DNA from: an uncultured Verrucomicrobiales bacterium
Lineage (GTDB): Bacteria > Verrucomicrobiota > Verrucomicrobiia > Verrucomicrobiales > Akkermansiaceae
Length of the DNA stretch: 40,924 nt
Direction of reading: 5' to 3'
NCBI GenBank assembly: GCA_937951675.1
Contig: CALFBI010000016.1
Location: 1-40,924, forward strand
In this document: one piece after another, positions 1-40,924 of the stretch
Position numbering within the stretch: position 1 is the stretch's first letter
Layout: every line of letters starts with the position of its first letter
Notes under the pieces: model-generated
What the model saw: only the letters and a program-made list of their open reading frames with translations
Database searches by the model: none
Told to the model about the DNA's origin: nothing
Made by a program: the position numbers and the translations under genes

Positions 1-99
1 AAGCAAGACAAGCAAGACAAGCAAGACAAGCAAGACAAGCAAGACAAGCAAGACAAGCAAGACAAGCAAGACAAGCAAGACAAGCAAGACAAGCAAGAC
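1..99 (+). repeat. 9-bp tandem repeat, 11 perfect copies, coding for Lys-Gln-Asp
   Basis: The unit aagcaagac is repeated 11 times without a single mismatch from the first base of the window to position 99, and it may continue upstream. It is in frame with the BatC-like gene and encodes (KQD)n. The unit length is a multiple of three, so gain or loss of copies would change linker length without a frameshift. Perfect identity at synonymous sites points to recent slippage rather than selection on the protein sequence alone. Confidence 0.97.
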
Positions 100-447
100 G
101 ACGATTCAAACCAGGGTGAAAAACCTGAATCTGAAAATGGCGATTCAAAATCCGAAGCTGGTGAAAATCCTGAACCCAAAGCCAACGAATCTCAAGATCC
201 GGATTCTAAAGAGAACTCTGAACAAGCCTCGTCTTCTTCCGAAAACAATGGCCAAGAAGCCAATCCATCCTCCCAAACTGGAGAAAGCTCTAACTCGCAA
301 GGGACTTCTAAGTCGAATGACTCTCAAGAGCTGCCTGCTGAGGTCATGAAAGCGTTTCAGCTTCTCGAAGAAAATGCTGATATGCAGAAAAGCCCTCTCC
401 GCCGTGTGCGACCACCTCATTTCGAAAAACCTGAAAAAGACTGGTAA
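1..447 (+). CDS. C-terminal part of a BatC-like low-complexity protein (5' end outside window)
   Basis: An open frame runs from base 1 to a TAA whose last base is the first base of the next ATG. It encodes about 148 residues of extreme low complexity. First come 11 Lys-Gln-Asp units, then a Glu/Ser/Asn/Pro/Gln-rich linker, then a short ordered tail containing ELPAEVMKAFQLLEENADMQ and ending RVRPPHFEKPEKDW. Bat-operon TPR or VWA proteins (BatB/BatC) typically end with a charged linker, a short Leu-rich segment and a Lys-Asp-Trp terminus. The overlap with batD supports this identity. The TPR or VWA part would lie upstream of the window. In the family these are membrane-anchored partners of a MoxR ATPase and are exposed outside the cytoplasm. 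The linker is probably disordered. The frame is secure; the family assignment rests mostly on context. Confidence 0.7.
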   Translation, partial: KQDKQDKQDKQDKQDKQDKQDKQDKQDKQDKQDDDSNQGEKPESENGDSKSEAGENPEPKANESQDPDSKENSEQASSSSENNGQEANPSSQTGESSNSQGTSKSNDSQELPAEVMKAFQLLEENADMQKSPLRRVRPPHFEKPEKDW

Positions 448-2771
448 TGAAAACATTTATCATCCTCATTACATCCCTATTACTCATCGCTCATTTAGGA
501 GCGCAAGAGCCCGCAAAGGCTGAGCTTTCTTCCAAGATCTTAGTTCCTGGAGAAAGCGCCATCTTCACAATTATCATCCCCAATGGCCCTGCTGACCAGA
601 TCCCTAAAATGCCGGCCAACTCAAAGCTCAGTTTTGCCTACTCGCAAAAAGGGTTATTGAACCCTTTTAATCCTGCGATGGGGTATGGTTATTCTTATCG
701 CGTTACTGGCTACGAAGTTGGTTCCACTACGATTCCTTCTATTAAAATCCAACAGCAAGGGCGAGTTTACCAAACTCCCGCAACAGCAATCACCGTGCGA
801 CCAGCCAGTGATATCATCTGGTCTACAGCAAAGCTCGATAAGGTTCGACCCTTTCAATACGGAACGAGTATCACTCTTCCTAAAGAAGCGATCTACTTAG
901 GTGAAATTGTCCCAGTCGAAATCAAATATTACTTTCCTAAATCGATGCGAGCAGAACCTTCTGCCCCCGTCACCGTTCCCCAACAAGACATCACTGCATG
1001 GCGCTTTGAATACAAAAAAATGAAAGGGCACTACCGAGGCGAAAATGGATCTTATGACGTCTTAAGTTTTCATAGTCAGCTCTCGCCCCTCAAAGAAGGC
1101 AAGGTTGCCATCGGCCCCACCAATCTCGATATGAATATCATTATCGAAGTCAACTCCCGAGGTCGTTTTGCAAAGCGACGAATCGGAGTCAACGTCCCTA
1201 GTGAGAAAAAAGAAATTCTCTCACTTCCTCTCCCTCCTGGAGCGCCATCAGGATTCCAAAATGCGGTTGGAAATTTCACACTCGAAGCCAGCACTACCAC
1301 CTCTTCCAATGAACTCGGGGAGCCCCTCTCTGTCATGCTTGATGTCAAAGGACAGGGTAATTTAAACCAACTCAAAGCCCCTCAAATCCTCAACCCTAAA
1401 GGCTGGAAAGTCTATGACACACAACGACAAGAAAGAAGCGAAGACCGAAAGTCTTCGGAAGGGATCGTAACCTTCACCCAGATCCTCAGAGCAGAGCAGC
1501 ATCACGATGCGATCCCTCCCTTCTCGCTCGTTTACTTCGACCCCGAACTACGAGAATACAAAACCCTTACCACGCCTCCGATTCCTATCGACATTAAAGG
1601 CTCCGCCCTTCTTCCTCCGGACTCTTTAAGTCCGGCCACTACTTCTCAATCACAATCTTTTCTTGGATACATTGCTCCTCAAAGCTCTATTTCAGCAAGT
1701 CATTCTTGGCTGAGGTATTGGCAGATTTTACCAGCAACGGCTTCTCTTTTGATGATTTTTTTACTGTGGAAGCGCTATAAATCACACGCTCCAAATCAGA
1801 ACCGAAAAACGTCCTTTAGCGCCACCCTTGATGAGCTCGATGAAATGAATGATCGGGACTTTCTCCGCACCGCCTCTCGCTGGATTGAGGGCTCTATCCC
1901 CAGTCAAAAACGCACCGATAGCCAACGTGAAATTCTCTCTGAGCGAGATCAATATTGCTACCAACCTGACACCACTGAATTAGGGAAAGACAAACGATCC
2001 CGTTACAAACAAACCCTTAAAGCATTAGCAAAAACCATCTGTCTAGTGACAGCCTCCCTGATTTTGCTACCCTCAATAACAAAGGCGGCTTCCTTAGAAG
2101 ATGCTGAGAAAGCCTGGTTCGATCAAGATTACCAAGCCGCCCAAACCGTTTTTCTAGAGCTCCATCAACAAAATCCTCAACAAGCAGACCTCTCTTACAA
2201 CCTTGCCAATTGCTACCTGCACTTAGGTCACTCGGGCTTGGCTTCTTACTATTACCACCTCGCTCTTGAAGCGGAACCTACCCATGTTGAGTCTCAGCAA
2301 AACCTTTCCTTCCTTAAGCAAAAAGCACACTTTCCTCAACCCTCACTTAGTCCAGCACAAAAGCTTATCCACAGTTATACAAAGGCCTCATATCGCACCT
2401 TTTTGAATATTTCCTTATGGACCGGTTTACTCTCGGCATTAGGTTTTCTCCTCGCTCGGCACCCTCTCCTCAAAATCGGATCTGCGACTTTTTTCTCAAT
2501 CACCATCATCACCACCGGCCTGAGTTTTTGGAGTTTAACTCAATATGTCGAATACGGGGCAGATCACCCTTCTGCTCTCAAAGCCGTTTTCATTGCTGAT
2601 GAAAGCCAGGCCATCAAAACAAGCCCCAGCCGAGCTGCTACCGACCTTGTCACTGTTCCGGCTGGAACAAGTGCTGCCATTTTAAAAGAACGAGGCCCTT
2701 GGTATTACATCGAGCTCTCAAACCGAACTCGGGGCTGGGTGGAAGCCTCTTTCCTCAAAAAGCTTCCTTAA
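447..2771 (+). CDS. batD: BatD-BatE fusion protein (Bat/aerotolerance-type, TPR and SH3 domains)
   Basis: This 774-residue protein begins with a signal peptide (residues 1-20). A long beta-rich BatD (oxygen-tolerance family) region of about 390 residues follows, then a transmembrane segment at about 425-441. A second hydrophobic stretch at about 527-546 looks like an internal signal peptide (ending SITKAAS). It precedes TPR-like helices (about 548-625), two transmembrane helices (about 653-672 and 676-697) and a C-terminal bacterial SH3 domain ending in GWVEASFLKKLP. The second half corresponds to a separate BatE protein in Bacteroidetes, so this appears to be a fusion in one uninterrupted frame. 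Its ATG overlaps the stop of the upstream gene, indicating translational coupling. Bat proteins are thought to work with MoxR ATPases at the cell envelope; the precise role is not established. Confidence 0.85.
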   Translation: MKTFIILITSLLLIAHLGAQEPAKAELSSKILVPGESAIFTIIIPNGPADQIPKMPANSKLSFAYSQKGLLNPFNPAMGYGYSYRVTGYEVGSTTIPSIKIQQQGRVYQTPATAITVRPASDIIWSTAKLDKVRPFQYGTSITLPKEAIYLGEIVPVEIKYYFPKSMRAEPSAPVTVPQQDITAWRFEYKKMKGHYRGENGSYDVLSFHSQLSPLKEGKVAIGPTNLDMNIIIEVNSRGRFAKRRIGVNVPSEKKEILSLPLPPGAPSGFQNAVGNFTLEASTTTSSNELGEPLSVMLDVKGQGNLNQLKAPQILNPKGWKVYDTQRQERSEDRKSSEGIVTFTQILRAEQHHDAIPPFSLVYFDPELREYKTLTTPPIPIDIKGSALLPPDSLSPATTSQSQSFLGYIAPQSSISASHSWLRYWQILPATASLLMIFLLWKRYKSHAPNQNRKTSFSATLDELDEMNDRDFLRTASRWIEGSIPSQKRTDSQREILSERDQYCYQPDTTELGKDKRSRYKQTLKALAKTICLVTASLILLPSITKAASLEDAEKAWFDQDYQAAQTVFLELHQQNPQQADLSYNLANCYLHLGHSGLASYYYHLALEAEPTHVESQQNLSFLKQKAHFPQPSLSPAQKLIHSYTKASYRTFLNISLWTGLLSALGFLLARHPLLKIGSATFFSITIITTGLSFWSLTQYVEYGADHPSALKAVFIADESQAIKTSPSRAATDLVTVPAGTSAAILKERGPWYYIELSNRTRGWVEASFLKKLP

Positions 2772-2784
2772 TTAAAACCTTTGT

Positions 2785-3948
2785 ATGCAATCTCACTCTT
2801 CCCATCTCGCCTATTGCACCAATATTCACCCCGCCGAAAGTTGGGATGAAACGTTCGCGATGCTTAACAAGCACGTGCTTCCGGTTCGAGACCGCCTTTC
2901 ACAGGAAAAGCCTTATGCGATTGGGTTACGCCTTTCCGCCTTAGCGGCACGAGAGCTCCTTTCTGATTCAAATCTCTCTTCTTTCAAAAATTGGCTCGGC
3001 CAAGAAAATTGCTACGTCTTTACTATTAACGGTTTTCCATATGGAAGCTTTCATAATACTCGAGTCAAAGAACAGGTCTATCGTCCTGATTGGACAAGTA
3101 ATGAACGATTAGAATACACACAAAATCTCATCACCATCATTGCCGCCCTCACCCCAGCTAAAGGTGAAGGATCGATCTCCACCTTGCCGGGGTCCTTTAA
3201 GGAATTCGATGCCGCAGAAGAAGAGATTTTTAAACGGCTTCTTGATTGTGCTCATGCGCTTGAAGCGGCGAGCCTTAAAACGGGAACGGACCTGCATCTA
3301 GGGCTCGAACCTGAACCCCTGGGGCATTTTGAAAACCTCACCGAAACGCTCGCTTTTTTTAAGAGGTTTCACGCTTGGGCCCAGCTGCCTCAACTGATTC
3401 AAAAACGGATCGGGGTCAACTACGACACCTGTCACTTCGCACTCGAATATGAAAAGGCTACCCAAGCTCTCGACGCCTTGCATCAAGCTGAGATCCGTAT
3501 TTCAAAAATACACCTCTCAAACGCGCTACGCTTTGATCCTCGTGACCCTGGTGTTTTAGACACCATCGCTTCCTTTGATGAACCGACCTACCTTCATCAA
3601 GTCCTCCTCAAAGACTCCGCTCAGCAAATTCAAAGGTATCGTGATTTGCCTGAGTTTTTCGAAGCGGTTCGAAACCAGTCATTAGACCTCTCTTCGTATA
3701 CCGAAGGCCGGATCCACTTTCACATCCCCCTCTACGACACCCCACCCGCTCCTCTTTCCTCCACTCAAAATCACACTCTTGAAACGCTCCAGTGGGTGAG
3801 TCAACATCCGGGCCTTTGCCAACATTTTGAAATTGAGACCTACACCTGGGGTGTTTTTCCGGAAACGATGCAAGTCGACCTCACAGACCAAATCGAACAA
3901 GAATATTGCTGGGTGATGAGCCATTGGCCTACCTTTACAATCTCATGA
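2785..3948 (+). CDS. eboE: EboE, sugar-phosphate-isomerase-like (TIM barrel) metabolite traffic protein
   Basis: This 387-residue cytoplasmic protein has the EboE hallmark near its start (LAYCTNIHPAESWDE). Barrel-type motifs follow: DLHLGLEPEPLGHFEN, GVNYDTCHFALEYE and KIHLSNALR. Their acidic and His residues resemble the metal site of xylose-isomerase-like enzymes. EboE belongs to the ebo/edb gene set, which includes a UbiA prenyltransferase and a TatD hydrolase and has been linked in cyanobacteria to moving scytonemin precursors to the periplasm. The substrate is unknown. The gene starts 13 bp after the BatD-BatE stop and overlaps eboC by an ATGA junction, so it is probably transcribed with both. 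No Shine-Dalgarno sequence precedes its ATG. Confidence 0.88.
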   Translation: MQSHSSHLAYCTNIHPAESWDETFAMLNKHVLPVRDRLSQEKPYAIGLRLSALAARELLSDSNLSSFKNWLGQENCYVFTINGFPYGSFHNTRVKEQVYRPDWTSNERLEYTQNLITIIAALTPAKGEGSISTLPGSFKEFDAAEEEIFKRLLDCAHALEAASLKTGTDLHLGLEPEPLGHFENLTETLAFFKRFHAWAQLPQLIQKRIGVNYDTCHFALEYEKATQALDALHQAEIRISKIHLSNALRFDPRDPGVLDTIASFDEPTYLHQVLLKDSAQQIQRYRDLPEFFEAVRNQSLDLSSYTEGRIHFHIPLYDTPPAPLSSTQNHTLETLQWVSQHPGLCQHFEIETYTWGVFPETMQVDLTDQIEQEYCWVMSHWPTFTIS

Positions 3949-4910
3949 GTCAATTCAAAGACCTCTGCGCAATTGGCCGTGTTTCAAATTTACCGACTGT
4001 TGTCAGTAACGTCTTCTTAGGGTGCTTACTTTCTTACTTTTTTGGGAATTATCACAATGAGGTTCGGTTCATTGAGCCGATGCTCATCGGGTGCTTCCTG
4101 TATCTCGCAGGATGTTTTTTCAACGACTTTTCGGATCTTAAATGGGATGCGATCCATAAGCCCGACCGGCCTCTTGTGACAGGGCGTGTTAAGAAATCTA
4201 CTCTCATCAGCCTCATCCTAGCGTGCTTATCCGCAGCCTTTATTCTCGCGAGTCAGCTCCAAACGAGTGTCATTGTCGTTTCTTTACTGATCGTTTTGAT
4301 GGTGCTGATCTATACCGTGATTCATAAAAAGACGGTTTGGGGTTGCGTCCCGATGGGACTTTCTCGCTGTTTACTTCTCTACTTGGGGCTTACTGCTAAC
4401 AAAGTCTCGATGGGCAATGGCTTCTTTCAAAATTGGGATTTTGTATCTATCTTAAGTGGCGTTTATTCGCTAATCCCATTTGCTCCCTACACCTTCGGCT
4501 TACTTTGTTACATCATTGTTCTCACCATCTCGGCTAGATTTGAGGCAAGCAATTCACTTTCTCGTCCGCTTCGGGTCACCCTCATTTGTTTCATGGCCTT
4601 TTTTCTTCTTTATCTCACCAAGCTTTTCTTCTTTTGGGATCAACCCTTTGCTTTGGTTCTATTGGCCATTATCACCTTTCTTCTACTTCCTTATCGAACT
4701 CTTAGCTCCAATATCTCAAAAGCAGTCGCTTCTTGGCTCGCTGGGATCTGCCTACTGGACCTTGCCTTTTTTCTCTCTTTCTCAATGGAGGAATGGAAAA
4801 AACATCAGCAAGGGCAAGAAACTATTCTGATATTTCTCTTTGCCCCTCTCGTCTTTCTTTCCTGCTATTTCAGTGCCAAACTTCTCCAGAAATACGCTTC
4901 CGCAACCTAA
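3945..4910 (+). CDS. eboC: EboC, UbiA-family membrane prenyltransferase
   Basis: This 321-residue polytopic membrane protein has the UbiA first aspartate motif, NDFSDLKWDAIHKPDRPLVTG (split as NDFSDLKWD and KPDRPLVTG), at about residues 67-87. About eight hydrophobic helices follow. UbiA enzymes transfer isoprenyl groups to acceptors within the membrane. EboC is the ebo-cluster member, and its real acceptor is not known. The ATG at 3945 shares ATGA with the eboE stop, which fixes the start; the frame is open 39 bp further upstream but that segment lies inside eboE. The pairing with eboE supports EboC over menaquinone or ubiquinone UbiA/MenA. The second aspartate motif is less typical (LTISARFEASN region). 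Confidence 0.87.
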   Translation: MSQFKDLCAIGRVSNLPTVVSNVFLGCLLSYFFGNYHNEVRFIEPMLIGCFLYLAGCFFNDFSDLKWDAIHKPDRPLVTGRVKKSTLISLILACLSAAFILASQLQTSVIVVSLLIVLMVLIYTVIHKKTVWGCVPMGLSRCLLLYLGLTANKVSMGNGFFQNWDFVSILSGVYSLIPFAPYTFGLLCYIIVLTISARFEASNSLSRPLRVTLICFMAFFLLYLTKLFFFWDQPFALVLLAIITFLLLPYRTLSSNISKAVASWLAGICLLDLAFFLSFSMEEWKKHQQGQETILIFLFAPLVFLSCYFSAKLLQKYASAT

Positions 4911-4928
4911 GGGGTCGTTTCTCCCCAC

Positions 4929-4964
4929 AAAAAAGCCCCTCTCGCGCAATACGAGAAGGACTTT
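4929..4964 (-). terminator. Rho-independent terminator downstream of the DUF5069 gene
   Basis: Read on the minus strand, AAAGTCCTTCTCG and CGAGAGGGGCTTT form a 13-bp stem with two G-U pairs around a 7-nt loop. The stem runs straight into six U residues. It lies just past the minus-strand stop at 4987. Read on the plus strand the two wobble pairs become A-C mismatches and no U tract follows, so it should act mainly on minus-strand transcripts. Confidence 0.8.
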
Positions 4965-4986
4965 GAAAGAATAAAAATGAACGCTC

Positions 4987-5421
4987 TTACTTAATTAATT
5001 CGTTATAGAAGCCCTGCCAATCATCAAGATTGTTCAAGTTCACGGCATCACGAGGGCCCGCCTCTGCGGCAAGACCTACTGAAGGAAGGATCTCGGCACA
5101 TACTTCATCCGTATGAACATAACCGGTGATGGCTGCATTCAATGCTTCGACAGAAGCTTGATCAAGTTTAGTCCCATGTTCCTTCACCCAAGCTTCGCAC
5201 TCGAGGTAGCTTGGTTTTGTATCGATAAAAGCTAAAAACGCCGCACGATCGAGACCGAGTCCATCAAGCACCATTTGATCGTAGCCTTGGCCACAAGCTG
5301 GGTAATCAGCATGTAATTTACCTGCAGCTCCCAAAGAAGCTTTTTGCCAGAGACGAGGAAGATGTAAAACACCGAGAGGGCCTGTGGTGCCCGAACTAAT
5401 TAAAGGAATGATATTATTCAT
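4987..5421 (-). CDS. DUF5069 domain-containing protein
   Basis: This 144-residue soluble protein has the DUF5069 signature: LPRLWQKASLGAAGKL near residue 22, then GYDQMVLDGLGLDRAAFLAFI. I see no signal peptide or membrane segment. The family is widespread in Verrucomicrobia and Planctomycetes, and its function is unknown. The gene lies 57 bp downstream of the mechanosensitive channel gene on the same strand and is followed by a strong terminator, so the two may form a short operon. No Shine-Dalgarno precedes the ATG. Confidence 0.85.
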   Translation of the reverse strand: MNNIIPLISSGTTGPLGVLHLPRLWQKASLGAAGKLHADYPACGQGYDQMVLDGLGLDRAAFLAFIDTKPSYLECEAWVKEHGTKLDQASVEALNAAITGYVHTDEVCAEILPSVGLAAEAGPRDAVNLNNLDDWQGFYNELIK

Positions 5422-5478
5422 GCGAAGCTTGATAAAAGCGGCAGCTTCTCAAGATGGTCAAGAAAGAAAGTTTCTTCC

Positions 5479-6735
5479 TTAGGAATTAAAGGCTTCCTGA
5501 AAGTCCTGCCCACTTGGTTTTTGGTAAACTTGCAAATCGAATTCTTGAATAATTGAAAAGAGATGATCGAAAATATCAGATTGAACGTTTTCATACTCCA
5601 CCCACCGATTGTCATTAAGAAAGAAATAAACCTCCATTGGCACTCCTTCTGAAGTAGATTGAAGTTGTCTAACAAGTAAGGTGTTTTCACTATCAAAAGC
5701 AGAGTGATTTTTAATATAGCTCTCAATATAAGCCCGAAAAACTCCCAGATTAGTTAAGCGTCGGTGATTCACCTGCGCTTGATCTGCTATTGCTTTATTC
5801 CAATCCTCTAAGACCGTCTTCTTTTTCTTTAGGTGCTCCTGTAGAATCACCACTTTTTCGAATTGTTTCAGATCTTCTTCGCTTAAAAAGCGAACAGTAT
5901 TCATATTAATATTAATACTTCGCTTAATCCGGCGCACCCCACTATTCGACATCCCTCGCCAGTTTTTGAAACTGTCACTGATCAAAGTGTAGGTAGGAAT
6001 GGTGGTGATCGTTTTATCCCAATTCTGAACTTTTACGGTCGTGAGAGCCACTTCCGTGACGCTCCCATTTGCCCCGTATTGAGGCATCTCGATCCAATCC
6101 CCTTCCGCAATCATCCGGTTTGCCGATAACTGAATCCCAGCAACAAGACCCAAAATAGAGTCTTTAAAAATCAACATCAGAATCGCAGTCAGAGCACCAA
6201 ACCCGCTGAAAATCACAAGCGGCGACCTTCCCATCATCGAGGAAACAATGAGAACCATTCCTACTACAAAGGTGACAATTTTAATCACCTGTAGAAAACC
6301 CTTGATCGGGACCTCATCAGAAAAACTAAATTTTTCATAAATCCTACCAAAGGCATTCAAAAGAGAGCTCAATGCGAGCCACCCAATAATCACAATATAA
6401 ATGTATGATATCGAAGTGAGAGCGACACCAATACCTTCCACTCGGAAAACTTTCCCGATATGACTCCAAATGAAAATGGCAGGAGTCAGGTGAGCGACCC
6501 ATTGTAGCAACCTTCCATTGACGAGCTCATTATCCCAACTGGATTTGGTTCGCTTTACTAATTTCGCGGCGCCGCGTGTGATCACATACTTGGTGATCAG
6601 GTGGATCGCTCCAGCCACTAAAATAAGAGTGATACACAAAATGGCGTCTGTCACATAAGGCAAATAGGATTCAGCCAAAAAGCCCTCTTTAGAGCTCAGC
6701 CAATTCTCAAGAAATCCTCTCCATTTTGTAATCAT
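5479..6735 (-). CDS. MscS-family mechanosensitive ion channel, YbdG type
   Basis: This 418-residue inner-membrane protein has about five predicted helices. The pore-lining helix is Gly/Ala-rich (IFSGFGALTAILMLIFKDS, about residues 190-210). The MscS beta domain follows (AEGDWIEMPQYGANGSVTEV, TTVKVQNWDKTITTIP). Length and the Trp-rich SFKNWRGMSNSGVRRIKRS segment match the YbdG/miniconductance group (E. coli YbdG is 415 aa). Such channels release solutes on hypo-osmotic shock. A promoter-like sequence just upstream would give a transcript with almost no 5' leader. A GAAAG element precedes the ATG at close range. Confidence 0.88.
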   Translation of the reverse strand: MITKWRGFLENWLSSKEGFLAESYLPYVTDAILCITLILVAGAIHLITKYVITRGAAKLVKRTKSSWDNELVNGRLLQWVAHLTPAIFIWSHIGKVFRVEGIGVALTSISYIYIVIIGWLALSSLLNAFGRIYEKFSFSDEVPIKGFLQVIKIVTFVVGMVLIVSSMMGRSPLVIFSGFGALTAILMLIFKDSILGLVAGIQLSANRMIAEGDWIEMPQYGANGSVTEVALTTVKVQNWDKTITTIPTYTLISDSFKNWRGMSNSGVRRIKRSININMNTVRFLSEEDLKQFEKVVILQEHLKKKKTVLEDWNKAIADQAQVNHRRLTNLGVFRAYIESYIKNHSAFDSENTLLVRQLQSTSEGVPMEVYFFLNDNRWVEYENVQSDIFDHLFSIIQEFDLQVYQKPSGQDFQEAFNS

Positions 6736-6744
6736 ACTTTCAGG

Positions 6745-6773
6745 CTTATAGAGTAACTTTGTTGGCCTGACAA
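6745..6773 (-). promoter_or_regulatory. Putative sigma-70-type promoter of the mechanosensitive channel gene
   Basis: On the minus strand TTGTCA and TATAAG are separated by exactly 17 bases. The -10 box ends only about 9 bases before the ATG at 6735, so the mRNA leader would be nearly absent. Seen by eye only. Confidence 0.45.
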
Positions 6774-6834
6774 GAGACAGGTCATCGAAGGTAACAAACT
6801 CGTTTCTTTTTCTTCTACAATCTCGCGAGTCTTT

Positions 6835-8445
6835 TTAAAAGCCAGGCACTGGAATCACTTCAGACTTTTCTCCATTCAAATAAGTCCACTGAATCACTGC
6901 CGATTGAGCTCCTTTGGGAACCTTCACTGCAACATTGTTCATAAATTCATCCGGAATCGGGGCAAAGTTTTGGTCAGCGGAAGGAAATTTATAATCGCGA
7001 TCTGGGACCTCTGTATCGAAACCGTAGCGAATCTCTTTTAAAGCGACTCGATACATTAAAAGGTTTGAGAAATAAAGGAGCCGCTCACTCTCATTCCCTG
7101 GATTATTCTGCGCTTGCACCGCTTGGTAACGAATCATTTCTAAATACTTTCGTGCTTCTTCCGAAATCCCTTTTTCCAAATGATGTTCAAAGGCGTATGG
7201 GCCAACGACCTCCCCACGAGAGTTTTCGTATTGCACTTCAATTTTCAGAAACTTCTTCCCTTTCGCCACAGGAAACATCATTTGAGCCATGGCCATCATT
7301 TGATTTTTAGGACCTAGTGGTTTCACTTCTTTAAAAGTGCCTCCCTCAGGTCTCCACTGAATCTTGCTCGCCTGCTCACTAATCGTCACGGTGCCACGAC
7401 ACACATTCGTATTATCAATAGACCACGCCACCTCAATAGGGTTTTTAATTTTTTCACCTAGGACCGAATCTTCGATTACCTTCCGGCGCTGTTCGGCATC
7501 AGCCAACCATTCCGAAAGCAATTCTTGATCCACAAAGTATTTCACGACCTTACCTTCCTGATTGGCCTGAAGAAAAGCCTTCACATATTTAAGCTCTTCA
7601 CGACGATCTGTTAAAGTCTGATTCCCTACCCGAGCATAGGAATAGTCCAAACTCAGATGATACCAAACGGGCCCATAGTCAGGATGCTGTTCCGAATATT
7701 TAAGAAGTTCTTGCACTCGTTGCTCCCGCGGTAACAGCAGGTTTTTAGTATAGCTTACGGTCTCTCCTTCTGACGATGCTGTCACCTCTTGATAAGCCTC
7801 TCTTGCTCCCGCAGTTCCTTCCTGCACTTTTAGAAATTTAATAAAACGAAGATGCGGGTCTATTTTACCTGTATCATTTTTAAAATAAGAAAGGTAAGAT
7901 CTACGAGCTGCAGCGTAGTCTCCTCCTAACTCGTGAATTTTAGCATTATGATAAAACTCCTCCGAAGTCTTAGGCTTTAAGATCACTCCTCCTGATTGAG
8001 CAATATTCTCCACCCCTTTCAAAATCTGGTCAACTTTCACCTCCGTCCGCGAGGTCGTTTCTTGGATTTCGCTCACCTCTTTTTGAATCATTCCGAGAGT
8101 ATTTTGCAATTGAGATAAAACTGGGATCGTCGCAGCTAAGACCCCTCTTTTCTCTTTCGTATCTGAATTTTTCATCAAGCCCATCATCCCTGTGACCACA
8201 AAGGTGAAGAGGGAAAGTAGAATCCATGAGGTCACATCTCTCTTCTCTCTACCAAAGGTTCGCAAACAAAGGAGCGAAATAAAAATGATCAACGAAACCA
8301 AACACAGCGCTAAGGCAAATGGAGCGACCGGCTGTAAAACATCTGACACAAACCCAAAACAGGCACTTAAACCACCCGCAAACTTCAACGAAGCGTTGCT
8401 AGACTGACGAAGAGAACCTATCGACGAAAGTAATTTTGAAACCAT
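6835..8445 (-). CDS. Membrane-anchored protein with helical-repeat region, function unknown
   Basis: This 536-residue protein is not recognised as a named family. Two hydrophobic helices lie near the N-terminus (VAPFALALCLVSLIIFISLL and WILLSLFTFVVTGMMGLM). A coiled-coil segment follows (IQKEVSEIQETTSRTEVKVDQ), then TPR-like helices starting at EEFYHNAKIHELGGDYAAAR. The C-terminal half is soluble and mixed, with several beta-like blocks. It is probably an inner-membrane protein with a large soluble domain. The frame is open to a GTG at 8454, but the ATG at 8445 has an AGGTG element about six bases upstream, so the ATG is preferred. A promoter-like sequence lies about 65 bp upstream. The gene stands alone between the channel gene and the oxidoreductase. 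Confidence 0.75.
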   Translation of the reverse strand: MVSKLLSSIGSLRQSSNASLKFAGGLSACFGFVSDVLQPVAPFALALCLVSLIIFISLLCLRTFGREKRDVTSWILLSLFTFVVTGMMGLMKNSDTKEKRGVLAATIPVLSQLQNTLGMIQKEVSEIQETTSRTEVKVDQILKGVENIAQSGGVILKPKTSEEFYHNAKIHELGGDYAAARRSYLSYFKNDTGKIDPHLRFIKFLKVQEGTAGAREAYQEVTASSEGETVSYTKNLLLPREQRVQELLKYSEQHPDYGPVWYHLSLDYSYARVGNQTLTDRREELKYVKAFLQANQEGKVVKYFVDQELLSEWLADAEQRRKVIEDSVLGEKIKNPIEVAWSIDNTNVCRGTVTISEQASKIQWRPEGGTFKEVKPLGPKNQMMAMAQMMFPVAKGKKFLKIEVQYENSRGEVVGPYAFEHHLEKGISEEARKYLEMIRYQAVQAQNNPGNESERLLYFSNLLMYRVALKEIRYGFDTEVPDRDYKFPSADQNFAPIPDEFMNNVAVKVPKGAQSAVIQWTYLNGEKSEVIPVPGF

Positions 8446-8777
8446 TCCTCTCACCTAAGCTAACTTTCCAATAAATCAAAAGAATAAAGGCTTCATTCTG
8501 ATGTTTTCATTCATAACCGGTTTGATAAACTTTTTCAAATTGAGAGGCTTGGGAAAGCCCTACCGGTGTGATCATTTTTCGAGAAAGAGGTCGATTTCCT
8601 TTCCCTTCGAATTTCGTCGATCACCGCTTGGTAAGACTTCTCTCAATCACCATGCCACCATGAGGCAAAAGTGAAGCACTAGAGTTCTATTTGGGATAAA
8701 TAAAAGAATGGTTGCGGCGCAAACACCTAGCCTAACAAGCTTAGAAGAACCCCTATTAAAAAAATCTCGTCATTTTT
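8446..8777. other. Intergenic region of about 330 bp
   Basis: This non-coding stretch lies between two minus-strand genes. Its left part carries the putative promoter described at 8510-8538. The rest would be the 3' region of the oxidoreductase gene. I find no convincing intrinsic terminator, RNA gene or repeat in it. Short ATG-initiated frames here have no ribosome binding site and are not supported. Confidence 0.6.
8510..8538 (-). promoter_or_regulatory. Putative promoter of the 536-aa membrane-anchored protein gene
   Basis: On the minus strand TTGAAA and TATGAA are separated by 17 bases, about 65 bp before the ATG at 8445. The match is moderate, and the base-composition background is AT-rich. 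Confidence 0.35.
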
Positions 8778-9731
8778 TCACCAAGTAGAACGAATCAGAT
8801 CCATGCTCTTCATGATTTCGATAGACTCTGTTAAGGGCATCACCGGACTTTCAGAAACCCCCTTCTGAAGGCACTCTTCGAAATGCGCTACCTGATACTG
8901 AAGGCCTGTGCTAGTATAAGGCTTCTCGATGAGCTCTTCTTTCCCATCGAAAGTCCGAAGTAAGGCTCGATGCCCCCACCAACAAGGAAACTCCAGCCAG
9001 ATGCTTCCTTTACTTCCTGAAATTTGAGTCGTTGTTTCAAGCCGGGTCACCATCGAAGATTGCGCCGTCGCAGTTTGCCCCTCTCCATAATCAAAGATCA
9101 TCATATTTGACGCATCGACTCCTCCTTCATCTTGGGTCGCATGGGATAGAATTTGGGCTGGTTGCCGGCCAAACATCCAAGAGAGGTAACTGACAGGATA
9201 AATCCCCACATCAAGAAGCGCCCCGCCTCCTTTTTCAGGGTCCCATAAGCGGCTTTTCGGGTCGGGCTGTGAAGGATACCCAAAGCTACTCTGAATAGAG
9301 ATCAGCTCCCCAATGGCTCCTTCTTTCACCCACTCCCGAACTTTTTGATGATGAGGTAAAAAACGAATCCACATCGCCTCCATGCATAAAACTCCTTCCT
9401 CTTGAGCGACTCTTTGGATGCGCCGGGCCTCTTCCTCATTCATACAGAGCGGCTTTTCGACCAGAACGTGTTTTCCAGCCCGCATGGCTAAAATAGCATG
9501 CTCGGCATGAATAGGATGCAACCCTGCAATGTAGACGCACTCAATTTCATCCCAATGAATCAACTCTGAGTAAGTAAGGCTTTTTGCCTCAGGCACCCAT
9601 TTTTTACAAAAATGTTTCGCTCTTTCTGGCGAAGATGACCCAACCCCTATGATTCGAGCCCCTTCTAGCTCTCGCATTCCTATGGTCCATTGACTTGCAA
9701 TACGTCCTGCTCCAAGGATTCCCCAATTCAT
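8778..9731 (-). CDS. Gfo/Idh/MocA-family NAD(P)-dependent oxidoreductase
   Basis: The 317-residue protein opens with a Rossmann dinucleotide motif (MNWGILGAGRIA). The family EKP motif follows (HVLVEKPLCMNEEEA, about residue 90), then the C-terminal half with GGGALLDVGIYPVSYLSWMFG. Members oxidise or reduce sugars, inositols and similar polyols in the cytoplasm; the substrate cannot be read from the sequence. The frame is open upstream to a GTG at 9773. The Rossmann motif normally lies at the very N-terminus, so the start is the ATG at 9731 or the one at 9743. Neither has a clear Shine-Dalgarno. The gene is divergent from the DUF4175 operon and separated from it by about 200 bp. Confidence 0.88.
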   Translation of the reverse strand: MNWGILGAGRIASQWTIGMRELEGARIIGVGSSSPERAKHFCKKWVPEAKSLTYSELIHWDEIECVYIAGLHPIHAEHAILAMRAGKHVLVEKPLCMNEEEARRIQRVAQEEGVLCMEAMWIRFLPHHQKVREWVKEGAIGELISIQSSFGYPSQPDPKSRLWDPEKGGGALLDVGIYPVSYLSWMFGRQPAQILSHATQDEGGVDASNMMIFDYGEGQTATAQSSMVTRLETTTQISGSKGSIWLEFPCWWGHRALLRTFDGKEELIEKPYTSTGLQYQVAHFEECLQKGVSESPVMPLTESIEIMKSMDLIRSTW

Positions 9732-9904
9732 TTCACGAAACATGCCAGGAAGCACCAATGTGGTCAATTCCACACCTTTCGAACTCAGAAATCATACCCT
9801 CCACCCCCCTATTCATCACAAAAAACTCTCAACCTCAAAACTTGATGGGATTTGAGAGATTTCCCGCTGGATGCACGACGCTAGAACTGTAGAGTATCTT
9901 TCTT

Positions 9905-9916
9905 AAGAACGTTCTT
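9905..9916. promoter_or_regulatory. Perfect 12-bp palindrome upstream of the DUF4175 operon
   Basis: AAGAACGTTCTT is a perfect 12-bp inverted repeat ending 17 bp before the ATG of the first gene of the seven-gene operon, within the divergent intergenic region. It could bind a dimeric repressor. No good -35/-10 pair is visible beside it, and its role is inference. Confidence 0.35.
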
Positions 9917-9933
9917 CCTGTCCGACCAGCCTG

Positions 9934-12612
9934 ATGCCTGAACCCAAGTCTGCCTCAAACAAACAAACAGAGCCCCTTCCAGCGGCTTTGCTTGAGCAGC
10001 TAGATACTTTCAAAAAAGAGCTTTGGCGTCGTAAAACTCGAGAAGCCTTTCTCGCCGGAGTGGGTGGACTCATGATCTCATTCTGCCTCGTTCTGGTTCT
10101 GGACCGGTTCATCAGCAGTCCTGGTTGGTTTCGACTGCTCATTTTGGTTGCTGGAGCTTCGATCTCAGCCATCTTTTGCCCTTACTGGATTCGCCGCTGG
10201 ATCTATGGACACCGAAACGACGCCCAACTAGCCCGCCTGATTGCAAAACGTTTCCCCCATCTTGGAGATCGGCTTCTTGGAGCGATCGAGCTTCACTCCG
10301 ACCATTCTTCCGGGAAAAATGATTCCCCCGAACTTCGAGCGGCCGCTTTACGAGTAGTCACCCGAGACGCTGCTCAAAAAGATCTCTCCATTGCGCTTCC
10401 TAAAAAACGGGAAAAACCTCTCCTCATTGCAGGCCTCATTGCCGCCTTCTGTATCATTACCGCCTTCGTTATTTCTCCTCGGGCCGGGGTGACTTCACTC
10501 AAACGCTGGGCGATGCCGCTTTCCCAAACGGAGCGCTTCACCTTCACTCGGATTCAGCCTATTGATCGCACTCATCTCGTTCCTTTCGGGGAACCTTTTG
10601 AATTCCGTATTCAACTCTCTCCATCGACGCAACAACGCCCTCAACACGCTCAGGCAAAGCTCGGGAAAACTCAAACTCGGATGACTTCCTTGCAGAATGA
10701 TTCCTACCTTTTCAAATTTGACCCGATCCAGCAGAAAAGGGTTCTCCAGCTCTCACTTGGGGATGCCAAACACCGCATTTCAATCATTCCAACGCTGCGA
10801 CCTTCCTTAGAAAACATCCAAGCTCACATTCAAAGCCCCTCTTATCTGAGTGAAGAAAGTGTCACGATTGACCTTAAGTCAGGAGTTTTGAGTGCTCTCG
10901 TTGGAAGCCAAATAAAAATCGAAGCCGAAGTGTCTCGCCCACTCAGTAAGGCTACAATGAACCTTCTAACGCAAAAAGGAGAGGCTCCAACCTCAACAAA
11001 TCTCCCACTCACAATCTCTTCCGAAAAAATCATGGGCCATTCTTTTACAGCTCAAGAAACTCCTGGAGAACTACCTGTGCAATGGGTTGACCACTTAGGA
11101 ATCGAATCTAAAAAACCATTCCAGATCCGATACCGCCCGGTCATCGATCAAGCTCCCCTCACTTATATTCAAGGAGTTCAGCGTGAAATCATCATCCTCC
11201 CAGAAGAAACCATTCGCTTAGAGCTTAATGCTGAAGATGACTTTGGGCTCCTCGAATTTGGGGTCTCTTGGAAAGGGCAACATACTCGTCCTACTGATGA
11301 GGCCTCCGCCCTAGGGGAAGTCGCCTTTAATGACCTCTCGATAGGGAAAAAGAAACACCAAAAAACATTCGAATTTTCACCTTCTGCTTTTGGAATCTCC
11401 CCTCAAAAAGTCATTCTCCACGCTTTCGCCAAAGACCAATACCCTGGCCGGGCTCGAATTCTCTCCACTCCGATCACCATCTACGTCCTGACTCGTGATG
11501 AGCACTCTGCTCTTCTCAAAGATAAGTTCGATCAACTGATCGAAAACCTTGAAGAATCTCTACGACGGGAGCAGCAATTGCACGATCAAAACGAGCGCTT
11601 ACGAGAACTCAGTGGTAAACAACTACAGCAAGAGAAAAAAAGAGAGCTTCTTTATGAGCAAGAGATCAGCGAAGCACAAAGTGTCGAGACTCTTCAAAAA
11701 ATGCACACGGAAATGGCCGAGATTTTCCAGAATGCCCTTCGCAATGGTGATATTGATAAGGACACGATGAAAACGATGTCGCAGCTCTTACAAAAACTTA
11801 AAGAACTTGCCGAAGAAGACCTCCCTGCCGTTAAGAAATTCCTTGAAAAAACACAACAGTCTCGCCTCACACCTGAACAAGCGAAAAAAGAACTCACTTC
11901 TGCCACGACTCTTCAAAAAGAAGCTCTCGAAAAAATGCGCGAAGCTCTTAATGAAGCAAACGATGCAAGTGACAGCTTTGAAGAAGGAACGTTTATCAGT
12001 CGCCTCAAACGAGCTTCTCGAGAAGAAGAAAATATCGCTCGAACCCTCATTAAAAATATCACCGAAATCGTAGGGCTTAATGTAAGCGAGCTCGACCCAA
12101 AGCATCTTCGAATGATGAACGAGTTAAGCGAGCAACAAAAACGCACCGCTAATAATCTTTACTGGATTCGTGATGACCTCATCCACTTTCAAGAACGAGC
12201 TCCAAAAGAAGTCTATGAAAAGCTCATCAACATCATGACCACAAGTCAGGCCGAGCTTGAGCTGGAGTATGTTTACCAAAAATTAAATTCAAACCTCACC
12301 TACGTCTCGATTAGTGAAGCTAAAAAATGGAGCGGCATTATTGCGCAATGGGCCAAGCTCCTCGAAGACGAAAAGAAAAAAGAACAAAGTCAATCTAATG
12401 GAGAAGGGCAACAAGGAGAAAGCCCTGAAGACGAAGATTTTGAATTCATGCTTAAAGTCATGCAAATGGTTCAAAAACAACAAGACATCAGAGCCCGCAC
12501 CCGTGCATTAGAAAAACTACGCCGTGAACAGAGTGAGCAAAATTTCCTCACCCCTCCTCCTCAGCCGCTCGAAAACAAAGCACCACCTCAACAAGAGAGA
12601 GAGATCTTATGA
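9934..12612 (+). CDS. DUF4175-family membrane protein with long coiled coil
   Basis: This 892-residue protein starts with a Pro/Lys-rich leader and has three transmembrane helices (about residues 39-57, 65-85 and 162-180). A conserved soluble loop with IAKRFPHLGDRLLGAIELH lies between helices two and three. A beta-rich, Ig-like extracytoplasmic region (about 190-515) includes ELNAEDDFGLLEFGVSWKG. A long Glu/Lys/Gln-rich coiled-coil region follows from about 520 to the C-terminus, which ends in a Pro/Gln tail. This layout fits the DUF4175 family of Planctomycetes and Verrucomicrobia, whose function is unknown. It is the first gene of a seven-gene operon and overlaps the next gene by ATGA. A 12-bp palindrome lies just upstream. 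There is no Shine-Dalgarno at the ATG. Confidence 0.82.
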   Translation: MPEPKSASNKQTEPLPAALLEQLDTFKKELWRRKTREAFLAGVGGLMISFCLVLVLDRFISSPGWFRLLILVAGASISAIFCPYWIRRWIYGHRNDAQLARLIAKRFPHLGDRLLGAIELHSDHSSGKNDSPELRAAALRVVTRDAAQKDLSIALPKKREKPLLIAGLIAAFCIITAFVISPRAGVTSLKRWAMPLSQTERFTFTRIQPIDRTHLVPFGEPFEFRIQLSPSTQQRPQHAQAKLGKTQTRMTSLQNDSYLFKFDPIQQKRVLQLSLGDAKHRISIIPTLRPSLENIQAHIQSPSYLSEESVTIDLKSGVLSALVGSQIKIEAEVSRPLSKATMNLLTQKGEAPTSTNLPLTISSEKIMGHSFTAQETPGELPVQWVDHLGIESKKPFQIRYRPVIDQAPLTYIQGVQREIIILPEETIRLELNAEDDFGLLEFGVSWKGQHTRPTDEASALGEVAFNDLSIGKKKHQKTFEFSPSAFGISPQKVILHAFAKDQYPGRARILSTPITIYVLTRDEHSALLKDKFDQLIENLEESLRREQQLHDQNERLRELSGKQLQQEKKRELLYEQEISEAQSVETLQKMHTEMAEIFQNALRNGDIDKDTMKTMSQLLQKLKELAEEDLPAVKKFLEKTQQSRLTPEQAKKELTSATTLQKEALEKMREALNEANDASDSFEEGTFISRLKRASREEENIARTLIKNITEIVGLNVSELDPKHLRMMNELSEQQKRTANNLYWIRDDLIHFQERAPKEVYEKLINIMTTSQAELELEYVYQKLNSNLTYVSISEAKKWSGIIAQWAKLLEDEKKKEQSQSNGEGQQGESPEDEDFEFMLKVMQMVQKQQDIRARTRALEKLRREQSEQNFLTPPPQPLENKAPPQQEREIL

Positions 12613-13211
12613 AAGTCTTCATCCCCTTACTGGCATTCATCACCCTTCCCACTTCCCATCTACTAGGATTTGAAGAAGAGAAGCACCAGCAACGTTCTGC
12701 TAAAATCGCAACTGCTCAGGATGAGCTTGGAGCTGATTTACAGGAGCTGATCGAAGAGCAAACGAACGAGGCTGTGATCAGCTTCTTAGAAGAATCTGAA
12801 GAAATTGTCGCCGAAGCCGCTTCCGCTCTCACTGATTCTGACACCTCGGGGAAAACAATTGCTGCCCAGACCGAAGTCATTGAGAAAATCTATGAAGCGG
12901 CCAAATCCAAACAACAGGAACAACAAAAACAAAACGGTAAAGGAAAACCCTCTCCATCGTCTGCCATGATGGAAATGATGGAACGCATGATGGGTAAACA
13001 AAATGACGAACAACAAAAGTCAACGCCTTCGGGAGGAGATGGTTCATCAGGAAACTCTTCTGCTCCTAACACTACGGACCCTTCTGAAGTCACCTCTGAT
13101 GCTACGACTAAGAAACGAAAAATCCCTTCACAAAGTGGCATCACCGGGAAATCCCTTCCTTCTGAATTCCAAGACCTGATTCAGGCTTATAACCGAAAGC
13201 CCTCCGAATGA
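12609..13211 (+). CDS. Small secreted low-complexity protein of the DUF4175 operon
   Basis: This 200-residue protein has a signal peptide (about residues 1-20, ending near HLLGF). A Glu-rich helical region (about 25-105) follows, then a Gln/Lys/Ser/Gly low-complexity stretch with a Met-rich patch (MMEMMERMMGKQ). It ends in a short conserved-looking tail, LPSEFQDLIQAYNRKPSE. A similar tail (Leu-Pro-x-Glu-Phe ... Tyr) occurs in small secreted partners of DUF4175 proteins, but I do not know a family name. ATGA junctions at both ends show tight translational coupling. It may be a structural partner of the coiled coil of the preceding protein; that is inference. Confidence 0.75.
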   Translation: MKVFIPLLAFITLPTSHLLGFEEEKHQQRSAKIATAQDELGADLQELIEEQTNEAVISFLEESEEIVAEAASALTDSDTSGKTIAAQTEVIEKIYEAAKSKQQEQQKQNGKGKPSPSSAMMEMMERMMGKQNDEQQKSTPSGGDGSSGNSSAPNTTDPSEVTSDATTKKRKIPSQSGITGKSLPSEFQDLIQAYNRKPSE

Positions 13212-14200
13212 ATTTCTTTAAAATCATCTTCATTATTATTTTCTCAGCTCTCTCTCTGAAAAGTCAATCTCTTGATAGTGAGCGATCGAGCGGGCACATT
13301 CCTGCCGAGATTGAGAGAATGTATCAACGAGGGTTAAAGTATCTCATCAATACTCAAGAAGACAACGGAAGCTGGCCAGGGCGAGAAGGCAGCGAACCGG
13401 GAGTCGTCGGCCTCTGTATTAAGGCAATCTTGGCTCATGGGGAAGATGCTCAGTTTGGTCCTTATTCACAGAACATTCAAAAAGCTCTCGACTACATTAT
13501 CAGCACCCAAAACACCGAAAATGGGATGATCGGTGAAAGCATGTATAACCATGGATTTGCATTACTTGCTCTTGCAGAGTGCTACGGGATAATTGACCAT
13601 CCTAAACTTGCCAGCTCGCTAGAAGCAGCCTTAGCACTCACTATCGCTTCTCAAAAAAACAATCAGAAAGGAGCCTGGCGATACTCACCCGAAGCCCTCG
13701 ACGCCGACTCAACGGTTACGGGATGCCAATTAGTTTCTCTTTATGCGGTGCAAAATGCAGGCATCCCTGTCCCAGATGAAGTCTTCCAAAAGGCTATTGC
13801 TTATCTTGAGAAATGCCGCACCGACGAAGGGTCTTACAGCTATACTGATAATCGCTCAAACGCTCGTGTCACTTTAAGCGCAATCGGAGGTCTCTGTGTC
13901 GCCTTGGAACGTAAAGATAATGATCCTCGCGTCAAAACGACTCTCCAGTATCTCAAAAAAAATATCAATTTTCGAGACCGCACTTACCCCTATTACTTAG
14001 AATACTATCTCTCTCAAGCGCTCTTCCAACTAGATGACGAAACCTGGAAAGAATGGAATATCAAAAACACTCGTTATCTCGCCACTTTACAACGCTCTAA
14101 TGGCTCTTGGCCCGGAAATCGTTCCGAAGCTTTTAATACCTCCGGAGCACTTCTCTCACTGGCACTTAATTATCAATTTCTTCCTATTTACGAAAAATGA
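13208..14200 (+). CDS. Secreted alpha/alpha-toroid protein (prenyltransferase/squalene-oxidase repeat)
   Basis: The 330-residue protein has a signal peptide (about 1-20) followed by a terpenoid-cyclase-like toroid. It carries QW-type motifs (QxxxGxW) at both ends of the domain: QEDNGSWPG near residue 51 and QRSNGSWPG near residue 298. Between them are repeats such as SYSYTDNRSNARVTLSAIGG. At the place where squalene-hopene cyclases have the catalytic DxDD, this protein reads DADSTVTG, so the last acid is Ser. True hopene cyclases have about 600 residues or more, and this half-size exported protein is unlikely to cyclise squalene. Proteins of this type are common beside DUF4175 or MoxR genes in Planctomycetes and Verrucomicrobia. 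Both ends overlap neighbours by ATGA. Confidence 0.85.
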   Translation: MNFFKIIFIIIFSALSLKSQSLDSERSSGHIPAEIERMYQRGLKYLINTQEDNGSWPGREGSEPGVVGLCIKAILAHGEDAQFGPYSQNIQKALDYIISTQNTENGMIGESMYNHGFALLALAECYGIIDHPKLASSLEAALALTIASQKNNQKGAWRYSPEALDADSTVTGCQLVSLYAVQNAGIPVPDEVFQKAIAYLEKCRTDEGSYSYTDNRSNARVTLSAIGGLCVALERKDNDPRVKTTLQYLKKNINFRDRTYPYYLEYYLSQALFQLDDETWKEWNIKNTRYLATLQRSNGSWPGNRSEAFNTSGALLSLALNYQFLPIYEK

Positions 14201-15606
14201 AATCTTACTCCTTTTTCTTTTTCGCTTGTCTGGTCTCCTTTGTCTTTGGCGAACCTTACCCTGATACTTTACATTTCCGACAGGGCGATTTCATCCATGG
14301 CCAGTTCCATGAATTTCACCCATCTCAGCAACTGAAGTGGCAGCGTAGCGACGAAACCCCTTCTCTTACTTTTCCTCTCACTGACCTTCATTCACTTCTC
14401 ATTAATAAAGGCACCCCGCTGAAGCAATCTCCTCACCGCTCGACCATCACTCTCTCTAATGGTGACCAACTCTCCTATTCCCATATCCTGTTCGAAAAGA
14501 ACCAAGTTCAACTAGAGAGTGACCTTTTAGGCTCTCTTGTCGTTCCTCTCGACCTCGTCTCATCCATCCACCCTCACCCTGATGGAGAAAAGCTCCTTTA
14601 CCACGGTCCTTATCATGCCGAAAAATGGCGCTCTCTCTACGATCCTGAAGCTTACGCTCTATTGAGTGATGATGAAAAGGAACCCTTTTGGCATTTCCGA
14701 GGAAATGCTTGGTATTCAAATAGTAAAGCACTCCTGCAATGTCCGGTTCAACTTCCTCTGAAAGCACGCGTCCGGCTCCTCATGGAATGGCGCGGTAGTA
14801 TTTCAACTTCTTTAGTCCTCTACGGAAAGCCCTACCAGAATGAGAAACCCTCGAATCTCTCAAAAAAAATCGAAGACGCTTATGACACTGGTTACGTCAT
14901 GCAAATTCAGCACTCTTACGTCACCCTTCAAAAAATCTACCGGAATGCGAAAGGAGTCGTTCGCCTCAAAAGAATGATCACAAACAGTCCTTCTTACCCC
15001 CGTCTCACCGACCAGAAGGGAAAACTTGAAGTCCGGAGTGATTTAACAAAGGGGAAAATCCTTCTTTTCCTAGGGGACCAATTCGTCGCTCAATGGTCAG
15101 ACCCCAGCCCCCTCAAAGAGCTTGGGAACGAATTCTGTATCAAGCACAATAATTACTCAAAAACCGCAAAACTAAAGATCAGTAATCTTACCATCACTCA
15201 CTGGAATGGTATCATTGATTCCGCGATGAGTCTGACACATCCAAAGAAAGACATCATTCTACTCGCAAATGGTTTAGACCGAATGAGTGGAACCCTAAAA
15301 TCCATCACCGACACCCATGTAGTTTGGGATAATGATTATACAACCCTCAACATCCCGCTCACCGAAGTGGTTGAAATCAAGAGAGCCTCCCGCAAAGTCC
15401 TCACCCCTTCTTCTCTTTCCAAAAAATCTTATCATTTCATGCTAGGGACCCGTGACCGGCTGACCTTATCAAACCCTATCTCGCAAAAAGAAACGATCTC
15501 CGCAGATTCGCTCCTCGGTCCTATCTCTTTCTCTCAGGATTACTTATCTGAAGTCTTCTTCTCCCAAGAAAACAACCCTCTTAGTCATTGGAATGATCAG
15601 TTTTAA
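14197..15606 (+). CDS. Secreted protein, first of three tandem paralogs (SH3/LSm-like and ConA-like modules)
   Basis: A 469-residue exported protein (signal peptide about 1-18) with no family name known to me. By eye it has two small beta modules at the N-terminus (about 23-70 and 82-128). Each is built on a pattern of hydrophobic-x-Asn/Gln-Gly-Asp...hydrophobic...pro-leu, as in LSNGDQLSYSHILF and GSLVVPLDLVSSI. A central domain of about 200 residues, resembling a concanavalin A/LamG-like jelly roll, runs from YHGPYHAEKW to LTITHWNG. Two more beta modules (ANGLDRMSGTLKSI, GTRDRLTLSN) end the protein. The next two genes repeat the same plan. It overlaps its upstream neighbour by ATGA and its downstream neighbour by 14 bp. 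A surface or periplasmic binding role is likely but not proven. Confidence 0.75.
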   Translation: MKSYSFFFFACLVSFVFGEPYPDTLHFRQGDFIHGQFHEFHPSQQLKWQRSDETPSLTFPLTDLHSLLINKGTPLKQSPHRSTITLSNGDQLSYSHILFEKNQVQLESDLLGSLVVPLDLVSSIHPHPDGEKLLYHGPYHAEKWRSLYDPEAYALLSDDEKEPFWHFRGNAWYSNSKALLQCPVQLPLKARVRLLMEWRGSISTSLVLYGKPYQNEKPSNLSKKIEDAYDTGYVMQIQHSYVTLQKIYRNAKGVVRLKRMITNSPSYPRLTDQKGKLEVRSDLTKGKILLFLGDQFVAQWSDPSPLKELGNEFCIKHNNYSKTAKLKISNLTITHWNGIIDSAMSLTHPKKDIILLANGLDRMSGTLKSITDTHVVWDNDYTTLNIPLTEVVEIKRASRKVLTPSSLSKKSYHFMLGTRDRLTLSNPISQKETISADSLLGPISFSQDYLSEVFFSQENNPLSHWNDQF

Positions 15607-16936
15607 AATTCACCAACTTATCATCACTCTTCCTCTTCAGATTCTCTCGTTTCTGTTACTAGGACTCTCGACCCTCTCGACAAAAGGTGCTGACCGCATC
15701 ACCTTTTTATCGGGAAATGAGTTATCGGGAAAAATCCTAAATATTACTGACACTGGCTCGGTGCAGTTTCTTTTTGAACATGCCAAAAACAAGGCTTTCA
15801 TTAAACCCAGTAGCTTGAACCGAATCTTTTTTGATCAAAGCTCTTCTGAAGCACCTCCCAAACATCATCAACGAGTGGGTCTCATTAACGGCGATATCTT
15901 ATCGGGTGACATCCTTAGCTTCGACCTTAACACCCTGGTGATTGATCCTTGGTATTCGGCTCCCATTACCATTCAGAGAGCTAACCTTTCATGGATCAAA
16001 TTTGGAATTCTAGACGCCTCTCCTGTTTATTCAGCCCCTTACCAACCTGATGAATGGATCAATGAGACCTCTGCATGGGAAGTCGAAAAGAAATCTTTCA
16101 AAAGCCTCAGTAATGGCTCGATCACCCTCAAACGTCCCACTCCCTTAAATTTTATCGTTCGTTTTAAGATCTCTTGGCAGACGACTCCTAATCTCCGTTT
16201 TTATTTATGCAGTGAATTCAAAAACCCTAGTGAGCAATCTGATCGTTACTCTTTCCAATGTCATTCTCAGGGCATCCAATACTCACGCCAACTCTTCCAG
16301 GACCGGTTTGTGACCAAAGCACTAGGGAAAACGCCATTCAACCCCACTGATTACCCGGATAAAACAATCCAGGTCGAAATCCGCGTCGATCGCGAGCAAA
16401 ACATTGCTTACCTTTACCTCAACGGACAGCGTGAAGATATTTTCTTAGACTACTATCCTCACCCTCCTCAAGGTGACTATTTCATTATTGAAAGTAACCA
16501 TACCAATGAACATGAGCACCAGGTCTCTGACCTTTCGATCTACCCTTGGGATGGTAAAAACCATCTGGATGAATCACTCTTAGAAAGACAAGAGCCCGGT
16601 GATCTCTTACTCGAACACGAAGGAAATCAATACCTTGGTTCTTGTCTCGGCATCGTGACCCAAAATAAACAATCAGCCATTGCGCTTGAACACCCCTTTT
16701 CCGAAGAGCCGCTCTTCATTCCTCTTGAGAAAATTTCACTTTTACAACTCAAAGAGCGTAATAACTCCTCTCCTCCTACCGCGCCTTTCATCTTTGAGCT
16801 CAGTAATGGAGGCCGTCTTCTTCTCAATAAAGTTCGCCTAGAGGACTCGCAAATCATCTTAGAGCACCCCCTTCTAGGACCCTTATCTTTCAACCGGAAA
16901 GCTCTCAAAAGCATGACCTCTACCCACTCTAAATAA
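15593..16936 (+). CDS. Secreted protein, second of three tandem paralogs
   Basis: This 447-residue protein has a signal peptide (to about residue 30) and the same architecture as the gene before it. There are two N-terminal NGD-type beta modules (FLSGNELSGKILNI, LINGDILSGDILSF). A central ConA-like domain runs from YSAPYQPDEW to LSIYPWDG, with VEIRVDREQNIAYLYLNGQ as its best-conserved strand pair. Two C-terminal modules follow (LEHEGNQYLGSCLGIV, LSNGGRLLLNKVRL...GPLSF). Pairwise similarity to its neighbours is low but the block order is identical, which suggests old tandem duplication. The ATG lies 14 bp inside the upstream gene, and the stop forms TAATG with the next gene. Confidence 0.75.
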   Translation: MISFKIHQLIITLPLQILSFLLLGLSTLSTKGADRITFLSGNELSGKILNITDTGSVQFLFEHAKNKAFIKPSSLNRIFFDQSSSEAPPKHHQRVGLINGDILSGDILSFDLNTLVIDPWYSAPITIQRANLSWIKFGILDASPVYSAPYQPDEWINETSAWEVEKKSFKSLSNGSITLKRPTPLNFIVRFKISWQTTPNLRFYLCSEFKNPSEQSDRYSFQCHSQGIQYSRQLFQDRFVTKALGKTPFNPTDYPDKTIQVEIRVDREQNIAYLYLNGQREDIFLDYYPHPPQGDYFIIESNHTNEHEHQVSDLSIYPWDGKNHLDESLLERQEPGDLLLEHEGNQYLGSCLGIVTQNKQSAIALEHPFSEEPLFIPLEKISLLQLKERNNSSPPTAPFIFELSNGGRLLLNKVRLEDSQIILEHPLLGPLSFNRKALKSMTSTHSK

Positions 16937-18384
16937 TGAAAATAATTGGAATTTCGCTCCTCTTACTTTCAAGCTTCATTGCGAGTAAGACTCTAGCTTC
17001 ACCTCCGCTCATCGAAGCCTTATTCTCAAGTGGAGACCGGATCCGAGGACAAGCTCTTAAGCTCACTCAGGACCAGGATTTTAAAAATGAAATCCCTCTT
17101 TTAGCTCGGGGCCAAAAAGAAAGCTTACACTGGAATTCTTCCGACTTTGAGTCCCCTCTGATCCTTAATCCCAAAAAGCTACTCCGACTACAGGTTATTA
17201 ATAGTAACGTTCCTTCTTTTTCACCATACGGGAAGCATAAAGCCACCGTCACCTTAACGAATCAAAGTGAGTTACACGGCGAACTACTAAGCCTCTCTCC
17301 AGAGCGTATTCAGCTACGCACTCCTTATGCTGGGGAACTCAGCATCAACCCTTCCATGGTGCAGGCTCTTGAGATCTCGGATCATGATAAAGTGATTCTT
17401 TCCGGCGAGCCGAAGCTTGAAGACTGGGACATCATTTCTGATGAAGAGGAAACCCAAGCTCAGTGGAGTGTTGAACGCCATGCCTTCAGTGCCCCTAAAG
17501 GAGGCACCATGTTACGCCAACTCGAACTTCCTCAACGCTGGAAAATGAGTATGCAGTTGGAATGGGAAAATAGGTTCAACATGATCATTGGATTTAATAT
17601 TAATAATAACGAGTCTGATGACACCCTTCCGGAAACTGGCTTTTTTGCTCAAGTCAATGGCCATCGGAGCATTCGACTAGAAAAACGCTTTTTCGAAGAC
17701 GGTGATCATAAAATCATGCCCCTCGAATCTGCGATTTCTTTTCAAAACATCAACGCCTTACACCAAGGAGAAAAAGGGAAACTAGAGATCTATGCTGACC
17801 TGAAAAAAGGCGAATACGCTTGTTACCTAAATGGAATCGAAATCTTCAGAACGCTCGATTCTAACCCCGCTTCAAAGCCTCAAGGTAAATACATCATGAT
17901 TCAATCGCTCAAACACGCTCCAATCATGCGACTAAGTCAACTTGAAGTTTCTCATTGGTCAGGGAAGCTTCCTAGCCAAATTGATGCCAACCGCCTCAAA
18001 AACGAAATCTCACTATCGCACCAATCCGGGCGCATGGTGCGACTTCGTAATGGGGATGCCCTTAAGGGGAGTATTGGTAAAATTGAGAATGGGCTGATGG
18101 AATTACAAACCGATATTGCCACTCTGCAAATCCCGATCAATCGTCTTGCTAAAATAGACCTTACTTCTAATAAAAAAGAAATCCCTCGCCTTTACCCAGG
18201 AGATGTCAGGGCCTGGTTGAAGCATGGCGGATTCATCGTCTTTCAGCTTCACCAAATCAGCCCAACCTCTCTTTCTGGATACAGCCAGCCTTTTGGCAAA
18301 GCTCAATTCGATCTCAATGCATTCTCCTTGATCGAAACTAATATTTATAACGATCTTCTGCATGATCAACCCCAACTTCCATGA
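16936..18384 (+). CDS. Secreted protein, third of three tandem paralogs
   Basis: This 482-residue exported protein (signal peptide about 1-21) repeats the plan of the two preceding genes. N-terminal modules are FSSGDRIRGQALKL and LTNQSELHGELLSL...GELSI. The central ConA-like domain runs from LSGEPKLEDW to LEVSHWSG and includes GKLEIYADLKKGEYACYLNG. C-terminal modules are LRNGDALKGSIGKI and LKHGGFIVFQLHQI. The YLNG turn and the Leu-x-Ile/Val-x-x-Trp-x-Gly end of the central domain recur in all three paralogs. Its start shares a base with the preceding stop (TAATG) and its end overlaps the deacetylase gene by ATGA. The function is unknown. Confidence 0.75.
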   Translation: MKIIGISLLLLSSFIASKTLASPPLIEALFSSGDRIRGQALKLTQDQDFKNEIPLLARGQKESLHWNSSDFESPLILNPKKLLRLQVINSNVPSFSPYGKHKATVTLTNQSELHGELLSLSPERIQLRTPYAGELSINPSMVQALEISDHDKVILSGEPKLEDWDIISDEEETQAQWSVERHAFSAPKGGTMLRQLELPQRWKMSMQLEWENRFNMIIGFNINNNESDDTLPETGFFAQVNGHRSIRLEKRFFEDGDHKIMPLESAISFQNINALHQGEKGKLEIYADLKKGEYACYLNGIEIFRTLDSNPASKPQGKYIMIQSLKHAPIMRLSQLEVSHWSGKLPSQIDANRLKNEISLSHQSGRMVRLRNGDALKGSIGKIENGLMELQTDIATLQIPINRLAKIDLTSNKKEIPRLYPGDVRAWLKHGGFIVFQLHQISPTSLSGYSQPFGKAQFDLNAFSLIETNIYNDLLHDQPQLP

Positions 18385-19529
18385 CTTGCGTTCTTATGAG
18401 GTATTTAAGCTGCCTTCTTTTTCTTACCCTTTTTCCTAAGGCCTTCGCAGAAGAGCTGAAACAAGATTCCCTTCTCAACCATAATAAGACCCAAGTGGTG
18501 GCGCTGGGTTACCATGAATTCTCAGCGGTAAAGAAAGGAAGTGCGATGCGTATTACCACTTCTCTTTTTGCAGAGCAAATGCAGGCCATCAAAGACTCTG
18601 GCATTCGAGTCATCAGCCTCACCGAGTTTTTGCAATGGAGAAAAGGTCATCTAGAGCTCCCCGCTCAGGCCGTTTTGATCACCATCGATGATGGCTGGAT
18701 TTCAGTTTATGAAGAAGCTTTTGCGGTGCTCAAAAAACACCGCTTTCCTTTTACCATCTTTCTCTATCAGAATTACCTCAATGGTGGAGGACGAGCACTC
18801 ACGACTACCATGGTAAATGAAATGCTTCAGCATGGTTGCGAAATTGGCTGCCATTCCAAATCACACCCTCTTCCTTCCTCTTTCCGCAAAAAACAAAAAG
18901 TCTCTCCTGAATCTTATCAAAAATACCTCCAAACCGAAATTCTTTTCCCTAAAGCCTTTTTCGAAAAAACGTTTCAGCGCCCTGTTACTACCTATGCCTA
19001 CCCTGGAGGTTACCAACCACCTGAAACCCTATCACTTCTTTCCAAGTGGGGCTACGAAGCTTGCTTCACCGTCAAGCCTGGAGTCATCACTCGTGAAACT
19101 CCTTTTGAAGCACTCCCACGTCATATTGTTTACGGCCATCTCCCTCAGACCTTCTTAAGAGCTCTCGACTTTCCCGTCACAAAAAATTCCAGCTTCTCAC
19201 AAAACCAGAACACTCAATTCCCAGTCCTACCCAAAGCTGGCAGTAGCTCTAGCGACCGGTTTGCTCAAATCGAGATCGATCTATCTTCTCTTACCGACCT
19301 TGACCCTCGCTCGATACGTTTAGAAGTAAGTTCTTATGGAAACGTGCCACACTCTTTTGATCCCATCAAACAATCTGTTTCATGGAAACCTTCTATCCCC
19401 TATCGAAGCGAAGAAGTCATCGCTCGCCTTTTTTGGAAAAAAACAGGCCAGAAACACTCTAACCTTCCAATGACATGGTCATTCCAAATCGAGTTAGAAA
19501 ATTCTTATCTTCAGTCTTTAGGCCAGTAA
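18381..19529 (+). CDS. Polysaccharide deacetylase family protein (NodB/CE4-like), secreted
   Basis: The 382-residue protein has a signal peptide (to about residue 24). The NodB-fold deacetylase domain shows VVALGYHEF, the acidic motif TIDDGW with paired Asp, the metal-binding HSKSHP motif (H-S-x-x-H-P type) and YAYPGGYQ. A further domain of about 120 residues at the C-terminus looks beta-rich. CE4 enzymes remove acetyl groups from GlcNAc-type polymers in the envelope using a divalent metal. This is the last gene of the operon, suggesting that the system acts on or binds an extracellular polysaccharide. The start ATG overlaps the previous stop; a second ATG at 18396 is possible. Confidence 0.88.
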   Translation: MTCVLMRYLSCLLFLTLFPKAFAEELKQDSLLNHNKTQVVALGYHEFSAVKKGSAMRITTSLFAEQMQAIKDSGIRVISLTEFLQWRKGHLELPAQAVLITIDDGWISVYEEAFAVLKKHRFPFTIFLYQNYLNGGGRALTTTMVNEMLQHGCEIGCHSKSHPLPSSFRKKQKVSPESYQKYLQTEILFPKAFFEKTFQRPVTTYAYPGGYQPPETLSLLSKWGYEACFTVKPGVITRETPFEALPRHIVYGHLPQTFLRALDFPVTKNSSFSQNQNTQFPVLPKAGSSSSDRFAQIEIDLSSLTDLDPRSIRLEVSSYGNVPHSFDPIKQSVSWKPSIPYRSEEVIARLFWKKTGQKHSNLPMTWSFQIELENSYLQSLGQ

Positions 19530-19569
19530 GTCACTTCCAGACACTTTGTGTTATGAAAAAGAAAATACA

Positions 19570-19603
19570 GCGAAGAGATTAAAAACGATCATCATCCCTT
19601 CGC
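19570..19603 (-). terminator. Probable terminator of the minus-strand thioredoxin-fold gene
   Basis: On the minus strand GCGAAGGGAT pairs with ATCTCTTCGC (10 bp with one G-U) around a 14-nt loop, about a dozen bases past the stop at 19616. A U-rich but interrupted tail follows. It sits between convergent genes and might also slow plus-strand transcription from the long operon. Confidence 0.5.
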
Positions 19604-19615
19604 CGGATACTCCTC

Positions 19616-20680
19616 TCACTCGCCTAGCATCCCGTCTAAAGTCATCAACAAAACACCTCCTGGGACACCTACATACTGAAGCTCACGTTTCCCATTAAGG
19701 ATATAAACCAAAGGAACGCTCCCTACTCGGTAATCTTTATGGATTTTTCCATTTTCATCTAAAAGCGTTCGCCATGGAGCTCCACCAGAAACTTTCGTCG
19801 CTCTGACTTGATTCGAGCTATCTTTTGAAACTCCTATTAAAACTGCGCTCGTTCCTTTTAGCCGATCACCCACTTTGCGCATCACGTCCAAAACGCGATC
19901 TCGATCTGGCATATCATGAGACCAAAAGAAAAGAACCTGCGTCTTCCCCTCATCCTGTTTACTTTGGTAAGGCTGAAGAGATTCATCACTTGATACTATT
20001 TCTGGAGTGACTCTTCCCTGAGACAAATTCGAGATAATATACACCTCTTCCCCGGCAATTTCACCAACGGTGCTCTCTCCTATCGGAACATCGACACTTT
20101 TGATAATAGATTCCCGAAGAAATTGAATCCGCTCTTTCAAAACCTCAGGGTTTCCTCCCAGAGTTTTCAGAGCAAAGGATAATCCGAGCGCGGCTTGTCC
20201 TTTGACGACATCATTCGGATTCTCTTTATAAACTTTCTCTAATGAAGACCTAATCTGAGCCCCTCCAACCATTCCTAGCGAAATACAGGTCGGGCCAACA
20301 GACGCGTGAGCAAAGTGTTTCAACTCCACTGCTTTCGCAATACGGTAAATGGGAGCTTTCCGAATAAGTTCGGCTGAAGGTGATTGGTGCACAAAGGCAG
20401 GTGCATTTTGAAGAAGCCATTCACAGTATGGAAGAATCCAAGGTTCTTTGAGCGAAGTCTTTAATTCATTCCAGAGTTTTGCCGCTGCCGTATTGACTTC
20501 CGGCGCCTGAGCCGAAAGAACTCGCCTTTCTTCCTCACTATTTGCACTGAGAAGCTTTCGCTGAAAGGCTGATTTTTCGTATTCAAAGGTCTTCTGAATG
20601 AGAGAAGCCTGTCGAGGGCTCCCTGCGTTTGCCATAAGAAGGCTTGCACAAAGCGTTCCTAAGATGACTAAGGTTTTCAT
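19616..20680 (-). CDS. Secreted protein with C-terminal thioredoxin-like fold lacking the CxxC
   Basis: The preferred start gives 354 residues and a clean signal peptide (MKTLVILGTLCASLLMANAG); the frame is open 19 codons further upstream. The first 220 residues or so are helical, with no family I can name. From about residue 240 the sequence follows a TlpA/AhpC-type thioredoxin fold: KTQVLFFWSHDMPDRDRV, then GTSAVLIGVSKDSS, then VGSVPLVYILNGKRELQYVG with the cis-Pro loop (SVP). Where redox-active members have CxxC, this protein has HDMPDRD, so it should not act as a disulphide oxidoreductase. It is the last gene of a minus-strand group with the SET protein and another secreted protein. Confidence 0.72.
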   Translation of the reverse strand: MKTLVILGTLCASLLMANAGSPRQASLIQKTFEYEKSAFQRKLLSANSEEERRVLSAQAPEVNTAAAKLWNELKTSLKEPWILPYCEWLLQNAPAFVHQSPSAELIRKAPIYRIAKAVELKHFAHASVGPTCISLGMVGGAQIRSSLEKVYKENPNDVVKGQAALGLSFALKTLGGNPEVLKERIQFLRESIIKSVDVPIGESTVGEIAGEEVYIISNLSQGRVTPEIVSSDESLQPYQSKQDEGKTQVLFFWSHDMPDRDRVLDVMRKVGDRLKGTSAVLIGVSKDSSNQVRATKVSGGAPWRTLLDENGKIHKDYRVGSVPLVYILNGKRELQYVGVPGGVLLMTLDGMLGE

Positions 20681-20762
20681 AATGGCGATCTTGCTAATTC
20701 TCTCAGCATGAAGCAACTCTTGAAAACTTGAAATCACAAAACAACTTTTCCCTTACTCAGAC

Positions 20763-21317
20763 TCAGCCTGTTTTCTTTTTCTTTCCTTCCTTTTGTTTGA
20801 GTAACTCATCGAGCTGTTCCCATTGTTCTTGGCTCACGATGTAACCTTTACAATTCTCAGCGCTACAACGACATGGATGATCTTCGTAACATTCGATATC
20901 AAAGCCATAATCAAAGGAAAGCTCTTCTCCTTTCGCAATTCCGCGAGCCGCGTAAACAAAAATTTGGTCTCCTTCGATCCAGGTTTCGCAATTAGGATCA
21001 CAAGAATGATTAATGAGGCGGGCAATATTCCATTCTACACTCCCGTCGATATCAAACTCATCATCTAGATTAAAAATATAAACTGCGGCATCACCTGTCT
21101 GTTCAGCATGCTCGACCTGAGCCCAAGACCGACGCTCGCTTTCTTCTTTTCCTACTTTTTCTCCCACATATTCAATGACGCGGGACCCTTTTTTAATCGC
21201 TTTCTTCGCGTAGAGCCCCTGACCATGAATCTCCGAAGAAAAAGGAGCGCAATACTCACTCTGAGCCCGTTTTTTAAGCTCTGCGATCTCTTTTTTTGTC
21301 CACTCTTCTTTCGGCAT
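20763..21317 (-). CDS. SET-domain protein-lysine methyltransferase with post-SET zinc motif
   Basis: The 184-residue protein is almost entirely a SET domain. GQGLYAKKAIKKGSRVIEYVGE forms the SAM-binding start (G-x-G and YVGE). LINHSCDPNCETW is the NHSCxPN motif, and GEELSFDYGF carries the catalytic-site Tyr. A canonical post-SET Cys cluster follows (PCRCSAENC, C-x-C-x4-C). With the second Cys of NHSCDPNC this can bind zinc, as in eukaryotic methyltransferases. The C-terminus is Lys-rich (KQKEGKKKKTG). There is no signal peptide, so the enzyme is cytoplasmic. The target is unknown. The frame extends upstream to a TTG at 21332; the ATG at 21317 is preferred. It lies 29 bp after the preceding minus-strand gene. 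Confidence 0.9.
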   Translation of the reverse strand: MPKEEWTKKEIAELKKRAQSEYCAPFSSEIHGQGLYAKKAIKKGSRVIEYVGEKVGKEESERRSWAQVEHAEQTGDAAVYIFNLDDEFDIDGSVEWNIARLINHSCDPNCETWIEGDQIFVYAARGIAKGEELSFDYGFDIECYEDHPCRCSAENCKGYIVSQEQWEQLDELLKQKEGKKKKTG

Positions 21318-21346
21318 CGTAATAGGAATCAATCTGTTTGGTTCTC

Positions 21347-21946
21347 TTATTGGGCTACTTCTCGCTCGCCAACAGGGGGAAGCTTCAACACCTTAACATC
21401 CATCGGGAGAGTGGGGAAAAGGCTCCGCAAATCTTTTAAGCTCGTATTACCACCATCCATAAACGTCCATTCTGAAGACGTTTTATCCCGCAAGGCGATT
21501 TGGTAACCTTCTCTTTCAATTCTGAGCACCTTCCCCGTTTTCGCGTCCACGACTCGATAACGGGTTAAGGTAGGAACAAACACCATCCATTGTCCGTAAG
21601 ATTTATTCTCTAACCAAACTTCATGGCCCGAAGTTGGCTTCTTCGCCTCAAAAGAAAGCATCGTAATTCCATGCTTCCGCATCTTCTCTTGAATCCCCTC
21701 TAAAGCTTTGAGGAGTGATTCCATGCCCCCATTTTGCTTTGCGGCTCTTCTCTTCCAGCGCGGATACATCTTCGCTAAAGAATATTGATAATTACCGGCT
21801 AAAATCTGCTTTCCTAATTGATCAGTCGCAAGCTGAGCTGAAGAAAGCACCTCTGGTCCGGGTGGAGTGCGCACAGGGATTTCGTTCGCCATCATTGAAG
21901 CACATGCCATCAAGGACAAAACACTTAGAAAGAACATCTTTTTCAT
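21347..21946 (-). CDS. Secreted protein of unknown function
   Basis: The 199-residue protein has a signal peptide (about 1-20, MKKMFFLSVLSLMACASMMA), then a helical part with a conserved-looking SLAKMYPRWKRRAAKQNGGMES. A beta-rich second half follows (HEVWLENKSYGQWMVFVPTLTRYRV split across strands, TSSEWTFMDGG). I do not recognise a named family. The segment WTFMDGG preceded by an Ile-x-x-Arg-Glu-Gly stretch suggests a small alpha+beta fold seen in Verrucomicrobia-type secreted hypotheticals; this is impression only. It is the first gene of the minus-strand trio and is divergent from parB. Confidence 0.7.
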   Translation of the reverse strand: MKKMFFLSVLSLMACASMMANEIPVRTPPGPEVLSSAQLATDQLGKQILAGNYQYSLAKMYPRWKRRAAKQNGGMESLLKALEGIQEKMRKHGITMLSFEAKKPTSGHEVWLENKSYGQWMVFVPTLTRYRVVDAKTGKVLRIEREGYQIALRDKTSSEWTFMDGGNTSLKDLRSLFPTLPMDVKVLKLPPVGEREVAQ

Positions 21947-22114
21947 TTGCCCTACACTGGTGCCTTCATCTGGCCTAGGTCAAGCGCTTGATGCCTCGAA
22001 ACCCTGAAAACCAATTTAAAAGAGCCCAGACCCACCTGGAAAATACTTTTGTTAGATTAAGCAATGAATTCTTTCTTTTCATTCCCTCTCTTTTCCTTCA
22101 AAAGGGCTACCTTC

Positions 22115-23029
22115 ATGGCAAAACAATCACTAGGTAAAGGTTTAGGCGCTCTCATTAAAAAACAAGAGAACGCGACCGCAAAGACTTCTTCCCCGGTTGA
22201 TTCTGCTGATCAGGTAAAGCAAGTTCCTTTAAACGAGATTGTCCCAAGCCCTCTGCAGCCTCGCCTTCGTTTTGGAGAAGAACCTCTCGATGAGCTCGTC
22301 GAATCGATTCGGCAGCATGGAATCATTCAACCGCTCATCGTCCGGAGAGTTGGCGAAACTCTAGAACTCATTGCAGGAGAACGTCGTTGGCGTGCGAGCA
22401 CGAAACTTGGACTTTCAACCGCGCCGGTGATCATTCGCGAAGCTTCTGATCAAGATGTCTTGGAAATGGCTCTCATTGAGAACCTTCAACGCCAAGATCT
22501 CAATGCGATTGAAGAAGCTGCTGGTTACGTTCGATTAGCCAAAGAATTCTCCCTCAAGCAAGAAGACATCGCAAAACGCGTCGGTAAATCAAGAGCGGCC
22601 GTTGCCAATGCGATGCGCCTCATGGACCTCTGCGAAGATGTGCAAAGAATGGTTGCTGCCAGTCAGCTCACCGTGGGCCATGCTAAAGCGATTCTAGGCC
22701 TCAAAGACGCCCAGGCTCAAAAAGTCGCAGCCACTCAGGTCATTGCGAAACAAATGACGGTGCGGGCAACCGAGAAATTCGTGCAAGACTTCCTCAAGCC
22801 CAACCGAGAAAATGCGGGAGGGAAAGCCTCTGCGGGCAGTAAAAGTAATCTTGACCCAGAGACCGCCTCTTTAATCAAAAATCTACAGAGCCATCTACGC
22901 ACCCGCTACAGCACTCATGTTTCGATTACTCATTCCCCTAAAAAAGGAAAAATCGAACTCGAATACTATGGGAACGATGACCTTGATCGCATTCTCGACC
23001 TGATGGGAATCACTCCTGATATTTACTAA
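22115..23029 (+). CDS. parB: Chromosome-partitioning protein ParB
   Basis: This 304-residue protein has the standard ParB order. The short start MAKQSLGKGLGALI resembles the ParA-contacting N-terminus. The ParB/Srx CTPase domain follows, with PSPLQPR, GIIQPLIVR and the GERRWRA motif. ENLQRQDLNAIEEA comes next, then the helix-turn-helix parS reader (SLKQEDIAKRVGKSRAAVANAMRL). A C-terminal dimerisation segment ends near ILDLMGI. It binds parS sites and, with ParA and SMC, segregates the origin. The frame is open 17 codons upstream, but the ATG at 22115 has an AAAGGG element and gives the usual N-terminus. No parA or perfect parS site is visible here. Its TAA overlaps the next ATG. Confidence 0.95.
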   Translation: MAKQSLGKGLGALIKKQENATAKTSSPVDSADQVKQVPLNEIVPSPLQPRLRFGEEPLDELVESIRQHGIIQPLIVRRVGETLELIAGERRWRASTKLGLSTAPVIIREASDQDVLEMALIENLQRQDLNAIEEAAGYVRLAKEFSLKQEDIAKRVGKSRAAVANAMRLMDLCEDVQRMVAASQLTVGHAKAILGLKDAQAQKVAATQVIAKQMTVRATEKFVQDFLKPNRENAGGKASAGSKSNLDPETASLIKNLQSHLRTRYSTHVSITHSPKKGKIELEYYGNDDLDRILDLMGITPDIY

Positions 23030-24024
23030 TGAAAGTCACTTCCTGGCGGCTTTCTCCTTGCGCGATGAAAAGAGTTCTTTTTGAAAAACCAGCGTTTTTC
23101 ATAATGACCCTCGGCAGCTTATTTCTAAGCTGCCAACCCTCTGAAAAGACCCTGAAAAAAGCCGCTCCAGCGCCACCACAAGAGATCGGTGAACTCGCTT
23201 ACTTTCATACAGAGCGCATTTTAGAATACGGGCCTCGTCCGGCAGCTTCTCAAGGCCTCGCCAAAGTGCGGGCCTACTTATCAACCCAGCTCCAAGAACG
23301 CGGGTGGGATGTTTCTCTCCAACGCGTTCATCGCCCCACCCCGAAAGGAACCCTTCTTTTTGAAAATTTACGAGCTCGCCTTCATCGACCTCGCGCCTGG
23401 GAGCAACCTATCGAAGGAATCCTATGTGCTCATATGGATTCGAAAGAAATCGAAGGCATTGAATTCCTAGGTGCAGATGATGCGGCCTCTGCCGTAGGCA
23501 TGATTCTCGCCCTTCTCGACCACCTTCCAAAAGAAGCACTCGAGCAACTTGAACTTGTTTTCTTCGATGGTGAAGAAGGAATTGGAGGCGAAGCGATGAC
23601 CTTCAATAACGGACTCTATGGTAGTAAAGCTTACGCTCGAATGTGGCAGGGCAAAGCCAATAAGCCGAAATTCGGTCTCCTCCTCGACATGATTGGTCAC
23701 GATCAACTCCGACTAACCTACCCTTCTGACTCTCCGCCAGAGCTAATAGCCATTCTTTCCGAAAGTGCCGATTCTACAGGTTTCGCCCAATACCTTACAA
23801 AGTTCTCAGGGGCTATTTTAGATGACCATGTGCCTCTGAATCTTGCCGGTATTCCTACAATTAATATGATCGGAGACTTCACCGCCTCAGATTGGTGGCA
23901 CCAAAAGGAAGACAATCTGTCTCTTATTTCGAAAAAAAGCCTGAGTATTAGTGGCCAAATCATTCGCGCTTTTTTACTTACACGCCTTAAAGTCGAATCC
24001 ACCCCCGCTTCTTCTCAGCCCTGA
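23029..24024 (+). CDS. M28-family glutaminyl-peptide cyclotransferase-like protein, probable lipoprotein
   Basis: The 331-residue protein shows the glutaminyl-cyclase branch of the M28 zinc-peptidase fold. It has LCAHMDSKEIEG, GADDAASAVGM (zinc Asp), FFDGEEG (Glu), NGLYGSKAYA, LLLDMIGHD, ILDDHVPLNLAGIP and WWHQKEDN (zinc His). The order and spacing parallel animal QC, which forms N-terminal pyroglutamate, although an aminopeptidase activity is possible. The N-terminus has a hydrophobic segment ending in LGSLFLSCQPS, a weak lipobox, so export as a lipoprotein is likely. There are three candidate Met codons before that segment. The first forms TAATG with the parB stop and indicates translational coupling; internal ones at 23065 and beyond would shorten the leader. 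Confidence 0.82.
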   Translation: MKVTSWRLSPCAMKRVLFEKPAFFIMTLGSLFLSCQPSEKTLKKAAPAPPQEIGELAYFHTERILEYGPRPAASQGLAKVRAYLSTQLQERGWDVSLQRVHRPTPKGTLLFENLRARLHRPRAWEQPIEGILCAHMDSKEIEGIEFLGADDAASAVGMILALLDHLPKEALEQLELVFFDGEEGIGGEAMTFNNGLYGSKAYARMWQGKANKPKFGLLLDMIGHDQLRLTYPSDSPPELIAILSESADSTGFAQYLTKFSGAILDDHVPLNLAGIPTINMIGDFTASDWWHQKEDNLSLISKKSLSISGQIIRAFLLTRLKVESTPASSQP

Positions 24025-24048
24025 GTTTAGAAAAGGCTTCTTTTTTAC

Positions 24049-24077
24049 TTGTCAGTTCTTTCATCTCGCCTTATTTC
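24049..24077 (+). promoter_or_regulatory. Possible promoter of tRNA-Phe
   Basis: TTGTCA (five of six consensus bases) is followed after 17 bases by TATTTC (weak). This is placed to start a transcript about 16 nt before the mature tRNA. A small CTGAC-TTT-GTCAG hairpin (24085-24097) fills the predicted 5' leader. Confidence 0.35.
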
Positions 24078-24099
24078 ATCTCACCTGACTTTGTCAGAC

Positions 24100-24175
24100 G
24101 GCCTGTTAGCTCAGTTGGTAGAGCAGGGGATTGAAAATCCCTGTGTCCTTGGTTCGAATCCGAGACGGGCCACCA
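24100..24175 (+). tRNA. tRNA-Phe (anticodon GAA) with encoded CCA
   Basis: A complete 76-nt cloverleaf is visible. The 7-bp acceptor stem GGCCTGT pairs with ACGGGCC (one G-U). The D-arm is of the TAGCTCAGTTGGTAGAGCA type. The anticodon loop TTGAAAA has GAA at positions 34-36. The T-arm contains GGTTCGAATCC. A discriminator A is followed by an encoded CCA. It decodes UUC/UUU. It stands alone between the M28 gene and the 90-aa gene, followed by a small terminator. Confidence 0.97.
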
Positions 24176-24185
24176 CTTTTTTACA

Positions 24186-24209
24186 GCGCTTCCTTCGAGC
24201 GCCATTTTT
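24186..24209 (+). terminator. Short intrinsic terminator after tRNA-Phe
   Basis: GCGCT and AGCGC form a 5-bp stem with a 7-nt loop, followed after two bases by five T residues, 11 bases past the tRNA CCA. The stem is short but GC-rich and well placed. Confidence 0.55.
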
Positions 24210-24342
24210 ATACCACCTCTCTTATCGAATTCTTTGATTTAATAAGGTGTTCTTATTCAGCTCTTCATTGGTTCAATTTTCGTTGCGAAAACTCATTCTT
24301 TTCTTTTGGACCTCAAAATGTCTTTAGTCCATAACTAGAGGT

Positions 24343-24615
24343 ATGCCTACTAAGAGTGATATTCTAAATCTCTATTTCATGGATGCTCGTTGCAAGTTAC
24401 TTGAAATCGCAGCCTATCTTGACCGGCTTGATCGACATGAAGGAGAAGGAGATTTCCGCCAAGAAGCCTTTTTGAGCGCTCTAGAAGCCATGCAAACCCC
24501 GCCCGCTGGACAAAGTCGCGCCCAAACAGTCCTTAATACTCTTTCTGATCACTCAACTTCACCTGCTGAAAGTGCCAGCCTTCAATCTGCTTATGGCGCT
24601 CCCGGAAAACTCTAA
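24343..24615 (+). CDS. Small conserved protein upstream of the TatD-like hydrolase
   Basis: The 90-residue acidic protein has no signal peptide. The N-terminal half is helical with LYFMDARCKLLEIAAYLDRLDRHEGEGDFR (quoted in parts: FMDARCKLLEIAAYLDR and EGEGDFR). The C-terminal half holds RAQTVLNTLSDHSTSPAES. I recall this pattern beside EboB-like TatD hydrolases in Planctomycetes and Verrucomicrobia, but I know no function or accepted name. It is much shorter than EboA proteins (over 200 residues), so I do not call it eboA. An AGAGGT element abuts the ATG. The gene lies 38 bp before the hydrolase gene and is presumably co-transcribed with it. Confidence 0.75.
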   Translation: MPTKSDILNLYFMDARCKLLEIAAYLDRLDRHEGEGDFRQEAFLSALEAMQTPPAGQSRAQTVLNTLSDHSTSPAESASLQSAYGAPGKL

Positions 24616-24653
24616 AGCGCTCCCTCTCAAACCCCTTACTTTTAAAAAAGAAT

Positions 24654-25466
24654 ATGCATTATATTGAGCCCCACGGCCACATGGTCAGTAGAACTACGGC
24701 CGATTATGAATCCATTGCCCAAGCAGGCTGTGTGGCACTCTGCGAACCAGCCTTCTGGGCAGGGTATGACCGCTCTTCTCCAGCTGGGTTTTATGACTAC
24801 TACAGACAGCTCACTGAATACGAGCCTCGTCGTGCCGCACAATTCGGAATCGATCATTATTGCTGGCTTTGTATTAACCCAAAAGAAGCCGAAGACCCAA
24901 GCTTTGCCCGTGAGGTGATGTCGATCATTCCGGAATTTCTTGATTGCCCCAACGTTTTAGGAATCGGGGAAATAGGGCTCAATAAGAATACAAAAAATGA
25001 ACTCGCTATTTTTGAGGAGCATCTGGAAATCGCTCAAAAATATGATCTTCCGATCCTCATTCATACGCCTCACCTAGAAGATAAGCTAAAGGGCACCAAG
25101 TTAATCCTTGATGCTCTAAAAAATGCAAACGTCGACCGGGGTCGAGTCGTCATTGATCATGTCGAAGAACACACCGCCCCTCTTGTCCTCGACCAAGGGT
25201 ATTGGGCCGGAATGACTCTTTACCCCATTTCTAAATGCACCGCTGCCCGCGCAGTGGATATCCTCGAAACTTTTGGAATGGAACAAATCTGGATGAACTC
25301 GGCTTGTGATTGGGGTGTTTCTGATCCACTCGCTGTTGTGAAATGCGCGCTCGAGATGAAGAAACGTCAGCACACCCTCACTACGGTGCAGAAAGTGATT
25401 TTTGAGAACCCTAAAGAATTCTTATCACAGTGCCCGAACTTTAAAGTGAATCAGCTTCTTCAATAA
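24654..25466 (+). CDS. EboB-like TatD-family metal-dependent hydrolase
   Basis: This 270-residue TIM-barrel hydrolase starts with the metal motif EPHGHM (HxH type). It continues with LGIGEIGLNKN (metal Glu), LPILIHTPH, RVVIDHVEEHT and MNSACDWGVSD (Asp). These are the usual TatD/amidohydrolase metal ligands. The HMVSRTTADYE...CEPAFWAGYDRSS pattern is that of the TatD branch associated with ebo clusters, distinct from the DNase TatD. The substrate is unknown. Genes eboE and eboC lie about 20 kb upstream in this window, so the ebo set is split here. It follows the 90-aa gene by 38 bp and converges on trpD. Confidence 0.85.
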   Translation: MHYIEPHGHMVSRTTADYESIAQAGCVALCEPAFWAGYDRSSPAGFYDYYRQLTEYEPRRAAQFGIDHYCWLCINPKEAEDPSFAREVMSIIPEFLDCPNVLGIGEIGLNKNTKNELAIFEEHLEIAQKYDLPILIHTPHLEDKLKGTKLILDALKNANVDRGRVVIDHVEEHTAPLVLDQGYWAGMTLYPISKCTAARAVDILETFGMEQIWMNSACDWGVSDPLAVVKCALEMKKRQHTLTTVQKVIFENPKEFLSQCPNFKVNQLLQ

Positions 25467-25506
25467 AACCCTTCTCCGTTCTCCGGATTCCCACCCAGAT
25501 GAAAGC

Positions 25507-25525
25507 GCTCACCACTCCGGTGAGC
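25507..25525. other. Perfect stem-loop between convergent TatD-like and trpD genes
   Basis: GCTCACC and GGTGAGC form a 7-bp perfect stem around a 5-nt loop. No U tract follows on either strand, so it is not a classical terminator, but its place between converging genes suggests a role in mRNA 3' ends. Confidence 0.45.
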
Positions 25526-25611
25526 ACGTTCCCATGATCAATGACATAAAAACCCCAGGTTGAAATACTTCTTAGTAAGTAAAGATAACGCCCTCCGTCC
25601 CAGACGATGAG

Positions 25612-26652
25612 TTAAGATAAATCCTGTAACTGTCTCAGCCTTTCATAGGCCATCCCACCATCAATGAGCTGGCGGGCGCGTTCCACCCCAGCCAAGAGAG
25701 AGTCAACAACTCCGGCTGCCGCAAGTCCGGCCGCTGCATTCGCAAGCACCATTTGGCGTTTTGCTCCTTGGATCGACCCCTCTAAGACCCCTTTAAGAAT
25801 TTCAGCGTTTTCAGAAGCGCCCCCTCCTCGGAGCTCTTCGACCTTCACTCGCTTAATGCCTAATTCCTCTGGTGTTACCGTCAGGGAACTCATGACGCCT
25901 TCTTCTACTCGGTTCACTTGGGTTGGTCCCATCACGCTGACCTCGTCGACAGGTTGCCCATCCGCTGTTTTCCCCTGAACAACCCAGGCACGTTTACGCC
26001 CAAGTTCTTCGAGAATGTCGGGATAAACCGACAGCATCTCCGGCTTACTCACTCCAATGAGTTGATTCTCGGGGCGAGCAGGATTCAAGAGAGGCCCGAT
26101 TAAGTTGAAAATTGTTTTCACCCCTTCCTTTGCCAAAAGCTGGCGGACAGGTGCAACCGCTTTAAAAGCGGGATGATATTGTGGAGCAAAAAGAAAAGCG
26201 ACTCCCGCTTTCTCCAGAATCATTTGCAGCTTCTCAGCAGGTTGCTCGATGTTAATGCCCAGTGCTTCCAAGACATCTGCTCCCCCACTCTTTGAAGTCA
26301 CGCCGCGGTTCCCATGCTTCATCACGGTGCATCCTCCTGCCGCGATCACAAACATGCTCGTCGTCGAGACATTAAACAAGTCCAGCTGATCTCCCCCGGT
26401 TCCACAGACATCGATCGTTGGCCCCGAAAAACGGGTAAAATCCAGCTGTGGATCAATGGCATATTTGAGGCAGCAAGCCACGAAAGCACTGATTTCGGCC
26501 GCCGTTTCCCCCTTCTTCGACAGAGCCTTCAGAAAGTCCGCTTTCACTTGAACTTCTGCCTTTTCATCCAACAAGTAAGTCACGACTTCTGCAATCTGCG
26601 CTGCATTTAAATCTTCTCTACGGGCGGCTTGTGCGATCAGGTTATTTATCAC
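25612..26652 (-). CDS. trpD: Anthranilate phosphoribosyltransferase
   Basis: The 346-residue enzyme catalyses the second committed step of tryptophan synthesis, joining anthranilate and PRPP. Diagnostic motifs are CGTGGDQLDLFNVSTTSMFV (glycine-rich PRPP site), KHGNRGVTSKSGGADVLEALG (KHGNR...SG-SAD type), NLIGPLLNPARP and a late DEVS motif (GQPVDEVSVMGP). The length is typical. The start is a GTG at 26652 with no clear Shine-Dalgarno. No other trp gene is in the window, so the pathway is dispersed. It is divergent from purL across about 170 bp. Confidence 0.96.
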   Translation of the reverse strand: MINNLIAQAARREDLNAAQIAEVVTYLLDEKAEVQVKADFLKALSKKGETAAEISAFVACCLKYAIDPQLDFTRFSGPTIDVCGTGGDQLDLFNVSTTSMFVIAAGGCTVMKHGNRGVTSKSGGADVLEALGINIEQPAEKLQMILEKAGVAFLFAPQYHPAFKAVAPVRQLLAKEGVKTIFNLIGPLLNPARPENQLIGVSKPEMLSVYPDILEELGRKRAWVVQGKTADGQPVDEVSVMGPTQVNRVEEGVMSSLTVTPEELGIKRVKVEELRGGGASENAEILKGVLEGSIQGAKRQMVLANAAAGLAAAGVVDSLLAGVERARQLIDGGMAYERLRQLQDLS

Positions 26653-26824
26653 TTTTTTAGATGTTTGTCGCTAAGATCATGAGAGCTTCCTCTTAAAGTT
26701 GCAATCATGGATCCATAAGACTCCTTGTAAATTGATTCATTCAGCTTGCCCTCGTCACGAGAACACCTAGGATTCCGACCTCTTTAAGAAAGGAGAAACC
26801 CTACTAAAAGCAGGACGAAAGGAT

Positions 26825-29800
26825 ATGAATCGGATATTTGTAGAGAAAAAGGCAGGCTTTAACACTGAAGCAAAGGAACTCTTCCGAGATCTTAAGGAAA
26901 ACCTAGGGCTTTCAGCCTTAGAAACGGTGCGCTGTATTCAACGCTATGACGTTGATCGCTTGAGCCCTGAAGAATTTGAAGAAGCAAGTCGTCTCATTTT
27001 ATCTGAGCCGCAAGTGGAGCAAGTGAGCTCAAACTTAGAAGTTCAGGATGGAGATATCGTGTTTGCAATCGAATACTTGCCAGGTCAGTTCGATCAACGC
27101 GCCGACTCAGCCGCTCAATGCGTCCAAATTCTAACTCAAAAAGAGCGGCCCCTCATCGCCTCCGCGAAAACAATCGTTCTGACCGGAAAGCTGACTGATG
27201 CTGAAGTTGAATCCATTAAAGACTACGTCATCAATCAGGTCGATTCGCGGGAAGCATCCCTTTCTCTTCCTTCTACTCTCGAAACTCCGATCACAGAACC
27301 TGCTCCGGTGGCGCGTCTCGAAAATTTCAATACCGCTAGTGAAGATGACATCACGCAAATGGCAGAAAACTTAGGCCTCGCGATGACTCCCGCGGACCTC
27401 CTTTTCTGTCAAAAATATTTCCGTGATGAAGAAGGCCGGGTGCCGAGCCTTACTGAGATTCGCATGCTCGACACCTATTGGTCTGACCACTGCCGCCACA
27501 CCACTTTCGCAACCGAAATCACCGACGTCTCATTCGAGCAAGGTGCTGGAGCCATCGAAAAATCTTACCGCACTTATCAAGCTACTCGCGAACTTGTTTA
27601 CGGAAAAGATACGGATCGGAAAGAGACTCTCATGGACATCGCCCTCATGGGCATGAAAGAGCTCCGTCGCTCCGGAGAACTCGACAACCTAGAAGTCTCT
27701 GAAGAAATCAACGCCGCTAGTATTGACGTCACTATTAAAGTAGATGGCGAAGAGCAAAACTGGCTGGTGATGTTCAAAAACGAAACTCATAACCACCCCA
27801 CAGAGATCGAGCCTTTTGGAGGCGCCGCCACTTGTCTTGGTGGTTGTATTCGGGACCCTCTTTCTGGGCGATCCTACGTTTATCAAGCGATGAGAGTCAC
27901 TGGTGCCGCAGACCCTACCGCCGCCTTTGAAGACACCTTACCCGGGAAACTCCCTCAACGGAAAATTTGTCAGGGCGCGGCTCACGGTTACAGCTCTTAC
28001 GGGAATCAAATCGGCCTCGCCACAGGCGAAGTTGCTGAAGTTTATCATCCTCGCTATGTCGCTAAACGAATGGAAATCGGCGCCGTGGTTGCCGCCGCTC
28101 CACGAGAGAATGTCTTCCGTGGCACTCCTGCCAATGGCGATTACATTCTTCTCATCGGTGGTCGCACTGGACGGGATGGAGTGGGTGGTGCCACAGGCTC
28201 CTCGAAAGAGCACACTGAAACAGCTCTCGAAAATAGCGCTGAAGTTCAAAAAGGCGATCCTCCTACCGAACGTAAAGTGCAACGCCTCTTCCGCGATGCT
28301 GAACTCGCGCCTAAGATCAAACGTTGTAATGACTTCGGCGCAGGAGGCATCTCCGTCGCGATTGGAGAACTTGCCGACAGTCTCGACATCAACCTCGATC
28401 ATGTTCTTAAAAAGTATGACGGCCTTGACGGCACTGAGCTTGCCATTTCCGAATCACAAGAACGGATGGCGATTGTCATCACCCCTACCGATCTCAACTT
28501 CTTCCTTCAGAAATGTAAGTCCGAAAACTTGGAGTGCGTTCACGTTGCCGAAGTCAAAGACCATGGAAGACTACGTATGACGTGGAAAGGCGACGAGATC
28601 GTCAACTTAAGCCGAGCTTTTCTCGAAACCAATGGGGTGCAGATGCAAGCCCAAATCAAAGTCACTACCCCGAAACCAATTGACTCACCTTTAAGAAAAC
28701 CTCTTCCTCAAACTCCCGATTCGGCGACACTCACCCAAAAAGCTCTCCACACGATGGCAGACCTTAACCAATGCTCTCAAAAAGGGCTTGGTGAACAATT
28801 TGACGCCTCCATCGGAGCGGGAACGGTTCTACACCCATTCGGAGGAAAAACACAAATGACACCTCCTAATGCGATGGTGGCTAAAATCCCGGTTTTAAAA
28901 GGGAAAACGGATGCTTGCACCTACATGAGTTGGGGGTTCAACCCTCGGATTGCATGCTGGTCCCCCTACCACGGAGCCATTTATGCCGTAACAGAGTCTG
29001 TCTGTAAAATCATCGCTTCTGGGGCAAAACTCGAAGATATCAGACTCACTTTCCAAGAGTATTTTGAAAAACTCGGTCAGTCCCCTGAACGCTGGGGGAA
29101 ACCTTTCAGTGCCCTACTTGGAGCTTATGAAGTGCAACACGCCCTTCGGCTTGCTGCGATTGGCGGTAAAGATAGTATGTCAGGCTCTTTCAAAGAAATC
29201 GACGTCCCTCCTACTTTAGTTTCTTTTGCAGTTGCTCCTGGCTCAAGTGAACGTGCTCTTTCTCCTGAGTTCAAAGAAGCTGGCAATGTGATTTCTTTGA
29301 TTCAAATCGAGCGAGATGAAAACGGGATTCCTCTTTTCGAACAACTTCGTGAATTTGCCGGGAAAATCTATCAGGAATGTTCTACTGGAAACACTCTTAG
29401 TATCCAATCTCTCGATGAAGGAGGCCTTGTTTCAGGGCTATCTAAAATGTGCTTCGGTAACATGATTGGAGCTGACGTTTCTGCAGACGACTTCTTCCAA
29501 GAACGCTATGCCGGCTTCCTCGTTGAGTCGAAAAAACCTTTACCAAAAGGCATGCGTGCTGAAATCATTGGTCAGACGGTTAATACCTCAGAACTCATTA
29601 TGAATGATGAGGCTGTCTCTCTCTCCTCCTTACTTGAAGCTTACCGCAGCCCCCTTGAAGGCGTCTACCCGAGTCAGATCCCGACTCCTCCGACCAAGGT
29701 TGAAACATTCCGGTCAGACAAAACCTCTTCACCGCGCACGAAACCTGTTAGATCCCCTCGCCCACGAGTCATTATTCCCGTGTTCCCTGGAACCAATTGT

Positions 29801-30556
29801 GAATATGACACCGCCAGGGTCTTCGAAGAAGCGGGAGCTGAAGCTCAAACTCTCGTTTTCCAAAATTTAAATCCCGCTGCTGTTGAGGAATCTTTACAGG
29901 CTCTGGCCGAAGCCATTAACCAATCTGAGATCCTTATGATTCCAGGAGGGTTCAGCGCCGGAGACGAGCCCGCTGGCTCTGGTAAATTTATCGCGACAGT
30001 GCTTCGTAATCCTGTTGTTCGTGATTCTGTCATGAACCTTCTCAAGAAACGTGAAGGCCTCATTTTAGGAATCTGTAATGGCTTCCAAGCCCTTATTAAA
30101 ACAGGTCTTGTTCCTTACGGAGAAATTCGTGATCCACAGGCTGACGCCCCAACCCTTTGTCATAACGACATTAGCCGCCACGTTTCTTCTTATGTCACCA
30201 CTCGGATTTGCTCCAAGCTCTCTCCTTGGCTAAGTGAATGCCATGTCGACCAGCTTCATCATATTCCGGTCTCACACGGGGAAGGTAAATTCTACGCTTC
30301 TCCCGCGATGATTGCAGAGCTCGCCGCAAAGGGACAAATCGCAACTCAGTATACCAACCATGAGGGTGAACCTTTAATGGATATCTCTGTGAATCCTAAT
30401 GGATCCGTCCATGCGATTGAAGGAATCTCTAGCCCTTGCGGCCATGTCCTTGGGAAAATGGGTCACAGCGAAAGACAAGGCAGCTATATCGCCAAGAATA
30501 TTCCTGGAATCAAAGATCAAAAAATCTTTAAATCTGGAGTGCAATACTTCCTCTAA
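26825..30556 (+). CDS. purL: Phosphoribosylformylglycinamidine synthase, single-chain with glutaminase domain
   Basis: The 1243-residue enzyme performs step four of purine synthesis (FGAR + Gln + ATP to FGAM). An N-terminal PurS-like region is followed by the synthase halves, with LDTYWSDHCRHTTF, KNETHNHPTEIEPFGGAATCLGG and NDFGAGGISVAIGELAD. A class I glutaminase domain runs from about residue 978 (IIPVFPGTNCEYD), with nucleophile Cys near residue 1084 (LGICNGFQAL) and HGEGKF near 1150. The YWSDHCRHTTF form is that of the clostridial/Bacteroides-type long PurL rather than the proteobacterial one. AAAGGA lies directly before the ATG, one of the few clear Shine-Dalgarno elements here. The following gene pgsA starts 35 bp later. 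Confidence 0.96.
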   Translation: MNRIFVEKKAGFNTEAKELFRDLKENLGLSALETVRCIQRYDVDRLSPEEFEEASRLILSEPQVEQVSSNLEVQDGDIVFAIEYLPGQFDQRADSAAQCVQILTQKERPLIASAKTIVLTGKLTDAEVESIKDYVINQVDSREASLSLPSTLETPITEPAPVARLENFNTASEDDITQMAENLGLAMTPADLLFCQKYFRDEEGRVPSLTEIRMLDTYWSDHCRHTTFATEITDVSFEQGAGAIEKSYRTYQATRELVYGKDTDRKETLMDIALMGMKELRRSGELDNLEVSEEINAASIDVTIKVDGEEQNWLVMFKNETHNHPTEIEPFGGAATCLGGCIRDPLSGRSYVYQAMRVTGAADPTAAFEDTLPGKLPQRKICQGAAHGYSSYGNQIGLATGEVAEVYHPRYVAKRMEIGAVVAAAPRENVFRGTPANGDYILLIGGRTGRDGVGGATGSSKEHTETALENSAEVQKGDPPTERKVQRLFRDAELAPKIKRCNDFGAGGISVAIGELADSLDINLDHVLKKYDGLDGTELAISESQERMAIVITPTDLNFFLQKCKSENLECVHVAEVKDHGRLRMTWKGDEIVNLSRAFLETNGVQMQAQIKVTTPKPIDSPLRKPLPQTPDSATLTQKALHTMADLNQCSQKGLGEQFDASIGAGTVLHPFGGKTQMTPPNAMVAKIPVLKGKTDACTYMSWGFNPRIACWSPYHGAIYAVTESVCKIIASGAKLEDIRLTFQEYFEKLGQSPERWGKPFSALLGAYEVQHALRLAAIGGKDSMSGSFKEIDVPPTLVSFAVAPGSSERALSPEFKEAGNVISLIQIERDENGIPLFEQLREFAGKIYQECSTGNTLSIQSLDEGGLVSGLSKMCFGNMIGADVSADDFFQERYAGFLVESKKPLPKGMRAEIIGQTVNTSELIMNDEAVSLSSLLEAYRSPLEGVYPSQIPTPPTKVETFRSDKTSSPRTKPVRSPRPRVIIPVFPGTNCEYDTARVFEEAGAEAQTLVFQNLNPAAVEESLQALAEAINQSEILMIPGGFSAGDEPAGSGKFIATVLRNPVVRDSVMNLLKKREGLILGICNGFQALIKTGLVPYGEIRDPQADAPTLCHNDISRHVSSYVTTRICSKLSPWLSECHVDQLHHIPVSHGEGKFYASPAMIAELAAKGQIATQYTNHEGEPLMDISVNPNGSVHAIEGISSPCGHVLGKMGHSERQGSYIAKNIPGIKDQKIFKSGVQYFL

Positions 30557-30591
30557 AACTCTCTTCATCATTTCTTTTCTCACATGAGCTC

Positions 30592-31164
30592 ATGACTTGG
30601 GCTAACCTCATCACCTCGTTCCGACTTGGCCTCGTTCCGGTTTTTGCCGCTCTTGCGATCACTTATTCTGATCACCAAGCGCAACATCTGGCAGATTCTC
30701 CAGTTCGATGGTGGGCTTTAGGCGTTTTTATCCTTGCCGCCACCTTAGATGGTCTTGATGGCTGGATCGCACGCAAGCTGAATCAAACCTCTTTCCTTGG
30801 AGCGATTCTAGACCCCCTTGCTGATAAATCTCTCATGCTCACTGCAATCACCTGCCTCAGCTTTTTTCCTTGGGGAGATCCTTGGGGCCTTCCCTCGTGG
30901 GCTGTCGCCATTATCATTGCCCGTGAAATGGTGATTTTAGGTGGAATTGTCATTCTCTATACCCTCAATCAGCGAGTCCCCATTGTTCCACACTGGTCCA
31001 GTAAAGTGAGCACCATTGCCCAAATGATCCTGATTGGATGGATTATGTTGCAATGGATTCCTCTTTCTCCCATTTATCCGGCTTGCATCGCAGTTGTCTT
31101 TACCCTTTGGTCGGGCTTTGCTTATATCAAGCAAGGCATCCGCCAACTACCTCACCCAGCTTAA
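30592..31164 (+). CDS. pgsA: CDP-alcohol phosphatidyltransferase, probably PgsA
   Basis: The 190-residue inner-membrane enzyme has several transmembrane helices. The CDP-OH-P signature D-G-x2-A-R-x8-G-x3-D-x3-D is present as DGWIARKLNQTSFLGAILDP followed by LADK. It most likely makes phosphatidylglycerol phosphate from CDP-diacylglycerol and glycerol-3-phosphate. The N-terminal NLITSFRLGLVPVFAAL is typical of PgsA, while a cardiolipin or serine transferase is less likely. The stop shares its last base with the der start (TAATG). Confidence 0.88.
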   Translation: MTWANLITSFRLGLVPVFAALAITYSDHQAQHLADSPVRWWALGVFILAATLDGLDGWIARKLNQTSFLGAILDPLADKSLMLTAITCLSFFPWGDPWGLPSWAVAIIIAREMVILGGIVILYTLNQRVPIVPHWSSKVSTIAQMILIGWIMLQWIPLSPIYPACIAVVFTLWSGFAYIKQGIRQLPHPA

Positions 31165-32555
31165 TGTCGCACTACCAACCAACCGTCGCCATTGTCGGAA
31201 GACCGAACGTCGGAAAATCCGCTTTATTTAACCGACTAGCGAGTCGTCAAATTGCGATTGTCCATGATCAACCAGGGGTCACTCGAGACCGCGTTAATGC
31301 TCCCTGCCCTCTTACTCAAGTTCCATCTGAACTGATCGACACCGGAGGAATCGGAACTCTCTTAGATGACGGGTTTAGCGCCGCTGTTCTTACGGAGGCT
31401 CAAATCGCAATGGCATCTGCTGACCTCATTCTTTTCGTGGTTGATTCCCGAGAAGGCGTCACTTCCATTGACGAAGAGCTTGCCTTTCAACTTCGTAAAG
31501 CGAAAGCCCCTGTTCAACTCTTGCTTAATAAAGCGGATACCGAGGTGCAGGACCTCATGATTGGAGACTTTGCTAAATTAGGACTCGGAGAAGGTCTCCC
31601 AGTCTCTGCGGCACACGGTAAGAATATGGACCTCCTTCTTGACCAAATGGATAAGGTATTGACCCCATTGGCCGAAGAAATCGAAGAACAAGTCACCGAA
31701 ATCGAAAAAGAAGGCCTTAAGATCGCTGTCGTTGGAAAACCAAACGCTGGAAAATCGTCTCTCATTAATGCCATTCTCAAAGACGAACGCTCGATCGTCT
31801 CAGAGGTAGCAGGCACCACAAGAGATGCCGTCGACATTCCCTACGAATTCGAAGGCGAAAGACACACTTTAATCGATACCGCAGGGCTCAGGCCTCGTTC
31901 TCGGATGGATAGCTCCGTTGAGGTCTTCTCTGCGATGCGGTCAGAGCGATCAGTCCGAAGAGCTGATCTCTGCCTCCTTGTTGTCGATCTTGCGGCAGGA
32001 ATCTCTGCTCAAGATCGTAAAATTGCCCGCTTGATCCAAAAGGAGAAGAAACCTTGCCTCATCGTTGCTAACAAATACGACCTCTTTCATCCTGACTCCG
32101 ATCGCACCGCACGTCTCGAAGAAGCGGGTGAACACGTTCGCAACGAACTCTTCTTCCTCAGCTACGCGCCTTTTGTCTGCGTCTCGGCGCTCAAAAATCA
32201 AGCTCTGAGCAGAATCTTTGGAGAAGTGAAAAAAATAAGAGATCTTTCTCAAGAAGTCACAAGCACTGGGCAGCTTAACCGCCTTTTAAGTGATGCCGTT
32301 ATCAAAAACCCTCCTTCGGAGCACAAAAAATATAACAAACGCATCAAAATCCTTTACGGCACAGCCGCTGTAAATGATCGCTATCGCGCTATTCCAGTGC
32401 CCACTTACATTCTCTTTGTGAATGACAAGCGTCTAATGCAAGACAGCTACGAACAATACCTGTCTAACTATATTCACTCTCAGCACCGTAGTTATGGAGT
32501 TCCTGTCATTTTCTCAATCCGTTCTCGATCGAGTAAGGGCAAACTATCACATTAA
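31164..32555 (+). CDS. der: Ribosome-assembly GTPase Der (EngA)
   Basis: The 463-residue protein has two tandem GTPase domains and a C-terminal KH-like domain. P-loops are GRPNVGKS (about residue 12) and GKPNAGKS (about 191). DTGG and DTAG switch motifs and NKAD and NKYD specificity motifs are present in order. Der acts in 50S subunit maturation and is essential in most bacteria. The frame is open 42 codons upstream inside pgsA, but MSHYQPTVAIVGRPNVGKS at 31164 is the natural start and forms TAATG with the pgsA stop. Confidence 0.96.
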   Translation: MSHYQPTVAIVGRPNVGKSALFNRLASRQIAIVHDQPGVTRDRVNAPCPLTQVPSELIDTGGIGTLLDDGFSAAVLTEAQIAMASADLILFVVDSREGVTSIDEELAFQLRKAKAPVQLLLNKADTEVQDLMIGDFAKLGLGEGLPVSAAHGKNMDLLLDQMDKVLTPLAEEIEEQVTEIEKEGLKIAVVGKPNAGKSSLINAILKDERSIVSEVAGTTRDAVDIPYEFEGERHTLIDTAGLRPRSRMDSSVEVFSAMRSERSVRRADLCLLVVDLAAGISAQDRKIARLIQKEKKPCLIVANKYDLFHPDSDRTARLEEAGEHVRNELFFLSYAPFVCVSALKNQALSRIFGEVKKIRDLSQEVTSTGQLNRLLSDAVIKNPPSEHKKYNKRIKILYGTAAVNDRYRAIPVPTYILFVNDKRLMQDSYEQYLSNYIHSQHRSYGVPVIFSIRSRSSKGKLSH

Positions 32556-32612
32556 TCCCCTTTTCAAAAATCCACTTGCGTTGAACTCCCCCTTCATAGA
32601 AAATACAGCATC

Positions 32613-32984
32613 ATGAAATTAACACCTTACCTTTGCTCACTCGGTTTACTCGCTTTGGCATCATGCCAAGAAAAGCCTGCCGTTGAAAAACAAGCTACTC
32701 CTGAAACTCAAAGTGAAACTTCAGTAACCGCTCCAGCAACCTCAGAGGAATCAACTTATCTTGTAACTATGACAGGCGTCACTTGTGGAGGTTGCCAGTC
32801 TTATGTCCGTGGATCTTTCAAAGACTTCCAAGGCTTCAAATCGATCAAATTCGCTGATGGCACAGAAAAAGGCACGCAAGCTGTTACTGTGATCGCAGCA
32901 GAAGGCGTCACAAAAGAGCAAGCCATCGCGGCTCTTGGCAAAAAAGCAAATACCTTCGTTGTTAAAGACTTTGCCTCACAGTAA
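32613..32984 (+). CDS. Lipoprotein with heavy-metal-associated (HMA) domain
   Basis: This 123-residue protein has a lipoprotein signal (LLALASC, Cys at about 19), then a Glu/Thr/Ser/Ala-rich linker (about 20-48) and an HMA-like ferredoxin fold. The metal-binding motif TGVTCGGCQSYV (C-x-x-C) lies at about residues 55-66, and AVTVIAAEGVTKEQAIAAL in the second half is of HMA type. It should bind a soft metal such as copper outside the cytoplasmic membrane. Most HMA domains are cytosolic chaperones or parts of P-type ATPases, so a stand-alone lipoprotein form is less usual. No metal transporter is nearby. The methyltransferase frame overlaps its 3' end. Confidence 0.82.
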   Translation: MKLTPYLCSLGLLALASCQEKPAVEKQATPETQSETSVTAPATSEESTYLVTMTGVTCGGCQSYVRGSFKDFQGFKSIKFADGTEKGTQAVTVIAAEGVTKEQAIAALGKKANTFVVKDFASQ

Positions 32985-33624
32985 AGACCACTTTATTGAT
33001 TTTCGAGATCACGCTTCTTCCTTATGGGAGAAGCGTTATTTATGTGGAGATACTCCTTGGGATAAAGGCCAAGCGCACCCTTTTCTCAAAAAGGCGTTTC
33101 AAAACACATTGCTTTCTTCGCCAAGCTTAAGCGCCCCTCTCTCTGTCTTAGTCCCCGGATGTGGCAAGGCTCATGATGTCGAAGCGATTGCCTCCCTTGG
33201 TCATCATGTCATCGGAATAGACCTCTCACCCTCCGCGATTCAAGCCGCCCAAGAGCGCCTAACGCCATTGTCCTCTCAACAAAAAATCGAGCTCAAAACT
33301 CTCGATTTCTTTCTTCCCCCTAAGAAACAATACGATCTTATTTGGGAGCATACATGCTTCTGTGCGATCCTTCCCGAGCAGCGCTCACTCTACGCACAAA
33401 GCGCCGCTTCACATCTGAATGAGCAAGGAAAACTCCTCGGTGTCTTTTTCATCTCAGATGACAAGTGCACCGAACCTCACCAAGGCCCTCCTTTCTTTGC
33501 CCACATCGACGAAGTTCAGGACTCCTTTGCTCCCTTTTTCAATCTCTTATCTCACAGCCCTGTCGATTCGACTTTCCCAGGCCGTCACGGAGAGGAAAGA
33601 CTCTTCTTTTTCGAAAAGAAGTAA
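32971..33624 (+). CDS. TPMT-family SAM-dependent methyltransferase
   Basis: The protein (about 217 residues) has the thiopurine-methyltransferase-like start WEKRYLCGDTPWDKGQAHPFL. The SAM-binding VLVPGCGKAHDV, the acidic VIGIDLSPSAIQAAQ, YDLIWEHTCFCAILPEQR and the terminal GRHGEERLFFFEKK follow. Relatives methylate thiols, selenium, tellurium or halide ions. No ATG lies upstream of the conserved part. Candidate starts are TTG codons at 32935, 32959 and 32971, all inside the end of the HMA gene. The last gives the shortest overlap and is chosen with low certainty. Confidence 0.8.
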   Translation: MPHSKDHFIDFRDHASSLWEKRYLCGDTPWDKGQAHPFLKKAFQNTLLSSPSLSAPLSVLVPGCGKAHDVEAIASLGHHVIGIDLSPSAIQAAQERLTPLSSQQKIELKTLDFFLPPKKQYDLIWEHTCFCAILPEQRSLYAQSAASHLNEQGKLLGVFFISDDKCTEPHQGPPFFAHIDEVQDSFAPFFNLLSHSPVDSTFPGRHGEERLFFFEKK

Positions 33625-33707
33625 ACAACGCTTTTGTATCACCGCAAAGAGGCTGGAGTTCATTTCCGCTTTGCAAATAAGAAGAAACTCTTCCAAGATC
33701 TTCATCG

Positions 33708-34685
33708 ATGAGTCTTTTAGAAGTCAGCAACCTGACCACCCGCTTCCATACCCGTAATGGAACCGTTCATGCGGTCGAAGATGTCTCGTTCTCCCTCGAA
33801 GCAGGACAAACTTTAGGGATTGTAGGTGAATCAGGGTCCGGGAAATCGGTGACATGCTATTCCTTATTAGGGCTCATTCCTAAACCTCCGGGAAGAATCC
33901 ACTCCGGAAAAGCTCTTTTCAAAGGCACTGATCTCCTTTCCGCAAGTAACTCTGACTTACGAGCGATCCGAGGGAAACGTATTTCGATGATTTTCCAGGA
34001 CCCGATGACATCGCTCAACCCTTATCTGAAAATTTCAGATCAACTCATCGAACCTCTCATCCAACATGAAGGCATGCGCGCGAAAGAAGCCCTGCATCGC
34101 GGGATTGAAGCTCTCGAGGAAGTCGGCATTCCTGAACCAGCCAAACGAATCAACGCCTACCCTTTTGAATTCTCAGGCGGCATGCGCCAGCGCGTGATGA
34201 TCGCAATGGCTCTCATTACTCAACCCGAGATCTTAATTGCGGATGAACCCACCACCGCTCTTGACGTCACCGTGCAGAAGCAAGTGCTCGACCTCATCAA
34301 GGACCGGCAGCAAAAACTGGGCACTGCCGTGATTATGATTACGCATGATTTACATGTCGTCTCTCAAACTTGTGATCACACTCAAGTCATGTATGCCGGG
34401 CAAACGGTTGAAAGTGCACCAAGTAGCACTCTTTTCCAAAACCCTAAACATGCTTACACGCGAGCCCTTCTTCGCAGTATGCCCGCGATGCAATCTAAAG
34501 GAGAACGACTTTACACCATCCCTGGATTACCGCCAAAGCTCACGACGCCCCCTTCTCAATGCTCTTTTCACCCTCGAAACACGTTAGGGAACCCTCAAAA
34601 ATGCTTAACCAGCACCGCCCCAACATTGAGCGAAATTTCTACAGGACATTGGGTTCAAAATTGCCCTGGATGCTTAGACGGCTAA
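33708..34685 (+). CDS. Oligopeptide/dipeptide-type ABC transporter ATP-binding protein (OppD/DppD-like)
   Basis: The 325-residue cytoplasmic ATPase has Walker [11 protein letters not shown] (about residue 40), Q-loop [10 protein letters not shown], signature [16 protein letters not shown], Walker [15 protein letters not shown] and H-loop [10 protein letters not shown]-terminal oligopeptide-transport extension ([10 protein letters not shown]...CSFHPRN...C) has the Cys cluster typical of OppD/DppD. Permeases, OppF and the binding protein are not in the window, so this subunit is an orphan here. No Shine-Dalgarno precedes the ATG. Confidence 0.9.
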
Positions 34686-34693
34686 AAACTAAA

Positions 34694-34717
34694 AAACCTC
34701 TCGAAAAAGGAAGGTTT
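34694..34717. terminator. Stem-loop after the oppD-type gene
   Basis: AAACCTCTC and GGAAGGTTT pair over nine positions (eight pairs, one a wobble) around an A-rich loop, nine bases past the stop at 34685. No U tract follows on the plus strand. On the minus strand a T-rich tail follows, although no minus-strand gene is here. It probably marks the end of the upstream transcript. Confidence 0.45.
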
Positions 34718-34757
34718 CTATAAAAAAGCTTATTTTCAGCCGAAACAATCTCTCAAG

Positions 34758-34823
34758 AAGGCATCTTTACGCTTAAACACTCAATTTTTGATTGATTTTT
34801 TCTGACCCAAAGGCATCTTTTAC
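34758..34823 (+). repeat. Direct repeats AAGGCATCTTT upstream of ilvB
   Basis: The 11-mer AAGGCATCTTT occurs at 34758-34768 and again at 34810-34820, 52 bp apart. Each copy is followed by (T)TAC, so about 13 bases are shared. The second copy lies in the spacer of the putative ilvB promoter, which would suit a repressor site. The spacing equals about five helical turns. Confidence 0.55.
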
Positions 34824-34830
34824 CTCTAAT
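34802..34830 (+). promoter_or_regulatory. ilvB: Putative ilvB promoter
   Basis: CTGACC and TCTAAT (five of six consensus bases) are separated by 17 bases. The expected start site is about eight bases before the ATG at 34845, so the leader is very short and has no Shine-Dalgarno. The spacer contains one of two AAGGCATCTTT repeats. No leader peptide is visible, so classical attenuation is unlikely. Confidence 0.4.
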
Positions 34831-34844
34831 TATTCATTTTTTAT

Positions 34845-36572
34845 ATGAGTCAGCCTCAATATGATGGTGCACAAGCACTAATTAAAACGCTCGATGATCT
34901 CGGGATCGAATACATCTTCGGATACTCCGGAGGAGCCGCGATTCCTATTTTCGACGCCTTAGAAACTTTGGATCTTAAGATGAAATTCATCTTAGTGCGA
35001 CACGAACAAGGCGCAGTGCATATGGCCGATGGGTATGCCAGAGCAACAGGAAAACCGGCCGCAGTGCTTGTCACTTCTGGCCCTGGTGCAGGAAACACCG
35101 TCACTGGTCTCATGACGGCGCAAATGGATTCGGTGCCTATGATTGTTGTCTGCGGGCAACAAGTGACATGGATGCTCGGAAAAGATGCTTTCCAAGAGGC
35201 TGATATTTTTGGAATTACGATCCCTTGCGTAAAACACAATTTCTTAGTCAAAGAAACCAATGATCTGACTCGCGTGGCGAAAGAGGCTTTCCATATCTCA
35301 ACAACAGGAAGACCTGGACCCGTCCTCATTGATGTTCCTAAAGATGTCTCTCAGTCTCCGTTTACTGGTGACATGGATCCAGAAATCAATCTTCCTGGTT
35401 ACGATCCGTCAAAGGCTTTCGACATCTGCCCAGACGCTATCAAAGAAGCTGTTGAGCTGATTCAAAATGCAAAACGCCCTGTGATTCTGGCCGGTCAAGG
35501 AGCCATGATTGCTCGTTCTGATAAAGAACTCATGCAGTTTGCCACCACCCTCCAGTGCCCTGTAACCTCGACTCTCCTCGGCAAAGGAGTTTTCCCTGAA
35601 AGTCATGACCTTGCATTAGGAATGCTTGGAATGCACGGCACCGCTTACGCCAACAAGGCGATGGTTGAGTGTGACCTCCTTATTAATATTGGATCTCGCT
35701 TTGATGACCGAATCATTGGCCAACCCGATAAATTCTGCCAAGACGCTAAGATTATCCATATTGATATCGATTTAGCTGAAATGGATAAAATGATCCGCCC
35801 AGATATCCAGATCCTTGGTGATGCCAAGGCCGCCCTGATCGAATTAAATAAGTTCATTACTCCAATTGATACCACTTCTTGGATTAAAACCATCGACCAG
35901 AATAAAAAGAAATTTCCTCTCAGCTACAAAAAGCAAGGTGGCCTAAGAATGCAGCAAGTCATTGACGAGCTCTATAAGCAAACCGAAGGAAACGCGATTG
36001 TCTCTACTGATGTCGGCCAACATCAAATGTGGTCAGCTCAGTTTTATAAAAATAACGAATCCTTCCACTGGCTTTCATCTGGTGGTGCGGGAACGATGGG
36101 CTTTGGCTTCCCGGCTGCGATCGGGGCTCAATTTGCGCAACCGGACAAGACTGTCATCTCCATTTCGGGAGACGGAGGGTTTCAAATGACTCTCTTTGAA
36201 CTGGCGACCGCTGCCATTCACAAACTTCCTATTAAAATCGTGGTGCTCAACAACCACTATCTTGGAATGGTTCGCCAATGGCAGGAACTTTTCTATGACA
36301 ACCGAGAGTCTGGAGTCGACCTCATCGGGAATCCTGATTTTTGCAAACTCGCTGCTTCTTACGGGATTCCCAGTGTTCATTTCAAGCGCCCTGCAGACTG
36401 CTCTCGCATGATCGAAAAAGCGCTTGCTTACAATGATGGACCGATTCTCATTCATGCCGAATGTGTGAAGACAGATAATGTCTTCCCTATGATTCCTGCA
36501 GGAGCCGCGCTCGAAGACATGATTACTGAAGCCCCTAAGGAAAAAATGGCAAAACCAACAGGATCGACCTAA
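34845..36572 (+). CDS. ilvB: Acetolactate synthase, large (catalytic) subunit
   Basis: The 575-residue TPP enzyme makes acetolactate or acetohydroxybutyrate, the first step of valine, leucine and isoleucine synthesis. It shows [14 protein letters not shown], the catalytic Glu in [15 protein letters not shown] (about residue 54), [11 protein letters not shown] and the FAD/middle-domain GSRFDDR. The TPP site begins at [15 protein letters not shown] and ends about 30 residues on at [15 protein letters not shown]. The length is standard. The small-subunit gene follows after 57 bp, then a strong terminator, so this is a two-gene operon. Direct repeats upstream may bind a regulator. Confidence 0.97.
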
Positions 36573-36629
36573 GCATCCCAACCTCTTTCCATTCTTCTTT
36601 CTCTCATCCCATTTCAAGATCGTTACGCA

Positions 36630-37172
36630 ATGTCACAAAATATTATTACTGCAGATACACCCGTAGTTCCTAACCATACACGTGGAGCCATCAACTCTCT
36701 CTCTATCCTCGTTAATAATGAGCCGGGGGTCCTCATGCGTATTTGCCAAGTGTTTTCACGTCGTGCTTTTAACATCGATTCCCTCGTGGTTTCTGAAGGA
36801 CGTGACACCAATTTTTCTCGGATGACAATTGGGATTTCGGGCGACCCACAAGGGCTTGACCAAATCATCAAACAAGTCAACAAACTCGTCGATGTCATTC
36901 ACTGTTTTGAACACTCTGCTCAAAACTCCGTCGTCAAAGAACTGATTCTGGTTAAATTCCTCGTTGATAAAGCCGACCGTTCTGAAGCACTTCAAATCAT
37001 CGAGCATTTCGAAGGTAAGACCCTCGACCTCACTCATAAGTCCATGATTGCTCAACTCACAGGGAATACTGACAAAGTCGATGCGGCGCTAAGCATGCTT
37101 GGGCAATTCGAAATCATCGAAACTGTCCGCACGGGAAAAGTCGTGATGGCACGAGGAAATCAGCCTACCTAA
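36630..37172 (+). CDS. ilvH: Acetolactate synthase, small regulatory subunit
   Basis: The 180-residue protein has an N-terminal ACT domain (NSLSILVNNEPGVLMRICQV, FSRRAFNIDSLVVSEGRD) and a C-terminal ALS small-subunit domain (LILVKFLVDKADRSEALQII). It stabilises and stimulates IlvB and confers valine feedback inhibition. It sits 57 bp after ilvB with no Shine-Dalgarno and is followed by an intrinsic terminator about 30 bp past its stop. The symbol ilvN would be equally valid. Confidence 0.96.
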   Translation: MSQNIITADTPVVPNHTRGAINSLSILVNNEPGVLMRICQVFSRRAFNIDSLVVSEGRDTNFSRMTIGISGDPQGLDQIIKQVNKLVDVIHCFEHSAQNSVVKELILVKFLVDKADRSEALQIIEHFEGKTLDLTHKSMIAQLTGNTDKVDAALSMLGQFEIIETVRTGKVVMARGNQPT

Positions 37173-37200
37173 GGCTTCCTCACCCCGCTCTTTTTAATCA

Positions 37201-37234
37201 GCGCGAAAGGTTATTTAACCCTTCGCGCTTTTTT
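37201..37234 (+). terminator. Rho-independent terminator of ilvB-ilvH
   Basis: GCGCGAAAGGTT pairs with AACCCTTCGCGC (11 of 12 positions) around the loop ATTT, followed immediately by six T residues. It is the clearest plus-strand terminator in the window. Confidence 0.92.
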
Positions 37235-37267
37235 AGGAGGGTCATCTGAAAAGACAGAGATACCCTC

Positions 37268-37669
37268 TTAAATACGCTTGATGAGATGAATCTCAGGAAC
37301 CTTTCCCTCTTCTAAAATCACTTCGACCACATCAATTCGCCAAACCACTTTTTCAGGATGAGGAAGCATTGCGAGCCATGCCCTCGCTCCTGATTCGAGC
37401 CGTATTTCTTTATCTCGATCGACTGCGTCGAGTGGCCTCCCCTTCAGCGGAGCGATTCTCGTTTTCACTTCTGTAAAAACGAGAACGTGGTCGTCACGGA
37501 TGACCAAATCAATTTCTCCGGCGTGGAGAGATCTGAAATTACGATAAAGAACCTTTTTTCCGCTTCTCTGCAAATAAAGAGCTGCCAGCTTTTCACCAAA
37601 CTCCCCTACCGCAAGATGCGAAGTTCGTTTCTGATCAAGTTTTTGCGAATGGTAAGGAGCATTGAGCAA
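37268..37669 (-). CDS. yraN: YraN family (UPF0102) nuclease-fold protein
   Basis: The conserved part has the YraN pattern: GEFGEKLAALYLQRSGKKVL, RNFRSLHAGEIDLVIRDD and VFTEVKTR. This is a PD-(D/E)XK-like arrangement (Glu, Asp, E-x-K). The family is widespread and often beside rnhB, as here. It is thought to be a nuclease, possibly in recombination or repair. The frame is open upstream to 37789 inside rnhB. The family usually has about 120-130 residues, so a TTG at 37669 (133 aa, 35-bp overlap with rnhB) is chosen. An ATG at 37744 is the alternative. No Shine-Dalgarno settles it. Confidence 0.85.
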   Translation of the reverse strand: MLNAPYHSQKLDQKRTSHLAVGEFGEKLAALYLQRSGKKVLYRNFRSLHAGEIDLVIRDDHVLVFTEVKTRIAPLKGRPLDAVDRDKEIRLESGARAWLAMLPHPEKVVWRIDVVEVILEEGKVPEIHLIKRI

Positions 37670-38261
37670 CGGGCTGAAACGAGCAACGATGGATGGGACA
37701 AGGGCCGTGCTTTTCCAAAGCAGCCAAGTGAGCTTTGGTTCCATAGCCTTTATGCTTCTCAAACCCATACTCGGGGTATTCTTCGGCATATTGAACCATC
37801 ATGCGATCTCTTTCTACCTTCGCGATAATCGAAGCCGCCGCAATCGAAAGAGATTTTTGATCTCCTTTAATGATTCCTTGAGATGGTAGCGGAAAATCAG
37901 GCACATCGCGCCCGTCAATCAATACAAAATGGGGTTGTGGAATGAGAGCGAGAACGCACTCTCTCATTCCACGGTAAGTCGCTTGTAAAATATTAATCTC
38001 ATCAACAACGCTTGCATCAAGGTGACGAGAGACCCATTTAATCTCAGAATTCTGCGTCAGTTCTTCGTAGAGAACCTCTCGCTTTTTCTCTGACAATTTC
38101 TTGGAATCATCTAAAAAAGAGTGCTTGAAATGATGAGGTAAAATAACAGCTGAAACGGAAACAGGTCCCGCTAACGGACCCCTTCCAGCCTCGTCTACAC
38201 CAGCGATGAAACTCTCTCTTAATGGATCACGATACTGTTTTTCTAAATCAAGATTAGGCAC
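37635..38261 (-). CDS. rnhB: Ribonuclease HII
   Basis: The 208-residue enzyme cleaves RNA in RNA-DNA hybrids and at single ribonucleotides. It has GVDEAGRGPLAGPV with the catalytic Asp-Glu pair (about residues 23-24), DDSKKLSEKKRE, VLIDGRDVP, SIAAASIIAKVERDRMM and the C-terminal GYGTKAHLAALEKHGPCPIHR. The start is a GTG at 38261, 12 bp after the upstream CAP-domain gene stop. Its 3' end overlaps yraN. Confidence 0.96.
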   Translation of the reverse strand: MPNLDLEKQYRDPLRESFIAGVDEAGRGPLAGPVSVSAVILPHHFKHSFLDDSKKLSEKKREVLYEELTQNSEIKWVSRHLDASVVDEINILQATYRGMRECVLALIPQPHFVLIDGRDVPDFPLPSQGIIKGDQKSLSIAAASIIAKVERDRMMVQYAEEYPEYGFEKHKGYGTKAHLAALEKHGPCPIHRCSFQPVAQCSLPFAKT

Positions 38262-38273
38262 TCACTTAATCAA

Positions 38274-38861
38274 TCAGAAACCACTTTCATGGAAAGTTCG
38301 AATTGCTTTAGAAGCATCTTTCAATGCAAACAGCTGCACCCCAAAAGCACGTCCTTGAGAATCTACAACAGTCGCAATGCCGGTATGTGTCCACCCTGAG
38401 TTAATTTGATAATTATGATCTGGAGAAGCCACCCATGATTTAACCATCCGGCTGCCCATTCCTGCGATATCACCTCTCTGGTAAGTTACGTTTTCAGAAA
38501 GTCCGCGCATACTATAGCGCCGTTTTGCGATCATCAGACGGCCTTCCGCCCCATAGTGACTAATATTCTTACCAACGAGGTTAAACCCTCCAGCACGATG
38601 CGCCATATAACGAGCGTGATTTAAAGCCAGTTTATCGAGGCCGCGATGTCTAATAAGCGGTTTTTTACCCTTATTAACTCTCACTTGATTAATCCCAACA
38701 TGTATTTGGTGTTCCACAGAAGACACTCGACTTTTCGACATTTTCTCAGAACTTATCGATGAAGCTATGGCTTTTTGCTCCACTTGAGGAGCACATGAAA
38801 CAAGCCCAGCGAAGAGAGCTCCATAGATCATTATTATGTGTGCGTTTTCTTTGATTTTCAC
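38274..38861 (-). CDS. CAP-domain (SCP/PR1-like) lipoprotein
   Basis: The 195-residue protein has a lipoprotein signal with lipobox GLVSC (Cys at about 23). A CAP domain follows: INQVRVNKGKKPLIRHRGLD, LALNHARYMAHR, GLSENVTY, MVKSWVASPDHNYQINSGWT and HTGIATVVDSQGRAFGVQLF. The His and Glu of the domain's cavity (NHARYM, SENV, GWTHTGI) are present. Bacterial CAP proteins are exported and of varied or unknown function. The start is a GTG at 38861; an internal ATG at 38831 would still keep the lipobox but leave a short signal. It heads a minus-strand group with rnhB and yraN. Confidence 0.86.
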   Translation of the reverse strand: MKIKENAHIIMIYGALFAGLVSCAPQVEQKAIASSISSEKMSKSRVSSVEHQIHVGINQVRVNKGKKPLIRHRGLDKLALNHARYMAHRAGGFNLVGKNISHYGAEGRLMIAKRRYSMRGLSENVTYQRGDIAGMGSRMVKSWVASPDHNYQINSGWTHTGIATVVDSQGRAFGVQLFALKDASKAIRTFHESGF

Positions 38862-38952
38862 CGATTTTATCTCGTTGTTTGTAGCTTCACATACGCATAA
38901 AAATATACATATATAACATTTACATAATAACCACTTATCTTTGTTCCGTGCA

Positions 38953-38968
38953 ACTCTTAAATAAGAGT
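38953..38968. promoter_or_regulatory. Palindrome in the AT-rich region between the CAP gene and dapA
   Basis: ACTCTT and AAGAGT form a 6-bp inverted repeat with a 4-base AT spacer. The surrounding 223-bp divergent intergenic region is very AT-rich, with TATA-like runs at 38898-38930, so it should hold promoters for both sides. No specific -35/-10 pair could be fixed. Confidence 0.3.
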
Positions 38969-39084
38969 CACTTTCTTTAAAATCGACTCATTCCTTAGAA
39001 CCATTCTCCATAAACGCTCTTTTCCTCAGTGTTTCAAACTTTCTCGTTGCTTCTCGGCACACTTTACGTCACTAGATTTGCAAG

Positions 39085-39963
39085 ATGTTTGCTGGAACGT
39101 TTACTGCATTAATTACGCCTTTTAAAAACGGTCATCTTGATCGTGATGCTTTCAGGGCACTGATCGACCGTCAAATTGAAGCTGGAGTCACCGGAATTGT
39201 TCCTGTTGGGACGACGGGAGAGTCTCCTACTTTAGCTCCTGACGAACACCTCGAGGTGATTCAACTCGCCATCGAAGCATCGCAAAATAACATTAAAGTC
39301 ATTGCCGGCACAGGCGCTAACTCTACTGCCGAAGCCGTTCATTTGACCCAAGAGGCGGAAAAATTAGGCATCGATGGATCTTTGCAAGTCTGCCCGTATT
39401 ACAACAAGCCCTCTCAAGAAGGACTTTACCAGCATTATAAGGCCGTGGCTGAAGCCACAAAGCTCCCTCTCATGCTTTATTCGATTCCCGGACGAAGCGT
39501 CATTGAAATTGAAATCGAGACCGTTGCTCGCCTCGCTCGCGACTTCGACAACATTGTCTGCGTCAAAGAAGCTGGTGGCTCAGTAGATCGAGTAAACCAA
39601 CTCGCTCAAGCCGTTCCTGAAGGCTTTGATATTCTCTCTGGAGACGACCCCCTAACACTCCCTTTCATGGCCTGCGGTGCCGTTGGGCTTGTCTCTGTCG
39701 CCTCAAACCTCATCCCAGAAGTAATGGTTACTCTCGTCAATTCTTGCCTCGAAGGTGACTTTGAAAAAGCGCTCTCTATTCAGAAAGATTACTACCCTCT
39801 CCTGTCTGGACTCATGGGACTTGATGTGAACCCCATTCCGATCAAATCCGCCGTAGCCATGCAAGGACATTGCTCCGATGAGATCCGTCTCCCAATGGTC
39901 AACCTGTGTCCGGATAAAAGCTCACAGATGCGCACTCTTCTCGAGAAATACAACCTCGTTTAA
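39085..39963 (+). CDS. dapA: 4-hydroxy-tetrahydrodipicolinate synthase
   Basis: The 292-residue TIM-barrel aldolase condenses pyruvate and aspartate semialdehyde in lysine and diaminopimelate synthesis. It shows PVGTTGESPTL, the catalytic Tyr in MLYSIPGRS (about residue 132), the Schiff-base Lys in VCVKEAGGS (about 161) and ILSGDDPLTLPFMACGAVGL. The length is standard. dapB follows after 16 bp and folK shortly after, so the three form an operon. Confidence 0.97.
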   Translation: MFAGTFTALITPFKNGHLDRDAFRALIDRQIEAGVTGIVPVGTTGESPTLAPDEHLEVIQLAIEASQNNIKVIAGTGANSTAEAVHLTQEAEKLGIDGSLQVCPYYNKPSQEGLYQHYKAVAEATKLPLMLYSIPGRSVIEIEIETVARLARDFDNIVCVKEAGGSVDRVNQLAQAVPEGFDILSGDDPLTLPFMACGAVGLVSVASNLIPEVMVTLVNSCLEGDFEKALSIQKDYYPLLSGLMGLDVNPIPIKSAVAMQGHCSDEIRLPMVNLCPDKSSQMRTLLEKYNLV

Positions 39964-39979
39964 CTCCACTTAGCTTCGA

Positions 39980-40720
39980 ATGAACATTTCAGTATTAGGT
40001 CGAGATGGCCGCATGGGACAAGCCATCCTACAAGCTGTCGAAGAAAATCCAGCCTCTTCTCTCGCTCTCACCCATGACCATGGAGAAGACCTTCACCGCG
40101 TCATTGCTGAAGCAGATGCCGTGATCGACTTCACCCATCATACCTTCACTAAGAACGTCTTAGAAGAAGCGCTTAAATCCAATACTTCTCTCGTCATCGG
40201 CACCACCGGTCATACCGATGACGAAAAGGCCCAGATTGCTGAGGCGGCGCAAAGCCTCCCTATCGTCTTCGCTCCTAATTACTCGATTGGGGTAAACACC
40301 CTTTTCTGGCTCACACGTCAGGCGGCTCAAATTTTAGGCAATGATCACTTTGATATCGAAGTCACTGAGATGCATCACCGGCATAAAATTGATGCCCCTT
40401 CTGGCACCGCTCGAGGACTTCTCGACATCTTAAACGACGTCACCAATACCTCTTACAAAGAGGATGTCGCGCATGGGCGCCTCGGAAATATCGGAGCACG
40501 CCCCCCCAAAGAAATTGGGATGCATACGCTCCGAGGAGGAGATGTTGTTGGTGACCATACCGTCATGTTCGCGGCAGATGGGGAACGAGTAGAACTCACC
40601 CACAAAGCTTCCAGCCGGATGACTTTCGCCTCTGGTTCTGTTAAAGCCGCACTTTGGGTTAACGAACAACCCGCTGGACTCTATGACATGCAAGATGTCT
40701 TAGGGCTCAAAAACCGCTGA
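39980..40720 (+). CDS. dapB: 4-hydroxy-tetrahydrodipicolinate reductase
   Basis: The 246-residue NAD(P)H enzyme reduces the DapA product. It shows the Rossmann start ISVLGRDGRMGQAIL, DAVIDFTHH, VIGTTGHT, APNYSIGVN and the catalytic EMHHRHKIDAPSGTA. It ends with the typical AALWVNEQPAGLYDMQDVLG. It lies between dapA and folK with very short spacers. Confidence 0.97.
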   Translation: MNISVLGRDGRMGQAILQAVEENPASSLALTHDHGEDLHRVIAEADAVIDFTHHTFTKNVLEEALKSNTSLVIGTTGHTDDEKAQIAEAAQSLPIVFAPNYSIGVNTLFWLTRQAAQILGNDHFDIEVTEMHHRHKIDAPSGTARGLLDILNDVTNTSYKEDVAHGRLGNIGARPPKEIGMHTLRGGDVVGDHTVMFAADGERVELTHKASSRMTFASGSVKAALWVNEQPAGLYDMQDVLGLKNR

Positions 40721-40724
40721 GCCT

Positions 40725-40924
40725 ATGTCTCCGGTTCAGGTGGGACTTGGACTCGGCTCCAACCTTGGGGACCGGCGAGCTTTACTTCAGGAGGCTGCGA
40801 CCGCCCTTGAGGCCATCTCTGACGACCTCAAAATCGTCAAAGCTCCTATTTACCAGAGTGACCCGGTTGAATGTCAGCCCGGCACCCCTCTCTTCTTCAA
40901 CACCTGTGTTGAAATTAATTATCG
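40725..40924 (+). CDS. folK: 2-amino-4-hydroxy-6-hydroxymethyldihydropteridine pyrophosphokinase, 5' part
   Basis: The first 66 codons read in frame from an ATG four bases after the dapB stop and run off the window end. The protein starts with VGLGLGSNLGDRRALLQEA, followed by IYQSDPVECQPGTPLFFNTC, both standard HPPK motifs. FolK transfers pyrophosphate from ATP to hydroxymethyl-dihydropterin in folate synthesis. Linkage to dap genes is not functional in an obvious way. Confidence 0.9.
   Translation, partial: MSPVQVGLGLGSNLGDRRALLQEAATALEAISDDLKIVKAPIYQSDPVECQPGTPLFFNTCVEINY

Follow-up and report, generated by a model that had tools for sequence, protein, structure and literature searches.

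Do the seven tightly packed genes at positions 9934–19529 of a contig from an uncultured Akkermansiaceae bacterium encode a complete envelope machine, or do they form part of something larger? The window, a stretch of 40,924 nucleotides, had been read from its letters alone, and the original prediction was an operon, A–G (Table 1), whose products bind or trim a polysaccharide. The coordinates and overlaps given there are exact: an ORF check of 9934–19529 found an ATG start in 7/7 reading frames and overlaps of 4, 4, 4, 14, 1 and 4 nt at the A/B, B/C, C/D, D/E, E/F and F/G junctions, respectively. Judged from these data, A–G are genes and not chance ORFs, since six of them have same-order orthologs in dozens of genomes. 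The overlaps only suggest a single transcript and translational coupling, and a promoter and terminator scan of the locus gave counts not above those of shuffled sequence. Signal peptides had been assigned to six proteins; a hydrophobicity scan, which is not a dedicated signal-peptide predictor, places signal-peptide-like segments at the N-termini of B–G, the start of D being hydrophobic but below the cut-off used.

Table 1. Coordinates of genes A–G (positions in the window) and of two genes from the partner locus of the same genome
Feature	Position	Strand	Description
Gene A	9934..12612	+	892 aa; inner-membrane protein; 42 homologs aligned
Gene B	12609..13211	+	200 aa; small, secreted, charged helical/low-complexity
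Gene C	13208..14200	+	330 aa; secreted alpha/alpha-toroid protein, squalene-cyclase C-terminal superfamily
Gene D	14197..15606	+	469 aa; secreted paralog 1
Gene E	15593..16936	+	447 aa; secreted paralog 2
Gene F	16936..18384	+	482 aa; secreted paralog 3
Gene G	18381..19529	+	382 aa; secreted CE4 polysaccharide deacetylase, PgaB/IcaB-like
DUF58 protein	L063:10340-11227		PF01882, 145.7 bits vs 23.4
BatA-like protein	L063:11256-13202		BatA N-terminal domain; PF07584, 68 bits vs 25.9

Within Akkermansiaceae, A–F are a conserved unit: the order A-B-C-D-E-F occurs in 43 of 56 loci that were fetched independently and had sufficient sequence. Gene B is fast-evolving, yet it is in position at nearly all loci, and C–F are separate from A–B in some genomes. 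As predicted, these genes constitute a conserved multi-gene envelope unit, and the gene-neighbourhood check found their order kept well beyond close relatives.

Genomes outside the family reveal a second set of genes associated with this unit. In order-level relatives (L162-L164, L170), genes for a MoxR AAA_3 ATPase, a DUF58 protein, a BatA-like protein and a VWA/GATase protein lie contiguously and directly before A-(B)-C and the paralogs, mostly without gaps. The block again lies directly before A in distant families of the phylum: among 15 such loci (L222-L236), all four of these genes are present, with the MoxR gene contiguous, in 12, and a 13th (L222) has two of them, BatA and VWA/GATase. 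The genome under study carries the four genes clustered on another contig (C6, L063:9287-15438), not adjacent to A–F. A–F are thus the second half of a MoxR-DUF58-BatA-VWA/GATase operon from which they have become detached, and because the halves are split in Akkermansiaceae, this arrangement shows that their co-transcription is not required. The original prediction captured the envelope unit and overlooked its MoxR–Bat partner half. The putative VWA assignment of the fourth protein in this genome is weak, with Pfam returning only GATase1_like below its cut-off and a VWA (MIDAS) match in the homolog L069 also below cut-off (E = 0.0019). Pfam matches to TPR (BatB/C-type) and BatD were absent from A–G and from the DUF58, BatA and VWA/GATase proteins of L063, and for this reason we class the system as a variant and not as a Bat operon.

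The two halves are also inherited together. In raw genome counts, which are not corrected for phylogeny, A and VWA/GATase were both found in 49 of 289 genomes across the phylum, neither in 239, and a discordant pattern in one, where VWA/GATase alone lies on a contig-end fragment; the corresponding figures within the order, likewise uncorrected, were 148, 35 and 10, with several of the discordant genomes being fragmented assemblies. Within the order, the toroid gene C tracks the same pattern of presence and absence. A and VWA/GATase change together within genera (g3, g6, g14, g18, g23 and g25); for instance, of the 22 g3 genomes sampled, about 13 carry the set and the other nine lack both it and the MoxR half. 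These losses are not due to incomplete assembly, because gene G, used as a control, is retained by nearly all genomes without A and VWA/GATase. The linkage between A–F and the MoxR half is strong.

Gene G itself has a quite different distribution. Its CE4 identity was correctly predicted, as the NodB domain profile PF01522 scores 67.8 bits (cut-off 23.1) and the metal motifs TIDD at 101 and HSKSH at 158 are present. However, G is near-universal in relatives (186/193), is often found beside ffh, and adjoins A–F only in its own genome among the loci examined. This distribution, together with the lack of adjacency elsewhere, rules out the deacetylase as a core gene: G is not a core member of the A–F operon and is a recent addition in its own lineage. 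Its inclusion in a "complete set" is therefore not supported, and since G lies outside the conserved genes, the argument for polysaccharide trimming is deprived of its main support. A weaker link persists at L171-L173, three genomes of another genus, where G comes immediately after the VWA/GATase gene.

Gene A had been described as a three-helix membrane protein with a long coiled coil, a description that agrees with its three hydrophobic segments (38-56, 64-82 and 163-181) and with an AlphaFold2 model in which three Ig-like beta-sandwich domains (~205-518) precede a long helical/coiled-coil part (521-871). The N-terminus and residues ~93-160 are probably cytoplasmic. We dropped the accompanying DUF4175 label, as PF13779 does not match A and exceeds its gathering threshold nowhere in the genome-wide scan; only one of 20 relatives gave a match (E = 0.0068). 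DUF4175 proteins such as AdvA, an essential division protein of Acinetobacter (PMC7481262), share with A the N-terminal transmembrane helices of an envelope protein that is otherwise uncharacterised, but in this profile comparison differ by the Pfam match that A lacks. Two further candidates were rejected. A second, paralogous copy of A in the same genome amounted to only a coiled-coil match at C8 (E = 3e-5), and a complement/alpha-2-macroglobulin-like reading, suggested by Foldseek rows for A and the combination of Ig-like domains with a toroid, was abandoned because TM-scores were low, the rows reflect generic Ig folds and the conserved thioester was not seen.

The toroid domain foreseen in gene C is present, with PF13243 scoring 36.2 bits against a gathering cut-off of 26.1. 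Gene C thus has the toroid-superfamily signature of squalene-hopene cyclase and prenyltransferase alpha-alpha toroids, but differs in that its product is secreted, consists of one toroid unit in 330 aa and has a C-terminal tail, LPIYE[KR], that is nearly invariant. True class II cyclases carry the catalytic motif DXDD; residues 165-169 of C read D-A-D-[ST]-[TS], a mostly conserved stretch without the third D, whose positional equivalence to that motif is not established. The profile match to solved cyclases is weak, and we rejected C as a true terpene cyclase because its scores fall far under the curated cyclase cut-offs.

Genes D, E and F are, as predicted, three paralogs, and their similarity extends over almost the entire length of the proteins (hhalign probability 100, E about 1e-53). 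The AlphaFold2 model of F places a concanavalin-A/CBM66-like sandwich (~150-345) between two pairs of small beta-barrel units; a lectin/CBM-like domain is thus predicted in the paralogs, in keeping with the repeated beta-modules of the original prediction. This central domain is predicted to share the beta-sandwich fold of CBM66, DUF1080-like and legume-lectin-like proteins (Z 14-18.5, rmsd about 2.4-3.8 A, 145-185 residues aligned), from which it differs in its flanking barrels and in identity, about 10%; the likeness is in fold only and does not prove glycan binding by D–F. The top Foldseek rows for F were multi-domain proteins reached through the same sandwich (TM about 0.3), a fold resemblance only. 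Weak matches were also obtained to NF047503 at the C-terminus of D, to Hfq_1 in E (residues 94-136) and to Sm-protein profiles in F (333-383), and we discarded an Sm/Hfq identity for the small barrels of F, as the structure search did not confirm these sequence matches. In families f2 and f4, the D-like protein ends in an AhpC-TSA/redoxin domain, which Pfam did not find in D–F of the genome studied here.

Gene conservation, a shared ancestral operon, matching distribution with co-loss, and predicted folds make it probable that a MoxR-Bat-type system of ten genes in Verrucomicrobiota, encoding an AAA+-driven inner-membrane machine, is split here, with A–F as its membrane and periplasmic half. 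MoxR proteins bind VWA-domain partners, and a membrane-associated complex has been proposed for Bat proteins (PMC11834572, PMC3557215). The physical complex, topology, glycan binding and ATP-driven remodelling that we infer would take the following form. A cytoplasmic MoxR ring with DUF58, BatA and VWA adaptors would assemble or remodel an inner-membrane complex containing A, and its likely docking site would be the conserved loop of A on the cytoplasmic side, around residues 95-155. The Ig-like stalk and coiled coil of A would reach into the periplasm, where they would hold toroid C and the small protein B. The secreted D/E/F, in each of which small beta-barrels are predicted to flank a lectin/CBM-like domain, would be the distal parts, probably binding glycans or the cell wall. 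The predicted architectures of A and F suit such a membrane-to-envelope complex.

Other readings of the locus were weighed against this split MoxR-Bat-type system. A self-contained seven-gene machine that binds or trims polysaccharide, with the deacetylase as its enzyme, draws on the CE4 match of G with its TIDD and HSxxH motifs, the lectin/CBM-like predicted fold of F, the 4-nt overlap coupling G to F and the place of G after VWA/GATase at L171-L173; it is very unlikely, given that no other examined locus has G adjoining A–F, that nearly all genomes without A–F keep G, often beside ffh, and that A–F are tied to the MoxR-Bat genes instead.

Linkage could also arise without a stable complex, if A–F were substrates or clients that the MoxR-Bat module folds or matures. 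MoxR ATPases are chaperone-like, and the halves would be lost together because, with A–F as sole client, either side becomes dispensable without the other; however, a general chaperone should persist after the loss of a single client, and very few genomes have just one of the halves, which leaves this account rather improbable. Somewhat less credible still, and unlikely overall, is a stress or aerotolerance-type system in which the MoxR-Bat half and A–F shield envelope or respiratory proteins from oxidative stress by means of the redoxin domain of some relatives. The domain terminating the D-like protein of f2/f4 and the link of Bat operons to oxidative stress in Bacteroides and Riemerella (PMC11834572) speak for it, but D–F of this genome lack that domain, and bat deletion in Leptospira biflexa left growth and morphology unchanged and revealed no demonstrable oxidative-stress protection (PMC3557215).

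Among known systems, the Bat/MoxR-DUF58-VWA operons of Bacteroides, Leptospira, Francisella and Riemerella have in common with the split system a MoxR AAA+ ATPase at the head, DUF58, the BatA N-terminal domain and a proposed membrane-associated complex. The present system differs in that neither its four-gene half nor A–F match TPR or BatD; instead, it has a VWA/GATase-like protein, a three-TM Ig/coiled-coil protein, a toroid and lectin/barrel paralogs, and in Akkermansiaceae its genes occupy two separate loci. The MoxR-vWA ternary conflict systems, some of them in verrucomicrobia, resemble it in their core of MoxR plus VWA, the latter putative in the present system, and vary in their third components (PMC7159879), but they are described around VMAP, iSTAND, FtsH or beta-propeller components, none of which was seen here, and A–F are largely secreted or membrane proteins. 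The literature searched contained no description of the gene set A–F with the MoxR half. We tentatively suggest, as a possibility short of probable, that the roughly ten proteins encoded by these genes in Akkermansiaceae and other Verrucomicrobiota form an ATP-driven trans-envelope machine of a kind not described before. In it, an Ig/coiled-coil membrane protein and a toroid would couple a cytoplasmic AAA+ ring to periplasmic proteins that bind glycans.

These findings correct a likely misreading, as the operon is not defined by its terminal deacetylase, and they give the apparently isolated A–F genes a testable partner in the MoxR–Bat half. The natural loss genomes of genus g3 allow comparison with genomes that keep the set. 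MoxR–Bat operons are widespread and their targets mostly unknown; here, the module comes with almost perfectly co-inherited envelope proteins, which are candidate partners or clients.

The seven open reading frames A–G lie where the original prediction placed them, all with ATG starts, and their gapless junctions were confirmed as overlaps of 4, 4, 4, 14, 1 and 4 nt. A divergent oxidoreductase gene upstream and a convergent redoxin gene downstream bound the unit on either side. Pfam supported the assignments of C as a toroid protein and G as a CE4 deacetylase, and neither Pfam nor curated profile searches returned a family above threshold for A, B, D, E or F; signal peptides were assessed by eye. 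The DUF4175 label proposed for A should be dropped or taken only loosely, because PF13779 matches neither A nor, over its cut-off, anything in the genome. Elsewhere in the window, a small protein of this bacterial genome has SET-domain-like motifs (NHSCDPNCE and ELSFDYG, read by eye), and a ParB-like gene is followed by an M28-peptidase-like gene, both assigned by eye from translations.

Strong homologs of A were found in most of the 193 relatives searched, and mapping of 32 regions from relatives repeatedly showed the order A–B–C–D–E–F within Akkermansiaceae. Among 80 loci fetched independently and named, 56 extend at least 6.5 kb beyond A; these read ABCDEF in 43 cases, ABCEF in six, AB only in six and ABCD in one. 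In some genomes, such as G010, G022 and G032, A–B and C–F occupy separate sites. One genus-g3 genome carries a 77 aa toroid fragment directly 5' of the intact toroid gene.

In f2 and f4, two families of the same order, genes for MoxR, DUF58, a BatA-domain protein and a VWA/GATase-like protein (~735–825 aa; VWA and GATase1-like signals both weak) immediately precede A. The corresponding four-gene cluster on contig C6 of our genome is the partner half of the A–F operon. From phylum lineages outside the class, 15 loci were inspected: in 12, the genes MoxR–DUF58–BatA–VWA/GATase–A–(B)–C or paralogs follow one another with few gaps; at L222, BatA–VWA/GATase stand near A, and the region edge is reached before the MoxR and DUF58 position; and no MoxR-half genes linked to A were found at L227 and L232 (L232 being in the same family). 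These arrangements are most simply explained by a single ancestral operon that broke between VWA/GATase and A in Akkermansiaceae, where the halves are distant even in single-contig genomes (283,658 versus 501,675 in G018; 2,352,440 versus 3,363,284 in G035). Contig C9 of our genome carries a cluster of MoxR, a 592 aa unknown, an ABC ATPase, a 493 aa unknown, DUF58, a BatA-domain protein and a VWA protein, and C19 a third, more classical MoxR cluster with VWA/TPR.

Coordinates of the features described (L-numbers are fetched loci)
Feature	Location	Strand	Context
Genes A–G	window 9934–19529	plus
GFO/IDH/MocA-type oxidoreductase	window 8778–9773	minus	divergent, upstream neighbour of A–G
C-terminal tail of C	window 14180–14197
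Redoxin-domain protein	window 19616–20737	minus	convergent, downstream neighbour of A–G
SET-like small protein	window 20763–21332	minus
ParB-like and M28-peptidase-like genes	window 22064–24024
MoxR-DUF58-BatA-VWA/GATase cluster	L063:9287–15438 (C6)		then glutamyl/glutaminyl-tRNA synthetase-like gene
MoxR cluster with ABC ATPase	L064:9265–19900 (C9)
Third MoxR cluster	L062:10615–15587 (C19)
Toroid fragment	L058:7748–7981
D–F relatives of f2/f4	L069:11469–14705; L059:8174–11533

The two halves are also inherited together. Across 289 phylum genomes of 90% or higher completeness, strong A (E below 1e-90) occurs in 49, VWA/GATase (E 1e-75 or better) in those same 49, and neither in 239; the remaining genome has a VWA/GATase fragment at a contig end. 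For the 193 close relatives, cut-offs were set by eye between ortholog and paralog score groups (about 1e-60 for A, about 1e-75 for VWA/GATase), giving both in 148, neither in 35, VWA/GATase only in seven and A only in three (Fisher p about 6e-28, uncorrected for phylogeny); toroid C follows the same pattern. Joint changes in presence and absence within genera g3, g6, g14, g18, g23 and g25 argue for several independent co-losses. Since G is present in nearly all the loss genomes, a general assembly artefact does not account for the missing A, C and VWA/GATase.

The deacetylase-containing set originally envisaged stands in part: the A–F order is kept across relatives, but G adjoins A–F in no mapped relative locus. 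Almost every relative has G (186 of 193 genomes, with a single match in each); the gene persists in nearly all genomes without A, C and VWA/GATase, and has an ffh (SRP54) homolog as its co-directional first or second downstream gene in 10 of 20 inspected regions. In three g7 genomes (L171, L172, L173) it directly follows VWA/GATase, a second contact with the system that probably reflects one event. Given this distribution and these neighbourhoods, G is not a core component. The coupling to F seen here is specific to the lineage, although a functional relation is modestly hinted at.

The model of A (mfbd16d094c5f; mean pLDDT 85.3, pTM 0.57) has beta-sandwich domains at about 205 to 518, whose top structural matches are Ig-like folds of modest Z, and long helices at 521–871; transmembrane helices lie near 38–56, 64–82 and 163–181. 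The loop at ~93–160, which holds many invariant residues in the homolog alignment, would be cytoplasmic by positive-inside reasoning. As predicted, D, E and F are paralogs, homologous over their full length. In the model of F (me64906604306; pLDDT 84.8, pTM 0.80), residues ~150–345 form a sandwich of concanavalin-A/CBM66-like fold, with structural matches reaching Z 18.5, and around it lie small barrel-like units of beta strands (26–87, 101–149, 366–407, 423–467). Families f2 and f4 have one ~1,100 aa D–F relative ending in an AhpC-TSA/redoxin domain. The motif LPIYE[KR], the protein end of C in every aligned family and near-invariant across 32 aligned members, distant families included, is a candidate docking motif.

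MoxR ATPases act in a chaperone-like way and have VWA-domain proteins as binding partners; a membrane-associated complex of Bat proteins has been proposed (PMC11834572, PMC3557215). Our system shares MoxR, DUF58 and BatA with Bat operons, but it contains no match to TPR or BatD and its envelope set is distinct; we therefore class it as a Bat-operon variant. The literature searched contained no published description of this gene set, which is weak evidence of novelty given incomplete journal coverage. Functional linkage of the MoxR half with A–F is very likely, a physical complex of the two is slightly favoured, and glycan binding by D–F is a tentative, rather doubtful proposal. The MoxR half would act upon an inner-membrane complex that includes A, whose periplasmic part would carry C and B, while D–F would be the envelope contacts of this complex.
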